A DNA stretch of 64,000 nucleotides from Wenzhouxiangella sp. XN24 (GTDB lineage: Bacteria; Pseudomonadota; Gammaproteobacteria; Steroidobacterales; XN24). This document shows positions 1-64,000 of the stretch, in pieces. Position 1 is the stretch's first letter. Each line of letters begins with the position of its first letter. The notes under the pieces were generated by a model. It worked only from the letters and a program-made list of their open reading frames with translations, had not been told where the DNA came from and did no database searches. The stretch is from the NCBI RefSeq assembly GCF_011064545.1, contig NZ_JAAMFG010000017.1, positions 62,001 to 126,000 on the forward strand, in the 5' to 3' direction. Both the position numbers and the translations under genes were made by a program.

Positions 1-733
1 TGTGCCAGAAAGCCTGTCGCGTCATGCAGTCGCCGCGCCGGGTCGGAAAAACGAACTCCGTCTGCTTTTCCAGCAGTATTTCGTCGCGCGGCCCGGCGAT
101 GAAACGCTGCAGCCACTCGAGCGATTCCTCGCCCAGGGGAATCAGCCGTTCCCGCCCGCCCTTGCCGATCACCCGCACGACACCCTGGTTGAGATTCACC
201 TGGGCGAGCCGCAGGCTGACGAGCTCCGTCACGCGCAGCCCCGTCGCATACAACACTTCGAGCATGGTGCGATCCCGATGGCCGAGCGGCTCCTCTGTCT
301 TCGGCGCGTCGAGCAGGGCCTCCACCTCTTCCTCGCTGAGCGATTTCGGCAGGGGGCGTCCGATTTTCGGCATCGAGATTTCCGCCGTGGGATCCTCGCC
401 CGCGCCCCGCTCGCGGAGCAGCCAGCGGAAAAACCGACGGAAGCTCGACAACTGGCGGGCCGAGGAGCGGGGCCGCGCGCCGCCCTCCGCGCGTCCGGCG
501 ATGAAGCCGAGGACGTCATCCCGCCCGGCTTCGGTGATCGGCTTGCCGCTCGGTGCGATCCAGCGCGCCAGGGCCAGCAGGTCGGTGCGATAAGCGGACA
601 GGGTATTCTTCGACAGGCCACGCTCCATCCAGGCGGCATCGAGAAAGCGATCGATCGCCTGCGTGGACGCATCGAGATGACCCTGGTCGATCCCGGCCTC
701 CTCCCGACGTCCGCTGTTCCCGCCTGCGCTCAT
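1..733 (-). CDS. xerD: Tyrosine recombinase XerD (partial, runs off left edge)
   Basis: Site-specific tyrosine recombinase that, with XerC, resolves chromosome dimers at dif during division. About 244 residues are visible. The N-terminal SAM-like DNA-binding domain carries the XerD-type stretch ERGLSKNTLSAYRTDL (residues about 38-53). The start of the catalytic domain follows with ATGLRVTELV, which holds the first catalytic Arg, and GKGGRERLIPLG, which holds the catalytic Lys. The HxxR box and the nucleophilic Tyr lie beyond the window edge. The start at 733 is the first ATG giving a normal XerD N-terminus; upstream GTG codons in frame are possible. XerC is the alternative, but the N-terminal motif favours XerD. 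The position next to unrelated genes and the lack of phage genes argue against a prophage integrase. Confidence 0.88.
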   Translation of the reverse strand, partial: MSAGGNSGRREEAGIDQGHLDASTQAIDRFLDAAWMERGLSKNTLSAYRTDLLALARWIAPSGKPITEAGRDDVLGFIAGRAEGGARPRSSARQLSSFRRFFRWLLRERGAGEDPTAEISMPKIGRPLPKSLSEEEVEALLDAPKTEEPLGHRDRTMLEVLYATGLRVTELVSLRLAQVNLNQGVVRVIGKGGRERLIPLGEESLEWLQRFIAGPRDEILLEKQTEFVFPTRRGDCMTRQAFWH

Positions 734-867
734 CCCGTCCACTTCGCTGTCCACTGTCCGCAAGGCCCACGGGCCCCATGAGAGCAGACATTCTCGACGG
801 ACACGGCGGGTGACGATGCGACCAGCGTCACATATCAGGCCGCGATTAACATAAATCGAACGGCGGG

Positions 868-899
868 GGCTCCGCGGGCCGGGACGCGCCCGCGGAGCC
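868..899 (-). terminator. Perfect 12-bp inverted repeat, likely end of the TonB operon
   Basis: GGCTCCGCGGGC (868-879) and its exact complement GCCCGCGGAGCC (888-899) flank an 8-nt loop. The structure sits about 20 bases beyond the stop of the TPR gene, on the same strand. A weakly T-rich stretch rather than a clean T-tract follows on the minus strand, so it may be a Rho-independent terminator of modest quality or an RNA 3'-end-stabilising hairpin. Confidence 0.55.
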
Positions 900-918
900 G
901 GGCTGGGCGATGGGTACC

Positions 919-2211
919 CTAGTTTCTGAGTTCCGCGACCTGGATGCGGTCCTCGACGAAGCGCTGCCATTCGCGCGCCTGGGACCGGATCTTGGCATCG
1001 AAATCCTGCGCGCGCTGGAAGGCCTGGCGCGCCTCGCGCAATTCGCCGAGCTCCATGGTGCCGATGCCGATCATCAACCAGACGCCACCCGGGTTCGACA
1101 GGTTGCCGACCTCGAGGGCCTGGCGGGCCGCATCCACCGTTGCCTGCCATTCGTTCTGTTCCATCATCAGGCGCGCCTTCTGCATGAACAGGTCGCCCTC
1201 ACCCGTCATCGGGGCCAGCCGGTCGATCACGCGGCCGGCCCGCTCGTACTCGCGCGCAGCGGTCCAGGCCTGCAGCAGCAGCCTGAGATTGGCCTCCTCC
1301 GGCGCGACCCGGCCCGCCTCCATGGCCGCGGAGAGAATCTGGCCGGCCTGGAAAGGCAGTTCGACGAACATGCTCATGCGCACGAGGTTGAGAAGCTTCT
1401 TTTCTTCCTCGATCAGCCCGGCGTTGTAGGCCGCCATCAGCGCCGCCAGCGCGTCGGTGTCCTGGTTGAGCTCCTGGTGCGCCCCGGAGAGCATCTCCCA
1501 GTAGCTCAGCTTCTGTGGCGCCATCGAGACGAGTATCTTCAGGACGTCCAGCGCCGCGCGGAAATCCTTCAGCTCGAAGTGGATCGCCAGCTCGAGCTGG
1601 TGCCAGCTCTCGGCCGCCTTGGCGCCGGCATCGCGAATGGCGCCCCGGACCCATGGCAGCGCTTCGCGGTAGCGCTCCATCTGCGCGTAGTTCTGCGCCA
1701 TCATGATCTGGTCTTCCGGCGTCTTCTCCGGCTGGTAGCGGAAGTACTCCGTCATCATGTCGATGGACTTCTGCCACTCTTCACGCGAGGAGTAGAGCTG
1801 GGCGAGCGCCCTCATCATGTTGAAGTGGGCGCTGTTGGGCAGCGCGTCCAGCTCGACGGCCGTCTCGAAGTGCGGCACGGCTTCGTTGACGCGATCCACT
1901 GCGATCAGGATGTAGCCGTAGATCTGTTCGCCCATGGCGCGCTCATAGTCGCTGAGCTCGGACGAGAGGTAGGCCTGCGCCGACTTCAGCGCTTCCTGGT
2001 AGTCGCTGTTCGTGTAGTGCTGGACGAGGCTGTCGAAGCGCCGGTACGCCCGTTCCCCCATCAGCGCGTTGGGCTCCTTGCGTTCCAGCTCCGGCTTCGG
2101 CGCTTCCTGCGCAAGCGCGCCGGACGGGGCCGCCGCGACCGCGAGCAGGACCGCGGTGCAGAAGCCCGCGACGATGGACATCATTCGTTCGCTCGGCTGG
2201 AACATCATCAC
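919..2211 (-). CDS. Periplasmic TPR protein of the TonB cluster
   Basis: Tetratricopeptide-repeat protein of 430 aa with an N-terminal signal peptide (hydrophobic core around residues 12-33, ending near SGALA). Helical TPR-like repeats fill the rest, for example FMQKARLMMEQNEWQATVDA and LMIGIGTMELGELREARQAF. It is the last gene of the TonB/ExbB/ExbD operon and overlaps tonB by ATGA (2208-2211), which supports the start at 2211; a second in-frame start lies at 2184. In Vibrio TonB2 systems a TPR protein occupies the same place (known from the literature), so a role as a periplasmic accessory of TonB energy transfer is the best inference. The direct molecular function is unknown. Confidence 0.82.
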   Translation of the reverse strand: MMMFQPSERMMSIVAGFCTAVLLAVAAAPSGALAQEAPKPELERKEPNALMGERAYRRFDSLVQHYTNSDYQEALKSAQAYLSSELSDYERAMGEQIYGYILIAVDRVNEAVPHFETAVELDALPNSAHFNMMRALAQLYSSREEWQKSIDMMTEYFRYQPEKTPEDQIMMAQNYAQMERYREALPWVRGAIRDAGAKAAESWHQLELAIHFELKDFRAALDVLKILVSMAPQKLSYWEMLSGAHQELNQDTDALAALMAAYNAGLIEEEKKLLNLVRMSMFVELPFQAGQILSAAMEAGRVAPEEANLRLLLQAWTAAREYERAGRVIDRLAPMTGEGDLFMQKARLMMEQNEWQATVDAARQALEVGNLSNPGGVWLMIGIGTMELGELREARQAFQRAQDFDAKIRSQAREWQRFVEDRIQVAELRN

Positions 2212-2834
2212 GATTCCGGGTTGATGTTGAATTCGATCGTCTGTTCGGCTTCTCTCGAGACAGCCTCCCCGTCGACGATCCGCGGCTTGAACTTCCAGCG
2301 CAGGATGGCCCGCACGGCCTCACGGTTGAAGACACGCGGCGGCTGGGCCTCGATGACCGAGGGATTCAGCACGGTACCGTCCGGGGCGATCGTGAACTTG
2401 ATCCGCACCCACCCCTCCAGGCCCCGAAGCAGTGCATCGCGGGGATAGCTGGGCTCGATGCGCACGATCGGCACGATGTCCCCGTCCGCGGCGCCGTCCC
2501 CCGTCTGCCACCCGGCGGCCACGACGGGTCCCCCGGTGAAACTGGCGGAGATATCCGGCGTCTCGATGTCGAGGCGCTGCTTCACGACCTGCTGGGGCGC
2601 CTGGGTCTGCAACTGCGGTGGTGGGGGCGGCTTGTCGGGCGGCGGCGGCTTGCGCGGCACCTGGCGCTCGCGCGTCTGGACGATCTCCTCGGCCTTGACG
2701 CGCACGAAGTCGATCACCTTGCCGGTCTCGTCGGGCCGCTGGAAACCGTCCCGGCCCCCGACGAGCAGATGCATCACCAGGAACAGCAGCAGGGCGACCA
2801 CGGTACCCGCGGCAATGGAAGCCAGGAATCGCAT
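2208..2834 (-). CDS. tonB: TonB-family energy transducer
   Basis: Inner-membrane-anchored periplasmic protein that transmits proton-motive force from ExbB/ExbD to outer-membrane TonB-dependent receptors. The 208 aa comprise one N-terminal transmembrane helix (about 5-27), a proline-rich spacer (KPPPPDKPPPPPQ, about 62-74) and a C-terminal TonB fold with IEPSYPRDALLRGLEGWVRI and FNREAVRAILRWKFKP. It is short, like the TonB2 class rather than the E. coli type. The start overlaps the exbD stop by one base, and the stop overlaps the TPR gene. No receptor gene is in the window, so the substrate is unknown. Confidence 0.92.
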   Translation of the reverse strand: MRFLASIAAGTVVALLLFLVMHLLVGGRDGFQRPDETGKVIDFVRVKAEEIVQTRERQVPRKPPPPDKPPPPPQLQTQAPQQVVKQRLDIETPDISASFTGGPVVAAGWQTGDGAADGDIVPIVRIEPSYPRDALLRGLEGWVRIKFTIAPDGTVLNPSVIEAQPPRVFNREAVRAILRWKFKPRIVDGEAVSREAEQTIEFNINPES

Positions 2835-3244
2835 CAGCCACCTCCCGCGGGTTGCGCCGCGACCGATATGTTCAGGATGCCTCCCAGGCGCACCTGGTCC
2901 ATCAGGTCGATGAGGATGCCGGTCTCGGAACGCTCGTCGGCGATGATCACGACCGTGCTTTCCGGGCTCTCGTTGCGGGCCTGCTCGACGCGCTGCCGCA
3001 CAGCCTCCAGGGGCACCTCGCGCTTGTCCATCCAGATCTGGCCCGTGGCGGAGACGCCGATCAGGATGTTGCCGCGCGCCTGCTGGCTCGCGGTGAGCGC
3101 CTCGGGCCGCTGCGGGTCGATGCCCGTCTCGCGGATGAACGAGGTCGTGACGATGAAGAAGATCAGCATGATGAACACGATGTCCAACATCGGCGTGATG
3201 TTGATCTCGGCCTCTTCCTCGCGCGTCGCGTGCCTTCTTGCCAT
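2834..3244 (-). CDS. exbD: ExbD/TolR biopolymer transport protein (copy 1, next to tonB)
   Basis: A 136-aa component of the TonB motor. A short cytoplasmic N-terminus is followed by one transmembrane helix (about 19-38) with the proton-path Asp in PMLDIVFIMLIFF, then a periplasmic domain. Residues encoding the helix come from a 62-bp stretch identical in DNA to the second exbD (3150-3211 versus 3605-3666), while the rest has diverged strongly. It lies 44 bases downstream of the other exbD and is directly coupled to tonB. Having two different ExbD proteins suggests a hetero-oligomeric ExbD dimer or division of labour between the large and small ExbB proteins (inference). Confidence 0.93.
   Translation of the reverse strand: MARRHATREEEAEINITPMLDIVFIMLIFFIVTTSFIRETGIDPQRPEALTASQQARGNILIGVSATGQIWMDKREVPLEAVRQRVEQARNESPESTVVIIADERSETGILIDLMDQVRLGGILNISVAAQPAGGG
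3150..3211 (-). repeat. 62-bp direct repeat, copy A (exbD transmembrane region)
   Basis: Identical base for base to 3605-3666. It encodes the INITPMLDIVFIMLIFFIVT region of ExbD. The offset between copies is 455 bp. Confidence 0.95.
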
Positions 3245-3288
3245 AAGGTTGAGAGTCTCGCTGGGTGCCTAAAGTTTCGTGCCGCCGG

Positions 3289-3699
3289 TCAGCGCTTCGC
3301 CATCGCGGCGATCGAGACCTGGTCCGCTCCGGCCATCCGGGCCTGGTCGATGACCCGGACCATCAGCCCGGAATCCGACGCGCGATCGGCGATGACGACC
3401 ACCGGCGTGTCCTGTCCCTTGGTGGCGAGCTCGCCTTCCACGTTCGCCCGCACGGCACGAATATCGACCTGCCGGCCGCTGACTTCGATGACGCCCGTCG
3501 ACTCGATGCGGATCGCGATCACCTCGCTGATCTTCTTCTCTTCCTGCGGCTCGTTCGACGGACGATTGAGCTCCAGGCCGATTTCCTTGACGAAGGACGT
3601 CGTCACGATGAAGAAGATCAGCATGATGAACACGATGTCCAACATCGGCGTGATGTTGATCTCGGCTTCATCCTCGCTTCTGGCGATCCTGCGTCTCAT
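3289..3699 (-). CDS. exbD: ExbD/TolR biopolymer transport protein (copy 2, next to exbB)
   Basis: Second ExbD paralogue, also 136 aa, starting MRRRIARSEDEAEINITPML. It has one transmembrane helix with the same essential Asp (LDIVFIM) and a periplasmic domain clearly different from copy 1. The start is 13 bases after the exbB stop, so it is co-transcribed. With ExbB it should form the proton channel that drives TonB. The near-identical membrane segment against divergent periplasmic segments suggests gene conversion or strong constraint on the helix. Confidence 0.93.
   Translation of the reverse strand: MRRRIARSEDEAEINITPMLDIVFIMLIFFIVTTSFVKEIGLELNRPSNEPQEEKKISEVIAIRIESTGVIEVSGRQVDIRAVRANVEGELATKGQDTPVVVIADRASDSGLMVRVIDQARMAGADQVSIAAMAKR
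3605..3666 (-). repeat. 62-bp direct repeat, copy B (exbD transmembrane region)
   Basis: Exact match to 3150-3211, including all synonymous positions. See copy A. Confidence 0.95.
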
Positions 3700-3712
3700 G
3701 CCAAGTCAATCC

Positions 3713-4237
3713 TCAATGTCGGATCATGAGGGCTTCGGCCCGATCGATCTGCGCGCCGGCCTTTTTTTCCAGCCAGGCGGCGAAATAAAGTCCCGACAGC
3801 GCGGCCACGAGACCGGACATGGTCGGAATCGTCGCCTTGGAGACGCCACCCGCCATGAGCCGCGCGTTGCCGGTCCCGGCGAAGGCCATGACGTCGAACA
3901 CGGCGATCATGCCCGTCACCGTACCGAGCAGCCCAAGCAACGGCAGCACGGCCATCAGCGTCTTGATGAGCAGGAGGTAACGACGGCTCTCGAGCTTGAC
4001 CTCCGAGATGACCCCGTTGCGCACCTGGTTGGCGTACCACGACGTCGTATCCTGCCGCGCGTCCCAGTTGGCCTCCACTTCGCGCAACCGCCCGGGCATC
4101 ACGAAATAGAAGTACCAGATCCGCTCGATGATGAACGTCCACATGAGCACCGTCACGACCAGGATGCCGTACAGGACGTTGCCGCCCATTTCGAAGAAAT
4201 CCCGGATCGATACGAATGCATCGACGAACGGGTTCAT
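3713..4237 (-). CDS. exbB: ExbB/TolQ/MotA-family proton channel (small ExbB)
   Basis: A 174-aa inner-membrane protein with three predicted transmembrane helices (about 17-40, 90-115, 132-155) and the family signature LPLLGLLGTVTGMIAVFD. It pairs with ExbD to use the proton gradient. It overlaps the upstream TtpC-like gene by ATGA (4234-4237). It is shorter than E. coli ExbB (about 244 aa) and has the size of the ExbB2 proteins of TonB2 systems. Confidence 0.93.
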   Translation of the reverse strand: MNPFVDAFVSIRDFFEMGGNVLYGILVVTVLMWTFIIERIWYFYFVMPGRLREVEANWDARQDTTSWYANQVRNGVISEVKLESRRYLLLIKTLMAVLPLLGLLGTVTGMIAVFDVMAFAGTGNARLMAGGVSKATIPTMSGLVAALSGLYFAAWLEKKAGAQIDRAEALMIRH

Positions 4238-5577
4238 CTGCCGGCTTCCGACTGCTTCGCGATGATGCCCGCGCTCTGCTCCTCCAGCACTTCGATGAGC
4301 GCCTTGCTGCGGCTCGCCACCACGCTGTGCAGCAGCACCAGCGGAATCGCGACCGTCAGGCCGAGCACCGTCGTGACGAGTGCCTGGGAAATACCGCCGG
4401 CCATCAGCTTCGGATCACCGGTGCCGAACAGCGTGATCGCCTGGAAGGTCGCGATCATGCCGGTCACGGTGCCGAGCAGGCCGAGCAACGGCGCGACCGC
4501 GGCGATGACCTTGATGGCCCCCTGCCAGGTCTCCAGCTTCGGCACTTCCCTGAGGATCGCCTCGTCGAGCTTCAGCTCGAGCGTCTCGGTGTCGGCGTCC
4601 GTGTTGTCCTCGTAGACCTTCAGGATCCGGCCCAGCGGATTGTTCTCGGTGGCCGTCTCCTTCTTCAGCTGGCCGCGGATCTTGGTGCCTACGGTCGTGA
4701 GATAGATCCAGCGCACCAGCGCGATCAGCAGGCCGACGATGCCCAGCGCGATGATCACGTAGCCGACCACGCCGCCCTGCGCCGTGCGCTCGGCCAGGCT
4801 CGGTTCCTGGATGAGCAGCGCGAGCAGCGAGCCGCGGCCCGGATCGACCGCCGCCGCCACCGTGGTGTTCGGGCTCGCCTCGAACAGGTTCTGCGCCATC
4901 GACACGTAGCGCGCCTGCGGCTGGCGGGCGAGCTCGAGGATGGTCTGCGTCTCGGGAATGTAGTTCAAAAACCCGTTGTCCGAGATCAGGTTGAAGACAC
5001 CGACCCGGACGACCGTCTCCTCGGCCGAGGTGCCGTCGGGCTTGGTGACGGTGGCGTCGAAACGGGCCACCTTGGCGCTGCGGACCATTTCTTCCGTGAG
5101 CAGCGCGCGCAACGCATTGAGATCTTCCATCGACGGCACGCCGCGCACCTTGGCGAGACGCTCGGCGAGCTCCTCGCGATTCGGATCCTGCGCAGTCACC
5201 AGCGAGGTCCGGATCAGGCCCACCGTATCGCCCGAGACCTGCCGGACGACACCGAACAGCTCGCCGAAGTTGCCGAGCTGGGTGCGCAACGTGTCGTTGA
5301 GTTCCGCCAGCTCCAGTTCGTTGGCGTTGAACTGGTTGGTGAGCTCGTCGCTGCGGCGCTCGGCGGCGGCCAGTTCCTGGCGCGCCTGGTTCAACAGCTC
5401 GCGCTGCTCGTTGCGGTTCTGCAAGAAGCGGCGTTCCCGCTCCTGGTTCTCCGCGCTGAGCTGGCTGCGGGACTCGCGGACCTGTTGCAGCAACTCGTCG
5501 AGCGAATCGACGGCGAGTGCCGGCGAAGCCCCGAGGGCGACCGTCAACGCGGCCGCGGCAAGAATGAACTTTCTCAT
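4234..5577 (-). CDS. TtpC-like large MotA/TolQ/ExbB protein with periplasmic domain
   Basis: A 447-aa protein. It has a signal peptide (about 1-22), a long coiled coil (about 30-145), a globular periplasmic part, then three transmembrane helices (about 268-291, 355-380, 398-423) with the ExbB signature APLLGLLGTVTGMIATF. This architecture matches TtpC of Vibrio TonB2 systems, an extra ExbB-like protein needed there for energy transfer across the periplasm (established for Vibrio). The start is set at 5577 because MRKFILAAAALTVALG gives a clean signal peptide and overlaps the DUF3450 stop by ATGA; the frame stays open further upstream but that extension only shadows the previous gene. Confidence 0.88.
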   Translation of the reverse strand: MRKFILAAAALTVALGASPALAVDSLDELLQQVRESRSQLSAENQERERRFLQNRNEQRELLNQARQELAAAERRSDELTNQFNANELELAELNDTLRTQLGNFGELFGVVRQVSGDTVGLIRTSLVTAQDPNREELAERLAKVRGVPSMEDLNALRALLTEEMVRSAKVARFDATVTKPDGTSAEETVVRVGVFNLISDNGFLNYIPETQTILELARQPQARYVSMAQNLFEASPNTTVAAAVDPGRGSLLALLIQEPSLAERTAQGGVVGYVIIALGIVGLLIALVRWIYLTTVGTKIRGQLKKETATENNPLGRILKVYEDNTDADTETLELKLDEAILREVPKLETWQGAIKVIAAVAPLLGLLGTVTGMIATFQAITLFGTGDPKLMAGGISQALVTTVLGLTVAIPLVLLHSVVASRSKALIEVLEEQSAGIIAKQSEAGR

Positions 5578-6353
5578 TGCACCTGCTCCGTCTCGGGGGC
5601 GGGAACCGGAAGGCGCAGCAGGTTCGGTGCAGCCTGTTGCCGGGCGATCCGCAGCCCCTCGACCACGTCGTTGCGGTAGTCGTTGGCGACTTCCCATTCG
5701 CCGGTGTTCTTGTTCCAGAACCCCGTTTCCTCGCGATCCGGCGTCTGGTAGGCCAGCAGGATCCTGCCGACACGGAGGAAATCGACCTTGCGGTCGCCGA
5801 GCTGGCCGTCGTAGGCCTCGGTGGTCCGGCCGAAATCGGCCTCGATCTGGTAGGCGTTCATGATCTGCCGGTACCGCTCGGAGACGGTGACGTCGGACTG
5901 CTCCATGATCTCGCGAAGCATCTCCACCCGGTTGCGGCGTTCCTGGAGCTGGAACGGCATGTCGAGCTCGATGAAGGTGGCCAGGTCCTCGATCATCTCG
6001 AACATCAGCGGGATGATCTCCTGCTGGACCTCCTGGAAACTGACCAGCTGCCGTTCGATGTCCTGCTTCTCGCTCTCCTGGTCGTTGACCAGTGCCGCCA
6101 GGTTCTCGTTGTAGATCTGGACCCGGTCGAGGCGCTGGATCACCACGCGGTAGTCGCCGAGAAGCTCCGTCGTCTCATCGGCCAGCTGGGCGATCCGCGC
6201 CTGTGAGCGCGCCGCATCCTGGACACTGGACTTCTGTTCCGCCAGCGCGGTGTTCAGGGTGCGTTGTTGCGCTGCGGCCGAGCCGAGCGGCAGCACCACC
6301 GCCAGCGCCAGGGCGGCGAACGCACTCGGGCGCCATCTCCTGATTTGATGCAT
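5574..6353 (-). CDS. DUF3450 periplasmic coiled-coil protein
   Basis: First gene of the TonB operon, 259 aa. A signal peptide (cleavage near GSAAAQQ, residue about 28) is followed by a long alpha-helical or coiled-coil part (about 35-125, rich in Q/E/L) and a C-terminal region with the family-typical WNKNTGEWEVANDYRNDVVEGLRIAR. DUF3450 proteins are regularly encoded just before a TtpC-like protein and ExbB/ExbD (known genomic association), so it is probably a periplasmic partner of the TtpC-like protein. Its biochemical function is not known. An AGAGG ribosome-binding site lies 5 bases before the ATG. The promoter should be within 6354-6485, but I see no convincing -35/-10 pair. Confidence 0.85.
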   Translation of the reverse strand: MHQIRRWRPSAFAALALAVVLPLGSAAAQQRTLNTALAEQKSSVQDAARSQARIAQLADETTELLGDYRVVIQRLDRVQIYNENLAALVNDQESEKQDIERQLVSFQEVQQEIIPLMFEMIEDLATFIELDMPFQLQERRNRVEMLREIMEQSDVTVSERYRQIMNAYQIEADFGRTTEAYDGQLGDRKVDFLRVGRILLAYQTPDREETGFWNKNTGEWEVANDYRNDVVEGLRIARQQAAPNLLRLPVPAPETEQVQ

Positions 6354-6485
6354 GAGAACCTCTTCGATAGGACAGAGACAGGTATGGGGTACGGCCGCAG
6401 GCGGAGCCGCGGGAAGCGTGAGAAGCTAGCAGAATCATCCGCCGATGAAAAGCGCGCCGAGGCGGAAGAACCGGCACCCGGAGCC

Positions 6486-9400
6486 TCACATGTTACGGCG
6501 GTATTGCCCTCCGACGGAGTAGAGCGTCCGGCTGATCTGCCCGAGGGAACGGTGCTTGACGGTCTCCATGAGGGCGCCGAAAACGTTGCCGCCGCTGGCG
6601 GCGATCCCGGCAAGGTCCTCCAGGGCCCGTTCCCCGGCCGCGCCACCCAGCGCATTGAAAGCCCTGGCGGCCTCTACCTGGGCCTTTTTCTCGTGCTCCC
6701 CGGACCGGATCAGCTGGCCCTCCTCGACGGAGGCCTCGCCGGCCCCGTCCGGGCCCAGGAAGGTGTTGACGCCTACCAGTGGCAGGCTGCCGTCGTGTTT
6801 CTTGTGCTCGTAGTACAGGCTTTCCTCCTGGATCCGGCCCCGCTGGTACATGGACTCCATGGCGCCCAGCACGCCGCCGCGCTCCGCGAGCCGTTCGAAT
6901 TCCTGGTACACGGCCTCCTCCACCTGGTCGGTCAGGTAGTCGATCGCAAAGGACCCCTGCCAGGGGTTCTGGTTGCGGTTGAGCCCCAGTTCCCGGTTGA
7001 TGATCAGCTGGATCGCGACCGCGCGGCGCACCGAGGCCTCGGTCGGCGTGGTCAGCGCCTCGTCGAAGGCGTTGGTGTGCAGGCTGTTGCAGTTGTCGAA
7101 CAGGGCGTACAGCGCCTGCAGCGTCGTGCGTATGTCGTTGAATTGCATCTCCTGGGCATGCAGGCTGCGCCCGGATGTCTGGATGTGATACTTGAGCATC
7201 TGGCTGCGCGCGGAGGCGCCGTAGAGCCGCTTCATGGCGCGCGCCCAGATGCGTCGCGCCACCCGGCCGATCACGGCGTACTCCGGATCCATGCCGTTGG
7301 AAAAGAAGAACGACAGGTTGGGCGCGAACTCGTCGATCTTCATGCCCCGCGCAAGGTAGTACTCGACGATGGTGAAGCCGTTCGCCAGAGTGAAGGCGAG
7401 CTGTGTGACCGGGTTCGCGCCCGCTTCCGCGATGTGATAGCCGCTGATCGACACCGAATAGAAATTCCGCACCCCGGCGTCGATGAAGTACTGCTGCACG
7501 TCGCCCATCATCCGCAGGGCGAATTCCGTGGAGAAGATGCAGGTGTTCTGGGCCTGGTCCTCCTTGAGGATATCGGCCTGGACCGTGCCCCGGACCTTCG
7601 CCAGGGTCTCGGCCCGGATGCGCGCGTAGGTCGCCGCATCCACGACCTGGTCGCCCGACAGGCCCAGGAGCCCGAGCCCGGAGCCGTCGTGCCCCTCCGG
7701 CAGGGTGTCGCGATAGCGGGGGCGGCGCTCTCCCAGCAGGGCCTCGATGCGGCGCTCGGCCTCCGGCCAGCCGCCCGTGGCGCGGAGGTGGCGCTCGACC
7801 TGCTGGTCGATCGCGGTGTTCATGAACATCGCCAGGATCATCGGCGCCGGGCCGTTGATCGTCATGGAGACCGAGGTCGCCGGGTCGCACAGGTCGAAGC
7901 CGGAGTAGAGGCGCTTCATGTCGTCCAGGGTGGCGATCGAGACGCCGGAATTGCCGATGCGGCCATAGACGTCGGGTCGCTCGTCGGGATCCTCGCCGTA
8001 CAGGGTCACGGAATCGAAGGCCGTCGAGAGTCTCGTGGCGGCATGCCCGCCGGCCAGGTAATGGAAGCGGCGGTTGGTGCGCTCGGGCATGCCCTCGCCG
8101 GCAAACATCCGGATCGGGTCCTCTTCGACCCGCCGGTAGGGATAGACGCCGCCGGTATAGGGATAGGCGCCGGGCAGGTTCTCGCGCAGCAGGAAGCGCA
8201 GCAGCTGGCCCCAGTCCTCGTATTGCGGCGCCGCCAGCCGCGGCAGCGGCAACCGGGCCAGCGATTCGGTGTAGTTCTCCCCGGTCAGTTCGCGGTCCCG
8301 GACCCGGTAACGGTACTGCGGGGCCTCGATGCCCTCGCGGCGTGCCGGCCAGTCCTGCAGCAGGCCGATGCATTCCGGCCCCAGGGTGTCGAGCGCCTCG
8401 TTGTAGCGCCGCCGCACGCCCGCCAGCGCATCGTCGCCATGAAGCGCCTCGGCCGGGTAGGGATGCAGCGCCGCCGGCCGCGCCGGATCCAGGCCCTCCA
8501 GCGCCCGCCAGCAGGCCCAGGCGGTGGCGGCGGCCTCCGCCGCATGCTCGGCATCGTGGTTGGCGCGCCGGCCGTCCTCGGCGATCTCGGCGAGATACCG
8601 GACGCGGCGCGGGGGAATCAATGCACCGTGATCGGTGGCGGCCGGCAACGCCGGCGGCGTCCAGTCGGCCGCCTCCACGCCACAGCGGGCCACGATCTTC
8701 TCGCACAGCGCGGTGAACAGTCGGTTCACCCCCGGGTCGTTGAACTGGCTCGCGATGGTCGGGTACACGGGCACGTCGTCGTCCGCCAGGTCGAAGGCCT
8801 TGCGGTTGCGCTTCCATTGCTTGCGCACGTCGCGCAAGGCGTCCTCGGCGCCGCGCTTCTCGAACTTGTTCAGCACCACGATGTCGGCAAAATCGAGCAT
8901 GTCGATCTTTTCCAGCTGGCTGGCGGCGCCGTATTCGCTGGTCATCACGTACACCGGCAGGTCCACGAGATCGACGATCTCGGTGTCGCTCTGGCCGATG
9001 CCCGCCGTCTCGACGATCACGAGGCCGAACCCCACCGACTTGAGGAACTCGATGGCCTCGGCGAGCGCGGCGCTGGTCGCCAGGTGCTGTCGCCGGGTGG
9101 CGACCGAGCGCATGTAGATGCGCTCGTCGGACAGGGCGTTCATGCGGATCCGGTCGCCGAGCAATGCGCCGCCGGTGCGCCGGCGGGTCGGATCGACCGC
9201 CAGCACCGCGATCGGCCGGTCGGGAAAACTCCGCAGGAAACGGTTCAGGATCTCGTCCGTGAGGCTCGATTTCCCGGCGCCGCCGGTGCCCGTGATGCCG
9301 ATCACCGGAACCCGGCCGGCCGTCTCCTCGCGCGGACCCCGCAGCACCACCGTGGATTCCGTGTCGTCGGCCGACTGCTCGATCAGGCTGAGGCTGTGGC

Positions 9401-9911
9401 CGATGCGCAGGAAATCGCCGGGGCCGTCCGCTCCGGGGCGGAGTGTCGGGCGACGGGCCGCCCGGACCCGCTTGAAGACGTCGTCGATCATGCCCTCCAG
9501 GCCGAGGCGCAAGCCTTCCTCCGGTCCGTAGACGCGCTCGACCCCGTACTCCTCGAGCGCGCGGCGCTCCTCGGGCGAAATCGTCCCGCCGCCACCGACC
9601 ACCACGCGGATATGCTCGGCTCCATGCTCCCGGAGCATATCGATCATGTAGCGGAAGTACTCGTTGTGCCCGCCCTGGTACGAGGACACCGCGATGCCGT
9701 CGGCGTCTTCTTGCAGCGCAGCGCGCACGATGTCGGCGACGCTGCGGTTGTGTCCGAGGTGCACGACCTCCGCGCCGCCGGACTGCAGGATGCGGCGGAT
9801 GATGTTGATCGCGGCATCGTGGCCGTCGAACAGCGAGGCGGCGGTGATGAACCGCAGCGGTTTCGCGTCCGTTCCCGGCAATATCTGCAGGTTTTTTGCG
9901 GCGGTGCTCAT
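6486..9911 (-). CDS. icmF: Fused acyl-CoA mutase IcmF (isobutyryl-CoA mutase with G-protein chaperone)
   Basis: Adenosylcobalamin-dependent mutase interconverting isobutyryl-CoA and n-butyryl-CoA; some IcmF proteins also act on isovaleryl-CoA/pivalyl-CoA (known). The 1141 aa carry three fused parts. An N-terminal B12-binding domain has the base-off motif D29-G-H31. A middle MeaB-like GTPase has P-loop GTGGAGKS (208-215) and NKFE. The C-terminal substrate-binding TIM-barrel domain includes NTAFDEALTTPTEASVRRAV-type sequence. The start at 9911 (MSTAAKNLQIL) is preferred to an upstream ATG at 9956, because a TATAAT on this strand at 9959-9964 would begin transcription downstream of the longer start. 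It is divergent from the leucine dehydrogenase gene, which suggests a branched-chain amino acid role. No cobalamin riboswitch is visible upstream. Confidence 0.93.
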   Translation of the reverse strand: MSTAAKNLQILPGTDAKPLRFITAASLFDGHDAAINIIRRILQSGGAEVVHLGHNRSVADIVRAALQEDADGIAVSSYQGGHNEYFRYMIDMLREHGAEHIRVVVGGGGTISPEERRALEEYGVERVYGPEEGLRLGLEGMIDDVFKRVRAARRPTLRPGADGPGDFLRIGHSLSLIEQSADDTESTVVLRGPREETAGRVPVIGITGTGGAGKSSLTDEILNRFLRSFPDRPIAVLAVDPTRRRTGGALLGDRIRMNALSDERIYMRSVATRRQHLATSAALAEAIEFLKSVGFGLVIVETAGIGQSDTEIVDLVDLPVYVMTSEYGAASQLEKIDMLDFADIVVLNKFEKRGAEDALRDVRKQWKRNRKAFDLADDDVPVYPTIASQFNDPGVNRLFTALCEKIVARCGVEAADWTPPALPAATDHGALIPPRRVRYLAEIAEDGRRANHDAEHAAEAAATAWACWRALEGLDPARPAALHPYPAEALHGDDALAGVRRRYNEALDTLGPECIGLLQDWPARREGIEAPQYRYRVRDRELTGENYTESLARLPLPRLAAPQYEDWGQLLRFLLRENLPGAYPYTGGVYPYRRVEEDPIRMFAGEGMPERTNRRFHYLAGGHAATRLSTAFDSVTLYGEDPDERPDVYGRIGNSGVSIATLDDMKRLYSGFDLCDPATSVSMTINGPAPMILAMFMNTAIDQQVERHLRATGGWPEAERRIEALLGERRPRYRDTLPEGHDGSGLGLLGLSGDQVVDAATYARIRAETLAKVRGTVQADILKEDQAQNTCIFSTEFALRMMGDVQQYFIDAGVRNFYSVSISGYHIAEAGANPVTQLAFTLANGFTIVEYYLARGMKIDEFAPNLSFFFSNGMDPEYAVIGRVARRIWARAMKRLYGASARSQMLKYHIQTSGRSLHAQEMQFNDIRTTLQALYALFDNCNSLHTNAFDEALTTPTEASVRRAVAIQLIINRELGLNRNQNPWQGSFAIDYLTDQVEEAVYQEFERLAERGGVLGAMESMYQRGRIQEESLYYEHKKHDGSLPLVGVNTFLGPDGAGEASVEEGQLIRSGEHEKKAQVEAARAFNALGGAAGERALEDLAGIAASGGNVFGALMETVKHRSLGQISRTLYSVGGQYRRNM

Positions 9912-9957
9912 GGCGATGACGGGACCCGGGCGGCGCCGCGCAGGGCGGCAAGCCACA

Positions 9958-9968
9958 AATTATAGCGG
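9958..9968 (-). promoter_or_regulatory. -10 element for icmF (mirrored 11-mer)
   Basis: On the minus strand this reads CCGCTATAATT with a consensus TATAAT. It is placed about 50 bases before the icmF start chosen here. It is the inverted twin of 10048-10058. Confidence 0.55.
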
Positions 9969-10047
9969 CAACGGATCACGCGACGGAGCCTCGGCACGAA
10001 TGCTGCGATGCCACATAAGCTTCCGGCAATGCACGAGTTTTCCGCGG

Positions 10048-10058
10048 CCGCTATAATT
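10048..10058 (+). promoter_or_regulatory. -10 element for the leucine-degradation genes (mirrored 11-mer)
   Basis: Plus-strand CCGCTATAATT with consensus TATAAT at 10052-10057. It lies about 190 bases before the leucine dehydrogenase start. No clear -35 hexamer lies 16-18 bases upstream. Confidence 0.5.
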
Positions 10059-10143
10059 CGCCGGCCCGTTTTCGTCGCCCGGCCCGCCACGGAGTTTCGC
10101 CTCCCGGGTCTGCCCCGCGACGGAACCAGCGAACCGCAGAACC

Positions 10144-10178
10144 GCTGCGCGGCCCCCCGGGGGACCGTGGAGCGCAGC
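10144..10178 (+). promoter_or_regulatory. Strong hairpin in the long leader of the leucine dehydrogenase gene
   Basis: GCTGCGC (10144-10150) pairs with GCGCAGC (10172-10178), enclosing a C5/G5 self-complementary core (10154-10163). It lies between the proposed -10 and the AGGAGG ribosome-binding site. It could be a leader structure or simply a G+C-rich fold; no T-tract follows. Confidence 0.35.
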
Positions 10179-10244
10179 GCACCAGAATGACGAAGCCAGC
10201 TGCGGACACCGCCCGTCGGCCCGCACCCCAGGAGGTCTCCCCAG

Positions 10245-11366
10245 ATGAATCTCTTCCAGCAGCTCGAGGGTATGGGCCACGAGCAGGTCGTGTTCTTCCA
10301 GCACAAGGACAGCGGGCTCAAAGCCATCGTCGCGATCCACAACACGGCGCTCGGGCCGGCGCTCGGGGGCTTGCGGATGTGGCCCTACGCCAGCGACGAG
10401 GACGCGATCAAGGACGTCCTGCGACTGTCACGCGGCATGACCTACAAGGCCGCGGTGTCCGGGCTCAACCTCGGCGGCGGCAAGGCCGTGCTGATTGGCG
10501 ACCCGGCGACGGACAAGAGCGAAGGCCTGTTTCGCGCCTTCGGCCGCTTCATCGGTTCGCTCGGGGGCCGCTACATCACCGCCGAGGACGTCGGCACCAC
10601 CGTCGACGACATGGATTACATCTACCAGGAGACGGACCGCGTGGTCGGCGTGCACCGGGTCCATGGCGGCAGCGGCGATCCCTCGCCGTTCACGGCCTTC
10701 GGCACGTTGCAGGGGATCATGGCCTGCCTGCAGAAGAAATACGGCCACCAGGATCCCGGCAAGGTGAGTTTCGCCATCCAGGGGGTGGGCAGCGTCGGTT
10801 ATTACCTGACGAAATTCCTCTCGGAGGCCGGCGCCAAGGTGTTCGTCTGCGACATCAATACCGCCCGCGTGGCACAGGTCGTGGAGGAGTTCGGCGCGGA
10901 AGCCGTACCCATGGAGCAGATCTACGACGTGGACGCCAACGTCTTCTCGCCCTGCGCCCTCGGCGGCGTCATCAACGACGACACCCTGCCGCGGCTGAAA
11001 TTCGACATCGTCGCCGGCAGCGCCAACAACCAGCTCGAGACCAGCGCGCACGGCACGGCCCTGGAAGAACGCAGCATTCTCTACGCGCCGGACTACGCCA
11101 TCAACGCCGGCGGCCTCATGAACGTGGCGATCGAGCTGCAGGGCTATGACCGCGATCGCGCCTACCGCACCGTGTCGAGCATCCGCGACATTATGGGGCG
11201 GATCTTCCAGCTCGCCGAACGCGACGGCATCCCGACGTGGAAAGCCGCGGACCGCCTCGCCGAGGAACGCATCGCCATGATCACCAAGGTCAAGGAGCCT
11301 TATTCGAAGCGCTTCAAGGACCGCCTATCGGGTCGCCGCGGCCACGCGACCGCGGCGCAGGAGTGA
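10245..11366 (+). CDS. ldh: Leucine dehydrogenase (Glu/Leu/Phe/Val dehydrogenase family)
   Basis: Cytosolic NAD-dependent oxidative deaminase converting leucine, valine or isoleucine to 2-oxoacids plus ammonium. Its 373 aa match leucine dehydrogenase length (about 365), not hexameric glutamate dehydrogenases (about 450). The glycine-rich substrate site [10 protein letters not shown] carries Lys80, with Lys68 in [10 protein letters not shown]; both correspond to the catalytic lysines of the family. The NAD-binding motif is [11 protein letters not shown]. The ATG is preceded by a perfect AGGAGG at 10230-10235. It heads the plus-strand leucine catabolic run, and the next gene starts 7 bases after its stop. 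Valine or phenylalanine dehydrogenase specificity cannot be excluded from sequence alone. Confidence 0.9.
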
Positions 11367-11373
11367 TCGTATC

Positions 11374-12552
11374 TTGAGCGCTTTCAACACCGCTCTCGGG
11401 GAAGACCTGGACATGCTGCGCGACGCCGTCCGGCGTTTCGCCGCCGAGCGCATCGCGCCCCAGGCCGCAGAGATCGATGCGCGCAACGAGTTCCCGCAGT
11501 CGCTGTGGACCGAGCTCGGCGAAATGGGCCTGCTGGGCATCACCGTCGGAGAAGATTACGGCGGCGCCGGGCTCGGCTACCTGGCGCATTGCGTCGCCAT
11601 GGAGGAAATCTCCCGGGCCTCGGCTTCGGTCGGACTCTCCTATGGCGCGCATTCCAATCTCTGCCTGAACAACATCTGGCTCAACGGCAACGAGGCACAG
11701 AAGAAGAAATACCTGCCCCGGCTGTGCTCGGGCGAATGGGTCGGGGCGCTCGCAATGTCCGAGCCCGGCGCCGGCTCCGACGTCATCGGGTCGATGAGCT
11801 GCACCGCCGTGCGCCGCGGCGACACCTGGATCGCCAACGGCTCCAAGATGTGGATCACCAACGGCCCGGAGGCTTCCGTGCTGCTGGTCTACATGCGCAC
11901 GGCCGACGCCTCCGCGGGTTCCAGGAGCGTCACGGCCTTCCTGGTCGAGCGGGACATGCCCGGATTCCGCACGGCACAGAAGCTGGACAAGCTCGGCATG
12001 CGGGGCTCCAACACCTGCGAGCTGGTGTTCGAGGACTGCGAGATCCCTGCCGAGAACGTGCTCGGTGAAGTCAATGGCGGCGCCTACCTGATGATGCGCG
12101 GCCTGGATTCCGAGCGCCTCGTCCTCTCGGGCGGGCCGCTCGGCATCATGCAGGCCTGCATGGACACGGTCCTGCCGTACCTGCATGAACGCAAGCAGTT
12201 CGGCGAGCCGATCGGCAGCTTCGGCATCATGCAGGCGAAGATCGCCGACATGTACACGGCGCTGCAGTCGTCGCGCGCATTCACCTACCGCGTGGCGGGC
12301 CAGTTCGACAGCGGCGAGCCCACCCGCATGGACGCCGCCGCCTGCCTGCTGCTCGCCTCCGGCTCCGCCGTGACGCTCGCCCTGGAAGCGGTGCAGATCC
12401 TCGGCGGCAACGGTTACATCAACGAATATCCCGCCGGCCGGTTGCTGCGCGACGCCAAGCTCTACGAGATCGGCGCGGGCACCAGCGAGATCCGCCGCAT
12501 GCTGATCGGCCGCGAGCTGTTCCGCACGACGGGCAACCCCGATTCGAACTGA
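11374..12552 (+). CDS. liuA: Isovaleryl-CoA dehydrogenase
   Basis: FAD-dependent acyl-CoA dehydrogenase oxidising isovaleryl-CoA to 3-methylcrotonyl-CoA, with electrons passed to ETF. It has 392 aa. The usual catalytic YEGT box is replaced by GAGT (in [14 protein letters not shown]), and a Glu lies instead at residue 247 ([12 protein letters not shown]), the arrangement known for isovaleryl-CoA dehydrogenases. The start is TTG at 11374, with AGGAG at 11359-11363; no ATG gives the proper N-terminus. It sits between leucine dehydrogenase and the thiolase within the liu gene set. The electron partners ETF and ETF-QO are encoded 8 kb downstream in the same direction. Confidence 0.93.
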
Positions 12553-12562
12553 GGAGTCGATC

Positions 12563-13741
12563 ATGAGCCAGGACACCATCGTCATCGCCGCGGCGCGCCG
12601 CACCCCCATCGGCGCCTTCCAGGGCGGCCTGAGCCCCGTGCCGGCACCGCAACTCGCGGCGGTCGCGATCCGCGCCGCCCTGGAGGACGCGGGGGTCGCG
12701 CCGGACGAAGTCTCCGAGGCCATCATCGGTTGCGTGCTGCCCGCCGGACTCGGCCAGGCGCCGGCCCGCCAGGCGGCCCTCGCCGCCGGATTGCCCGACG
12801 CTGTGGGCTGCACGACGGTCAACAAGGTCTGCGGCTCGGGCATGAAGGCGACCATGTTCGGTCATGACCTCTTGCGCGCGGGCTCCGGCCGGGTCGTGCT
12901 CGCCGGCGGCATGGAGTCGATGAGCAATGCGCCGTATCTCCTGCCGAAGGCGCGCGCCGGCTACCGGATGGGCCACCAGGAAGTGCTCGATCACATGTTC
13001 TACGACGGCCTGCAGAATCCCTACGACGGCAACATGATGGGCCACTTCGCCGAACTCACCGCGGAAAAGTACGGCTTCACGCGCGAGGCGCAGGACGCAT
13101 TCTCGCTGGCGAGCGTGCAGCGCGCGCTGCAGGCCATCGAGGGCGCATTCGCCGCGGAGGTCGCCCCGGTGACGGTGAAGACCCGCCGCGGTGAAACCGT
13201 GGTGTCCCATGACGAGGAACCGGGCCGCTGCGAGATCGACAAGATTTCCACCATGCGGCCGGCCTTTCGCAAGGACGGCACCGTCACGGCGGCCTCGTCG
13301 TCATCGATTTCCGACGGCGCCGCGGCGCTGTTGCTCATGACCGAGGCCGAAGCGGGACGCCGCGGCCTCGAACCCCTTGCCCGGATCGTGGGCCACGGGG
13401 GTTTCGCTCATGCCCCGGAGTGGTTCACCACGGCGCCGGTGTCGGCGACAAAGCAGCTGCTCGAGCGGCTCGGCTGGGCGCCCGACAGCGTCGATCTCTA
13501 CGAGATCAACGAGGCCTTCGCCATCGTGACCATGGCCGCCATGCACGATCTCGGCCTCGACCACGACAAGGTCAACGTCAACGGCGGCGCCTGCGCGCTG
13601 GGCCACCCGATCGGCGCCACCGGCGCGCGGCTGCTCGTCACCCTCGCCCACGCTTTGCGGGCGCGCGGACTGAAACGCGGCGTCGCCTCGCTGTGCATCG
13701 GGGGCGGCGAAGCGACCGCCGTCGCGATCGAGGCATTCTGA
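12563..13741 (+). CDS. atoB: Acetyl-CoA C-acetyltransferase (thiolase)
   Basis: Thiolase of 392 aa cleaving acetoacetyl-CoA to two acetyl-CoA (reversible). The acylation Cys is C90 in [10 protein letters not shown]. The C-terminal motifs are [17 protein letters not shown] (His) and [15 protein letters not shown] (second active Cys). It starts 10 bases after liuA. In this run it would finish leucine breakdown after HMG-CoA lyase and acetoacetyl-CoA synthetase. It could also act on 2-methylacetoacetyl-CoA from isoleucine, given the neighbouring SDR. Confidence 0.92.
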
Positions 13742-13746
13742 AGCCG

Positions 13747-15357
<1,611 letters not shown>

Positions 15358-15368
15358 CGGCACTTCTC

Positions 15369-16187
15369 ATGGCACACAACGTCTTGCTTGCAATCGATCC
15401 GCGCGGCGTCGCGACGCTCACCCTCAACCGGCCGGAGGTCCACAACGCCTTCGACGCGGCACTGGTCGGCCGGCTCACGGAACTGCTCGTGGAGCTGAAA
15501 AGCCGGCCCGAGGTACGGATCGTCGTGCTGACCGGCGCGGGGGCCGCTTTCTCGGCCGGTGCCGATATCGCATGGATGCGCTCCATGGCCAGCTCGGACG
15601 AGGAAGACAACGTCGAGGATGCGCTGCACCTTGCGGACCTCATGGCGCTGTTGAACTCGATGCCCATGCCGACCGTCGCGTGCGTCAACGGCCATGCCTT
15701 CGGCGGCGGAGTCGGCCTGATCGCCTGCTGCGACATCGCCATCGCCAGCAACGAGGCGCGTTTTGCGCTTTCGGAAGTGCGCCTGGGACTGGTGCCCGCC
15801 GTCATCAGTCCCTACGTGCTGGGGGCCATCGGTGAACGCAACGCACGCCGGCTGTTCCTGAGCGGCGAGGCGATGAACGCGAAGCTGGCGCGCCGGGTGG
15901 GACTGGTCCACGAGATCGCCAAGCCGAACAAGCTGGAGGACGCCGTCGAGGACCAGATCGGGATGCTGCTGAAGGGCGGCCCGATCGCCCTGCGCGAAAG
16001 CAAGGAACTGATCTTCACGGTAGAAGGGGGACGGATCTCGGCGAGTGACGCCCTCAGGCACCGCACGGCGCAGATCATCGCCCAGCTGCGCGTCTCTCCG
16101 GAGGGCCAGGAAGGCCTCAGCGCCTTTTTGCAGAAGCGCCCGCCCGTCTGGGCTGCGCCAGTGACCGCGGAGCAGGATGCGGAGTGA
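15369..16187 (+). CDS. liuC: Methylglutaconyl-CoA hydratase (enoyl-CoA hydratase family)
   Basis: Crotonase-fold enzyme of 272 aa hydrating 3-methylglutaconyl-CoA to HMG-CoA. The oxyanion-hole segments are FSAGADIAWM and GHAFGGGVGLIACCD, with SEVRLGLVPAVISPYV following. The start at 15369 lies 11 bases after liuB; the open frame further upstream overlaps liuB and is not real. The assignment to methylglutaconyl-CoA rests on position between the two carboxylase subunit genes. A general enoyl-CoA hydratase is the alternative. Confidence 0.88.
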   Translation: MAHNVLLAIDPRGVATLTLNRPEVHNAFDAALVGRLTELLVELKSRPEVRIVVLTGAGAAFSAGADIAWMRSMASSDEEDNVEDALHLADLMALLNSMPMPTVACVNGHAFGGGVGLIACCDIAIASNEARFALSEVRLGLVPAVISPYVLGAIGERNARRLFLSGEAMNAKLARRVGLVHEIAKPNKLEDAVEDQIGMLLKGGPIALRESKELIFTVEGGRISASDALRHRTAQIIAQLRVSPEGQEGLSAFLQKRPPVWAAPVTAEQDAE

Positions 16188-18193
16188 CCCACGAACTGCG
16201 CCTGCGTCGCCTGTTGATCGCCAATCGTGGCGAGATCGCCTGCCGCATCATCCGTAGCTGCCGCCGGCTCGGCATCGAGACCATGGCGGTCCATTCCACG
16301 GCCGACGCGCGCGCGCGACACGTGCGCCTCGCGGACACGGCGATCGCCATCGGCGGCGCCGCACCCTCGGAGAGCTACCTGGACGGCAGGCGGATCATCG
16401 AGGCCGCACTCGCCGCCGGCGTCGATGCGGTCCATCCGGGCTACGGCTTCCTGTCGGAGAACGCCGGGTTCGCGCAGGCCTGCACCGAGGCCGGCCTGTT
16501 GTTCGTGGGACCCCGCGCGGAAACCATCCGGCGCATGGGCTCCAAGAGCGAGGCCAAGAGCGTCATGGAGGATGCAGGGGTGCCCGTGGTGCCGGGCTAC
16601 CATGGCGCGGAGCAGTCCGCCGGACGGCTCGCGGAACTTGCGGCGGGGATCGGCTTCCCGCTCCTGATCAAGGCCTCCGCGGGCGGCGGCGGCAAGGGGA
16701 TGCGCGTGGTGCGCGCGGCCGCCGAGTTTCCGGAAGCGCTCGCGGCGGCGCGCCGCGAGGCCGCCAAGGCCTTCGGCGACGAGCAGGTCATCCTGGAACG
16801 CTTCATCGAGCGGCCACGGCACGTCGAGGTGCAGGTCTTCGGCGATCGCCACGGCAACATCGTCCACCTGTGGGAACGCGAGTGCTCGACCCAGCGGCGC
16901 TACCAGAAGGTCATCGAAGAGAGCCCCTCGCCGCTGCTCGACGAGACCACGCGCGAGGCGATCACCGCGGCCGCGGTCGAAGCGGCGCGGGCCGTGGATT
17001 ACCTGAACGCCGGCACGATCGAGTTCATCTGCAGTCCGACACGGGAATTCTGGTTCATGGAAATGAACACGCGGCTGCAGGTCGAGCACCCGGTGACCGA
17101 AATGGTGACCGGGCTCGATCTCGTCGAATGGCAGTTGCGCATCGCCGCCGGGGAGCCTCTGCCGCTGGCACAGGCGGAGATCCCGCGTCGCGGCCACGCC
17201 ATCGAGGCGCGGCTCTACGCCGAGAACCCCGCCACCGGCTTCACGCCGTCCAGCGGCCGAATCCGCCGCCTGCGCGCACCCGAGAAGCATCCGGCCATCC
17301 GGCTCGATTCCGGTGTCGATGAGGGCGACGAGGTCAGCCATCACTACGATCCCATGCTGGCGAAGCTCATCGTCCACGGCCTCGATCGCGCGGAATGTGT
17401 CGGACGGCTGCGCGCGGCGCTCGCTCATACTGCCGTGGCCGGCGTGGAAACCAACCTGCCGTTGCTGCGCGCGGTCGCGGCGCACCCGGTCTTCGCCGCC
17501 GGCGAGATCGACACCGGCTTTCTGGACCGGGACCTCGAAGAGGTGCTGTGGAACGTGCCGCCGCCGCCCCTGCCGGCCCTCACCGCCGCTGCCTGGCGCA
17601 TCGCACGCGACCTGCCGCGGCCGACGACACCGAGCGACCCCTGGTCGCCGTGGGCGCTCGGCGACGGCTGGCGGGCCACCGGCGCGGGTGGCCTGCCGGT
17701 GCGCCTGCTGGACGCCGCAGGCCGAAGACACGAGCTGCGGCTCGAATTTCGCGAGGTCGGGATCCGGGTCCACTACGGCACGCACCATCTCGACGCCCGG
17801 CTCATCGACCTCGGCGCAGGTCGCGTGCAGGTGGAGGTCCAGGGTCACATCGACGACGCGCTGGTCACCGCCGACGCCGGGCGCATATACGTGGGCCTCG
17901 ACGACCACGGCTGGGATTTCGTCGTGGAGCCGCTGCATCCCGTCGCAACGGCGGCCGGCGAGGAGGATGCGCACCCCGTTGCGCCGATGCCCGGCACCAT
18001 CGTCGCGATCAGGGTGAGTGCGGGTGACCGGGTGAGCGCCGGCGATGCGCTGTTGATCATGGAGGGCATGAAGATGGAACTGACCCTCGCGGCGCCGGTG
18101 GCGGGCGTGGTGGAACGCGTGCTGTGCGCGGTCGGGGACAGCGTCGAGGCCGACGCCACGCTGGTGGACATCCGGCCGGACGAGACCGAGTGA
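16184..18193 (+). CDS. liuD: Methylcrotonyl-CoA carboxylase, biotin-containing (alpha) subunit
   Basis: A 669-aa protein with a biotin carboxylase domain (about 8-450; LLIANRGEIACRIIRS, ATP-grasp GGGGKGMRVV, EMNTRLQVEHPVTE). A linker and a C-terminal biotinyl domain follow, with biotinylated Lys630 in the MEGMKMELT box. The start is GTG at 16184, overlapping the liuC stop by GTGA. It is the partner of LiuB. Single-chain propionyl- or acetyl-CoA carboxylase alpha subunits look similar, but the liu neighbourhood decides. Confidence 0.94.
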   Translation: MTHELRLRRLLIANRGEIACRIIRSCRRLGIETMAVHSTADARARHVRLADTAIAIGGAAPSESYLDGRRIIEAALAAGVDAVHPGYGFLSENAGFAQACTEAGLLFVGPRAETIRRMGSKSEAKSVMEDAGVPVVPGYHGAEQSAGRLAELAAGIGFPLLIKASAGGGGKGMRVVRAAAEFPEALAAARREAAKAFGDEQVILERFIERPRHVEVQVFGDRHGNIVHLWERECSTQRRYQKVIEESPSPLLDETTREAITAAAVEAARAVDYLNAGTIEFICSPTREFWFMEMNTRLQVEHPVTEMVTGLDLVEWQLRIAAGEPLPLAQAEIPRRGHAIEARLYAENPATGFTPSSGRIRRLRAPEKHPAIRLDSGVDEGDEVSHHYDPMLAKLIVHGLDRAECVGRLRAALAHTAVAGVETNLPLLRAVAAHPVFAAGEIDTGFLDRDLEEVLWNVPPPPLPALTAAAWRIARDLPRPTTPSDPWSPWALGDGWRATGAGGLPVRLLDAAGRRHELRLEFREVGIRVHYGTHHLDARLIDLGAGRVQVEVQGHIDDALVTADAGRIYVGLDDHGWDFVVEPLHPVATAAGEEDAHPVAPMPGTIVAIRVSAGDRVSAGDALLIMEGMKMELTLAAPVAGVVERVLCAVGDSVEADATLVDIRPDETE

Positions 18194-18194
18194 C

Positions 18195-19097
18195 ATGACG
18201 TTCCCCGCACGCGTCCGGGTGGTCGAGGTCGGGCCGCGCGACGGGCTGCAGAACGAGCCCGGGGTCGTTCCTGCGGCCGTCAAGATCGAGTTCATCGAGC
18301 GGCTTGCGGCCAGCGGCCTGCCCGCCGTCGAGGCCACCAGCTTCGTCAGCCCGGGCTGGATTCCCCAGCTTGCGGATGCCGAGGAGGTCTTCGCGGGCCT
18401 GCGACGGCGGCCCGGCGTCAGCTACCCCGCCCTCGTGCCGAACCTGAAAGGCCTGGAGCGCGCCCTGGCCGCCGGCGTCGAGGAAATCGCCGTGTTCACG
18501 GCTGCGTCGGAGACCTTCAACCGGAAGAATATCAATGCCTCGATCGACGAGAGCCTGGCGCGCATCGAAGCCGTCGCCGGGCCGGCGCGGGCCCGGGGGC
18601 TGCGCGTGCGCGGCTACGTTTCCTGCGTGCTCGGATGCCCCTACGAGGGCAAGATCGCCGGGGAACGCGTCGTCGAGGTCGCCCGTGCGTTGCTGGCACT
18701 CGGCTGTTACGAAGTCTCGCTCGGTGACACCATCGGCGTCGGCACGCCGCTGGCGGCCCGACGACTGCTCGAATCGGTGGCCGCGGCCTGCGGCATGGAA
18801 CGCCTCGCGGTGCATTTCCACGACACCCGCGGCCAGGCCCTGGCCAATATCTACGCCTGCCTCGAGGCGGGCGTGGGCGTGGTGGACGCCTCGGTCGCGG
18901 GCCTTGGCGGCTGCCCTTATGCGCAGGGCGCCTCCGGCAACGTGGCCACCGAAGATCTCGTCTACATGCTGCAGGGCCTCGACATCGAGACCGGCATCGA
19001 CCTGCCGGCGCTGGTCGGCGCCGGCCGGTACATCTGCGGCGAACTCGGCCGCGAGCCCGGCAGCCGGCTCGGCCGCCTGCCCGACTGTCGATCCTGA
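18195..19097 (+). CDS. liuE: Hydroxymethylglutaryl-CoA lyase
   Basis: Cleaves HMG-CoA to acetoacetate and acetyl-CoA, the last committed step of leucine degradation. It has 300 aa with a TIM-barrel start VEVGPRDGLQNE (metal and acid residues) and the family signature GLGGCPYAQGASGNVATED, which holds the reactive Cys. The start comes one base after the liuD stop, so expression is coupled. Its product acetoacetate is activated by the acetoacetyl-CoA synthetase gene further down. Confidence 0.96.
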   Translation: MTFPARVRVVEVGPRDGLQNEPGVVPAAVKIEFIERLAASGLPAVEATSFVSPGWIPQLADAEEVFAGLRRRPGVSYPALVPNLKGLERALAAGVEEIAVFTAASETFNRKNINASIDESLARIEAVAGPARARGLRVRGYVSCVLGCPYEGKIAGERVVEVARALLALGCYEVSLGDTIGVGTPLAARRLLESVAAACGMERLAVHFHDTRGQALANIYACLEAGVGVVDASVAGLGGCPYAQGASGNVATEDLVYMLQGLDIETGIDLPALVGAGRYICGELGREPGSRLGRLPDCRS

Positions 19098-19160
19098 GCT
19101 TCCGCGGCGCGCGCCGCCGTGGAACGACCCATACTCCCGTGGAACAGAGGAAATGTACGA

Positions 19161-19928
19161 ATGGAACTCAGCAGCTTGAAAGCCGTCGTCTCGGGCGGCG
19201 CTTCCGGTCTCGGTCATGCGGTGGCGCGGCGGATCGTCGCGGATGGCGGCCGGGTCGCGATTCTCGACGTGAACGAGGCGCAGGGCCGTGAAGCGGCCGA
19301 GAAACTCGGCGCAGCCGCGCGCTTCTTCAGGACGGACGTCAGCAATGACGCCGACGTCATCGCCAGCGTGGACGGCGCGGCCGAGGCCTTCGGCGGGATC
19401 AATCTCGCCGTCAGCTGCGCCGGGATTCTCGGCGCCGGCCGGGTGCTCGGCCGTGAAGGCCCGATGGCCGGCGAGTATTTCGCCAAGGTGATCATGGTGA
19501 ACCTCGTCGGCACGTTCCAGCTCGCCAAGGCCGCCGCCGCCCGGATGCAGCACAACGAACCCAACGAGGCGGGCGAGCGCGGTCTCATCGTGAACACCGC
19601 TTCGGTCGCGGCCTTCGAGGGCCAGGTCGGCCAGGCGGCCTATTCGGCGTCCAAGGCGGGCGTGGCGGGGATGGCGCTGCCGCTGGCACGCGAGTTCGCC
19701 CGCCTCGGCATCCGCGTCAACACGATCGCGCCGGGCATCTTCCTGACGCCGATGATGGAAAGCATGCCGGAGCACATCCAGGCATCCCTCGCGGCGCAGG
19801 TGCCGTTCCCGTCACGACTCGGCCGGCCTGAAGAATTCGCCGACCTGGTGGCCTGCATCTGCACCAACACCATGCTCAACGCCGAGACGATCCGACTGGA
19901 CGGCGCAATCCGCATGCAGCCCAAATAG
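19161..19928 (+). CDS. SDR-family 3-hydroxyacyl-CoA dehydrogenase (HSD17B10-like)
   Basis: Short-chain dehydrogenase of 255 aa. The NAD-binding glycine motif is SGGASGLG near the N-terminus, with the acidic residue of DVNEAQG afterwards, NTASV and the catalytic YSASK. It resembles type-II 3-hydroxyacyl-CoA dehydrogenases, which act on 2-methyl-3-hydroxybutyryl-CoA from isoleucine (known for HSD10). The start at 19161 has AGAGGA about 10 bases upstream; an in-frame ATG at 19119 gives an unlikely tail. Its place in the branched-chain run supports isoleucine or short-chain hydroxyacyl-CoA oxidation, but the substrate is inferred. Confidence 0.82.
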   Translation: MELSSLKAVVSGGASGLGHAVARRIVADGGRVAILDVNEAQGREAAEKLGAAARFFRTDVSNDADVIASVDGAAEAFGGINLAVSCAGILGAGRVLGREGPMAGEYFAKVIMVNLVGTFQLAKAAAARMQHNEPNEAGERGLIVNTASVAAFEGQVGQAAYSASKAGVAGMALPLAREFARLGIRVNTIAPGIFLTPMMESMPEHIQASLAAQVPFPSRLGRPEEFADLVACICTNTMLNAETIRLDGAIRMQPK

Positions 19929-19942
19929 CAGCATGGCTAAGG

Positions 19943-19948
19943 TAAAAT
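19943..19948 (+). promoter_or_regulatory. Possible -10 (TAAAAT) before the ETF genes
   Basis: TAAAAT about 35 bases before the ETF-QO start, inside the 54-bp gap after the SDR gene. No clear -35 is visible. The ETF genes may also be read through from upstream. Confidence 0.25.
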
Positions 19949-19982
19949 TGAGCGCTGGCCCGGAATCACGAGCAGTACGCCC

Positions 19983-21644
19983 ATGAGCGAGCAAGGCAAC
20001 GAGACGGAGCGCGACGTCATGGAATATGACTTCGCCATCGTCGGCGGCGGGCCGGCCGGGCTCGGCTGCGCCATCCGTCTCAAGCAGCGCCTCCCCGACG
20101 CCAGCATCTGCCTGCTCGAGAAAGGCTCGGAGATCGGTGCGCACATTCTCTCGGGCTGCGTCATGGAGCCGCAGCCGCTCGACGAGCTGATGCCGTCGTG
20201 GCGCGACACCCCGCCGGCGATCTGCGTCCCGGCCGGGCGGGACGAGTTCCGCCTGCTCACGCGGAAACGCTCCTTCCGCCTGCCGACGCCCCCGCAGATG
20301 CACAACGCCGGCAATTTCATCGTCTCCCTTGGGGAGCTCTGCAAGCAGCTGGCCGCGCATGCCGAGTCGCTGGGCGTGGAGGTGTTTCCGGGGTTCCCGG
20401 GACGCCACGTCCTCGTCGAGGGCGAAGGCGCCGAGGCGCGCGTCATCGGGGTGCGTTGCGGTGACATGGGGGTGGAAGCCGACGGCACGCCCGACGGCCA
20501 CCCGGGCGCCAACTTCGCCCCGGGCGTGGATATCCATGCCGGCACGACGATCCTCGCGGAAGGTTGCCGCGGCAGCCTGGCGAAGCAGATGATCGCGCGC
20601 TTCGGCCTGGACCGGGACGCGATGCCACAGACCTACGGCCTCGGTTTCAAGGAGTTGTGGCAACTCCCCGCCGGACGCACGACCCCCGGCCTGATCCAGC
20701 ACACCGTTGGCTGGCCGATGGACAATCACACTTACGGCGGCAGCTTTCTCTATCACCTCGACGAGGACCGGCTGTACATCGGCTACGTGGTCGGGCTCGA
20801 TTACGCGGACCCGCGTTTCTCGCCTTTCGAGGCCTTCCAGCAGTTCAAGCATCACCCGGAGATCGCGGCGCTGCTCGAAGGCGGCGAAATCGTCTCTTCC
20901 GGGGCTCGCACGATCATCGAGGGCGGCCTCCAGGCGCTGCCACGCATGGACATGCCGGGCGCCCTCTTGATCGGCGATGCCGCAGGAACGCTCAATGTCC
21001 CCAAGATCAAGGGCGTGCACCAGGCACTGCGCTCGGCCATGCTGGCTGCGGACCACCTGGCGGACAGCGGTTCGCCGGCCGGCTTCGATACCGCCTTCCG
21101 CGCCTCCGCAGGCGGCCGGGAACTGCACAAGGTACGCAACATACGACCCGGTTTTTACCGGGGGCTGTGGCTCGGCATGGCCAACGCCGCGCTGGAGACC
21201 GTGCTCGGCGGACGCAGCCCCTGGACGTTGCGCACCCACGCGGACTGGGACAGCCTCGAGACGCGCGCCCAGGCGAAAGCGCACGGCGAGCAGGCGGCGA
21301 TGGCGGCCGACTGGCAGGCCGAACGCACCCTGCCGCCGCGCGACCGGCTGGCCAGCGTGTATTTCGCCAACACGGCGCACGAGGAATCCCAGCCGGTGCA
21401 CCTGCGCGTCGCCGACACGTCGATCTGCGCCACGCGCTGCGCGGAGGACTACGGCAATCCCTGCACGCGCTTCTGCCCGGTCGGCGTCTACGAGATGGTG
21501 GACGACGGCGAAGGGGGACGCCGGCTGCAGATCAACGCCTCGAACTGCGTCCACTGCAAGGCCTGCGACATCAAGGACCCCTACCAGATCATCGACTGGG
21601 TGACGCCCGAGGGCGGCAGCGGGCCGAATTACCAGACATTGTGA
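19983..21644 (+). CDS. Electron-transfer flavoprotein-ubiquinone oxidoreductase
   Basis: Membrane-associated FAD/4Fe-4S enzyme passing electrons from reduced ETF to ubiquinone. It has 553 aa with N-terminal FAD dinucleotide motif VGGGPAGLGCAIRL, the quinone/FAD domain, and a C-terminal ferredoxin-like region. The clustered cysteines (RFCPVGVYE, then NCVHCKACDIKDP) fit the single 4Fe-4S cluster. It is followed after 12 bases by etfB and etfA. It provides the respiratory exit for isovaleryl-CoA dehydrogenase electrons. Confidence 0.95.
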   Translation: MSEQGNETERDVMEYDFAIVGGGPAGLGCAIRLKQRLPDASICLLEKGSEIGAHILSGCVMEPQPLDELMPSWRDTPPAICVPAGRDEFRLLTRKRSFRLPTPPQMHNAGNFIVSLGELCKQLAAHAESLGVEVFPGFPGRHVLVEGEGAEARVIGVRCGDMGVEADGTPDGHPGANFAPGVDIHAGTTILAEGCRGSLAKQMIARFGLDRDAMPQTYGLGFKELWQLPAGRTTPGLIQHTVGWPMDNHTYGGSFLYHLDEDRLYIGYVVGLDYADPRFSPFEAFQQFKHHPEIAALLEGGEIVSSGARTIIEGGLQALPRMDMPGALLIGDAAGTLNVPKIKGVHQALRSAMLAADHLADSGSPAGFDTAFRASAGGRELHKVRNIRPGFYRGLWLGMANAALETVLGGRSPWTLRTHADWDSLETRAQAKAHGEQAAMAADWQAERTLPPRDRLASVYFANTAHEESQPVHLRVADTSICATRCAEDYGNPCTRFCPVGVYEMVDDGEGGRRLQINASNCVHCKACDIKDPYQIIDWVTPEGGSGPNYQTL

Positions 21645-21656
21645 CAAGGAACTGAA

Positions 21657-22406
21657 ATGAAAATCCTGGTCGGCATCAAGCGCGTCATCGACTACAACGT
21701 GCGCGTGCAGGTGAATCGCGAAGGCACGGGCGTCGTCAAGGACGGCGTGAAGATGAGCATCAACCCCTTCGACGAGATCGCGCTCGAGGAAGCCCTGCGC
21801 ATGAAGGAACGCGGCGCCGCCACCGAGGTGGTGGTGGTGTCGATCGGCCCGGAGGCCGCCCAGCAGCAACTGCGCACCGCGCTGGCGATGGGCGCCGACC
21901 GCGCCCTCCTGTTGACGTCGGACGAAGAGATCCAGCCGCTGACGGCCGCTCGCGCGCTGCTCGCCGTGGTCAAGGAAGAAGACCCGGGGCTCGTGCTGCT
22001 CGGCAAGCAGGCCATCGACGACGACGCCAACCAGGTGGGGCAGATGCTGGCGGCGCTCTGGGACCGGCCGCAGGCGACCTTCGTGTCCGCGCTGGAGTTC
22101 GACGACGGGAGCGCGAAGGCGACGCGTGAAGTCGACGCCGGGCTGGAGACCATCGAAGTGGACCTGCCCGCCGTGATCACCGTGGACCTGCGTCTCAACG
22201 AACCGCGCTTCGTGAAGATGCCGGACATCATGAAAGCCAAGCGCAAACCACTCGACATCCGGCCCTTCGCCGAGCTGGGCGTGGAGTTGCCGCCGCAGCT
22301 GGAAACGGGGCGTTACGAACCGCCGCCACGGCGCCAGGGCGGCGTCAAGGTCGATTCCGTCGAGGCGCTGGTCGCCGCCCTCAAGGACAAGGGGCTCCTG
22401 TCATGA
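21657..22406 (+). CDS. etfB: Electron transfer flavoprotein subunit beta
   Basis: ETF beta, 249 aa, soluble AMP-binding subunit of the ETF heterodimer. Markers are KILVGIKRVIDYNVRVQV at the N-terminus, LLLTSDEEIQPLTAARALL, and the ETF-beta signature region VDLRLNEPRFVKMPDIMKAK. It overlaps etfA by ATGA. Confidence 0.96.
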   Translation: MKILVGIKRVIDYNVRVQVNREGTGVVKDGVKMSINPFDEIALEEALRMKERGAATEVVVVSIGPEAAQQQLRTALAMGADRALLLTSDEEIQPLTAARALLAVVKEEDPGLVLLGKQAIDDDANQVGQMLAALWDRPQATFVSALEFDDGSAKATREVDAGLETIEVDLPAVITVDLRLNEPRFVKMPDIMKAKRKPLDIRPFAELGVELPPQLETGRYEPPPRRQGGVKVDSVEALVAALKDKGLLS

Positions 22407-23362
22407 GCACTGTATTGCTGATCGCCGACCACGACGGCAAGAACCTCAACACGGGCATCGCGCGCTCGGTGGCCTGCGCGCGACAGCTCGGCACGGTCCA
22501 TGTCGCCGTGTTCCATGCGCCGGACGAAGATGCGGCCTGCGCGGCCGCCGCGAAACTCGACGGGGTCTCGCGGGTGCTGTCGATCAGCGACCCGGCCAAC
22601 GAAGGCCCGCTGGCCGCCGTGCTTGCGCCGCAGGTGGCGGCGCTCGCCCGCGAACATGAAGGCGGGTACGACTACGTGCTCGCCCCCTCGACGACTTTCG
22701 GCAAGGACCTGTTGCCCCGGGTCGCGGCCCTGCTCGGCGTCCCGCAGGTGTCCGACCTGATGGAAATCATCGACGCACGCACCTTCAAGCGGCCGATCTA
22801 TGCCGGCAACGTCATCACGACCGTCAAGGTGCCCGAGGGCATCCCGGTCCTCGCCACGGTGCGCATCGCGTCGTTCAGCGCCGTCGACGCCGGCGGGGAT
22901 GCACCGATCGTCTCGGCCTCGACGAGTGCCGAACTGCCCACGCACACCCGCTACATCGGGCTGTCCGCGGCCGGCGGCGGCGACCGGCCGGACCTGCAGA
23001 GCGCGACGCGCGTGGTCGCGGGCGGCCGCGGCGTGGGCAGCAAGGAGAACTTCGAAATCATCTATCGCCTCGCCGACAAGCTGGGCGCCGCGGTGGGCGC
23101 GAGCCGCGCCGCCGTGGACGCCGGCTACGTGCCGAACGACATGCAGGTGGGCCAGACCGGGAAGATCATCGCGCCCGACCTGTATATCGCCGTGGGGATC
23201 TCCGGCGCCATCCAGCACATGACGGGCATCAAGGACGTCGGCTGCATTGTCGCCATCAACAAGGACGGCGACGCGCCGATCTTCGAGGCGGCGGACTTCG
23301 GCCTGGTCGGCGACCTGTTCCAGCTGCTGCCCGCCCTGGAGAAGGCGCTGGACGGTTCCTGA
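22403..23362 (+). CDS. etfA: Electron transfer flavoprotein subunit alpha
   Basis: ETF alpha, 319 aa, which binds the FAD of ETF. The C-terminal FAD domain includes [30 protein letters not shown] and [18 protein letters not shown], all typical. It is co-translated with etfB through a 4-base overlap. Confidence 0.96.
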
Positions 23363-23407
23363 GCCGTCACCCGAGCGAGTGCTTTTCATGTACCACGGAC
23401 TCCTCCG

Positions 23408-25359
<1,952 letters not shown>

Positions 25360-25360
<1 letters not shown>

Positions 25361-26469
25361 TGGACGCCGCCGACAGCGCCCGCCTCCCGGTGACCCCGCT
25401 GGCGCGTTACGAGGCCGAGATCGCACGGCTCGGCTGGGTGGCGGATCCTCACCAGGCCGCCGCGGTGGAACGCCTGGACGCGTTGCACCACGCGCTCGTG
25501 ACGGCGCCGCCACGCAAGAAGCGCCTGTTTCGCAGAACCCGGCCCGTCGCGCCCGTGCGCGGGCTTTACCTGTGGGGCGGGACCGGGCGCGGCAAGACCT
25601 GGCTCGTGGATCTCTTCTACAAGTGCCTGCCGTTTCGCGAGAAGATCCGGCGGCATTTCCACCGCTTCATGGCCGATGTGCACGCAGAGCTCAGGGCGCA
25701 TGCCGATCATGCCGATCCGCTGGAGAAGGTGGCCGACCAGCTCGCGGGGCGCGCCCGGGTGATCTGCTTCGACGAATTCTTCGTTTCCGACATCGCCGAC
25801 GCCATGATTCTCGGCCTGCTGTTCGAGAAGCTGTTCGCGCGCGGCGTGACCCTCGTGGCCACCTCGAACGTGGCGCCCGAGGACCTCTACAGGGACGGAC
25901 TGCAACGCGCCCGCTTCCTGCCCGCCATCGAACAACTCGAGCGCCACACCGAAGTCTTCCCCATCGGCGGGGATACGGATTACCGCTTCCGGCTCCTCGA
26001 GCGCGCCGAGATCTACCGCGTCCCCCTCGGCGACGCCGCGGAGCGCGGGCTGGAAAAATTCTTCGCGGACGCCGCGCCCGAGGATACGCGCAACCACGGC
26101 GACCTGCGCGTGCTGGGGCGCACGATCCCCGTGCGCTGCCGCGCGGATGGCGTGGCGTGGTTCGATTTCGTCCCACTGTGCGGCGGGCCGCGCAGCCAGG
26201 CCGACTACATCGAGATCGCACGCAGCTTCCACACCGTGCTGGTGTCCGGCGTGCCGCAGTTCGGCCCCGACAACGACAACGAGGCGCGCCGCTTCATCGC
26301 GCTCGTGGACGAGTTCTACGAGCGCAAGGTGAAGCTCATACTGTCGGCCGCGGTGCCGCCGGCCGTGCTGTACACCGGCTCACGGCTCACGTTCGAGTTC
26401 CAGCGCACCATCAGCCGGCTCGAAGAAATGCGCAGCGCAACCTACCTGGCCGCACCTCACCTGCCCTGA
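25360..26469 (+). CDS. zapE: Cell division protein ZapE (AFG1-family ATPase)
   Basis: P-loop ATPase of 369 aa, known in E. coli to associate with the Z-ring under low oxygen or stress; the yeast homologue AFG1 acts in mitochondrial protein quality control. Walker A is GGTGRGKT (73-80), Walker B is RVICFDEFFVSDIAD, and the C-terminal FVPLCGGPRSQADYIEIAR block is family-typical. It is translationally coupled to aacS, an unusual partnership. Its 3' end overlaps the convergent crcB by 13 bases. Confidence 0.93.
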
Positions 26470-26912
26470 TACGCCCGTCGTGCCAGGGCGAAACCGGCCC
26501 AGGCCGCGCCCAGCCACGCGAGCGCGGAGCCGAGCGCATAGGCTCCGGCCCATCGCCAGCCCGATACCTGGAGAGCCCCCAGGGTCTCGAGACCGAACAT
26601 CGAGAAGGTCGTGAAGCCGCCGCAGAAGCCCGTCATGAAGAACAACCGGGTGGGCACGCTGTGCGCCCACGGGCCACCCGGCGAGACGAGCGAGGCATAG
26701 GCGCCGACCAGGAAGGAACCGCTGAGGTTTACGATCACGGTGGCCCAGGGCATGTCGCCGCCCTGGTCCGCCAGGAGGCCGGACAGGCTCCAGCGCAACG
26801 TGCCGCCGAGTCCGCTGCCCACCGCGACCGCCAAATAACCCGGCCATCGATCGCGCCTGGATGCCGCTTGCATGACAGGCGTATCGCTCACCACCCTGAT
26901 CCCGACAGCCAT
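26457..26912 (-). CDS. crcB: CrcB/Fluc fluoride channel subunit (second copy)
   Basis: Small membrane protein of 151 aa with four predicted transmembrane helices and the fluoride-pore signatures GGTLRWSLS, VNLSGSFLVGAYA and GFCGGFTTFSMFG. Fluc channels are dual-topology dimers that export fluoride. With the adjacent, different copy (26888-27319) this looks like a heterodimeric pair as in Gram-positive bacteria. The start at 26912 overlaps the upstream crcB by 25 bases; an alternative ATG at 26873 (MQAASRRDRWPG) gives a more usual N-terminus. No fluoride riboswitch motif is visible nearby. Confidence 0.9.
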   Translation of the reverse strand: MAVGIRVVSDTPVMQAASRRDRWPGYLAVAVGSGLGGTLRWSLSGLLADQGGDMPWATVIVNLSGSFLVGAYASLVSPGGPWAHSVPTRLFFMTGFCGGFTTFSMFGLETLGALQVSGWRWAGAYALGSALAWLGAAWAGFALARRAYQGR

Positions 26913-27319
26913 GCGCCGACCGAGACGCCCGCGGCGACCGCCGGCAGGCACAACCCAAGCGACAACCCGATATTTGCGGCGACGGCCCGCCAGCGGCCTG
27001 CATGTGCCAAAGCCAGGCTCTCCAGGCTGAAGGACGAGACCGTGGTGTAGCTGCCGAGCACCCCGATGCCGAGCAGCCACCAGGCCGTGCCGGGACTGCC
27101 ACCGGCCAGTCCGCCGGCCAGTCCGCCCGACACTCCGCCCGCCAGCCCGCTCGACAGGACGCCCGCCAGCACGCCGATCGCCAACGCGCCGCTCATGTTG
27201 ACCGCGAGCGTGTGCCACGGGAAGGCGGTGCCGAAGCGGCGCGCCACGCATGCGCCGAACCACATCCGCGCGACGCCGCCCAACGCACTGCCGACGAGGA
27301 TGGCGGCGAGCTCGGACAT
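26888..27319 (-). CDS. crcB: CrcB/Fluc fluoride channel subunit (first copy, Gly/Ala-rich insert)
   Basis: A 143-aa CrcB homologue. Family motifs are GSALGGVARMWFG, VNMSGALAIGVLAG and GSYTTVSSFSLES. Between helices it carries a low-complexity run built on GGLAGG/GGVSGG units (about residues 68-83, bases around 27100-27160). It lies 4 bases after the stop of the M14 peptidase, so it is probably transcribed with it. The two CrcB copies differ clearly in sequence, so a heterodimer is expected. Confidence 0.88.
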   Translation of the reverse strand: MSELAAILVGSALGGVARMWFGACVARRFGTAFPWHTLAVNMSGALAIGVLAGVLSSGLAGGVSGGLAGGLAGGSPGTAWWLLGIGVLGSYTTVSSFSLESLALAHAGRWRAVAANIGLSLGLCLPAVAAGVSVGAWLSGSGW

Positions 27320-27323
27320 GGTG

Positions 27324-30236
27324 CTAGGGCAATGGCACCGGCCGGCTTGCGCCCATCCCGGGCCCGAGGACCAGGGCGTTCTCCAGCACGCGCATCGCGC
27401 CGAGCTGGGCCGCACGGAAGGCCGGGGCGCTGGCGAACAGGATCACCTGCCCGCGACCGATCGACTCGCGGGTCACCCAGGCCGACGACGCGATCCGGTC
27501 GCGTGCTTCGGGCCATAACAAGCCCGACATGCGCACCTGCAATGCCTGGCCTTCGGGCACCGGGGCCCAGTTCAGGGTGGCGGCGTCGGTGTCCGCCGGC
27601 CGGTAGACCCCGATGCGCATGGGCGCCTCGATCGGGGGGGTGGACATCAGTATCGGCGAGTCGGAATACAGCACGGGCAGGACGGGCCCGACTCCGGCCG
27701 TCAACCAGTGTCCCGTGTCCACGCGGGTGCCGACGAGCGCGCCCGAGGGCATCAGCATGGCTTGCCACGCGTCGAGCCGCGCTCGCGCCTCGGGCTCGGC
27801 AAGCCCGTCATCGGCGCCCCACGGCGGACTGTCGCCCGGTGTCGCCTCGCGGCCCCAGGCCAGTTCATCATCCGGCAGGGGCCGGCCGGCCAGCCATTCC
27901 CGGTGAATCGCGTCCTGGTAGGAAGCGACGTCGCCGTCGATCACGTCGGAAAGCAGGCTCGTCGCCACCCAGGTCGAGTCGGCATCCGCCAGTTCCCGCG
28001 CGGAATGGCCCACCGCCACAAGAGTGCCGCCGGCGCGCACCCAGTCAGTCAACGCCGTCACGAGCGCGTCGGGCAGCGGCGCCCGTCCAAGCCGTTCGGG
28101 CAGGTAGATCACGTTGTAACGCCTGAGGTCGAAACTGCCGGCGCGCTCCTCGTCGAGGTGGCTGTGGCGAATGCCGATGCGATGATCGAGCAGGTACCAG
28201 GCGGCGCCGAAATCCAGCATGTTGGTCTGGCCGCGCGACAGCAGGGCGATCTGCGGCCTGGCCAGGAGGCGCCATTGCTGCCCGCCGAGATCCGCGAGGT
28301 CGCCAGGCGCGCGACCGTGTGTAATCACGTGCAGGCGGATCCCGAGTTGCGCAGCCACCTCGCGGGCGTCCTCGCGCCAGCCGTCGCCGTCGCGATTGTC
28401 GTCGCGCGTCAGGGCGATGGAGCCGATCGGCAGCGCATGGTCGCCGAGTTGGGAGGGTTCCCGGTTGGCCCGCACCGCGTGACCCCGCTCCATCATGCGG
28501 GCCGCGAACGCCAGCGCCCGGTCATCGGCACCGGAGACCGCCAGCCCGATCATGGCCGGTTCGCTGGTCGCCGGAGGCGTCGCGGCCGTCTCGGCGCCAG
28601 GCCACTGGATCGCCTCCAGGCCGGCCTCCAGGTGCTGCGGCACGGTCAGGGCGTCGAGGCCGAACATCATCGAGACGTTCCAGGCGGTCGTGTCGTAGAT
28701 CGTGCTGCGCCCGCGCTTGAGCACCTGCTCGCGTTCCGTGGCCAATGCCTGTGCGGACATGCGGGGATCGAATTCGAACATCGCGGCGAGCACCCGGCCC
28801 TCGGGCTGCCGGTTGCGCAGCACGATGCTGCCTGCAGGCAGTTCATGGTTGCGAAGTTGCCGGCCGAACTGGTCGGTGGCGACGCCGACGCGCAGCGCGC
28901 GGGTCAGGCGGTGCACTTCGAAGCCCTGGATCCGGACCAGGTCCAGCAGGTCGTTGAGCCGCCCCGCGTTATCGGTTGGCAGGACGACGAAACTGCGGTC
29001 GGCATAGGGCCCGCGGGCGGAGGCCACGTTGGCGCGATCCGTGACGAAGGTCTCCAGCATGTTGCGCCGCTCGCGGCGCAGCGTCTCGAGGTTCGCGAAC
29101 GAGGAGATGACCTGGTGGTGGACCGACTGGCGATAACTCAACAGGCCGGCATGACGCTGCACCCCGTCCTCCGCGATGCGCGCCTGCTCGTAGAGAATGC
29201 CGTGCGCGCCGCGCAATCCGGCCCAGGCGTCGCTGTAGCCCGGATACCAGTCTTCGTGCCACTCGCCGGAATAATACGGGTACCCGAAGCGGTCGAAGGC
29301 GCGCGCCTGGTCGGTCGCAAAGACCTGGCCGATGACCTGGCGGTAAGGCGGATGGTTGGGGTTGTGCGGCTCGCGGGACGGCGAGAACAGGTAGGTGTCC
29401 TGTGCGCCCATCTCGTGCGCGTCTATGTACAGCAAGGGCCGCCATTCCAGGAACGCGGCAATGCGCCCGCGGGTTTCCGGGTGGCGCGCATAGATCCAGT
29501 CGCGGTTGAGATCGAACAGGTAATGATTGCCGCGACCGTAGGGCCAGTATCCCGTGTGCAGCGTGGACTGGTCGTCCACGTTCGGCTGCACGCCGCGGGT
29601 CTCCGCCATGCTCTTCACGAAGCGCTCCCGGCCGTCCGGGTTCTTGTTCGGGTCGATGATGACCACGAGCTCATCGAGCAGGCGGCGCGTCGTGTCCGAG
29701 CGGTCGGCGGCGAGATGATGGATCACGGTGAGCGCGGCATCCGAGCCGGAGGTCTCGTTGCCATGGATCGAGTAGCCCAGCCAGGCGACGCCCGGCAGGG
29801 TGTCCAGCAATTCGTCACGCCGCGCCGCGCCGAGTCCGCGCGGATCGGCGAGGGCCGCCATGCCTTCCTTGATGCTTGAGCTGCGCGCCAGGTTCTCCGG
29901 GCTGGATATGACCAGGTAGACCAGCGGCCGCCCGCCGTAGCTGCGCGCGTATTCGGTCAGCTCCACGCGTGGCGAGGCCTCGGCCACCGCCCGCGCATAG
30001 GCGACGATCTGCTCGGAGGTCGCGGCGCGCCGACCGTTCTCGGCAGCCGTGAACGCGTCCGGCGCAGGCACGGACGGATCGTGGTCGGCGCCGTCCGGGT
30101 ACAGCGACTCGCCGTATGAAATGCCCTCGAGCGGTGAAGGCCCTGGCGCCGGATAGGGTGTCTCGGCGGCCGGCGCCGCGACGGGCAACAGGATCATCCA
30201 CAACGACGGGAGCGCGATACGCACCAGGTTCAGCAT
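27324..30236 (-). CDS. Secreted M14-family zinc carboxypeptidase with C-terminal amidotransferase-like region
   Basis: A 970-aa protein. It has a signal peptide (about 1-24) and an N-terminal M14 peptidase domain with zinc ligands H158/E161 in SIHGNETSG and a third His at 274 in YIDAHEMG. A long C-terminal part contains stretches such as YNVIYLPERLGRAPLPDALV and WVRAGGTLVAVGHSA that resemble a class I glutamine-amidotransferase-like fold. M14 enzymes trim C-terminal residues from peptides or cell-wall fragments. Export suggests work on peptides in the periplasm or outside, which fits the amino-acid-degrading gene content. The exact substrate is unknown. Confidence 0.87.
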   Translation of the reverse strand: MLNLVRIALPSLWMILLPVAAPAAETPYPAPGPSPLEGISYGESLYPDGADHDPSVPAPDAFTAAENGRRAATSEQIVAYARAVAEASPRVELTEYARSYGGRPLVYLVISSPENLARSSSIKEGMAALADPRGLGAARRDELLDTLPGVAWLGYSIHGNETSGSDAALTVIHHLAADRSDTTRRLLDELVVIIDPNKNPDGRERFVKSMAETRGVQPNVDDQSTLHTGYWPYGRGNHYLFDLNRDWIYARHPETRGRIAAFLEWRPLLYIDAHEMGAQDTYLFSPSREPHNPNHPPYRQVIGQVFATDQARAFDRFGYPYYSGEWHEDWYPGYSDAWAGLRGAHGILYEQARIAEDGVQRHAGLLSYRQSVHHQVISSFANLETLRRERRNMLETFVTDRANVASARGPYADRSFVVLPTDNAGRLNDLLDLVRIQGFEVHRLTRALRVGVATDQFGRQLRNHELPAGSIVLRNRQPEGRVLAAMFEFDPRMSAQALATEREQVLKRGRSTIYDTTAWNVSMMFGLDALTVPQHLEAGLEAIQWPGAETAATPPATSEPAMIGLAVSGADDRALAFAARMMERGHAVRANREPSQLGDHALPIGSIALTRDDNRDGDGWREDAREVAAQLGIRLHVITHGRAPGDLADLGGQQWRLLARPQIALLSRGQTNMLDFGAAWYLLDHRIGIRHSHLDEERAGSFDLRRYNVIYLPERLGRAPLPDALVTALTDWVRAGGTLVAVGHSARELADADSTWVATSLLSDVIDGDVASYQDAIHREWLAGRPLPDDELAWGREATPGDSPPWGADDGLAEPEARARLDAWQAMLMPSGALVGTRVDTGHWLTAGVGPVLPVLYSDSPILMSTPPIEAPMRIGVYRPADTDAATLNWAPVPEGQALQVRMSGLLWPEARDRIASSAWVTRESIGRGQVILFASAPAFRAAQLGAMRVLENALVLGPGMGASRPVPLP

Positions 30237-30292
30237 GGTTCGGGTTCCGGAATCAGGGGAGACCCCGAAAGTTTAAGACACCTGGGCGCAAA

Positions 30293-31024
30293 CTATCGAG
30301 CGCGCATGCGTACAGCGCCGCTGCGCACCCCGTCCGAGACCGCGATATCGAGCGCCATCGCCTCCGTCGAGACCACCAGTTCCCCTGCGCGCCCGGCACC
30401 CAGCGCCAGGCCGGTCTTCGCGTCATGCACATGCAGCAGGACGAAACGCCCCGGATCCCAGCGGATTCCGACCGCATCGCCCGGGCGTCCCTCCACCGAC
30501 AGGCCCTCACCGCGCTCCAGCGCAGCCTCGAGTCCGGCGCGTGAGAGGCGGGCCTCGCGCGCCCATTGGCGACCGTCCGCTGCAGTCAGTTCGACCCGGG
30601 CGAGCTGCGCGGCGCCCCCCGGGACCTCCGCGACGAACATGAACCGGCGCGCCGGACCCGGGGAAACGGCGACCAGCGCCGCGGCGCCGAAGCGCATGGC
30701 GAACAGCTCTGCACCGGCGTCATCGAAACCGCGCAAGCGGTAGGGTGCTGCGGATTCGAGCGCAGAAGGATCGGGGTCGCTCGGACCGGCGGTGACCACC
30801 ACCGGGTCGAGCCCGAAGGCCTCCGTATCGATCCGGCCGCTCAACATCACGCGCTCGTCCCCGAGGCGACGCTCGAGCGACCAGGCGTCGTCACTCATGG
30901 TTCCGGCCGCATGCTCGCCGTGCGGCGGCGCGTTGCAGGCGGCGAGCCCGATCCCGCTGGCCAGGAGGAGCGCCGCCCACGGGCTGCGTTTGAAGCCGGG
31001 CCGACAACGTGCCGCCGGGATCAC
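30293..31024 (-). CDS. Lipoprotein co-translated with the metzincin lipoprotein
   Basis: A 243-aa predicted lipoprotein; no family recognised. The start is GTG at 31024, overlapping the upstream protease stop by GTGA. The N-terminus is followed by a hydrophobic stretch ending in the lipobox LAAC (Cys about residue 35), then a mature region rich in beta-strand-like segments (ELTAADGRQWAREARLSR, IRWDPGRFVLLHVHDAKT). The tight coupling suggests a functional link with the metzincin lipoprotein, perhaps as partner, inhibitor or chaperone. This is inference from position only. Confidence 0.7.
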   Translation of the reverse strand: MIPAARCRPGFKRSPWAALLLASGIGLAACNAPPHGEHAAGTMSDDAWSLERRLGDERVMLSGRIDTEAFGLDPVVVTAGPSDPDPSALESAAPYRLRGFDDAGAELFAMRFGAAALVAVSPGPARRFMFVAEVPGGAAQLARVELTAADGRQWAREARLSRAGLEAALERGEGLSVEGRPGDAVGIRWDPGRFVLLHVHDAKTGLALGAGRAGELVVSTEAMALDIAVSDGVRSGAVRMRAR

Positions 31025-33396
31025 TTCTCCTGCCACTGCGGCGTCGCACGCATCGTCTGCACGCCATCGGAAAACAGGAGCTCCGGTTCGGTCCCGGCGA
31101 CAGCCTCGGCCGACAGGCTCAGGTCGCCGCTGCGGCCGATCGCCATGATGTGGCCCGAGCGACGGTCGCGCAGCATCGCCACGGGGCTTCGCGCCCTGTC
31201 CCAGCGCACGCGCAGGCCGCCGCCGGGCAATGCATCCTGCCGCACCGCCTGCATCGCCTCGCTGGCCTTCGCGGGCGCGGGACCGGAGCCTGCGGCCGCT
31301 TCCAGGACATGGCTGGCGCGCCCCTGCGGACCGGCCAGCTCGATCGTATGCAGGGCCGCAAAGTCGGCCTCCGCCAGCGGGACGAAGTAGGAGAAATGTC
31401 GCGCCGCAGGATCCGCGGCATGCGGGACGGTCACGCCGGCGAATGACAGGTCGAACACGACGCGCCCGTCTGCCGCGAGGCCCCGCAACCGATTCGGGCC
31501 GTCTTCGTCCGGCAACACCGGCGCGGCTTCCAGGCGGAACGCCGGATTGAGCTCCACTCCGTTCGCGCCGGTGCGCCCCCACAGCAGCAGACCCGGGCGA
31601 GGGAGGGCGTCGGCATCCACCGCCGCCCCTTCGTCCCCGGCGACCGCCAGCGGATCGTTGCGGCGCCAGTCGAGAATGCCCTGGTAGGTGTAGTCGCTCG
31701 TCCAGCGGGGCCGGCAGTAGCCCATGTAATCGCTGAAGTCGGACGCGCTGCGCAGAAGCCTGTCCGTGACGTCGTAGCCGGGCATGACCGTGGCGCCTCC
31801 GGGATAGGGAAAATTCGGGTCCGGGGAATCCGGGTCGCCGCAGGGAGCATGCATCCGGCCCAGGTTATGCCCCAGTTCGTGGGCCACCGTCTCGGCCGCG
31901 CCCGGGAGGTGGTCGAAACTCAGGGCGCTGCGAAAGGAGCTGGATGGGAATGATGGACGGAAAGCAATGCCCGAAATAGGCAAGCCGCTGACGCGCGGGA
32001 TGATGCCGTGATAATAGCGATCACCGGCCGACTCCAGGCTTCGCGCCGCCTGCAGGTCGGACAGCAGCTGGCCGATGGCGTCCTGGTCGGTGAGGTCCGC
32101 ATCGGTGACGAAATTCGTCCCGCGCAACTCCGCCTGGATCTCGGCCGTGGGCAACCAGCGACGTGTCGAGGCCAGGAAATTCTCGACGTTTTCCGGAAAG
32201 ATGCCGCCTGTCCGGCCGTGGGCCGTCGCCTCGATCGGGATGAACAATATCCGCAGCGGCGCGAGCGTTCTCACCTGGACCGGGGCTGCGCCGCTGCCGA
32301 CCGGGAAACGCATCGAGTCCCGCGAACTGACCGTGACCAGCTCCTGGGGATCCGCCACCACCTCGAGGCTCATTCCGGGGCGGATCTCGTCCCCGGTGAG
32401 CGCGAGGTTCCAGGTCTGCACCACCGACGACAGGTCGGGATCGGTCGGCACGCCGCTCAGCGGCGCTGGAATGATCTCCGTCCACAGCGGCGCGCCGTCC
32501 TGGAACAGCCGGACGCGCACCTCCGGACGCGCAGTGTTGCTGCGGTTCGCTTTCAGCATGACGCGTAGAAGGCCCGGGCGCCCCGCCACGAGATCCACAT
32601 CGCCGCTGGGGCTCTGGGTTCCCTGGTTGATCTGCACCGATTCGATCGAAAGAGCGAGCGCCTCGAGCGCCTCTGCCGTGAAGACGACGTCGGGGAGGCC
32701 CGGATACACGGCGCGCACGACGTTGCTGCCGGGATCGGACCCGAGCGTCCAGGCCTGTAACGTGGCCACCCCGGCGGCACTGGTCAACGCAGGACTTCCC
32801 GAGATCGATCCGCCGCCCTGCTCCACCACGAACGACAATGTTTCGCCGGGGATCGGGTTGCCGAAGGCATCCAGCACGCGCACCGCGGGCGGCTGGGCAA
32901 CCGCGCCGCCCTGCTCTCCCGACTGGGCCAGGCTGCTGACCGCCTCGAGTCGATTCGGCGGACCCGGCATCGCGGCGACACTGAAACGTTGCTCGCCGCC
33001 GCCGGTGGCTGTCGCCACGAGCACCTGCGTGCCCGCCGCACCGCCGAGTGTCCATGCCGACGGCCGGGCCCGGCCGTCGGCGCCGGTGACGGCCGTGGCC
33101 GGCGAGACCGAACCGCCCGGCTCGACGCGGAAACTGACCGTCACGCCGCCGATCCCGGCGCCGCTGCCGTCGACGACCCGGATGCCGGGCACGACGCCCA
33201 GCGGCTCGCCGACGGTTCCGGTGCTGTCGCCGGCGACATCCGCCACCATCCGCTGGACTGATCCGATCGAGTCGGCCTCTCCGCCGCCGCCGCCACCACC
33301 GCCGCCACACGCTGCGAGCAGCGTGAAGACGGCCAGCGAGGCCACGCCCCGCCGCCAGGCGAATCGCCGAAGACCGGGTTCTGCAATCGTCTTCAT
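31021..33396 (-). CDS. Metzincin-type metalloprotease lipoprotein with Ig-like repeats
   Basis: A 791-aa protein. The lipoprotein signal has its lipobox LLAAC at Cys30, immediately followed by nine glycines. Two bacterial Ig-like repeats follow (about 45-145 and 150-245; note VRVLDAFGNPIPGETLSF). The protease domain has zinc motif HELGHNLGRMH (His506, 510, 516; HExxHxxGxxH) and a plausible Met-turn (DFSDYMGYC). This is the metzincin pattern, nearest in feel to M66/reprolysin-like enzymes. The C-terminal part looks beta-rich. It is probably surface- or outer-membrane-anchored. The substrate is unknown. Confidence 0.8.
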   Translation of the reverse strand: MKTIAEPGLRRFAWRRGVASLAVFTLLAACGGGGGGGGGEADSIGSVQRMVADVAGDSTGTVGEPLGVVPGIRVVDGSGAGIGGVTVSFRVEPGGSVSPATAVTGADGRARPSAWTLGGAAGTQVLVATATGGGEQRFSVAAMPGPPNRLEAVSSLAQSGEQGGAVAQPPAVRVLDAFGNPIPGETLSFVVEQGGGSISGSPALTSAAGVATLQAWTLGSDPGSNVVRAVYPGLPDVVFTAEALEALALSIESVQINQGTQSPSGDVDLVAGRPGLLRVMLKANRSNTARPEVRVRLFQDGAPLWTEIIPAPLSGVPTDPDLSSVVQTWNLALTGDEIRPGMSLEVVADPQELVTVSSRDSMRFPVGSGAAPVQVRTLAPLRILFIPIEATAHGRTGGIFPENVENFLASTRRWLPTAEIQAELRGTNFVTDADLTDQDAIGQLLSDLQAARSLESAGDRYYHGIIPRVSGLPISGIAFRPSFPSSSFRSALSFDHLPGAAETVAHELGHNLGRMHAPCGDPDSPDPNFPYPGGATVMPGYDVTDRLLRSASDFSDYMGYCRPRWTSDYTYQGILDWRRNDPLAVAGDEGAAVDADALPRPGLLLWGRTGANGVELNPAFRLEAAPVLPDEDGPNRLRGLAADGRVVFDLSFAGVTVPHAADPAARHFSYFVPLAEADFAALHTIELAGPQGRASHVLEAAAGSGPAPAKASEAMQAVRQDALPGGGLRVRWDRARSPVAMLRDRRSGHIMAIGRSGDLSLSAEAVAGTEPELLFSDGVQTMRATPQWQEK

Positions 33397-33489
33397 TGCA
33401 CCATTCTCCCCACGAGCGCCGCCCGCTACCTGTTACACATCACATTTTTCGACCGTGGGAGGGCGTCAAGATTCAATCAACTCGACGAT

Positions 33490-33999
33490 TTACCGTGTCG
33501 GCGGGCACCAGCCGGACTCCAGCGCGCGCACCAGGATGCGTGCGCAGGCCGACGCGTCGGATGCCGCATCATGATGCCGGAGCGGAATATCGAGCGCCCG
33601 GCAGACCAGCGGCAGCTTCGTCGGGTAGATGCCCCAGACCTGGCGCGCGACCTGCACCGTGCACAAGAAGGGCGTATCGACGGAGGCCAGCCGGTACGTC
33701 CGGCAGCACGCATCGAGCACGCCGCGATCGAAAGGTGCATTGTGCGCTGCGAGCCAGTCCACCTCATGCAACCAGGGCTCCAGCCGCGGCCAGGCCTGGT
33801 CGAACAGCGGCGAACCCGCGACGTCGTTCCAGCACAGGCCGTGGATATGGGTGAACACGAATTCCGGCTCCGGAGGCCGGATCAGGAAGGCGTCCTCGGC
33901 GACGATGCGCCCGTCCTCGATCAAGGCCAGCCCGAGCGCACAGGCGCTGTCGCGGGCGTGGCTGGCGGTCTCGAAATCGAGCGCAAGTATGCGTGTCAC
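33490..33999 (-). CDS. DEDDh-type 3'-5' exonuclease (DnaQ-like)
   Basis: Stand-alone RNase T/DnaQ-fold exonuclease of 169 aa. ExoI is LALDFETA with the first acidic pair, ExoII lies around AHNAPFDRGVLD, and ExoIII is HHDAASDASA with the catalytic His and Asp. The start is GTG at 33999 (VTRILALDFET); the frame stays open upstream, but that stretch overlaps the next lipoprotein gene and lacks homology. Similar small exonucleases act in DNA repair or RNA trimming. The specific role is not evident. Confidence 0.85.
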   Translation of the reverse strand: MTRILALDFETASHARDSACALGLALIEDGRIVAEDAFLIRPPEPEFVFTHIHGLCWNDVAGSPLFDQAWPRLEPWLHEVDWLAAHNAPFDRGVLDACCRTYRLASVDTPFLCTVQVARQVWGIYPTKLPLVCRALDIPLRHHDAASDASACARILVRALESGWCPPTR

Positions 34000-34036
34000 G
34001 AAGTGCCCCCTGGGCCTGAGACCCGTTACGCCGACC

Positions 34037-34507
34037 CTAGCCGGGCTGCTTGCGCAACACCATGGGGAAAGGCAGTTCCTCGTCTTCGGCCGGCAACAGT
34101 TCGAGCAGGTCGTCCTCGACCCGTCCCCTGATGGACTGGGACTCACCGTCCCCCGTCATCTCGATCGTCAGGATGTCGTCGGCGGCGGACCAGGTGCCGT
34201 TCACCGTTTCACTCTCGCCCATCATGCTGGTGGTGCTCACGGCCGTCCCGTCGTCATTGAGCACCAGCGTGATGCGCAGCGCCTCGAGCATGCGCGAACC
34301 CATCAGCGCCATGCCGGCTTCCATGGCCTGGCGTTCCTCGTCGTCTTCGATGCTCGCGATCTCCGCCTCGATGGCGGCCTTGACGATGGCCGTATCCAGC
34401 TCCCAGGTGCCGGCATACCGCGTCGCTTCCGACTGGCCGCAGCCGGACAGGCCCACGGCGAAGACCAACAGCAGGATGGCCGGCAACGGCGTGGCGAGGC
34501 GTCTCAT
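34037..34507 (-). CDS. Small lipoprotein of unknown function
   Basis: A 156-aa protein with signal MRRLATPLPAILLLVFAVGL and lipobox LSGC (Cys about residue 23). The mature part starts YAGTWELDTA and includes TLVLNDDGTAVSTTSM and GTWSAADDILTIEM, which looks like a small beta-barrel or lipocalin-like domain. The in-frame ATG at 34516 is an alternative start. No family recognised with confidence. Confidence 0.65.
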   Translation of the reverse strand: MRRLATPLPAILLLVFAVGLSGCGQSEATRYAGTWELDTAIVKAAIEAEIASIEDDEERQAMEAGMALMGSRMLEALRITLVLNDDGTAVSTTSMMGESETVNGTWSAADDILTIEMTGDGESQSIRGRVEDDLLELLPAEDEELPFPMVLRKQPG

Positions 34508-34589
34508 GTTCGGCATCCCGTGGCGCGTATCGCGTTCGCCGCCAAGCATAACGTCCCGCGCGACGGGGAGGAAATCGAGTCCCGTCGCG

Positions 34590-35258
34590 CTATCGGCCGA
34601 GCCGGAGATAGCGGCGATTCAGCCACCAGCTCGCGGCCAGCGCGACGGCAAGGGGACCGAACCACGCCAGGTAATTCAGCAGCCGGCCGTCCGCTTCGGG
34701 CAACACGCTGCGCAGCCCGATCGACATGAAGGCAATGTGCGTGGCCACGCCGTTGCCGATCATCGCGCCGAGGTGCGCTTTCAGCCACCACCGGCGATCG
34801 TCGCGGATCCGCCGGCGGATCCGCAGTGCATCGAGGCCGGCCAGCACACCGACGGCACCGAATACCATGAGCAACGCAGCACCCCGCACGACACCGAGCA
34901 CGACGATCCCCGCCCCGCCTGCGAGCACCAGCCAGGTCAGGAGCCAGTACACCGGGCCGGCGTAGCGCTCGGGGTGATGACGATCCCGGATGGCCCGCCA
35001 GGCGCACCAGCAGGTCCAGCCCACCAGCGCCAGCAGGAAGCCGAAGAACGCCGTCGCCACCGGCTTGCCGGCTGCAGCGAAGCCGGCCACCAGCGGGATG
35101 CCCGTCAGGATGATGCCCAGCATGGCGCCCAGGTAGATTCGACCCGACCAGATGTGCGGCCGGCTGCCCTTGCGTGCCAGGGCGGCGATCCAGAACGAGG
35201 ACAGTGCGACCACGCCGGTGGCGAGATGCAGATCGATGGAAGCGGCATGGAGGTTCAT
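34590..35258 (-). CDS. Multi-pass membrane protein (DUF2306-like)
   Basis: A 222-aa protein with about seven predicted transmembrane helices. The opening HLATGVVALSSFWIAALARKG followed by HIWSGRIYLGAMLG resembles DUF2306/YozB-like proteins, which also begin with a His-containing helix and an RxxGRxY-like turn; this match is tentative. The start at 35258 (MNLHAAS) places the first His in the membrane. It is divergent from a two-component system across 146 bp, so it may be that system's target (inference). The coding sequence includes a 22-bp perfect palindrome at 34803-34824. Confidence 0.65.
   Translation of the reverse strand: MNLHAASIDLHLATGVVALSSFWIAALARKGSRPHIWSGRIYLGAMLGIILTGIPLVAGFAAAGKPVATAFFGFLLALVGWTCWCAWRAIRDRHHPERYAGPVYWLLTWLVLAGGAGIVVLGVVRGAALLMVFGAVGVLAGLDALRIRRRIRDDRRWWLKAHLGAMIGNGVATHIAFMSIGLRSVLPEADGRLLNYLAWFGPLAVALAASWWLNRRYLRLGR
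34803..34824. repeat. 22-bp perfect palindrome inside the membrane-protein gene
   Basis: Centre CGCCGG, arms built on GCGGATCC. The sequence equals its own reverse complement over 22 bases. It encodes the Arg/Ile run RIRRRIR, so it may simply reflect the codons used. Confidence 0.6.
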
Positions 35259-35404
35259 GTGTGTTCTCCGCGGTGGACGGCCGTCACTGTGCCGCTCCCG
35301 GCCGCTCTCCGCAGGTGCCATTGGTCACTCGCCGGGGGTGCCGAAAGTCACTTTATGCGCGCAGGCTCTTGCGCATGTGTCGTCCTCGCAGCAACCTGCT
35401 GCGC

Positions 35405-36574
35405 ATGAAGCATCCGCAGGAGTCGCTTGTTGCTGCACGGCCGCGGCCCGGGCCGACCGGCTTGCCGCTGCTGATCGCGGCGCTCATCACCTGGATGGCC
35501 GTGTGGGTGCAAGTCGTCGCGCAACTCGCATCCCGAGACCCCGCACTGGCGTGGCCGGCGCGCATCGCGCTGCTCGCCTTCATGGCTTGCTTCACGCTCA
35601 CCGTGTACAGCGAACGCCCCGGGCGCGTCGCCCTTCGCGACCTCGGCCTGCTGGGCCAACTGGTCGCGATCACCGTGCTGCTGGCGCTCGGGCCGAGCGG
35701 CACCGCAGCGATCCTGCTGATCCTGCTCGCCGCGACCATGACCCTGCGTTTCTCGCTGCCGGTCGAGCTCGCCTTGCTGGCGACGATCAACCTCGGCCTG
35801 CTGGGCATCATGACCTGGCACTGGCACTGGCCGCTGGGATCGGCATTCAGCGCCTGGGTCGCGTGGCTCGGCTTCCAGGCCTTCACCGTGCTGATGGTGC
35901 GTTACGCGATCCGTGCGGGCCACCTGGCGGAGGAACTGCGGGTGGTGAATGCCGGCCTGCTGGCCACGCGCCTGGTGCTCGATGAAACGGCGCGCGACCA
36001 GGAACGGCTCCGCGTGTCGCGCGAACTCCACGATGTGGCCGGCCACAAGCTGACCGCGCTGAAACTCAACCTGCGTCGCTTGTCGGGCGATCCGGCACTG
36101 GGCGAGCGCGAGGAGCTGCAGGTCAGCGCACGCCTCGCGGATGAGCTGCTGGACGAGTTGCGCGCCCTGGTCCGGCAGTTGCGGATCGGGGACGGCCTCG
36201 ACCTCGAGGCCGCACTGCGCCGGCTGGCGGAGCCGCTGCCGCGTCCCCGCGTCGAGATCGAAATCGGGCCCGGCGCCCGCGTGCCCCGGGCCGAGCAGGC
36301 GATGGCTTTGTTGCGGGCGGCCCAGGAAGGCCTCACCAACGCGGCGCGCCATGCCAATGCCGCCAGGGCCTGGATCCGGCTGCAGCGGCAAGATGCCGGT
36401 ATAGAGTTGATCCTGGACGACGATGGCAGGGTCCGGTGGCCCGTCGCGCCCGGTAACGGCCTGGAGGGCATGCGCGAACGGCTCGAGCTGCTTGGCGGCC
36501 GTCTCGACCTCTCGGTGTCCCCGCGTGGTGGCCTGCGGCTCACCGCGTGGCTGCCCCTGGAGGCGCCGGCATGA
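35405..36574 (+). CDS. Sensor histidine kinase, NarL/DesK type
   Basis: A 389-aa protein. The N-terminal membrane part has about five helices (18-165) and no obvious periplasmic sensor domain. A HisKA_3 dimerisation domain follows, with phospho-acceptor His209 in RELHDVAGHKLTALKL. The C-terminal ATPase domain has AAQEGLTNAARHA (N box) and GNGLEGMRERL (G box). The membrane-embedded sensor resembles DesK. The start at 35405 is chosen as the first ATG before the membrane region; the ATG at 35375 is possible. It overlaps the response regulator gene by ATGA. The signal is unknown. Confidence 0.88.
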   Translation: MKHPQESLVAARPRPGPTGLPLLIAALITWMAVWVQVVAQLASRDPALAWPARIALLAFMACFTLTVYSERPGRVALRDLGLLGQLVAITVLLALGPSGTAAILLILLAATMTLRFSLPVELALLATINLGLLGIMTWHWHWPLGSAFSAWVAWLGFQAFTVLMVRYAIRAGHLAEELRVVNAGLLATRLVLDETARDQERLRVSRELHDVAGHKLTALKLNLRRLSGDPALGEREELQVSARLADELLDELRALVRQLRIGDGLDLEAALRRLAEPLPRPRVEIEIGPGARVPRAEQAMALLRAAQEGLTNAARHANAARAWIRLQRQDAGIELILDDDGRVRWPVAPGNGLEGMRERLELLGGRLDLSVSPRGGLRLTAWLPLEAPA

Positions 36575-37203
36575 GCGTCATCCGGGTGGCGCTGGCCGAC
36601 GACCAGGCCCTCGTGCTGCAGGGCCTTCGAGCGGTGATCAACGACCTCGAGGGTATCCGGGTGGTCATCGAGGCGGCAAGCGGCGCAGCGCTCTTGGACG
36701 CGCTCGGCGATACGCCGGCCGACGTGGTGGTCTCAGATGTCCGTATGCCCGGCATGGACGGCCTGGCCTTGTGCCGCGAACTGGATGCGGCCGGCGGGCC
36801 GCCGGTGGTGCTGCTGACCACCTTCGACGAGGATGGCCTGGTGCTGGAGGCGGCGGCGGCCGGGGCGCATGGCTTCATGCTGAAGGATGCCTCTCCGGAG
36901 GATCTCGCGGAGGCGATCCGGCGGGCGGCGCAAGGCGAGCGCTGCCTGCAGCCCGTGACCACGGGGGCGCTTCGCGAGCGCTTCGCCTATCACGACGAGG
37001 CGCCCCCGACCGACACTTTCACGCCGCGGGAGATCGCCGTGTTGCGACTGATGGCCGGCGGCTACTCCAACCGCGAGATCGCGGCCTCCCTGTTCCTCGC
37101 AGAAGGCACGATAAAGAACTACGTCTCGGATATTCTCAACAAGCTCGCCACGCGAGACCGGACGCGAGCCGTGCTGAAGGCGATCACGCTGCGCATCATC
37201 TGA
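36571..37203 (+). CDS. LuxR/NarL-family response regulator
   Basis: A 210-aa protein. The receiver domain has acidic pair D10/D11, phospho-acceptor Asp56 in VVVSDVRMPGMDG, and Lys in FMLKDAS. The C-terminal LuxR helix-turn-helix is FTPREIAVLRLMAGGYSNREI. It is the cognate regulator of the overlapping kinase. Likely targets are the divergent membrane-protein gene or the downstream hydrolase, but no operator has been identified. Confidence 0.92.
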   Translation: MSVIRVALADDQALVLQGLRAVINDLEGIRVVIEAASGAALLDALGDTPADVVVSDVRMPGMDGLALCRELDAAGGPPVVLLTTFDEDGLVLEAAAAGAHGFMLKDASPEDLAEAIRRAAQGERCLQPVTTGALRERFAYHDEAPPTDTFTPREIAVLRLMAGGYSNREIAASLFLAEGTIKNYVSDILNKLATRDRTRAVLKAITLRII

Positions 37204-37274
37204 GGTCCCGTGATCCGCGCCGTCACGCGGATCCGGCCGCGCACGCGACGAGCGGCGATGCGATAATCCCGCCC

Positions 37275-38213
37275 ATGAAACTCATCGGATGGCTCATGCT
37301 GGGGCTTTTCCTGGCGACGCTTGCGTGGGGCGCCTGGTGGCTCGCCGACCACACCCGGTTGCGGCACGACGCCTTCGTCGCCCACCGCGGCGCGGTGCCG
37401 GTGGCGGAAACGGAAGCGATCGTCTCCCACCCGGGCGGGTTCACCAGCCAGGCGGTGCACCTCAGCACCGCTACTGGCTTGAGGGTCGATGCGCGCCTCC
37501 TGCGGCCCACCGTCCAGGATGCGCCGCTGCCGGTGCTCGTGCTGCTCGGCGGTCACCGCACCGGCCGCAATGCCGTGGATCTCGTCGGCCATCCCGGTCC
37601 GTTCGTCATGGTCGCCCTCGACTACCCCTATCACGGGGATATCGAGATTCGCTCGATCGGCAGCTTTTTCCGCGGCTTGCGAGAGGTACAACAGGCGCTC
37701 CTGGATACGCCGCCCGCGGTGTCCGTCGCGCTCGACTGGCTCGCCACCCAGCCGTGGGCCGATACGGACCGCGCCGAGCTCGTCGGGGTGAGTTTCGGTG
37801 CGCCCTTCGTCGCCGTGGCGGGCGCGCTGGACGAACGCTTCCGCCGCGTATGGATCATTCACGGCGGGGCCGGCAATCGGGGCTGGATCGAGCACAACCT
37901 GGAGGATCGCGTGCCGCAGGACTGGCTGCGTCCGGCGGCCGCTTGGCTCGCCCACCTGCTGGCTCATGGCAGTTCTTTCGATACCGAATCGTGGGTTGCG
38001 CGCATCGCACCGCGTGAACTGATCGTCGTCGGCGCGCGCGACGATGAGCGACTTCCCGAGCACAAGGTCGAGAAGCTCTATGCGGCCGCCCGTCAACCCA
38101 AGGAACTGATCTGGACCGAAGGCGGCCACATCGATCCGCGCCGCCCGGAACTCGTGCGTAAACTGCTGGAACTGGTGCGCGATCGCATCAGGGCCGATCA
38201 TGGCGCGCGTTGA
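37275..38213 (+). CDS. Alpha/beta hydrolase, membrane-anchored or secreted
   Basis: A 312-aa protein with an N-terminal hydrophobic segment (about 4-24), so probably periplasm-facing. The nucleophile elbow is GVSFGAPF (GxSxG), with Asp in VVGARDDERLP and catalytic His in TEGGHIDPRR, giving a full Ser/Asp/His set. LGGHRTGRNAVDLVG probably forms the oxyanion hole. Substrate unknown; an esterase or dienelactone-hydrolase-like enzyme is plausible. Confidence 0.8.
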   Translation: MKLIGWLMLGLFLATLAWGAWWLADHTRLRHDAFVAHRGAVPVAETEAIVSHPGGFTSQAVHLSTATGLRVDARLLRPTVQDAPLPVLVLLGGHRTGRNAVDLVGHPGPFVMVALDYPYHGDIEIRSIGSFFRGLREVQQALLDTPPAVSVALDWLATQPWADTDRAELVGVSFGAPFVAVAGALDERFRRVWIIHGGAGNRGWIEHNLEDRVPQDWLRPAAAWLAHLLAHGSSFDTESWVARIAPRELIVVGARDDERLPEHKVEKLYAAARQPKELIWTEGGHIDPRRPELVRKLLELVRDRIRADHGAR

Positions 38214-38265
38214 CGATCGGGCGGCGCACCGCATCAACCCACCGGCATCCCCCGGACATGACGGA

Positions 38266-38475
38266 ATGAACGACAGCAAGCGACTCGAAGACCTCGAATC
38301 CCAGCTCGCCTACCTGGAGCGCGGCAACCAGGAGCTCGGCGACGTCGTCTATCGCCAGCAACAGGCGCTGGATGCCCTGGCGGCACGCGTCGAGCGCCTG
38401 GCGGAACAGCTGCGCGCCGCGATGGAGCAGGGTCCGGAGCACTCTGCGGCGGACGAGAAGCCGCCGCATTACTGA
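38266..38475 (+). CDS. slyX: SlyX family protein
   Basis: Small, 69-aa coiled-coil protein matching SlyX: LESQLAYLERGNQELGDVVYRQQQ, followed by the hallmark C-terminus ending PPHY. The start at 38266 is the normal SlyX start; the longer frame from 38200 adds a non-conserved tail. Function unknown. It ends 6 bases before the convergent uup stop. Confidence 0.88.
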   Translation: MNDSKRLEDLESQLAYLERGNQELGDVVYRQQQALDALAARVERLAEQLRAAMEQGPEHSAADEKPPHY

Positions 38476-38481
38476 GCGCCG

Positions 38482-40428
38482 TCAGCGCTCCCGGCCGGCG
38501 GCCAGGGCGGCGCGGCGCTCCTCGAGCGCCAGCCATTGGTTCGTCAGGCGGTCATGTTCGGCCTGCTTCCGGGCCAGGGCATCGATGACCGGCTGGGTCA
38601 GTTCCCAGGGCTGCGCGTAGAACTCCGGCGCCGCCATCCTGGCCTCGAGCGCGGCGATTTCGTCTTCCAGCGCATCGATCCGTCCCGGCAGCGCATCGAG
38701 CTCGCGCTGCTCCCGGTATCCCAGTTTGTGCGCCGTGCGCGCCGGCCGCCCGGAACCCCCCGGCGCCTCTGCGGGCGTCGCGCCCGGTCGCGGTGCCGCA
38801 CCCTCCGAAGACATCGCCTCCGCCGGCGCTTCCATCTCTGCCAGCTCGCGGCCGCGCCGCACCCAGTCGCTGTAGCCGCCGACATATTCGACCAGTTGTC
38901 CGCCCGCCTCGAAAACGAGGATGCGGTTCACGACGTTATCCAGGAACTCGCGGTCATGGCTGACGACGAGCAGGGTGCCCGCATACTCGGCCAGGCGGGC
39001 CTCGAGCACTTCGAGCGTTTCCACGTCGAGGTCGTTGGTCGGCTCGTCGAGCACCAGCAGGTTGCTCGGCTGGGTGAACAGTTTCGCCAGGATCACGCGG
39101 TTGCGTTCGCCCCCGGACAACGCGGCGACCGGCGTCAGGGCCCGCTTGGCGGTGAACAGGAAGCCGCCGAGGTAGCCCACGACGTGCTGCGGCTTGCCGT
39201 TCACGACGACGTGGTCGCGGCCGTCGCCGACGTTGTACGCGACGCTCTTGTCGTGCTCCAGCAACTGGCGCATCTGGTCGAAATACGCGATCTCCAGGTG
39301 CGTGCCCTGCTTGATGGTGCCGGCCTGCGGCTCCAGCTCGCCGAGCAGCAGCTTCAGCAGGGTGCTCTTGCCGACACCGTTGTTCCCCACCAGGCCGAGG
39401 CGGTCGCCGCGCATGATCTTCAGGTCGAGTGCGGTGATCAGGGGCTTTCCGTCGTAGCCATAACTGACATTCTTCGCCTGCAGGACCTTGCGGCCGGAGC
39501 TTTCGGCCTCGCCGATGCTGATCCGCGCGGTGCCGGGGCGCTTGACACGCTGGGCGCGCTCCTCGCGCAATGCCTCCAGCGCGCGCACCCGGCCCTCGTT
39601 GCGGGTCCTGCGCGCCTTGATGCCCTGCCGCACCCAGGCTTCCTCGCCGGCCAGCTTGCGGTCGAACTCGGCGTTCTGCCGTTCTTCCTCCTCGATGGCG
39701 TCGGCCTTGCGCCGCAGGTAGTCACGATAGTCTCCCGGCCAGCTGACCAGCTTGCCGCGGTCGATTTCCGCGATCCGGGTGGCGAGGCGCTGCAGGAATG
39801 CCCGGTCATGGGTGATGAACAACACCGCGCCCGGCCAGTTGACGATGCGCTGCTCCAGCCACTGGATGGAGGACAGGTCGAGATGATTGGTGGGCTCGTC
39901 GAGCAACAGCAGGTCCGGCCTGCTCACGAGCGCCCGCGCCAGTGCGGCGCGCCTGCGCCACCCGCCGGACAGCGCGCCGAGCGGCTGATCGCCGGGCAGC
40001 TTCATCTCCGTCAGAAGCGTGTCCACCGCGCGTTCGACGTTCCAGCCGTCGGCCGCGTCGATCCGCCGGTGCAACGCCTCGAGATCACTCAGTCCGTGCG
40101 AGCCGAGCTCGGTGTGGGCCAGCCGCTCGTATTCCGCGACCAGGGCGCGCACGGGTGCCAGTCCTTTCATCACCGATTCGCGCACGGTGGAATCCAGCTC
40201 GTCGGGCAGATCCTGTTCGAGCCGGCTGACGCGCAGTCCGGCGCGCGCCTGTATTTCCCCGTCGTCCGGCGCGATGCTCCCCGAGATGAGCTTGAGCAGC
40301 GAAGTCTTACCCGCGCCGTTGCGCCCGATCAGGCACACGCGCTCGCCGGCCTCGATGGTGAAATCCGCAGCCGAGAGGATGGCCTGGTCGCCGAAACGTA
40401 GTGAAACCTGGTCGAATCGAAGCAGCAT
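38482..40428 (-). CDS. uup: ABC-F ATPase Uup
   Basis: Soluble ABC-F protein of 648 aa that acts on ribosomes or DNA intermediates; Uup loss in E. coli raises precise transposon excision. The two ATP-binding cassettes have Walker A GRNGAGKTS and GNNGVGKST, signatures LSGGWRRRAALARAL and LSGGERNRVILAKLF, and Walker B LLLDEPTNHLD and LVLDEPTNDLD. The C-terminal coiled coil (about 570-645) distinguishes Uup from EttA and YbiT. It is divergent from yceH. Confidence 0.93.
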   Translation of the reverse strand: MLLRFDQVSLRFGDQAILSAADFTIEAGERVCLIGRNGAGKTSLLKLISGSIAPDDGEIQARAGLRVSRLEQDLPDELDSTVRESVMKGLAPVRALVAEYERLAHTELGSHGLSDLEALHRRIDAADGWNVERAVDTLLTEMKLPGDQPLGALSGGWRRRAALARALVSRPDLLLLDEPTNHLDLSSIQWLEQRIVNWPGAVLFITHDRAFLQRLATRIAEIDRGKLVSWPGDYRDYLRRKADAIEEEERQNAEFDRKLAGEEAWVRQGIKARRTRNEGRVRALEALREERAQRVKRPGTARISIGEAESSGRKVLQAKNVSYGYDGKPLITALDLKIMRGDRLGLVGNNGVGKSTLLKLLLGELEPQAGTIKQGTHLEIAYFDQMRQLLEHDKSVAYNVGDGRDHVVVNGKPQHVVGYLGGFLFTAKRALTPVAALSGGERNRVILAKLFTQPSNLLVLDEPTNDLDVETLEVLEARLAEYAGTLLVVSHDREFLDNVVNRILVFEAGGQLVEYVGGYSDWVRRGRELAEMEAPAEAMSSEGAAPRPGATPAEAPGGSGRPARTAHKLGYREQRELDALPGRIDALEDEIAALEARMAAPEFYAQPWELTQPVIDALARKQAEHDRLTNQWLALEERRAALAAGRER

Positions 40429-40548
40429 GGACTCGTGACGATGGTCGGGCGCGAGGCCTGGCCCGTCATTCTATCCTGCCGGCTTCCGCGCCGCGGATTT
40501 ATACCTTAGGCTGCCGAACCGCACGCCTGTCGTTCGTGGAGAACCTTA

Positions 40549-41229
40549 ATGCGCACAGAGTTGACCCCCCTGGAAGCCCGCGTCATCGGCAGCCTGATCG
40601 AGAAAGAAATCACGACGCCCGATCAGTATCCGCTGTCACTGAATGCCTTGACCGCCGCATGCAACCAGAAAAGCAACCGTGACCCGGTGCTGGAGCTCGG
40701 CAGCAGCGAAGTCCAGGAGATTCTCGACGGATTGATGAAAAAACACCTCGTAACGGACCGCAGCGGAGGCGTCGGGGGCCGCGTCACCCGCTACCGGCAC
40801 CGTTTCTGCAATACCCAGTTCGGCAACCTCCACCTCGAGCCCGCCGAGCGGGCCATCATCTGCGAGCTGCTGTTGCGCGGCGCGCAGACGCCGGGCGAAT
40901 TGCGTACCCGTGCCAACCGCCTGGCGCCATTGCGCGACGTGAGCGAGGTCGAGCAGGCGTTGCGCAACATGGCGGGCCGCGAGGAGCCACTGGTGGTCCA
41001 GCTGCCGCGCGAAACAGGGCGGCGGGACTGCCGCTGGATGCAGCTGTTCACGGGCGAGACGCCACCGCCGCCTGCGGCAGCACGCGACGACAAGATGGCC
41101 GCGGGATCACGCAACGAACGTCTCGAGATCCTGGAAGGGCGTGTCGATTCGCTGCAGTCCGAGCTCGAGGAATTGCGCCGCCGCATCGATGCGCTCACGG
41201 GGGACACCGACCCGACGGCGCGCGGATGA
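40549..41229 (+). CDS. YceH-family protein (DUF480)
   Basis: Two winged-helix domains in 226 aa. The opening [30 protein letters not shown] is diagnostic of Yce[13 protein letters not shown] follows, and a C-terminal coiled coil ([21 protein letters not shown]) closes the protein. Homologues are widespread in Gammaproteobacteria and of uncertain function. A GGAGA ribosome-binding site precedes the ATG. Confidence 0.92.
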
Positions 41230-41299
41230 GTTCCCGTGTCGCCGGCGCACGGACGGGTCTGCTAGCATTGAGGGTATGACGAGTGAAGGAGTGACCCCC

Positions 41300-42043
41300 A
41301 TGCGTAACATCCTGTTGCCCGTGCTGGCGCTGGCCTGCGCGGGGGCGACAGGCTGTGGCCGCAGTGAGGTACCTACCGAGCCGCCACCGACGCCCACGCG
41401 ACCCCCGGCAACCATCGGGAGCGAGCCCGAGTCGGCGCCGCAGATCGAGGACGTGATCGCGCGCGAGCCGCTCACCGGGTCGTTCAGCTTCGAAGCCTAT
41501 GCCTACGAGTGCAACGGGCGGCGTGTCACGGTGCGGCCGGGGGACGAGGAACTGACCCTGGAGGTCGGCGAGCGGTCCATCGTCCTGCCGCAGGTAGAGG
41601 CGGCCTCCGGCGCGCGCTACGCCGCCGACGACACCGTGTTCTGGGGCAAAGGCATGAACAGCGCGACGCTGACCCTCGATGGCGAGGAAATGACCTGCGA
41701 ACTGAACCGTGCCGATACGCCGTGGGTGGACGCGCGCGCGCGCGGTGCCACGTTCCGCGCGGTGGGCCAGGAGCCCGGCTGGCATATCGAAGTGCACCCG
41801 GAGCGGCTGGTGATGGTGTACCAGTACGGCGAGCGAAAGGTCGTGGTGCCGAACCCGGGCGTCGTCGAGGATCCCGACCTTCCGACCCGTCGCTGGCATT
41901 CGATCACGGAGGAGCACGATTTGCTCCTGGTCGCCCAGGATCGCGCCTGCACCGACGTCATGAGCGGCACGATGTACCCGATCACGGCGGAGGTCACGCT
42001 CGACGGCCGCAATTATTCGGGCTGCGGTCGGAACCTCGACTAG
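41300..42043 (+). CDS. MliC-like / COG3650 two-domain lipoprotein
   Basis: A 247-aa predicted lipoprotein: signal MRNILLPVLALACAGATG with lipobox ATGC, then a proline-rich linker (about 24-50). The first domain resembles MliC lysozyme inhibitors (YECNGRRVTV, SGARYAADDTVFWGKGMNSATL). The second matches COG3650-type domains (FRAVGQEPGWHIEV, CTDVMSGTMYP, YSGCGRNL). MliC proteins block host or predator lysozyme in the periplasm (known). This fusion could protect peptidoglycan. The next gene begins 2 bases after its stop. Confidence 0.78.
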   Translation: MRNILLPVLALACAGATGCGRSEVPTEPPPTPTRPPATIGSEPESAPQIEDVIAREPLTGSFSFEAYAYECNGRRVTVRPGDEELTLEVGERSIVLPQVEAASGARYAADDTVFWGKGMNSATLTLDGEEMTCELNRADTPWVDARARGATFRAVGQEPGWHIEVHPERLVMVYQYGERKVVVPNPGVVEDPDLPTRRWHSITEEHDLLLVAQDRACTDVMSGTMYPITAEVTLDGRNYSGCGRNLD

Positions 42044-42045
42044 GC

Positions 42046-42801
42046 ATGCCCCAGGCGCGCCCCCCATCTCCGGAGGCGACCGCGACCCTGGCCATTGCAG
42101 CGCGATTCTGCGGCCCTACCGATTCGGGCAACGGCGGCTACACCTGTGGCCGGCTCGCCGCCGGGCTGCCACTGCCCGTCGAAGTGACGCTGCGAAAGCC
42201 GCCGCCGCTCGATCGCGCACTCCCCGTGCAGAGCCGTGACGGGGAACATGTGCTCCTCGATGACGATGGCACGGCCATTGCCCAGGCCCGCCATGTCCCG
42301 CTCGCGTTGCCGTTGCCGCCCGCGCCCGAGCCGGAGACGGCCGCCCAGGCCGCAGCGCACTATCACGGCCTGCAGACTCATGCCTTCCCCCACTGTTTCG
42401 TCTGCGGCCCGGCGCGTGCGCCCGGGGACGGGCTGCGGCTGTTCGCCGGCCGCGTGGCCGAGAAGGAACTGGTCGCCTGCCTGTGGACGCCCCATGCCGA
42501 CCTCGCGCATGATGACGGCAAAGTGCGATCCGAGTTCCTCTGGGCGGCGCTGGATTGTCCCGGGGCGTGGGCCTGGCTCGACGAAATGGAACGGCCGCTC
42601 GTGCTGGGGCGCCTGGCGGTAGACATCGCGCAGCGGGTGATCGCCGGCAAGTCATACATCGTCGGCGGCTGGCGGCTCGGCCGCGAAGGCCGCAAGCATT
42701 TTTCCGGCACCGCGATCTGGCGTGCGGACGGCACGCCCTGCGCGTGGGGCCGGGCAACCTGGATCGAGGTGGACCCTGCGCGTTTCGGGTCCTCCGCCTG
42801 A
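42046..42801 (+). CDS. Hotdog-like protein of unknown function
   Basis: A 251-aa cytosolic protein, no named family recognised. The N-terminal half has GGYTCGRLAAGLPLPVEVTLRKPPPLD and the C-terminal half HCFVCGPARAPGDGLRLF and WRLGREGRKHFSGTAIW. Both halves look like hotdog-fold acyl-thioesterase/dehydratase strands with a central CxxC (CFVCG) between them. A role on acyl-CoA or acyl-carrier substrates is guessed from the fold impression only. It is coupled to the upstream lipoprotein by a 2-base gap. Confidence 0.6.
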   Translation: MPQARPPSPEATATLAIAARFCGPTDSGNGGYTCGRLAAGLPLPVEVTLRKPPPLDRALPVQSRDGEHVLLDDDGTAIAQARHVPLALPLPPAPEPETAAQAAAHYHGLQTHAFPHCFVCGPARAPGDGLRLFAGRVAEKELVACLWTPHADLAHDDGKVRSEFLWAALDCPGAWAWLDEMERPLVLGRLAVDIAQRVIAGKSYIVGGWRLGREGRKHFSGTAIWRADGTPCAWGRATWIEVDPARFGSSA

Positions 42802-42842
42802 GCAACCAATAAAACAAATAGATCCAGACAAAGGGGAAGCAG

Positions 42843-44516
42843 ATGAGTGCTGTGACGATGTTGCTGTTCGGCCTGGCGATGCTGGCCGGCGGATATCTCT
42901 TCTATTCACGTTTCATCGCCGAGCGAATCTATCGGCTCGATCCGGATTTCCGCACGCCGGCGCACGAGTTCCGGGACGGTGTCGATTACGTGCCGACCAA
43001 CAAGTTCGTCCTCTGGGGGCACCACTTCACGTCCGTCGCCGGCGCCGCACCCATCGTGGGACCGGCGATCGCCGTCATCTGGGGCTGGGGACCGGCCTTC
43101 GTCTGGGTCATTTTCGGCACCATCTTCTTCGCCGGCGTGCATGATTTCGGCGCGCTCTGGGCCAGTGTCAGGAACAAGGGAAAATCGATCGGCACGCTCA
43201 CCGGAAACGTGATCGGCGCGCGTGCGCGTAACCTGTTCCTGGTCGTGATCTTCCTCCTGCTGCTGATGGTCAACGCCGCATTCGCGGTGGTGATTTCCAA
43301 CCTGCTGGTGTCCACCCCGACGGCCGTCATTCCGACCTGGGGCGCGATCCTCGTGGCGCTGGTGATCGGGCAGCTGATCTATCGCTACAAGATGGGGCTC
43401 CTCTGGCCGTCCATCATCGGTGTCGTCGCGCTCTACAGCCTGATATTCATCGGCAGCAGTTTCCCGATCGAGCTGCCGGCCAGCGTGCTGGGGCTCGGGC
43501 CGCGCTCGCAGTGGATCCTTTTGCTGTTCCTCTATGCCGGGATCGCCTCGATGCTGCCCGTCTGGGTGCTTCTCCAGCCGCGCGACTACATCAACGGCCT
43601 GCAGCTGTTCCTCGGCCTCGGGCTGCTTTACGGCGCCGTGCTGATCGCGGCGCCGGACGTGGTCGCGCCCGCGTTGAACCAGAATGTCCCGGCAGGGACG
43701 CCGAGCCTGTTGCCGCTGCTGTTCGTCACCATTGCCTGCGGCGCGATCAGCGGCTTCCACGGCCTCGTGGCCTCCGGCACCAGTTCCAAGCAGCTCGACA
43801 AGGAGACCGACGCGCGCTTCGTCGGCTACGGGGGCTCCGTGGGCGAAGGCATGCTGGCGCTCGCAGCCATCATCTGCACGACCGCCGGGTTCGCGAGCCT
43901 GGCCGACTGGGAGGCGATCTACTCGAAGTTCGGCGCGGGCAGCGTGGGCGCGTTCGTGCAGGGCGGCGGCAGTATTCTCAGCGCCGGCTACGGCATGTCG
44001 ACCCAGCTCGGCGCAACCATGCTGGCGGTGATGGCCATCCTCTTCGCGGCCACCACGATGGACACGGGGTTGCGCCTGCAGCGCTACGTGATCCAGGAAG
44101 CGGCGGAGGTCGCGGGCGTCAAGGTCAACGTGGTCTTCAGCACCCTCCTCGCCCTGGGATTCTGCCTGGCGCTGGCTTTCGGCGCGGGCGCGGACGGCGC
44201 AGGCGGCATGGTCATCTGGCCGCTGTTCGGCACCACCAACCAGCTGCTGGCCGGCCTGACGCTCTCGATCATCTCCGTGATCCTGATCCGCCAGGGACGG
44301 CCGGCCTGGTTCACGGCCGTGCCCCTGGCTTTCCTGCTGACGATGTCCGTGTTCGCCCTGCTGGTCCAGCTCGGGCAGTTCTACCGCCAGGAGAACTGGC
44401 TGCTGCTCGGCATGGACATCGTGATCCTGCTGGCCGCGTTGTGGGTGATCTTCGAGGCGGCGGTGGCCATGAGCCGGGGCACCAAGGGGGTCCCGGCGAT
44501 CGAGACCGAGGTCTAG
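42843..44516 (+). CDS. cstA: CstA-family transporter (peptide/pyruvate)
   Basis: A 557-aa inner-membrane protein with many transmembrane helices. CstA markers are DGVDYVPTNKFVLWGHHFTSVAGAAPIVGPA near the N-terminus, FFAGVHDFGALWASVRNKGKSIG, SGFHGLVASGTSSKQLDKETDARFVGYG and WPLFGTTNQLLAGLTL. E. coli homologues import pyruvate and are linked to peptide use during carbon starvation. This copy is shorter than E. coli CstA (about 700 aa) and belongs to the short CstA type. It is followed after 6 bases by a small CC-ending protein and an ArsA-type ATPase. Confidence 0.93.
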   Translation: MSAVTMLLFGLAMLAGGYLFYSRFIAERIYRLDPDFRTPAHEFRDGVDYVPTNKFVLWGHHFTSVAGAAPIVGPAIAVIWGWGPAFVWVIFGTIFFAGVHDFGALWASVRNKGKSIGTLTGNVIGARARNLFLVVIFLLLLMVNAAFAVVISNLLVSTPTAVIPTWGAILVALVIGQLIYRYKMGLLWPSIIGVVALYSLIFIGSSFPIELPASVLGLGPRSQWILLLFLYAGIASMLPVWVLLQPRDYINGLQLFLGLGLLYGAVLIAAPDVVAPALNQNVPAGTPSLLPLLFVTIACGAISGFHGLVASGTSSKQLDKETDARFVGYGGSVGEGMLALAAIICTTAGFASLADWEAIYSKFGAGSVGAFVQGGGSILSAGYGMSTQLGATMLAVMAILFAATTMDTGLRLQRYVIQEAAEVAGVKVNVVFSTLLALGFCLALAFGAGADGAGGMVIWPLFGTTNQLLAGLTLSIISVILIRQGRPAWFTAVPLAFLLTMSVFALLVQLGQFYRQENWLLLGMDIVILLAALWVIFEAAVAMSRGTKGVPAIETEV

Positions 44517-44522
44517 CGGTCG

Positions 44523-44795
44523 ATGAGCGAGGTCCGCCGGCCGGGTCGCATGGAACGGCTTTCCGCGGCGCTGCGGGAGTTCTATATCGCCCCGTACCGG
44601 CGGACCTTCGCACGCCTGAAGCGTGACGAGGACGACCTCTTCATGCTGCTGGTGTTCTCGGAGACGCTCGGCGTGCCGAATCCCGCCTCCTGGTACACGC
44701 TCGAGATGATGCCGGTCCTCTACGAGTCCTTCCACGACTGGCATCGCCGCATGGGCATGGAGCATTCCCCGCTGGATCACCTGCGGTGCTGTTGA
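44523..44795 (+). CDS. Small CC-ending protein (cory-CC-star type) between cstA and an ArsA-like ATPase
   Basis: A 90-aa soluble protein whose last two residues are Cys-Cys, directly before the stop. Aromatic and charged N-terminal half: REFYIAPYRRTFARLKRD, then EDDLFMLLVFSETLGVPNP and FHDWHRRMGMEHSPLDH. From memory this matches the family called cory-CC-star, named for the terminal CC followed by stop and repeatedly found beside CstA and ArsA-type ATPases; function undescribed as far as I know. It lies 6 bases after cstA and overlaps the ATPase start by 10 bases, so the three are certainly co-expressed. Confidence 0.78.
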   Translation: MSEVRRPGRMERLSAALREFYIAPYRRTFARLKRDEDDLFMLLVFSETLGVPNPASWYTLEMMPVLYESFHDWHRRMGMEHSPLDHLRCC

Positions 44796-45784
44796 AGCTC
44801 GCTGCCGACCGACGGGTACTGTTCTTCGGCGGCAAGGGGGGCGTCGGCAAGACCACGGTGGCCAGCGGGGTGGCACTGGCCGAAGCGGAGCGGGGACGCC
44901 GCGTCATGCTGGTATCGACCGACCCGGCGCACAACCTGGGTCACCTGTGGAACCGCGCCGTGGGGCCCGAGCCGGTGCGGCTGGCACCGGGACTGGACGG
45001 CGTGGAACTGGACCCGGATCGCGTGGTGGATGCGCATCTCGCCGAGGTCGGCACGGCCCTGCGCAGGCTGATGCCGGAGCATCTCGCCGGCGAGGTCGAT
45101 CGCCACATGCAGATGTCGCGCGAGGCGCCGGGCATGCAGGAGGCCGCGCTGCTGGAGCGCATCGCCGAAACCGTGGCGCGCGGCCTCTCCGAGCACGACC
45201 TGCTGGTCTTCGACACGGCCCCCTCGGGGCATACGGCGCGGTTGATGGCCTTGCCGGAAATGATGGCGGCGTGGACGGAAGGGCTGCTGGCGCGGCGCAC
45301 GCGCGCGGGGCGCTTCGACACCGCGCTCGGCAATCTTGGCGGCGAAGCCGAGATGGGTGACCGGCTGTTCGGTGGCGGGCCCGGCGAAGGGGGTGGCCGC
45401 GACGACCGGATCCGCCACCTGCTGAATCGGCGGCGGGAACGTCTCGCACTGTTGCGCGACACGCTGGCGGACAAGTCGCTGACGGCTTTCGTCATCGTGC
45501 TTGCCGCCGAACGCCTGCCGGTCCTCGAAACGCTCGAACTGGCCGAAAAGCTCGGCGTCGCAGGCGTCACTGTCGGGGGGCTGGTGGTGAACAAGCGCTC
45601 CCCGGAGGATGCCGGGGAGTTTCTCGCCGCGCGGCGGCACCAGGAAGCGGAACACCTGCAGACGCTCGATGCCGGTCTGCCGGGCCTGGCGCGCATCGAG
45701 TTGCCGCTGAGCGCTCACGATATCGTGGGCCCTGCGGCGTTGTCCGAGTTCGCCGCCCTGATCAGGGCGCGAGACGCTCGATGA
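44786..45784 (+). CDS. ArsA/GET3-family ATPase of the CstA cluster
   Basis: Single-domain P-loop ATPase of 332 aa. The deviant Walker A is GGKGGVGKTT, the switch I-like block is STDPAHNLG, and the switch II-like block is FDTAPSGHTARLM. A helical insert (about 100-135; MPEHLAGEVDRHMQMSREAP) sits where GET3 or ArsA proteins build their client or metal groove. GTG start at 44786. No arsB, arsR or arsD is near, so arsenite pumping is unlikely. Coupling to cstA suggests a membrane-protein assembly or activity-control role. The 3' end overlaps convergent pdxH by 23 bases. Confidence 0.85.
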   Translation: MLLKLAADRRVLFFGGKGGVGKTTVASGVALAEAERGRRVMLVSTDPAHNLGHLWNRAVGPEPVRLAPGLDGVELDPDRVVDAHLAEVGTALRRLMPEHLAGEVDRHMQMSREAPGMQEAALLERIAETVARGLSEHDLLVFDTAPSGHTARLMALPEMMAAWTEGLLARRTRAGRFDTALGNLGGEAEMGDRLFGGGPGEGGGRDDRIRHLLNRRRERLALLRDTLADKSLTAFVIVLAAERLPVLETLELAEKLGVAGVTVGGLVVNKRSPEDAGEFLAARRHQEAEHLQTLDAGLPGLARIELPLSAHDIVGPAALSEFAALIRARDAR

Positions 45785-46397
45785 CCCAGGTGTCGTCGAT
45801 GCGCCGGTAGCGGAAACGATCGTGCAGGCGCGACTGCCGCCCCTGCCAGAACTCGATCTCCTCGGGACGCACCCGGTAGCCGCCCCAGAACGACGGCAAC
45901 GGCACGTCCCCCGCGGCGAACTTGCGCTTCAGTTCATCGAGTTTCATTTCGAGCACGGACCGTGAACTGATCACCGCGCTCTGCTCGGAGACCCAGGCGC
46001 CGAGCTGGCTGTTGCGCGGGCGCCGCGCAAAATAACGCATCGCCTCCGTGGCGCTGATCCGCTCAGCGCGGCCGCGAATATTTACCTGGCGCTCCAGCGA
46101 CTGCCAGAAGAACAGCAGCGCGACGGCCGGGTTCTCGGCCATCTCGCGCGCCTTGCGACTCTCCATGTTCGTGAAGAATACGAAGCCGTCCACATCGAAG
46201 TACTTCAGCAGCACGGTGCGCGCATTCGGCCGCCCGTCCAGTCCGCTGGTGGCCAGCGCACAGGCATTGACCTCCGGCTGGGCGACCTCGCGGGCCTGCC
46301 CGAACCAGCGACCGAATTGCTCCACGGGGTCCGGATCGAGATCGACGCGACGAAACGGTTCGCCGCTGTATTCGTTCCTGAGGTCGCCGATGTCCAT
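45762..46397 (-). CDS. pdxH: Pyridoxamine 5'-phosphate oxidase
   Basis: FMN enzyme of 211 aa making pyridoxal 5'-phosphate, the cofactor of transaminases. Markers are ATSGLDGRPNARTVLLKYFD, FVFFTNMESRKAREMAENP, VSEQSAVISSR, and the C-terminal substrate-binding FWGGYRVRPEEIEFWQGRQSRLHDR region, split here only for citation. The start at 46397 (MDIGDLRNEY) fits the family. The longer frame to 46448 adds nothing conserved. Confidence 0.94.
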   Translation of the reverse strand: MDIGDLRNEYSGEPFRRVDLDPDPVEQFGRWFGQAREVAQPEVNACALATSGLDGRPNARTVLLKYFDVDGFVFFTNMESRKAREMAENPAVALLFFWQSLERQVNIRGRAERISATEAMRYFARRPRNSQLGAWVSEQSAVISSRSVLEMKLDELKRKFAAGDVPLPSFWGGYRVRPEEIEFWQGRQSRLHDRFRYRRIDDTWVIERLAP

Positions 46398-46556
46398 GTC
46401 GATGCTCCCGCCTGTAGGATTTTCGTTTCCGGCCCAGCGTACTGCCACGGCCAGACGCCTGGCTACGCCCCGTCGTTCCCGGCCCGGCCGCAGGGGTCGA
46501 AGCCCGCGGCCCCAACCGTTATTCTAGTTCGCGTGAACTGCCGATGGAGATTCCCC

Positions 46557-48131
46557 GTGCGCCGTAGCGCCGCAGCGCTGCTGTGCGTGCTCGTCGCCCT
46601 GCCGGCCGCGGCCGACGGCGTGCTGCGGGTGGGCAACCCGGGGCATCCCGCCTCGCTCGACCCGCACCGCATCACCGGCGTCTGGGAGAACCGGATCGTC
46701 GGCGACATGCTGATGGGCCTGACCACCGAGGGGCCGGATGGCGCGGTGAGCGCCGGCGCTGCGACAGACTGGAGCGTTTCGGCAGACGGCCTCCGCTACG
46801 AGTTCACGCTGCGCCCGCACCGCTGGTCCGACGGCCCGCCCGTCACCGCGGAGGATTTCGTCTATTCCTTCCGCCGCATGATGTCCGGCGACACGACTTC
46901 GCCCTATGCCCAGTTCTTCTGGGTGATCGAGAACGGGCGCGCCGTGACCACCGGGACGTTGCCGCCCACCGCCCTCGGCGTGGAGGCGCTGGCGTCCGAT
47001 CGGCTCGAGATTCGCCTCGAGCGGCGCACCCCCTATTTCCCCGGACTCCTCATGCACTTCGCGGCCTTCCCGGTCCCGCGGCATGCCATCGAGGCGCATG
47101 GCGAGGACTGGACCGACCCCGGGCGAATGCCGGCCAACGGCGCTTTTCGCCTGGCCGCAAGGCAGCCCAACGACCACGTGGTGCTGGAAAAGAACCCCGC
47201 GTTCTTCGCGGCGGACGACGTGCGGCTCGAGGGCGTGATCTATTTCGGCCTCGAGGACCGCGACGCCGCATTGCTGCGCTTTCGGGCGGGCGAACTCGAC
47301 GTGTTGCGTGATTTTCCCGCGGGGCGCACGGCGTGGCTGGAGGACAACCTGCCCGAGGCCGTGCACGCCTCACCCATGCTCGGCCTGTCGTTCCTCGCTG
47401 TGAATCACGCGCGCGAAGCACTGCGCGACGAACGGGTCCGCCAGGCGTTGTCGATGGCGATCGACCGGCGGATCCTGGCGACGCAGGTGCTCGGCAGCGG
47501 CGAGCGCCCGGCCTGGAGCCTGGTCCCGCCCGGCACCGCGCATTACGCCGCGCCGGCGCAGGTCGCATGGCGCGACGAACCACTGGCGAAGCGGCAGCTG
47601 CGCGCCCGCGAACTCATGGCCGCCGCCGGCTGGCACCGCGACAGGCCGCTCCACCTGAAACTGCGCTACCCGCTGTCGGACAACGATCGACGCGTGGCCA
47701 TCGCGATGCAGTCGATGTGGCGCGCGATATTCGCCGACGTCACGCTGGAACGCGCCGAGACCGCCGTGCATTACGCGGCCCTGCAGCAGGGCGACTTCGA
47801 TCTCGGCCTCGCAAGCTGGCTGGCCGTCTATGACGATCCGCAAACCTTCACCCTGCTGCTGCAGACGGACAGCGGCCCCAACAACCTCGGCGACTACTCG
47901 GACGCCGACTACGATCGGCTCACGGACGAGGCGTCGGGCCGTGGCGACATGAGCGAACGGGCGAAGCTGCTGCGCGAGGCCGAGGCGCTGGCCATGCAGA
48001 CCCAGGCCCTGATCCCGCTGTATCACCACGCTTCGCGCAACCTGGTCGGCCCGCGCGTCGTCGGCTGGAGCGACAACCTGCTCGACGTCAATCGCAGCCG
48101 CTACCTCGGCCTTTCACCACCGTACGACTGA
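46557..48131 (+). CDS. Peptide ABC transporter solute-binding protein (OppA-like)
   Basis: Periplasmic family-5 solute-binding protein of 524 aa. The signal peptide is RRSAAALLCVLVALPAAAD; the core follows with RVGNPGHPASLDPHRITGVWE, VTAEDFVYSFRRMMSGD and NPAFFAADDVRLEGVIYFG. The start is GTG at 46557, with GGAGA at 46545-46549; an upstream GTG at 46533 is possible. No permease or ATPase genes adjoin, so it either works with a transporter elsewhere or is an orphan binding protein. Oligopeptides are the likely ligand. Confidence 0.87.
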   Translation: MRRSAAALLCVLVALPAAADGVLRVGNPGHPASLDPHRITGVWENRIVGDMLMGLTTEGPDGAVSAGAATDWSVSADGLRYEFTLRPHRWSDGPPVTAEDFVYSFRRMMSGDTTSPYAQFFWVIENGRAVTTGTLPPTALGVEALASDRLEIRLERRTPYFPGLLMHFAAFPVPRHAIEAHGEDWTDPGRMPANGAFRLAARQPNDHVVLEKNPAFFAADDVRLEGVIYFGLEDRDAALLRFRAGELDVLRDFPAGRTAWLEDNLPEAVHASPMLGLSFLAVNHAREALRDERVRQALSMAIDRRILATQVLGSGERPAWSLVPPGTAHYAAPAQVAWRDEPLAKRQLRARELMAAAGWHRDRPLHLKLRYPLSDNDRRVAIAMQSMWRAIFADVTLERAETAVHYAALQQGDFDLGLASWLAVYDDPQTFTLLLQTDSGPNNLGDYSDADYDRLTDEASGRGDMSERAKLLREAEALAMQTQALIPLYHHASRNLVGPRVVGWSDNLLDVNRSRYLGLSPPYD

Positions 48132-48143
48132 ACGCGGCGCGGC

Positions 48144-48192
48144 GGCGGCTGGCGGCTGGCGGCTGGCGGCTGGCGGCTGGCGGCTGGCGACT
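48144..48192. repeat. Heptanucleotide tandem repeat (GGCGGCT) before the GST gene
   Basis: Six perfect GGCGGCT units (48144-48185) plus one imperfect unit GGCGACT (48186-48192). It lies in the 100-bp gap between the solute-binding protein and GST genes, directly before a TATGAT at 48197-48202. Confidence 0.9.
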
Positions 48193-48196
48193 GCGC

Positions 48197-48202
48197 TATG
48201 AT
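48197..48202 (+). promoter_or_regulatory. Possible -10 (TATGAT) for the GST gene
   Basis: TATGAT 30 bases before the start. The -35 position would fall inside the heptamer repeat, with no TTGACA-like sequence. Confidence 0.35.
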
Positions 48203-48231
48203 CCGGGCACCACGGCAGCGAGGTCCAGGCC

Positions 48232-48861
48232 ATGAAACTCTACGATATGCGGGTCGCGCCCAATCCACGCCGGGTGCGCATCTTTATTGCCGAGAAAGGC
48301 CTCGATGTGCCGCGTGTGGAAATCAATATTCGCGCCGGAGAGAATCTCGAGCCCGCCTTCCTCGCCATCAATCCGCGCGGGCTCCTGCCCACGCTGGAGC
48401 TCGAAGACGGCACGGTGATCGACGAGACCACGGCGATCTGCCGTTACTTCGAGGGACTGCATCCGGAGCCGCCGCTGCTGGGCACGACGCCGCTGGAGCA
48501 GGCCATGGTGGAATGCTGGAACCGGCGCATCGAGTTCGATGCGGGACAGCCCGTGATCGACGCGTTCCGCAACAGCTACCCGCCCTATGCCGAGCGGGCG
48601 ATCCCCGGCCGGAGCGGTACGGCGGCCATTCCCGGCCTCGTCGAGCGCGGCCGTGCACGCCTCGCGGACTTCTACCCGGCCATCGATCGGCGCCTCGGCG
48701 AGTCCGAGTACGTGGCGGGCGGGCATTTTTCCCTCGCCGACATCACGCTGCTTTGTATCGTGGATTTCGCGGTGGCCGTCAAGCTGCCGGCCCCCGAGGG
48801 CTGCGCGCATTTCGCGCGCTGGCATGCCCAGGTATCCGCGCGGCCCAGCGCGCAGGCCTGA
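48232..48861 (+). CDS. Glutathione S-transferase family protein
   Basis: A 209-aa protein. The N-terminal thioredoxin-like domain has MRVAPNPRRVRIFIAEKGLD and the glutathione-binding NPRGLLPTLELEDGTVIDET, with an all-helical C-terminal domain including LADITLLCIVDFAVAV. Class not assigned. It may detoxify or act in aromatic catabolism, given the zeta-class isomerase nearby; the cofactor and substrate are inferred. Its stop is 14 bases from the convergent neighbour. Confidence 0.87.
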   Translation: MKLYDMRVAPNPRRVRIFIAEKGLDVPRVEINIRAGENLEPAFLAINPRGLLPTLELEDGTVIDETTAICRYFEGLHPEPPLLGTTPLEQAMVECWNRRIEFDAGQPVIDAFRNSYPPYAERAIPGRSGTAAIPGLVERGRARLADFYPAIDRRLGESEYVAGGHFSLADITLLCIVDFAVAVKLPAPEGCAHFARWHAQVSARPSAQA

Positions 48862-48875
48862 CCGGGGCCAACGGC

Positions 48876-49352
48876 TCAGCGACGCTCCTCGAGGCGCCGT
48901 TCCAGCTCGGCCACCTTGTCCCTGAGTTCGTAGACGCTGCGGGCCAGTTCATGCAGCGACTGCGGCACGAAGGATCCGCTCGGAGGACCGTGGAACAGGG
49001 CGTTCATCTCCTTGACGAAGCCCGGATCCTCGAGCGCGATCCCGCCGAGATCCGAGAGCCTCGAGCGCGGCCTGGCCGCCGGGGACAAGGCCTGGACGGC
49101 CACCTGGCAGGCGGCCTCGCGACGCGCGTCGTCCAGCATCTCCGGATGCTGCCACCAGCTCACCTCCGTCACCTGTTCGGGGTGCGGCAACGACTGGCGC
49201 AAGGCCTCGCTGGGCCCGTCGCCGCCGAACAGGTGCTCCGCGGCGTACTCGCGCAGGTTGGACGCCGAACCGACGAGCAGCGGGCGATCATGGGCGTACA
49301 AGGCATAGACCCCCGGTGCGGCAGGAATCTTGTCGAGACTGAATATGCTCAT
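48876..49352 (-). CDS. GIY-YIG-like protein with C-terminal coiled coil
   Basis: A 158-aa protein. The N-terminus resembles a GIY-YIG nuclease fold: PGVYALYAHDRPLLVGSASNLREYAAEHLFG gives GVY (14-16), LVG (26-28), Arg34 and a possible catalytic Glu79 in DDARREAACQ. The second motif has Leu in place of Tyr, so activity is uncertain. The C-terminal part (about 135-158, SVYELRDKVAELERRLEERR) is a coiled coil. No named family recognised. It is 92 bases downstream of maiA on the same strand. Confidence 0.6.
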   Translation of the reverse strand: MSIFSLDKIPAAPGVYALYAHDRPLLVGSASNLREYAAEHLFGGDGPSEALRQSLPHPEQVTEVSWWQHPEMLDDARREAACQVAVQALSPAARPRSRLSDLGGIALEDPGFVKEMNALFHGPPSGSFVPQSLHELARSVYELRDKVAELERRLEERR

Positions 49353-49444
49353 CGATATGCTCCCGTGGCTGTTTGCCCTACCCTGATTCTAGACGCTCGC
49401 GGCAGTCTCGACGCGTGTCGCGGAGGGCCGCTGCCTGCCGTCGC

Positions 49445-50134
49445 TCAGGCTCCCGCCACCGCGTCGGCCTGGGCATCGGCGGCCGCGGCGGTGAACGCCG
49501 GCAGGACCGCGCAGGCCGCCTCGATACGCAACAACTCGGGCAGCCCCTCGAGCGAGCAACCGTAGCGCCGCGCGTTGTACAGCTGCGGCACGAGGCAGCA
49601 GTCGGCCAGGCCGGGGGCATCCCCGTGACAGAAGCGGCCGGTCTCCGGCGCCGCGGCAATGCGCTTCTCGAGCGCCCGCAGACCTTCCTCGACCCAGTGG
49701 CAATACCAGTCGCGGCGCTGCGCCGCGTCGAGGCCGAAGCGTCCTTCCAGCTGTTGCAGGACGCGCAGGTTGTTGAGCGGATGGATGTCGCTGGCAACCA
49801 GCTGCGCCAGGCTGCGTACCCGGGCGCGCCCGGCAGGGTCGGGCGGCAGCAGGGCCGGCGCGGGGCGCGTTTCTTCGAGATACTCGATGATCGCCAACGA
49901 CTGCGTCAGCACGAGCCCGTCGATCTCGAGCGCCGGCACGAGTCCCTGGGGGTTGAGCCGCAGAAAAGCCGGCTGGCGCTGCTCGCCGCCGCCGCGCACC
50001 AGGTGGACGGGCGTGGCGCTCCATTCCACGCCCTTCAGGTTCAGCGCAATCCTGACGCGCCATGCGGCGGAGCTGCGCCAGTAGCCGTGAAGCCGGGGCA
50101 GCGCCCGGTCAGCGGCGGTAAGGTTCGTAGACAT
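49445..50134 (-). CDS. maiA: Maleylacetoacetate isomerase (zeta-class GST)
   Basis: Glutathione-dependent isomerisation of maleylacetoacetate to fumarylacetoacetate in tyrosine breakdown. It has 229 aa. The zeta-class motif appears as SSAAWRVRIAL (21-31), with Ala replacing the usual active-site Cys of SSCxxRVRIAL while the catalytic Ser is kept. Also NPQGLVPALEIDG and QSLAIIEYLEE. It is the last gene of the hppD-hmgA-FAH-maiA operon and overlaps the FAH gene by 26 bases. Confidence 0.92.
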   Translation of the reverse strand: MSTNLTAADRALPRLHGYWRSSAAWRVRIALNLKGVEWSATPVHLVRGGGEQRQPAFLRLNPQGLVPALEIDGLVLTQSLAIIEYLEETRPAPALLPPDPAGRARVRSLAQLVASDIHPLNNLRVLQQLEGRFGLDAAQRRDWYCHWVEEGLRALEKRIAAAPETGRFCHGDAPGLADCCLVPQLYNARRYGCSLEGLPELLRIEAACAVLPAFTAAAADAQADAVAGA

Positions 50135-51095
50135 GCTCGATGCTGCCGAAGATGTTGCGTCCCGCACCGTCCAGCATCTCGATGCGCACCCGGGCGCCGA
50201 ACGAAAGAAAGGGCGTGCTCGGCTTGCCGTCCCGGATGATTTCCAGCATGCGCTTCTCCGCCATGCAGGATGCGCCGAGCGACTCGTCCTGGTTGGCGAC
50301 CGTGCCCGAGCCGATGATGGTCCCCGCTGCCAGCGGCCGCGTCTTCGCGGCGTGCGCGATCAGCTCGTGGAAGGAAAACTGCATGTCCGCACCGGCCTCC
50401 GGGGCGCCGAAGCGCTCACCGTCGAGCCAGGTCAGCAGCGGCAGGTGCAGCTTGCCGTCGCGCCACGCGTCGCCGAGCTCATCCGGCGTCACCATCACCG
50501 GCGACAGGGCCGAGCGCGGCTTGCTCTGCACGAAGCCGAAGCCCTTTGCCAGCTCGGCGGGGATCAGGTTGCGCAGCGAGACATCGTTGACCAGGCATAC
50601 GAGCTGGACATGGTTCGCGGCTTCCGCCGGACCGACGCCCATCGGCACGTCCCCCGTGACGACGCAGACCTCGGACTCGAAATCGATGCCGAATTCCTCG
50701 CTGGACACCGGGATCGTGCCGACCGGGGGGAGGAAACCGTCGGAGGCCGCCTGGTACATGAGGGGATCCTCGAGAAAACTGGGCGGCATCTCGGCACCCC
50801 GGGCGCGGCGCACCCGCTCGACGTGGGCCAGGTAGGCGCTGCCGTCGAGAAACTGGTAGGCGCGCGGCAGCGGTGCGGCGAGATCTTCTATGCGCAGCGC
50901 GAACCGTCCCTCGACCGAACCTGCTTCGAGCGCGGTGGCGAGCTCGGCCAGCGCCGGCGCAGTGCGATCCCAGTCGTCGAGCGCCGCCTGCAGGGTCGGT
51001 GCGATGTCCCGCGCGACCACGGCGTGCCCCAGGTCCGCGCTGACCACCACGAGGGTGCCGTCGCGCCCTCCGGCTCTCAGGGTGCCCAGTTTCAT
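50109..51095 (-). CDS. Fumarylacetoacetate hydrolase family protein (tyrosine pathway)
   Basis: A 328-aa hydrolase expected to cleave fumarylacetoacetate to fumarate and acetoacetate. Metal ligands are likely in GIDFESEVCVVTGD and LVCLVNDVSLRNL; KPRSALSPVMVTPDELGD and GSGTVANQDESLGASC are typical. It is shorter than the classical enzymes of about 420 aa, but operon position settles the role. The start at 51095 overlaps the hmgA stop by ATGA. The acetoacetate feeds acetoacetyl-CoA synthetase at 23-25 kb. Confidence 0.93.
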   Translation of the reverse strand: MKLGTLRAGGRDGTLVVVSADLGHAVVARDIAPTLQAALDDWDRTAPALAELATALEAGSVEGRFALRIEDLAAPLPRAYQFLDGSAYLAHVERVRRARGAEMPPSFLEDPLMYQAASDGFLPPVGTIPVSSEEFGIDFESEVCVVTGDVPMGVGPAEAANHVQLVCLVNDVSLRNLIPAELAKGFGFVQSKPRSALSPVMVTPDELGDAWRDGKLHLPLLTWLDGERFGAPEAGADMQFSFHELIAHAAKTRPLAAGTIIGSGTVANQDESLGASCMAEKRMLEIIRDGKPSTPFLSFGARVRIEMLDGAGRNIFGSIEHVYEPYRR

Positions 51096-52222
51096 GCCGC
51101 GCCTCCTTTCCAGCTGTCCACGTAAGCGTCCCACTCGATACCGGCCGCCGCCTCATCGACCTCGAGGGCATCGCGCGTGTCGAGCATGACGGCGACCTCG
51201 TTGGTGCCCGGCGCGGACTGGGAAAGCATGTTCTTGAGCGCCTTGGGATGCGGTCCGTGCGTGAAGCCGCAGGGATGCATGGTGATCATGCCCGGATGGA
51301 TGTTGTCCCGCGAGAAGAACTCTCCCGCATGGTAGAAGATCACCTCGTCGAAGTCGTCGTTGTTGTGGAAGAAGGGAACTTTCAGCGCCTCCGGATCGCT
51401 CTCGAAGGGACGCGGCACGAAGGTGCATACCACGAAGCGCCCGGCCAGGAAGGTCGTGTGGGCCGACGGCGGCAAATGGTAGCGGTGCGACATGAGCGGG
51501 CGGATCGCTCGCCAGTTGATGCGCACGGGCGCCAGGTCGCCCTTCCACCCGACGGCATCGAGGGGGTTGTAGGGATAGGTGATGGTGGAGACGGCGTCGC
51601 GGCGCTTCACCTCCACCCGCCAGGTCTGCTCGTCCTGCTGTGCGCGGAAGCGCTCGTCGATCGCCGGCGTGTCCAGCATCGCTTCGTCGAAAATCGCATG
51701 TGGCCCGACCAGCCCCTTGTCGGGCAGGCAATAACTGTCGTTGGTGGCCTCGATCAACAGGGCCGAGATCGGCGCAGACACTTCGAGGCGCCACATGGTC
51801 CCGCGCGGCAGCACGAGATAATCGCCGGCCACGAGCTCGAGATGGCCGTAATCGCAGAACAGCTGCGCTTCCCCCGAGTGCAGGAAGAGCAGCTCGTCGC
51901 CATCCGAGTTCCGCGCCAGCGCCGGCATGTTGCGCTCCAGCGTCCAGTGGCGAAACTTGACCGCGGCATTGTGCAACAGGCGGCTCGCCGCCCAGGGCGA
52001 ATCGGCCGCGGCACCGAGCCGGTTCGTGTCGAAGGCGCGTGGGCGCAGCGGGCCCTCGAAATCGCTCCACCCGGTCGGGGGACGGCGATGGTACATGTGC
52101 GTCGCGGGGCCGAAGAACCCCTCCTTGCCCAGCTCCCGCTCGAAGGTGCCCTCGGGCAGGTCCGCATGCGCCTGGCGCGAGCTGCGGCCCTCGATCTTCG
52201 GGAAGGAGATCCGTTTTTTCAT
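51092..52222 (-). CDS. hmgA: Homogentisate 1,2-dioxygenase
   Basis: Non-haem iron dioxygenase opening the homogentisate ring to maleylacetoacetate. It has 376 aa, shorter than the common form of about 430 aa. The likely iron ligands are His286 (PFFHNNDD), Glu293 (FDEVIF) and His322 (GFTHGPHP). The start at 52222 (MKKRISFPKIEG) is the first sensible ATG after hppD; the frame stays open upstream through that gene only by chance. It lies 32 bases after hppD. Confidence 0.92.
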   Translation of the reverse strand: MKKRISFPKIEGRSSRQAHADLPEGTFERELGKEGFFGPATHMYHRRPPTGWSDFEGPLRPRAFDTNRLGAAADSPWAASRLLHNAAVKFRHWTLERNMPALARNSDGDELLFLHSGEAQLFCDYGHLELVAGDYLVLPRGTMWRLEVSAPISALLIEATNDSYCLPDKGLVGPHAIFDEAMLDTPAIDERFRAQQDEQTWRVEVKRRDAVSTITYPYNPLDAVGWKGDLAPVRINWRAIRPLMSHRYHLPPSAHTTFLAGRFVVCTFVPRPFESDPEALKVPFFHNNDDFDEVIFYHAGEFFSRDNIHPGMITMHPCGFTHGPHPKALKNMLSQSAPGTNEVAVMLDTRDALEVDEAAAGIEWDAYVDSWKGGAA

Positions 52223-52254
52223 CGTCGTGAGGCTCCCGTGGTCTAACCCGTGGT

Positions 52255-53313
52255 CTAGATGACGCCGCGCCGTTCCTGGTCGCGCTCGATCGATTCGAAC
52301 AGCGCCTGGAAATTGCCTTCGCCGAAGCCCTCGTTGCCCTTGCGCTGGATGATCTCGAAGAAGATCGGACCGACGCAGGTCTGGGTGAAGATCTGCAACA
52401 GCAGGCGTTCGCGTGTTTCGTTGTCGGCGTCGATCAGGATGCGGTTCTCCGCCATGCGCGGCAGGTCTTCCTTGTGTCCGGGCATGCGGTCGTCGACCAT
52501 CTCGTAGTAGGTGTCCGGCACGTCGAGAAACTCGATCCCGTCGGCGCGCAAGGCCTCGACGGACGCGTAGATGTCGTCGGTGAACAACGCGATGTGCTGG
52601 ATGCCCTCGCCGTGGTACTCCTCGAGATACTCCGCGATCTGCGACTTGTCGTCGGTCGCCTCGTTGATCGGGATTCTCACCATGCCGTCCGGCGCCGTCA
52701 TGGCGCGCGACACGAGGCCGGTCTTGGCGCCCTTGATATCGAAGTAACGGATCTCGCGGAAATTGAAGATCCGCTCGTAGAAGCCGGCCCACTTGTCCAT
52801 GTTGCCCTGGAAGACGTTGTGCGTCAGGTGGTCGATGAACGTGAGGCCGTATCCTGCAGGATGGCGATCCACCCCGGGCAGGTACTCGAAATCCATATCG
52901 TAGATCGAACCGCGCTCGCCGTAACGATCGACCAGGTACAGGGCGCTCCCGCCGATGCCGGAGATGACCGGGCCGCGCACCGCGAGGGTTGCGGGCTTGT
53001 TGGTCAACGGGTCCGCCCCGCGCTCGATGGCCCAGTCGTGGGCACGCTCGGCATTCGCGACACGGATCGCGAAACCGCAGGCGCTCGGGCCGTGCTCGCG
53101 GGCGAAATCCGCCGCGAAGCTGTCGGGTTCCTCGTTGACGAGAAAATTGATCTCGCCCTGCCGGTAAAGCGTGATCTTCCGCGCGCGATGGCGGCCGATC
53201 GCGGTGAAGCCCATGTGGCGAAACAGGCTGTGCAGCAGCGCAGCATCAGGTGCGGCGAACTCGACGAATTCGAAACCGTCGATCCCCAGGGGGTTGTCAT
53301 GAACCTCGGTCAT
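52255..53313 (-). CDS. hppD: 4-Hydroxyphenylpyruvate dioxygenase
   Basis: Converts 4-hydroxyphenylpyruvate to homogentisate. It has 352 aa; the Fe(II) ligands are His162 (TFIDHLTHNVF), His240 (GIQHIALFTDD) and Glu320 (IFFEIIQRKGN). It is the first gene of the tyrosine operon, divergent from a MarR gene across 105 bp that hold a clear palindrome at 53359-53374. On this strand a TATAAT (53375-53380) borders the palindrome, so repressor binding there would cover the promoter. Confidence 0.95.
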   Translation of the reverse strand: MTEVHDNPLGIDGFEFVEFAAPDAALLHSLFRHMGFTAIGRHRARKITLYRQGEINFLVNEEPDSFAADFAREHGPSACGFAIRVANAERAHDWAIERGADPLTNKPATLAVRGPVISGIGGSALYLVDRYGERGSIYDMDFEYLPGVDRHPAGYGLTFIDHLTHNVFQGNMDKWAGFYERIFNFREIRYFDIKGAKTGLVSRAMTAPDGMVRIPINEATDDKSQIAEYLEEYHGEGIQHIALFTDDIYASVEALRADGIEFLDVPDTYYEMVDDRMPGHKEDLPRMAENRILIDADNETRERLLLQIFTQTCVGPIFFEIIQRKGNEGFGEGNFQALFESIERDQERRGVI

Positions 53314-53352
53314 TGGATATCTCCGCAGGTCTTGCAGCATGTACAAGAAGGG

Positions 53353-53379
53353 TTGATTAGTTACATATGAAACTATTAT
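53353..53379 (+). promoter_or_regulatory. marR promoter with operator in the spacer
   Basis: TTGATT (53353-53358) and TATTAT (53374-53379) are separated by 15 bases occupied by the palindrome. On the opposite strand 53375-53380 reads TATAAT and serves hppD. The short spacer makes the marR assignment moderate. Confidence 0.5.
53359..53374. promoter_or_regulatory. MarR-type operator palindrome between hppD and marR
   Basis: AGTTACATATGAAACT is an imperfect inverted repeat (AGTT-CATATG-AACT symmetrical; only one base pair breaks the symmetry). It is A/T-rich against a G+C-rich background and lies between the promoter hexamers of two divergent genes. This is the usual place and size for a MarR-family operator. 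Confidence 0.7.
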
Positions 53380-53418
53380 AGTCCCAGAGGGTTTTAGGCA
53401 ACAAGCTGCATTGCACCA

Positions 53419-53880
53419 ATGAACGACGAGATTCTGGTCCTCGAGACCTTTCTCCCCTATCGGCTTTCGGTACTGTCGAACAGGTTGAGCACCGCCATCT
53501 CGGCGGCCTACTCGCAGCGCTTCGGCCTTTCCATTCCCGAGTGGCGCGTCATGGCGGTGCTTGCGCCGGCCCCGGGCCTGTCGGCAGCACAGGTGGCCGA
53601 ACGCACCGCGATGGACAAGGTCGCCGTGAGCCGTGCCGTGCGCCGCCTGCTCGAAACGGGCCGCGTCCAGCGAGAATTCGTCCAGGGCGACCGGCGACGC
53701 AGCGCGCTGGAGCTCACCGAGGCGGGGCGACAGATCTATCGTCGGGTGGCGCCGGCGCTGCGTGACTACGAAGCGACCCTGCTCGAGGTGCTGGACGACG
53801 CACAGCGGCGCGCGCTGGACGCCCTGCTCGACAAGCTGGAAGCGCACGCTGCGACACTGCAACCGCCGCGCATCGCGTGA
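53419..53880 (+). CDS. MarR-family regulator of the tyrosine pathway
   Basis: A 153-aa dimeric winged-helix regulator: LSAAQVAERTAMDKVAVSRAVRRL is the recognition region, followed by the wing LVQ/FVQGDRRRSALELTEAGR. It is divergent from hppD and likely represses that operon and itself via the palindrome at 53359-53374; homogentisate or hydroxyphenylpyruvate would be the natural inducer (analogous HmgR/HpdR-type control is known, but not shown here). It is convergent with the tryptophan dioxygenase gene, with a 16-base gap. Confidence 0.87.
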   Translation: MNDEILVLETFLPYRLSVLSNRLSTAISAAYSQRFGLSIPEWRVMAVLAPAPGLSAAQVAERTAMDKVAVSRAVRRLLETGRVQREFVQGDRRRSALELTEAGRQIYRRVAPALRDYEATLLEVLDDAQRRALDALLDKLEAHAATLQPPRIA

Positions 53881-53896
53881 CTCGCCGGCCGTGGCT

Positions 53897-54736
53897 TCAT
53901 TCGATTTCCGTGCGCACGTCGATCAGTTCCGGAAACAGCCGGATATCGATGGCCGCCCTGAGGAAGCGCACCCCGGACGATCCGCCGGTGCCGCGCTTGT
54001 GCCCGATGATCCTTTCCACGGTCTTCAGGTGACGGAAGCGCCACAACTGGAAATTGACCTCGACATCGACGAGTTTCTCGCACATGTCGTAGGCGTCCCA
54101 GTAGCGCTGCGTGTCCTCGTAGATCGTCTTGAACACCGCCACCACGCCCGGATGGGAATCACAGGGCTCGGACCAGTCGCGCGTCACCCGCTCGGGGGGC
54201 ACGGGCAATCCCCGCCGCGCCAGCAGGCGCAGGAACTCGTCGTAGATCGAGGGCGCTTCGAGGGCGGCCTGCAACCGTTCCAGCGCTGCAGCATCGTGCC
54301 GGAACACCACGAGGGAATCCTTGTCCTTGTTGCCGAGCAGGAACTCGAGGAGACGGAACTGCATCGACTGGAAGCCGGAGGCCTGGCCGAAGACGTGACG
54401 GAAGCGCGCGTATTCGGCGGGCGTCAGGGTCTCCAGCACGCCCCACTGGTGGAACAGCTGCTGTTGCACCAGCTTGACCCGCGCAAGAACCTTGAAGCAG
54501 GGCTCGATGCGGTCCGCCCGCATCGACGCGATGGCCGCCTCCAGCTCGTGAATGATCAGTTTCATCCAGAGTTCCGCAACCTGGTGCTGCACGATGAACA
54601 GCATCTCGTCGTGATGCGGCGGATCGGACAAGGGCTGCTGGGCCCCCAGGATCCGGTCGAGTCCCAGGTACCCCGCATAGCCGAGCCGGTCCTCCAGGTC
54701 ACGGTGGATACCGGCTTCCATTTTTCTTCTTCCCAT
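53897..54736 (-). CDS. kynA: Tryptophan 2,3-dioxygenase
   Basis: Haem dioxygenase opening tryptophan to N-formylkynurenine. Its 279 aa match bacterial TDO length. The substrate-contacting His51 lies in [14 protein letters not shown], the probable haem axial ligand is His236 in [15 protein letters not shown], and the GTGGSSG loop follows. The start at 54736 (MGRRKMEAG) has AGGAG six bases upstream; the ATG at 54721 is possible. No kynureninase or formamidase gene is in the window, so the rest of the kynurenine route lies elsewhere. Confidence 0.95.
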
Positions 54737-54807
54737 CGAGCGCTCCTGCTGCGGCGACGCAGCATCCGGTGGGCTGGGCGCCGCCCTCTGCGGCGGCGGG
54801 CGCGGTG

Positions 54808-54813
54808 TATAAT
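54808..54813 (+). promoter_or_regulatory. -10 element (TATAAT) for the 2-oxoacid dehydrogenase operon
   Basis: Consensus TATAAT 61 bases before the E1-alpha start, in the 137-bp gap to the divergent kynA. No -35 is evident. A 6-bp-stem hairpin (54779-54784 with 54790-54795) lies just upstream. Confidence 0.5.
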
Positions 54814-54873
54814 GCCGCGCTATTTGCGGTCCGGCGATCCGGCCCGCGACCAGAATATCAGGAGGATGACGTC

Positions 54874-55956
54874 GTGAAGACCATTGCGGAGTTTCGGATC
54901 CCGTATCGACAGGTGCTGGACCCGGATGGCAGCGTCGTCGCGGACCTGCCGGCTTTCGCCAGCGACCCCGAGGAATTGCTCCGCGTTTACCGCCTGATGG
55001 TGCTGACACGCACCTTCGATACCAAGGCGATCAACCTGCAGCGCACCGGCAAGCTGGGCACCTACGCATCCAGCCTGGGGCACGAAGCGGCTCATGTAGG
55101 CGTCGGCGCCGCCATGCGGCCCGAGGACTGTTTCGCACCGATGTACCGCGAGTACGGCGCGCAGTTCTGGCGCGGCGTGAAAATGGAAGAGGTGCTGCTC
55201 TACTGGGGTGGTGACGAACGGGGGAACCGCTTCGCGGGCCCGCAGCACGATTTCCCCTGGTGCGTGCCGATCGCCACCCAGTGCCTGCACGCGGCGGGTG
55301 CCGCAATGGCCTACAAGCTGCGCGGCGAGCCGCGTTGCGCCGTGAGCGTGATCGGCGACGGCGGCACCTCGCAGGGCGACTTCTACGAGGCGCTCAATCT
55401 CGCCGCGGTCCGTGACCTGCCGGTGGTGTTCGTGGTGGTCAACAACAAGTGGGCGATCAGCGTGCCGCTGTGGTTGCAGACGGCCACCGAGACGCTCGCG
55501 CAGAAAGCCGTGGCCGCCGGCATGCCCGGCATCCAGGTGGACGGCAACGACGTCATCGCCGTGCGGCAGACGATGGAAGAGGCGCTGGAACGCGCACGCA
55601 AGGGGGATGGACCGACGCTCGTGGAAGCCGTGACCTATCGCCTGTCGGACCACACCACTGCGGACGACGCGAGCCGCTATCGCGAGAAGGGCGAGGTCGA
55701 GGAGGCCTGGAAACTCGAGCCGCTCATCCGTATCCGTCGCTATCTCGAGCAGACGGGCGCCTGGAGCGAGGCCGACGAGGCCGCACTGAAAGCGGACTGC
55801 ATGCGACAGGTCGATGCGGCCGTGGCCGCCTACCTGGACACCGCGCCGCAGCCGGTGGAATCGATCTTCGACTCGATGTTCGCCACCCTGCCGGAGAGCA
55901 TGGTCGAGCAACGCGAAACGGCGCGCCGCTTCATGAACTCCGGGGGCCACCACTGA
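54874..55956 (+). CDS. pdhA: 2-Oxoacid (pyruvate-type) dehydrogenase E1 component, alpha subunit
   Basis: TPP-dependent decarboxylase alpha subunit, 360 aa. The TPP motif runs from [16 protein letters not shown] to [28 protein letters not shown] and [13 protein letters not shown] (phosphorylation-loop region in homologues) are typical. The start is GTG at 54874, with AGGAGG at 54860-54865. It resembles Gram-positive PdhA, but branched-chain 2-oxoacid dehydrogenase is a real alternative in a genome region rich in leucine-degradation genes. It overlaps the beta subunit gene by one base. Confidence 0.9.
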
Positions 55957-56933
55957 TGGCGCAGATCACGCTGATCGAAGGCGTCACCATGGCGCTGGCC
56001 TGGGAGATGGAACATGACGACCGGGTGATCGTGCTCGGCGAAGACGTGGGCGTGAACGGCGGGGTGTTCCGCGCGACCGCCGGCTTGCAGCAGCGTTTCG
56101 GCGCAGAGCGCGTGATGGACACGCCGCTCGCCGAGTCGATGATCGCCGGCATGTCGATCGGCATGGCTTCGCAGGGCATGCGTCCGGTGTGCGAGATCCA
56201 GTTCATGGGTTTCATCTATCCGACGGTGGACCAGATGATCAATCACGCCGGGCGGCTGCGAAACCGCACGCGCGGGCGGATGCACGTGCCGATGGTGCTG
56301 CGCGCGCCATTCGGCGGCGGCATTCATGCCCCGGAACATCACTCGGAGAGCACCGAGGCGATGTTCGCGCACATGCCGGGCGTACGCGTGGTGATCCCCT
56401 CCTCGCCACGACGTGCCTACGGGCTGCTGCTGGCGGCGATTCGCGATCCCGATCCCGTGGTGTTCCTCGAACCCAAGCGCATCTACCGCCTGCAGAAACA
56501 GGAAGTCGTCGACAACGGCGAGGCACTGCCGCTGGATACCTGCTATATCCTGCGGGAGGGTGAAGACGTGACGATCGTGACCTGGGGCGCGATGACCTTC
56601 GAGACCCTGAAGGCCGCTGCGGAGCTCGAGAAAGAAGGCATCAATGCGGAGGTCATCGATCTTGCCACGATCAGCCCGATGGACCTCGACACGATCCTGG
56701 AATCGGTCGAGAAGACAGGGCGGCTCGTGATCGTTCATGAAGCCGCCAAGAGCTGCGGCGTGGGCGCCGAAGTGGCTGCCGGCGTCGCCGAGAAGGGCAT
56801 CTGGGACCTCAAGGCGCCCATCGTTCGCGTGACCGGCTACGATACGGTCATGCCGCTGTTCAAGCTCGAGTACGAATACCTGCCCAGCGTCGCCCGCATC
56901 ATCGACGGCGTCAAAAAGACCTTCGAGGACTAG
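55956..56933 (+). CDS. pdhB: 2-Oxoacid (pyruvate-type) dehydrogenase E1 component, beta subunit
   Basis: Transketolase-like beta subunit, 325 aa, pairing with the alpha subunit. Markers are GEDVGVNGGVFRATAGLQ, DTPLAESMIAGMSIGMA, EIQFMGFIYPTVDQMINHA and PSSPRRAYGLLLAAI. The start at 55956 overlaps the alpha stop (TGATG). The E2 gene follows after 5 bases. Confidence 0.93.
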   Translation: MAQITLIEGVTMALAWEMEHDDRVIVLGEDVGVNGGVFRATAGLQQRFGAERVMDTPLAESMIAGMSIGMASQGMRPVCEIQFMGFIYPTVDQMINHAGRLRNRTRGRMHVPMVLRAPFGGGIHAPEHHSESTEAMFAHMPGVRVVIPSSPRRAYGLLLAAIRDPDPVVFLEPKRIYRLQKQEVVDNGEALPLDTCYILREGEDVTIVTWGAMTFETLKAAAELEKEGINAEVIDLATISPMDLDTILESVEKTGRLVIVHEAAKSCGVGAEVAAGVAEKGIWDLKAPIVRVTGYDTVMPLFKLEYEYLPSVARIIDGVKKTFED

Positions 56934-56938
56934 CCGCA

Positions 56939-58204
56939 ATGAGCGTCAAGACTTTCAACTTGCCGGATCTCGGCGAAGGCCTGCCGGAAGCCGAGATCGT
57001 CAGCTGGCTCGTGGCCGAAGGCGACATGGTGAATGTCGATCAGCCGATGCTGTCGGTGGAGACCGCCAAGGCCGTGGTCGAGGTGCCTGCGCCTTACACC
57101 GGGCGGATCGCCAAAATCCATGCGCCGGACGGCACGATCCTGCCGACGCATTCCCCGCTCGTGGACATCGACACCAGCGTCGACACGACAGACGCCGCGG
57201 CGAGCGGAAGTGTATCCGGCTCCGCGGAATCGACGGCCGCCAAGGTCGATACGCCTGCAGAGCCCGCCAAGCCCGCCGCGACTGCTGACGAAGACCGCGC
57301 GGACTCGGGCACCGTCGTCGGCAAGATGATGAGCAGCGACGACGTCCTGGAGGACGCCGATATCGCAGGGCGTGGCCGGCGCCGCACCGCCGGCAAAATT
57401 AAGGCCGCTCCGGCCGTCAGGGCGCTGGCCAGGGAACTCGGTGTGAAGCTCGAAGACTGCCGGCCCACCGGGCGTCACGAACGTATCGTGGCCGACGACG
57501 TCCGCGCCGCGGCGGCGAGCACGTCGCCCCCCGCACCCCGCCAGGCGCCCAGGGTCAAGCTGCCGCCCGGCGAGCCCGAGCGGTTGCGCGGTCCGCGGCG
57601 GGCCATGGCGCAGAGCATGAGCGCCGCGCGGGATCTCGTATCCCAGTGCACGATCTTCGACGACGCCGACATTCACCACTGGGTGCCGGGCCAGGACATC
57701 ACGGCACGGCTGCTGCGGGCCATCGCCGTGGCCTGCCGGGCGGAACCGGCGCTCAACGGCTTCTATGACGGCGAGAACATGAGCCGCCAGCTCGAGTCGC
57801 GGGTCGACATCGCGATCGCCGTAGATACGCCCGAGGGCCTGATCGTGCCGGTCGTCCGCGATGTCGGACAGAAATCACCGCAGGAATTGCGCGCCGACCT
57901 GAACGCCATCAAGACGGCGACCCGCGAGCGCAGCGTCAAGCCCGAGGACATGCGCGACTTCACGTTCACCCTGTCCAACTTCGGCATGATGGCCGGCCGC
58001 TACGCGACCCCCGTCGTGGTGCCGCCGACGATCGCGATCCTCGGCGCCGGCGGCCTGCGGCACGACATCGTCGCCGTGATGGGCGGCATCGAGACCCATC
58101 GGCGCATCCCGTTGTCGCTGACTTTCGACCATCGCTGCGCCACCGGGGGCGAAGCCTGCCGCTTCCTGGCCGCCGCCATCGCGGACCTGCAAAAACACGA
58201 ATGA
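56939..58204 (+). CDS. pdhC: 2-Oxoacid dehydrogenase E2 (dihydrolipoamide acyltransferase)
   Basis: A 421-aa protein. The single lipoyl domain has the lipoylated Lys44 in SVETAKAVVEV. An Ala/Pro/Ser-rich linker (about 80-115) follows, then a peripheral-subunit-binding domain (APAVRALARELGVKLEDCRPTG) and the acyltransferase core. The catalytic region reads FDHRCATGGEA: the active-site His is present, but the usual Asp of HRxxDG is replaced by Thr. No E3 gene is adjacent, so dihydrolipoamide dehydrogenase must come from elsewhere. The stop overlaps the glutamate dehydrogenase start by ATGA. Confidence 0.92.
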   Translation: MSVKTFNLPDLGEGLPEAEIVSWLVAEGDMVNVDQPMLSVETAKAVVEVPAPYTGRIAKIHAPDGTILPTHSPLVDIDTSVDTTDAAASGSVSGSAESTAAKVDTPAEPAKPAATADEDRADSGTVVGKMMSSDDVLEDADIAGRGRRRTAGKIKAAPAVRALARELGVKLEDCRPTGRHERIVADDVRAAAASTSPPAPRQAPRVKLPPGEPERLRGPRRAMAQSMSAARDLVSQCTIFDDADIHHWVPGQDITARLLRAIAVACRAEPALNGFYDGENMSRQLESRVDIAIAVDTPEGLIVPVVRDVGQKSPQELRADLNAIKTATRERSVKPEDMRDFTFTLSNFGMMAGRYATPVVVPPTIAILGAGGLRHDIVAVMGGIETHRRIPLSLTFDHRCATGGEACRFLAAAIADLQKHE

Positions 58205-61200
58205 CGGACACCCTTCCGCAACGCCGCGCCGCCGACGCGCGCAGCCGCTTCCTCGACCAGGTGGTGGCGGCGGCGAGTACTTCGGAGGCCGCGGAAGCGG
58301 GCCTGGATGTGGCCGCCTACGTCGCGCAGTACTACCGCAACACCGCGCTCGACGACCTCAAGGACCGCGGGGCGGTCGACCTGGCGGGCGCGGCGTTGTC
58401 CCACCTGCGCCTTGCGCTGCATCGCCAGCCCGGCACGCCGCGTATCCTGGTCGGCAATCCTTCGCCGGCCGAGGAAGGCTGGAACTCCCCGCACACCATC
58501 GTCCAGGTCGTCACCGACGACATGCCGTTCCTGGTCGATTCCACGAGCATGGCGCTCAACCGCCACGGCAGCTATATCCACCTGACGGTCCACCCGGTGT
58601 TGCACGTCCGGCGCGACGACGAGGGGCGCCTGCTCGAGGTCCCCCTGCCGGAGCACGCGGGGCCGGACGCCCGGCTGGAATCCTTCATGCACCTGGAGAT
58701 CGACCGGGAAACCGCGCCGGACGTCCTGCAGGCGATCCTCGCCCGGCTCGAGCGCGTGCTCGGCGATGTGCGCGCCGCCTGCCAGGACTGGGGCGCGATG
58801 CGGGGCCGGGCTCGCGAGATCTGTGCGGAGCTGGACACACGGCCGCCGCCACTCGACCAGGAGATCGTCAAGGAAAGCCGCGAGCTCCTGGAATGGATGG
58901 CCGACGACCATTTCACTTTTCTCGGCTATCGTGAGTACGAGCTCATCCAGGGAGAGGACGCAGACCTGCTGCGCCCCGTCCCGGACAGCGCGCTCGGCAT
59001 CCTGCGCCGTCCCCCGCCGGCCGACGTGCAGCCGACGACCTCGCTCGCCGGTCGGGAAATCCGGCGCCAGGCCCGCTCACGCGACCTGCTGATCATCACG
59101 AAAGCCAATTCGCGCGCGACGGTCCACCGCAACAGCTATCTCGACTACGTCGGCGTCAAGCGATTCGACAGCGACGGCCGGGTCACGGGAGAGCGTCGCT
59201 TCCTGGGCCTGTGGACGTCGGCAGCCTACAGCCGCACACCGCGCGAAATTCCCCTGCTGCGCGACAAGCTGCGCCGGGTCATCGCCAGCTCGGGACTGCG
59301 TGCGGACAGCCACGGCGGCAAGGCGCTGGTCCACATTCTCGACACCTACCCCCGCGACGAGCTTTTCCAGAGCACGCTGGCCGACCTGGTCCGCATCAGC
59401 ACCGGCATCTATTCGCTCCAGGAGCGCCAGCGCACCAAGTTGTTCGTTCGCCGCGATGCCTTCCGGCGCTTCTTTTCCTGCCTGGTGTTCGTGCCGCGCG
59501 AGCGATACAACACCCAGGTGCGCGAGCGGATCCAGGAGATCCTCCTGGATGCCTTTCGCGGTGTGAGCATCGAATCGGCCGTGGAGATGTCCGAGTCCAA
59601 GCTGGCCCGCGTCCATTTCATCGTCCGCACCCCGCAGGGCACCGTGCCTCGAGTGAACGTCGGCGCCGTGGAGAAGAAGATCGCGGAAGCCGTGCGAACC
59701 TGGGCCGACGAGCTGCGGACGGAGCTGGTGTCGCGTTTCGGCGAGGAAGACGGGCTCGCGCTGCTGCGCGAGTACACGGACGCATTCCCGGCCGCCTACG
59801 TCGAGGACATCAGCGCGCGCGAGGCCACCTTCGACATCGAGCGCCTCGAAGCCATCAAGGCGGAGCCGCGGCGATTGCGGATGAGCCTCTACCGGCCGGC
59901 CGGCCTGCCCGAGGACCGCGTGCGCTTCAAGCTGTTCCAGGCCGGTGAACCGCTGCCGCTTTCGGAAATCCTGCCGATGCTGGAGAACATGGGCCTGCGC
60001 GTGATCAGCGAGCGCCCTTATCGCTTGCGTGCGACGCACGCCAAGGGCCCGACAGAGGTCTGGGTGCAGGACTTCGAGATGCACACGGGCGACGGCATGG
60101 CGATCAACCCCGGCAAAGTCAACGACTTGTTCAAGGAAGCCTTCGAGCACATCTGGCTCGGCCGGGTCGAGAACGATGGTTTCAACCGCCTGATCCTGAA
60201 GGCCGGCCTCAACTGGAGGCAGGCCGCGCTGCTGCGCGCCCTCTGCCGTTACCTGCTGCAGACCGGCCTGCCCTTTTCGCAGGCGTACATGGAACAGGTG
60301 CTCGCGGAACACGCACTGGTGGCGCGCATGCTGGTCGAATTGTTCGAGGCGCGCTCGGATCCCGCGCTTCCCGAGAAACGACGGGAACGCACGACGCTCA
60401 CGGTCAACCAGGCGCTCGCCCATGCGCTCGACGCCGTGGCCAGCCTGGACGCGGATCGCATGCTCAACGCATTCCGGGCACTCGTCCTCGCCACCCTGCG
60501 GACCAACTACTTCCAGTTCGACGAACATGGATCACCCAGGGCCTACCTGTCTCTCAAGCTCGACCCGCACAAGATTCCCGACCTGCCGCTGCCCCGCCCG
60601 ATGTTCGAGATTTTCGTTCACTCGCCGCGGGTCGAAGGCGTGCACCTGCGCGGCGGGCTGGTGGCGCGCGGCGGCTTACGCTGGTCGGACCGGAGGGAGG
60701 ATTTCCGCACCGAAGTGCTGGGCCTGATGAAGGCCCAGGCGGTCAAGAACGTCTTGATCGTGCCGGTCGGTGCGAAAGGCGGCTTCGTGCCGAAGAGACT
60801 GCCCTCCGGCGACCGCACCCTGGTCATGCGCGAGGTCGTCAGTTGCTACAAGACCTTCATCAACGGCCTGCTGGACCTGACGGACAACCTCGTCGACGGC
60901 GTGCTGGTGCCGCCACAGGACGTCATCCGGCACGACGGCGACGACAGCTATCTCGTCGTGGCCGCGGACAAGGGTACGGCCACGTTCTCGGACACGGCCA
61001 ATGCCGTGGCCGCGGAGCACGACTACTGGCTCGGTGATGCCTTCGCCTCGGGCGGGTCGATGGGATACGACCACAAGAAAATGGGCATCACCGCACGCGG
61101 CGGATGGGAAGCCGTGAAGCGCCACTTCCGGGAACTCGGCCGCGATATCCAGAACGAGACGTTCACCGTGGCAGGGATCGGCGACATGAGCGGCGACGTG

Positions 61201-63060
61201 TTCGGCAACGGCATGCTGCTCTCACGGTGCCTGCGACTTTGCGCGGCGTTCAATCACCAGCACATCTTCCTCGATCCCGACCCCGATACCGAGGCGAGTT
61301 TCGCCGAACGCGAGCGCCTCTTTGCGATGCCGCGCTCCAGCTGGGACGATTACGACCGGAATCTCATCTCGGCCGGCGGGGGCGTCTGGTCGCGCAGCGA
61401 AAAACTGATCGAGCTCTCGCCGCAGGCGCAGGCGCTGCTGGACGTCGAAACCAGGGCCCTGACGCCGGATGAACTGGTGAAGGCCATCCTGCGCATGCCG
61501 GTGGACCTGCTGTGGAACGGCGGCATAGGCACCTACGTCAAGGCGTCCACGGAAAGTCACCTCGAAGTCGGGGACCGGGCCAACGACGCCGTGCGAATCA
61601 ACGGCAGCGAGTTGCGTTGCCGCGTCGTGGGGGAAGGCGGCAATCTCGGTTTCACGCAGCGCGGGCGCATCGAAGCGGCGCGGGCGGCCACGCGGCTGAA
61701 CACGGATTTCATCGACAACTCGGCGGGCGTCGATTGCTCCGACCACGAAGTCAACATCAAGATCCTCATCGACATCGCCAACCGTCACCGGCCGCTGACG
61801 CCTGCAAGACGCGAGAAACTCCTCGTCGGCATGACAGACGAAGTGGCGTCGCTGGTGTTACGCAACAATTACCTCCAGACCCAGGCGATCAGCATCGCGG
61901 AGGCGACCGCCCCGGAGCGGGCCAACGAACACGCCTGGTTCATTCGCCAGCTCGAGAAACGCGGCGGGCTCAATCGCGCCCTGGAATTCCTGCCGGATGA
62001 AGAAGAGATCGAGACACGCCGCAAGAGCGGCAAGGGCCTGACCCGGCCCGAGCTCTCGGTCGTCATGAGCTACGCGAAGATGTCGCTCTACGCGGAAATG
62101 GTGCGCTCCAGTGTCCCGGAGGACCCGTATCTCGGCAAGGAACTGCAGCGTTATTTCCCGCAGCCTCTGCAAAGCCGTTACATCGACTACCTGCGGGAAC
62201 ATCCGCTCGCGCGGGAGATCATCGCCACGATGATCACCAACAGCCTGGTGAACCGCATGGGTTCGGTGTTCGCTTTCCGCATGCAGGACGAGACCGGGGC
62301 CGACATAGCGTCCGTGGCCCGGTCGTTCACCATCGCGCGGGAGGTCTTCGAGATCAGGGCCATCTGGGAAGCCATCGAGAGCCTCGACAACCGCATCGAC
62401 GCCGCCGTGCAACATGCCATGCTGCGCGCCACCCAGGCGCTGATGAAGCAGGCCTCGCGCTGGTTGCTCGATCGACGCGACGAACTGCCGGACATCGCGG
62501 TCGCGGTGGCCCGGCTCAACCCGGGCGTCATGGAGTTGCTGGAGTGCCTGCCGGAAGTGATGCAGGGCGCGCGCCTCGAGCGCTACGAGACCGCAGCGAA
62601 GTTGTACGTGGAAACCGGCGTGCCCCGGTCACTGGCGCGCAAGATGGCGGCGCTGGCGCCGATGCATTCCGCGCTCGACATCATCGCGCTGGCCGAAAAC
62701 TGCACCGTCGGCGTCCGCTATGCGGCCGAGGTATATTTCAGGGTGGGAGAGGCCTTGCAGTTGTACTGGATCTCGGACGAGGTGGACAACCTGCGCGTCG
62801 AGGGCATGTGGCAGGCCAAGGCCCGCGGCAGCCTGCGCGACAATCTCTATGGCCTGCACCGCGCTTTGTGCGCCAACATGATGCAGGTCGCGCGCCCGGA
62901 TCGCGATGCGCGCGCGGCCGTGGACGAATGGCTCGCCGCGCGCAGCGAGCGGGCTGCACATTTCAGCCAGACCCTGGACGAGATGCGGGATGGGGGCTCA
63001 CTGGATTTTGCCACGCTGTCCGTCGCGCTCCAGGAAATTCGCCGGCTCGTCCAGGACTGA
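58201..63060 (+). CDS. gdhB: Giant NAD-specific glutamate dehydrogenase
   Basis: A 1619-aa enzyme deaminating glutamate to 2-oxoglutarate; homologues (GdhB of Pseudomonas, GDH-180 of Streptomyces) have about 1,600 residues. N-terminal regulatory segments come first, with FLVDSTSMALNRHG. The catalytic part is central to C-terminal: RGGLRWSDRREDFRTEVLGL, the lysine block VPVGAKGGFVPKR, and the NAD-site region TVAGIGDMSGDVFGNGML, followed by a helical C-terminal domain. It is translationally coupled to the 2-oxoacid dehydrogenase E2 gene, an interesting pairing because it makes a 2-oxoacid while the complex consumes one. It runs in the catabolic direction with NAD. Confidence 0.95.
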   Translation: MTDTLPQRRAADARSRFLDQVVAAASTSEAAEAGLDVAAYVAQYYRNTALDDLKDRGAVDLAGAALSHLRLALHRQPGTPRILVGNPSPAEEGWNSPHTIVQVVTDDMPFLVDSTSMALNRHGSYIHLTVHPVLHVRRDDEGRLLEVPLPEHAGPDARLESFMHLEIDRETAPDVLQAILARLERVLGDVRAACQDWGAMRGRAREICAELDTRPPPLDQEIVKESRELLEWMADDHFTFLGYREYELIQGEDADLLRPVPDSALGILRRPPPADVQPTTSLAGREIRRQARSRDLLIITKANSRATVHRNSYLDYVGVKRFDSDGRVTGERRFLGLWTSAAYSRTPREIPLLRDKLRRVIASSGLRADSHGGKALVHILDTYPRDELFQSTLADLVRISTGIYSLQERQRTKLFVRRDAFRRFFSCLVFVPRERYNTQVRERIQEILLDAFRGVSIESAVEMSESKLARVHFIVRTPQGTVPRVNVGAVEKKIAEAVRTWADELRTELVSRFGEEDGLALLREYTDAFPAAYVEDISAREATFDIERLEAIKAEPRRLRMSLYRPAGLPEDRVRFKLFQAGEPLPLSEILPMLENMGLRVISERPYRLRATHAKGPTEVWVQDFEMHTGDGMAINPGKVNDLFKEAFEHIWLGRVENDGFNRLILKAGLNWRQAALLRALCRYLLQTGLPFSQAYMEQVLAEHALVARMLVELFEARSDPALPEKRRERTTLTVNQALAHALDAVASLDADRMLNAFRALVLATLRTNYFQFDEHGSPRAYLSLKLDPHKIPDLPLPRPMFEIFVHSPRVEGVHLRGGLVARGGLRWSDRREDFRTEVLGLMKAQAVKNVLIVPVGAKGGFVPKRLPSGDRTLVMREVVSCYKTFINGLLDLTDNLVDGVLVPPQDVIRHDGDDSYLVVAADKGTATFSDTANAVAAEHDYWLGDAFASGGSMGYDHKKMGITARGGWEAVKRHFRELGRDIQNETFTVAGIGDMSGDVFGNGMLLSRCLRLCAAFNHQHIFLDPDPDTEASFAERERLFAMPRSSWDDYDRNLISAGGGVWSRSEKLIELSPQAQALLDVETRALTPDELVKAILRMPVDLLWNGGIGTYVKASTESHLEVGDRANDAVRINGSELRCRVVGEGGNLGFTQRGRIEAARAATRLNTDFIDNSAGVDCSDHEVNIKILIDIANRHRPLTPARREKLLVGMTDEVASLVLRNNYLQTQAISIAEATAPERANEHAWFIRQLEKRGGLNRALEFLPDEEEIETRRKSGKGLTRPELSVVMSYAKMSLYAEMVRSSVPEDPYLGKELQRYFPQPLQSRYIDYLREHPLAREIIATMITNSLVNRMGSVFAFRMQDETGADIASVARSFTIAREVFEIRAIWEAIESLDNRIDAAVQHAMLRATQALMKQASRWLLDRRDELPDIAVAVARLNPGVMELLECLPEVMQGARLERYETAAKLYVETGVPRSLARKMAALAPMHSALDIIALAENCTVGVRYAAEVYFRVGEALQLYWISDEVDNLRVEGMWQAKARGSLRDNLYGLHRALCANMMQVARPDRDARAAVDEWLAARSERAAHFSQTLDEMRDGGSLDFATLSVALQEIRRLVQD

Positions 63061-63091
63061 CTGCGAGCCGCATGACACAAGGAAGGCAGAC

Positions 63092-63850
63092 ATGGCTACC
63101 GAACCGCTGATCGCGGTCTTCATCGATTTCGAAAACCTCGCGCTAGGCGTGCGCGACATGAAGGGCGACAACAAGTTTCACGTCGAACTCGTCATCAAGC
63201 GCCTGCTCGAGAAGGGCCGCCTGGTGTTCCGGCGGGCCTATTGCGACTGGAGCGGCTATCGCGAATACACCCGCGAGTTCCATTCCCAGGGCATCGAGAT
63301 GATCGACATCCCCCAGAGCCGGCACAGCGGCAAGAACAGCGCGGACATCCACATGGTGGTGGACGCGCTCGATCTCTGCTATGCCAAGCAGCATATCGAC
63401 ATATTCGCGCTGCTCTCGGGCGACAGCGATTTTTCGCCGCTGGTGTCCAAGCTCAAGGAGAACAACAAGCGCGTCATCGGTTGCGGCGTGAAGAGCTCGA
63501 CCTCGGACCTGCTGATCCACGGTTGCGACGAGTTCATCTACTATGACGATCTCGTCCGCGTGGCCGCCAAGCCGAAGCGCACCCGTGGCAAGACCGAGCC
63601 CAAGGACAAGAAGACCGAGGCGATGGACAAGCTGGTGGAAATCGTGGAGTCGCTGGACACGGATTACGACCAGCTCTGGGGCTCGATGGTCAAGCAGACC
63701 ATCAAGCGCGTGCACCCGGGTTTCAGCGAGAGCTATTACGGCTACAACAGCTTTTCCGACCTGTTGAAGGATGCGGAGAAGCGCGGCCTGATCGGCCTCG
63801 AGTACGACGAGAACCGCGGCAATTACCTCGTCAGCGCCACCACGCGCTGA
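63092..63850 (+). CDS. NYN-domain protein with OST-HTH/LOTUS-like C-terminus
   Basis: A 252-aa protein. The N-terminal NYN (PIN-like) nuclease fold has acidic residues in VFIDFENLA, KNSADIHMVVDALDL and LLSGDSDFSPLV. The C-terminal domain (about 175-252; DYDQLWGSMVKQTIKRVHPG, SFSDLLKDAEKRGLIGL) resembles OST-HTH/LOTUS RNA-binding modules. These proteins are thought to act on RNA; the target is unknown. A GGAAGG ribosome-binding site precedes the ATG at 63092. Confidence 0.87.
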   Translation: MATEPLIAVFIDFENLALGVRDMKGDNKFHVELVIKRLLEKGRLVFRRAYCDWSGYREYTREFHSQGIEMIDIPQSRHSGKNSADIHMVVDALDLCYAKQHIDIFALLSGDSDFSPLVSKLKENNKRVIGCGVKSSTSDLLIHGCDEFIYYDDLVRVAAKPKRTRGKTEPKDKKTEAMDKLVEIVESLDTDYDQLWGSMVKQTIKRVHPGFSESYYGYNSFSDLLKDAEKRGLIGLEYDENRGNYLVSATTR

Positions 63851-63890
63851 AACGCGCCGCAGCCGGCGCCAAGCACAGGAAGACTGATCG

Positions 63891-64000
63891 ATGGCACACA
63901 AACTGATCCTGCTTCGTCATGGCCAGAGCGAATGGAACCTCGCCAACCTGTTCACCGGCTGGGAGGACGTGGACCTCACGGACAAGGGTCGCGAGGAAGC
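63891..64000 (+). CDS. gpmA: 2,3-bisphosphoglycerate-dependent phosphoglycerate mutase (partial, runs off right edge)
   Basis: The first 36 codons read [20 protein letters not shown], then [25 protein letters not shown] holds the phospho-accepting His of glycolytic phosphoglycerate mutases, and [10 protein letters not shown] is typical of the cofactor-dependent GpmA class. The rest is outside the window. Confidence 0.92.

Follow-up and report, generated by a model that had tools for sequence, protein, structure and literature searches.

A putatively lipid-anchored metzincin and its overlapping partner lipoprotein, a freed copy of a C-terminal module from the same protease family

In the 64,000-nucleotide stretch of Wenzhouxiangella sp. 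XN24 DNA analysed here (the window), a gene for a metzincin lipoprotein protease runs into a gene for a smaller lipoprotein, which raises the question of where such a partner comes from and what it does beside the protease. To our knowledge, the origin of protease partners is seldom readable. The protease CDS (P0001, 791 aa, ATG start) occupies 31021..33396 and the partner CDS (P0002, 243 aa, GTG start) 30293..31024, both on the minus strand; an earlier sequence-only reading had placed the pair at 30293-33396, and these positions are exact. It had also let the second lipoprotein start inside the stop codon of the protease, as is indeed seen in the sequence, where the GTGA at 31024..31021 (31021..31024, minus strand) is shared between protease stop and partner start.

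P0001 is assigned to the metzincins by its zinc motif, its Met-turn and the adamalysin-like fold of its predicted model (pLDDT 89.3), and its homologues align over nearly the whole length. From the N-terminus onward, throughout on the minus strand, a lipobox cysteine called by eye (Cys30, ...LLAAC, 33307..33309) is followed by nine glycines (residues 31-39, all GGN codons, 33280..33306), two Big_1-type Ig-like domains (about residues 47-244, 32665..33258), a third beta domain aligned in homologues and seen in the secondary structure of the model (about residues 249-375, 32272..32652), the metzincin catalytic domain supported by structure and profile matches (about residues 376-590, 31627..32271), and a C-terminal module of two beta domains (about residues 600-784, 31045..31599), the part of the protease that matches the partner. 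The two Ig-like domains of the sequence-only reading stand, with Big_1 at 47.4 bits in two stretches against a Pfam cut-off of 34.9 and with structure matches of this part to invasin, FdeC and intimin, but that description was incomplete, as the model adds three beta domains (about residues 249-375, 600-700 and 719-784). Its LAAC followed by Gly 31-39 and its HExxHxxGxxH catalytic domain with a Met-turn are borne out by P0001 itself, in which the zinc-binding motif HELGHNLGRMH (residues 506-516, 31849..31881) and the Met-turn DYMGY (residues 556-560, 31717..31731) can be read. H506, E507, H510, H516 and M558, and likewise D556 and Y560 of the Met-turn, are invariant in a 48-sequence alignment, while the glycine of the zinc motif is Ser in many relatives. 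The catalytic domain of the model aligns with adamalysin 2aig (Z 15.4, rmsd 3.0, 174 aligned), and a search of PDB with the A3 profile gave acutolysin-C at 3.4e-7, in support of this domain.

The emphasis once given to the glycine run finds no support. The Cys-Gly5 pattern falls in lipoprotein-like leaders at five of seven places in the window genome (G000), and a poly-glycine leader was rejected as a special feature there, five lipoproteins having it. In the sister genomes the corresponding counts are one of three in G005, which is this protease, and none of three in G006; since reversed-pattern controls gave 0-2 per strand, single Cys-Gly5 places can be chance. Tract length, which had been proposed for comparison between isolates, does differ across species of the genus, with 9 glycines in the window, 7 at L003 and GGGSGGG at L004.

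The partner has a lipobox cysteine of its own, also called by eye (Cys30, ...GLAAC, 30935..30937, minus strand), and with LAAC in each, both proteins are putative lipoproteins. Its two-beta-domain module (residues 58-243, 30296..30853, minus strand) is delimited by profile match and by model pLDDT, with block means of 60-95 over residues 61-90 and 82-95 from residue 91 on. BLASTP of the partner with the C-terminal module of the protease gave 28% (E 3e-10), and in their own genome the two are each other's only second match (3.1e-7 and 2.1e-8). This match reaches 48.9 bits, the top-scoring of 2000 shuffles 24.3, hhalign joins the two at 99.9% (E 3.8e-34) over 176 columns covering both beta domains, and the strand order is alike, by eye, in the two models. 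Judged by sequence, these comparisons establish the partner as a diverged stand-alone copy, descended from a C-terminal module of this protease family, a relation that the sequence-only reading had missed. Constraint appears to have moved between the parts of the module: identity among partners versus among their proteases is 0.37 versus 0.21 in the linker between the domains, 0.43 versus 0.43 in domain B, and 0.37 versus 0.52 in domain A. Within the proteases no part of the module is better conserved than domain A, and in the partners none has drifted further, which speaks against a partner that simply takes the place of the module in the protease.

No match to the window partner was found in Pfam or NCBIfam, and the other partner members gave three weak, unrelated Pfam matches (E 0.03-0.25). 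A partner profile searched against PDB sequences, among which a CpaB chain is presumably included, returned two unrelated chains at E<=10 and no relevant solved chain. With the partner model, Foldseek listed six matches at E<=0.001, none with a TM-score above 0.35, and VIA-align listed generic beta sandwiches with Z of at most 7.6, mostly over the second domain; absence of a match in these structure lists does not prove a new fold. In the literature, as searched with a few terms in one open library, no report was found in which a metzincin's partner originated from the C-terminal module of the metzincin itself.

The overlap of the two genes is kept in relatives. In the genus it is found in three of three cases (GTGA in the window, ATGA at L003, GTGA at L004), and outside the genus as GTGA at L133 and as GTGATG at L167, the latter overlapping by 4 or 1 nt depending on the start chosen. 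RNA structure at the overlap was not above shuffles (z 0.83). A consensus scan of 30100-33700 gave one promoter-like site, on the opposite strand, and four terminator-like sites lie inside the protease gene, three of them on the coding strand, where shuffles gave 1.4 (sd 1.6) such sites; neither result is given weight. The same flanking genes surround the pair in three genomes of the genus. An M14 carboxypeptidase gene (27324-30236) begins 56 nt past the partner in the window, but a three-gene operon was rejected and this gene is kept out of the cassette because a gap of about 4.3-4.4 kb separates it from the partner in G005 and G006.

The pair is present in all three sampled genomes of the genus and also at three loci in two genomes of a Gemmatimonadota class, one of these with a disrupted partner frame. 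Five of the six partner copies have an open, full-length frame and retain both the overlap and a lipobox (by eye), and the other intact partners are 31-38% identical to the window copy. The module tree groups the five intact partners in one clade (100/99) and the partner-bearing proteases in another (92/93); these proteases group together again (100/99) on a catalytic-region tree built without the module, from the first 60 of 114 rows in BLAST order, some being overlapping loci of one gene. The sequence-only reading, by which the pair may form a surface protease with its own escort or inhibitor, is partly supported: the pairing is real, old and co-inherited, as overlap, clades and shared flanks indicate, and chaperone or inhibitor genes lie next to other metzincins (CpaB, BamI). 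Absence of the partner beside homologous proteases had been named as the evidence against it, and here the outcome divides: a stand-alone module lies downstream, within 600 nt, of only seven of 103 related proteases and is absent in 96 (107 were distinct by their last 150 residues, 103 of them with >=700 nt downstream), but the partner is present in all six sampled members of its own clade, one copy being disrupted.

Duplication at the level of the species (p 4.6e-6) or of the genus (p 0.0016) was rejected as origin of the partner by the AU test, and the trees establish a copy that is older than the genus. The partners and their proteases as one clade were not rejected (p 0.32, AU test), an arrangement absent from the best tree, and several placements of the protease lineage that gave rise to the partner appear compatible with the trees. 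L167 changes place between the trees, lying closer to the genus in that of the module (94/60 and 83/37) and with L133 in the catalytic one (95/49), with weak support in both. One of the seven neighbouring modules, in Pseudohongiella, arose independently and is a second case; joining it to the partners was rejected (AU p 1.9e-42). A single family of the partners and the stand-alone module of L069 was rejected as well (AU test).

Among 295 genomes sampled from a Gemmatimonadota class, at least 132 carry the C-terminal module, some of them many times over (best 11 candidates per genome scored); in the window genome's class at least one of 369 does, its own (best 9 scored). Among the matches listed in a partner-profile search of the Gemmatimonadota class (best 7 candidates per genome scored) were two profile partners, the disrupted one, and L141 and L211, short contig-end pieces not distinguishable from protease tails. 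Within the order, weak partner matches came from G061, G068 and G090 (E about 1e-4). A first scan of genome contigs found no relative. Two short matches were seen in viral contigs. By the tree evidence, protease and partner are inherited together as a cassette, which was probably transferred between distant groups and which, we infer, entered the genus from the Gemmatimonadota side. That the pair is kept together in distant bacteria suggests that it works as a unit; the disrupted partner beside an intact protease in one Gemmatimonadota-class pair may mean either that the protease can do without it or that the assembly is in error. GspD is above cut-off in all three genus genomes, so a type II route exists there; among the draft genomes, it was not found in G561 and was below cut-off in G736.

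By analogy with known pairs, the reading tentatively preferred, with confidence a little short of even, is a two-gene cassette in which the partner would be an accessory subunit of the protease. Its first gene would supply a lipid-anchored metzincin with a StcE-like order of parts on an Ig-like stalk, and its second, overlapping the stop of the first, a copy of the C-terminal module by itself, likewise lipid-anchored, the stop/start overlap presumably coupling translation of the two. The partner could sit beside or on the exported protease through its still conserved second beta domain, and hold or steer it at the outer membrane, either as escort or restraint in export or in the placement of substrate. 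Its origin as a paralogue suggests that a contact which the module once made within the protease chain became a contact in trans. A fuller version is more doubtful, namely that a copy of the metzincin family's own C-terminal module became a dedicated lipid-anchored subunit controlling the protease in trans as chaperone or inhibitor, in a cassette that travels between distant groups, a like copy having been freed again, independently, in Pseudohongiella.

It is possible, though not probable, that the partner is instead an extra tethered recognition module for the same ligand as the protease's C-terminal module (glycan, matrix or substrate), which would concentrate substrate or anchor the cell with no binding to the protease. 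Descent from a non-catalytic module and the partner's own lipid anchor (by eye) agree with this, in many related proteases the match to the module profile lies mainly in domain A, and a secreted stand-alone module occurs in G571 and G600, where the neighbours seen include no metzincin; the modules that accompany metzincin domains can also bind glycans or resemble binders, to judge from the excerpts on Mep72 and on the Ig-like repeats of CpaA. However, no carbohydrate-binding family was recognised for the partner in Pfam or NCBIfam, its structure matches are the generic beta sandwiches above, and the overlap with clade-wide co-inheritance exceeds the needs of a free adhesin.

A dedicated inhibitor or immunity-like protein, blocking the protease until it is outside as CpaB or BamI in function, is unlikely. 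As excerpts of PMC4334185 describe, Mep72 harms E. coli as a toxin when its neighbour bamI is missing and forms a complex with BamI; the window partner is adjacent, smaller and lipid-anchored (by eye). Yet 96 of 103 relatives do without such a neighbour, the partner profile found no relevant solved chain, and in the excerpted sources BamI is partly predicted unfolded with bamI upstream of mep72, and CpaB is transmembrane-anchored. Least of all is a decaying relic of a tandem protease duplication with only the last domains left to be expected: relatives do carry whole proteases in tandem (three consecutive copies at L095), one partner copy is disrupted and partners evolve faster than proteases (identity 38, 39 and 47% versus 56, 55 and 64% in three species pairs), but the other five copies are intact as given above, differences are most frequent at third codon positions (0.58, 0.56, 0.48) and fewer at the first two, the pattern of a protein under constraint, and the copy gained a signal peptide of its own (lipobox by eye).

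The accessory-subunit reading can be set beside several known systems. StcE of enterohaemorrhagic E. coli (Peptidase M66, PDB 3ujz) is a metzincin with the same order of parts, a beta domain ahead of the catalytic domain and beta structure at the C-terminus, and aligns with model residues 248-777 (VIA-align Z 12.4, 348 residues aligned, rmsd 7.7); unlike StcE, the window protease is a putative lipoprotein with a Big_1 stalk and a partner gene. P0001 scores 16.3 bits with Pfam M66 (PF10462), below the gathering cut-off of 20.6, whereas 41 of 48 homologues match at E<=0.01 and relatives reach E 2.1e-10, so that it is placed near M66 and not filed there. InvL, an invasin-like lipoprotein displayed on the surface through the T2SS according to excerpts of PMC9245377, is an adhesin and not a protease, and T2SS export of the window protein is only putative. 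P0001 reached 9.4 bits with the CpaA/M72 model (NF033511, cut-off 750), and no match to the Mep72 model (NF052434) was listed at E<=1, HMMER filters dropping weak matches, while seven of 48 homologues match that model at E<=0.01 (best E 0.0006). In the profile search of PDB sequences, which presumably covers CpaB, no homology of the window partner to the known partners was found.

Protease-partner pairs are already known, and CpaA/CpaB and Mep72/BamI may serve as working analogues of the window pair. As described in excerpts of PMC7542363, CpaA of Acinetobacter (M72) is a metzincin with Ig-like domains and an adjacent gene for a membrane-anchored partner, the chaperone CpaB, which is held by a transmembrane domain; the window pair appears alike in its Ig-like metzincin and adjacent anchored partner, and unlike CpaB the window partner derives from the protease family itself, by copying of its module. 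Mep72 of Pseudomonas aeruginosa, in excerpts of PMC4334185, is a metzincin with C-terminal modules and carbohydrate-binding domains, with which BamI is co-transcribed; unlike bamI, which precedes mep72, the window partner follows its protease gene, and the excerpts mention no paralogy of BamI with Mep72. In conclusion, a widespread StcE-like protease family is indicated, and the origin of a partner can be read here, as a copy freed from a C-terminal module within one protease family and kept for longer than the genus has existed; whether partners arise when an intra-chain contact becomes an inter-chain contact is directly testable in this pair.

Sequence and profile comparisons identify the partner lipoprotein as a copy of the C-terminal module (domain A, linker, domain B) of the metzincin protease encoded next to it, a paralogy missed by the sequence-only reading. 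The protease gene (33396..31021, minus strand) encodes a 791-residue product, in which a lipoprotein-like signal (LLAAC, assigned by eye) and nine glycines are followed by two Big_1 domains (Pfam cut-off exceeded at 47.4 bits), another beta domain, the metzincin domain (zinc motif HELGHNLGRMH, Met-turn DYMGY) and two further, C-terminal beta domains. The Cys, nine glycines, two Ig-like domains, zinc motif and Met-turn of the first description were all confirmed, and a confident model (mean pLDDT 89.3; 48-sequence alignment) shows the extra beta domains. The zinc-binding histidines, catalytic glutamate and Met-turn methionine are invariant in the 48-row alignment, and the glycine of HExxHxxGxxH is serine in many relatives. 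In the predicted model, the catalytic domain best matches adamalysin-type proteases (2aig, Z 15.4, rmsd 3.0, 174 residues), while StcE gives a looser but longer alignment over model residues 248-777 (Z 12.4, rmsd 7.7, 348 residues). The second lipoprotein gene does start in the protease stop codon, as had been proposed: the partner (31024..30293, minus strand, 243 residues) shares GTGA with the protease, whose stop sits within the partner start, and the overlap reads GTGA, ATGA and GTGA in the three genus members. Two adjoining minus-strand ORFs at 26457-27415 each score higher than the Pfam cut-off for CrcB (fluoride channel family); no Rfam match at gathering score was found in the whole window.

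BLASTP aligned protease residues 603-781 with partner residues 59-235 (28% identity, E 3e-10), and a search of the genome with either protein returned the other as sole second match (3.1e-7 and 2.1e-8). The match scored 48.9 bits against 24.3 for the top of 2000 shuffles. Profile-profile comparison of five partners with twelve protease modules gave a probability of 99.9% (E 3.8e-34), the 176 aligned columns covering both beta domains; strand order is alike by eye in the two models, the partner's having a mean pLDDT of 76.4, higher within the module. The glycine run is a tether that this genome uses repeatedly, and it does not single out the protease: four further lipoprotein-like leaders carry Cys then at least five glycines, so that the leader type occurs five times (5/7 pattern places in all), with 1/3 and 0/3 in the sister genomes. 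Its length differs between species, being nine residues in the window, seven in L003 and GGGSGGG in L004, the two sister loci.

Within the family, the protease was found in 3/7 genomes, all of the window's genus and all with the partner, and no match was found in the four other family genomes (three other genera). Contamination is unlikely because the same flanking genes occur in all three, namely an M14 gene (73% identity) and the ORF of 38485-40428 (74-76%). The M14 zinc carboxypeptidase-like protein (970 aa, 27324-30236) begins 56 nt past the partner, and in the two sister species its gene lies about 4 kb away. Across the order, 22/196 genomes held some protease match, several to the leader or Ig-like part only, and strong partner matches were confined to the three genus genomes, with three others weak. 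In family f12 of this order (L030, L031, L032 and L034 in G017, G085, G053 and G091), the same metzincin with its C-module stands behind long leucine-rich repeats (assigned by eye); the open frames span 1,313-1,388 codons, two ending at contig ends, and some have Cys-poly-Gly leaders.

A scan of named genomes gave at least 65 loci, at least 33 with Gemmatimonadota titles; the best of the matches listed covers residues 3-540 of the 545-residue query at 40% identity. The module occurs in 132/295 sampled genomes of the class to which G561 (Gemmatimonadota, source of L045) belongs, and the pair in two of that class, G561 and G736. In G561, one pair (L133) has the same GTGA overlap and a partner with a lipobox, and a second (L134) has, beside an intact protease, a partner frame (L134:5642-6487) disrupted by either real decay or an assembly error. 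The junction in G736 (L167) reads GTGATG, so the partner starts at either GTG (4-nt overlap) or ATG (1-nt overlap). Whether relatives share such a neighbour received a mixed answer. Of 103 distinct proteases that bear the module and whose downstream sequence extends for at least 700 nt, most have none; in seven cases a stand-alone module ORF follows at no more than 600 nt, namely the three genus members, L133, L134, L167 and the Pseudohongiella locus L069. Module-bearing metzincins are expanded in some Gemmatimonadota: G579, the source of L095, has 31 module matches, and G571, the source of L056, has 23 (the counts include some pieces of one and the same protein), both genomes being presumably sponge-derived drafts judging by the style of record names; three stand in tandem at L095:2-7847. 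Two genomes of G561's class encode a stand-alone module that looks secreted (L138:3224-3796, L215:2364-3002); the neighbours seen there include no metzincin.

In a 35-row tree of C-terminal modules, a single clade unites the five intact partners (100/99), and the six proteases that have a partner cluster as well (92/93); L003 and L004 are nearest to each other in both groups, and L167 adjoins the genus in both with weak support (83/37 and 94/60). A second tree, of the catalytic region with the module excluded, again united six distinct partner-bearing proteases (100/99) and paired L167 with L133 (95/49), so the branching order outside the genus differs between the trees. Duplication at species level (p 4.6e-6) and at genus level (p 0.0016) was rejected as the partner's origin, and together with the clades this suggests, most simply, one duplication before the split. 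The partner may stem from the same protease clade, an origin that the test did not reject (p 0.32) but that the best tree does not show. In the catalytic-region tree the clade sits among Gemmatimonadota sequences, adjoining L114 (89/82), from the genome of L044, which has no partner in 4.2 kb downstream; the cassette probably reached the window's genus from Gemmatimonadota by transfer. The listed class samples of the window's genome and of G561 have no genome in common. Pseudohongiella also has a stand-alone module downstream of a protease; this module carries a signal peptide (by eye), and its sister is the module of that protease itself (99/95). Joining it to the partners was ruled out (p 1.9e-42), and the tree marks it as a second, independent case of a freed module.

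Overlap, shared descent and co-inheritance, established by sequence comparison, give the proposed interpretation of the pair partial support, and the paralogy alters it. Open frames are kept in 5/6 partner copies, and differences are most frequent at third codon positions, then at first, then at second, the pattern of a protein under constraint. Among proteases, domain A is most alike (identity 0.52), followed by domain B (0.43) and the linker (0.21); partners resemble each other most in domain B (0.43), their domain A having drifted (0.37), and their linker (0.37) is more alike than that of the proteases. Judged by these identities, constraint has shifted between module and partner. The partner would no longer copy the module's place on the catalytic domain, and may be an accessory subunit working with the protease via domain B and the linker. 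Against this stand the one disrupted copy and the lack of such a neighbour in most relatives. The chief rival is that the partner is a separately tethered recognition module for the same ligand as the protease tail.

Related-looking pairs of protease and neighbour have been described. Mep72 forms a complex with BamI, whose gene is co-transcribed with it, and is toxic to E. coli when bamI is missing (PMC4334185). CpaA of Acinetobacter, a metzincin with Ig-like domains, has an adjacent gene for a membrane-anchored chaperone, CpaB (PMC7542363). Binding in the window pair is putative. As regards export, InvL is described as a surface lipoprotein leaving via the type II system (PMC9245377); GspD was above cut-off in 3/3 genus genomes, below it in G736 and not found in G561. 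In conclusion, a protease with an adjacent partner is an already known arrangement, and here the partner's origin can be read.
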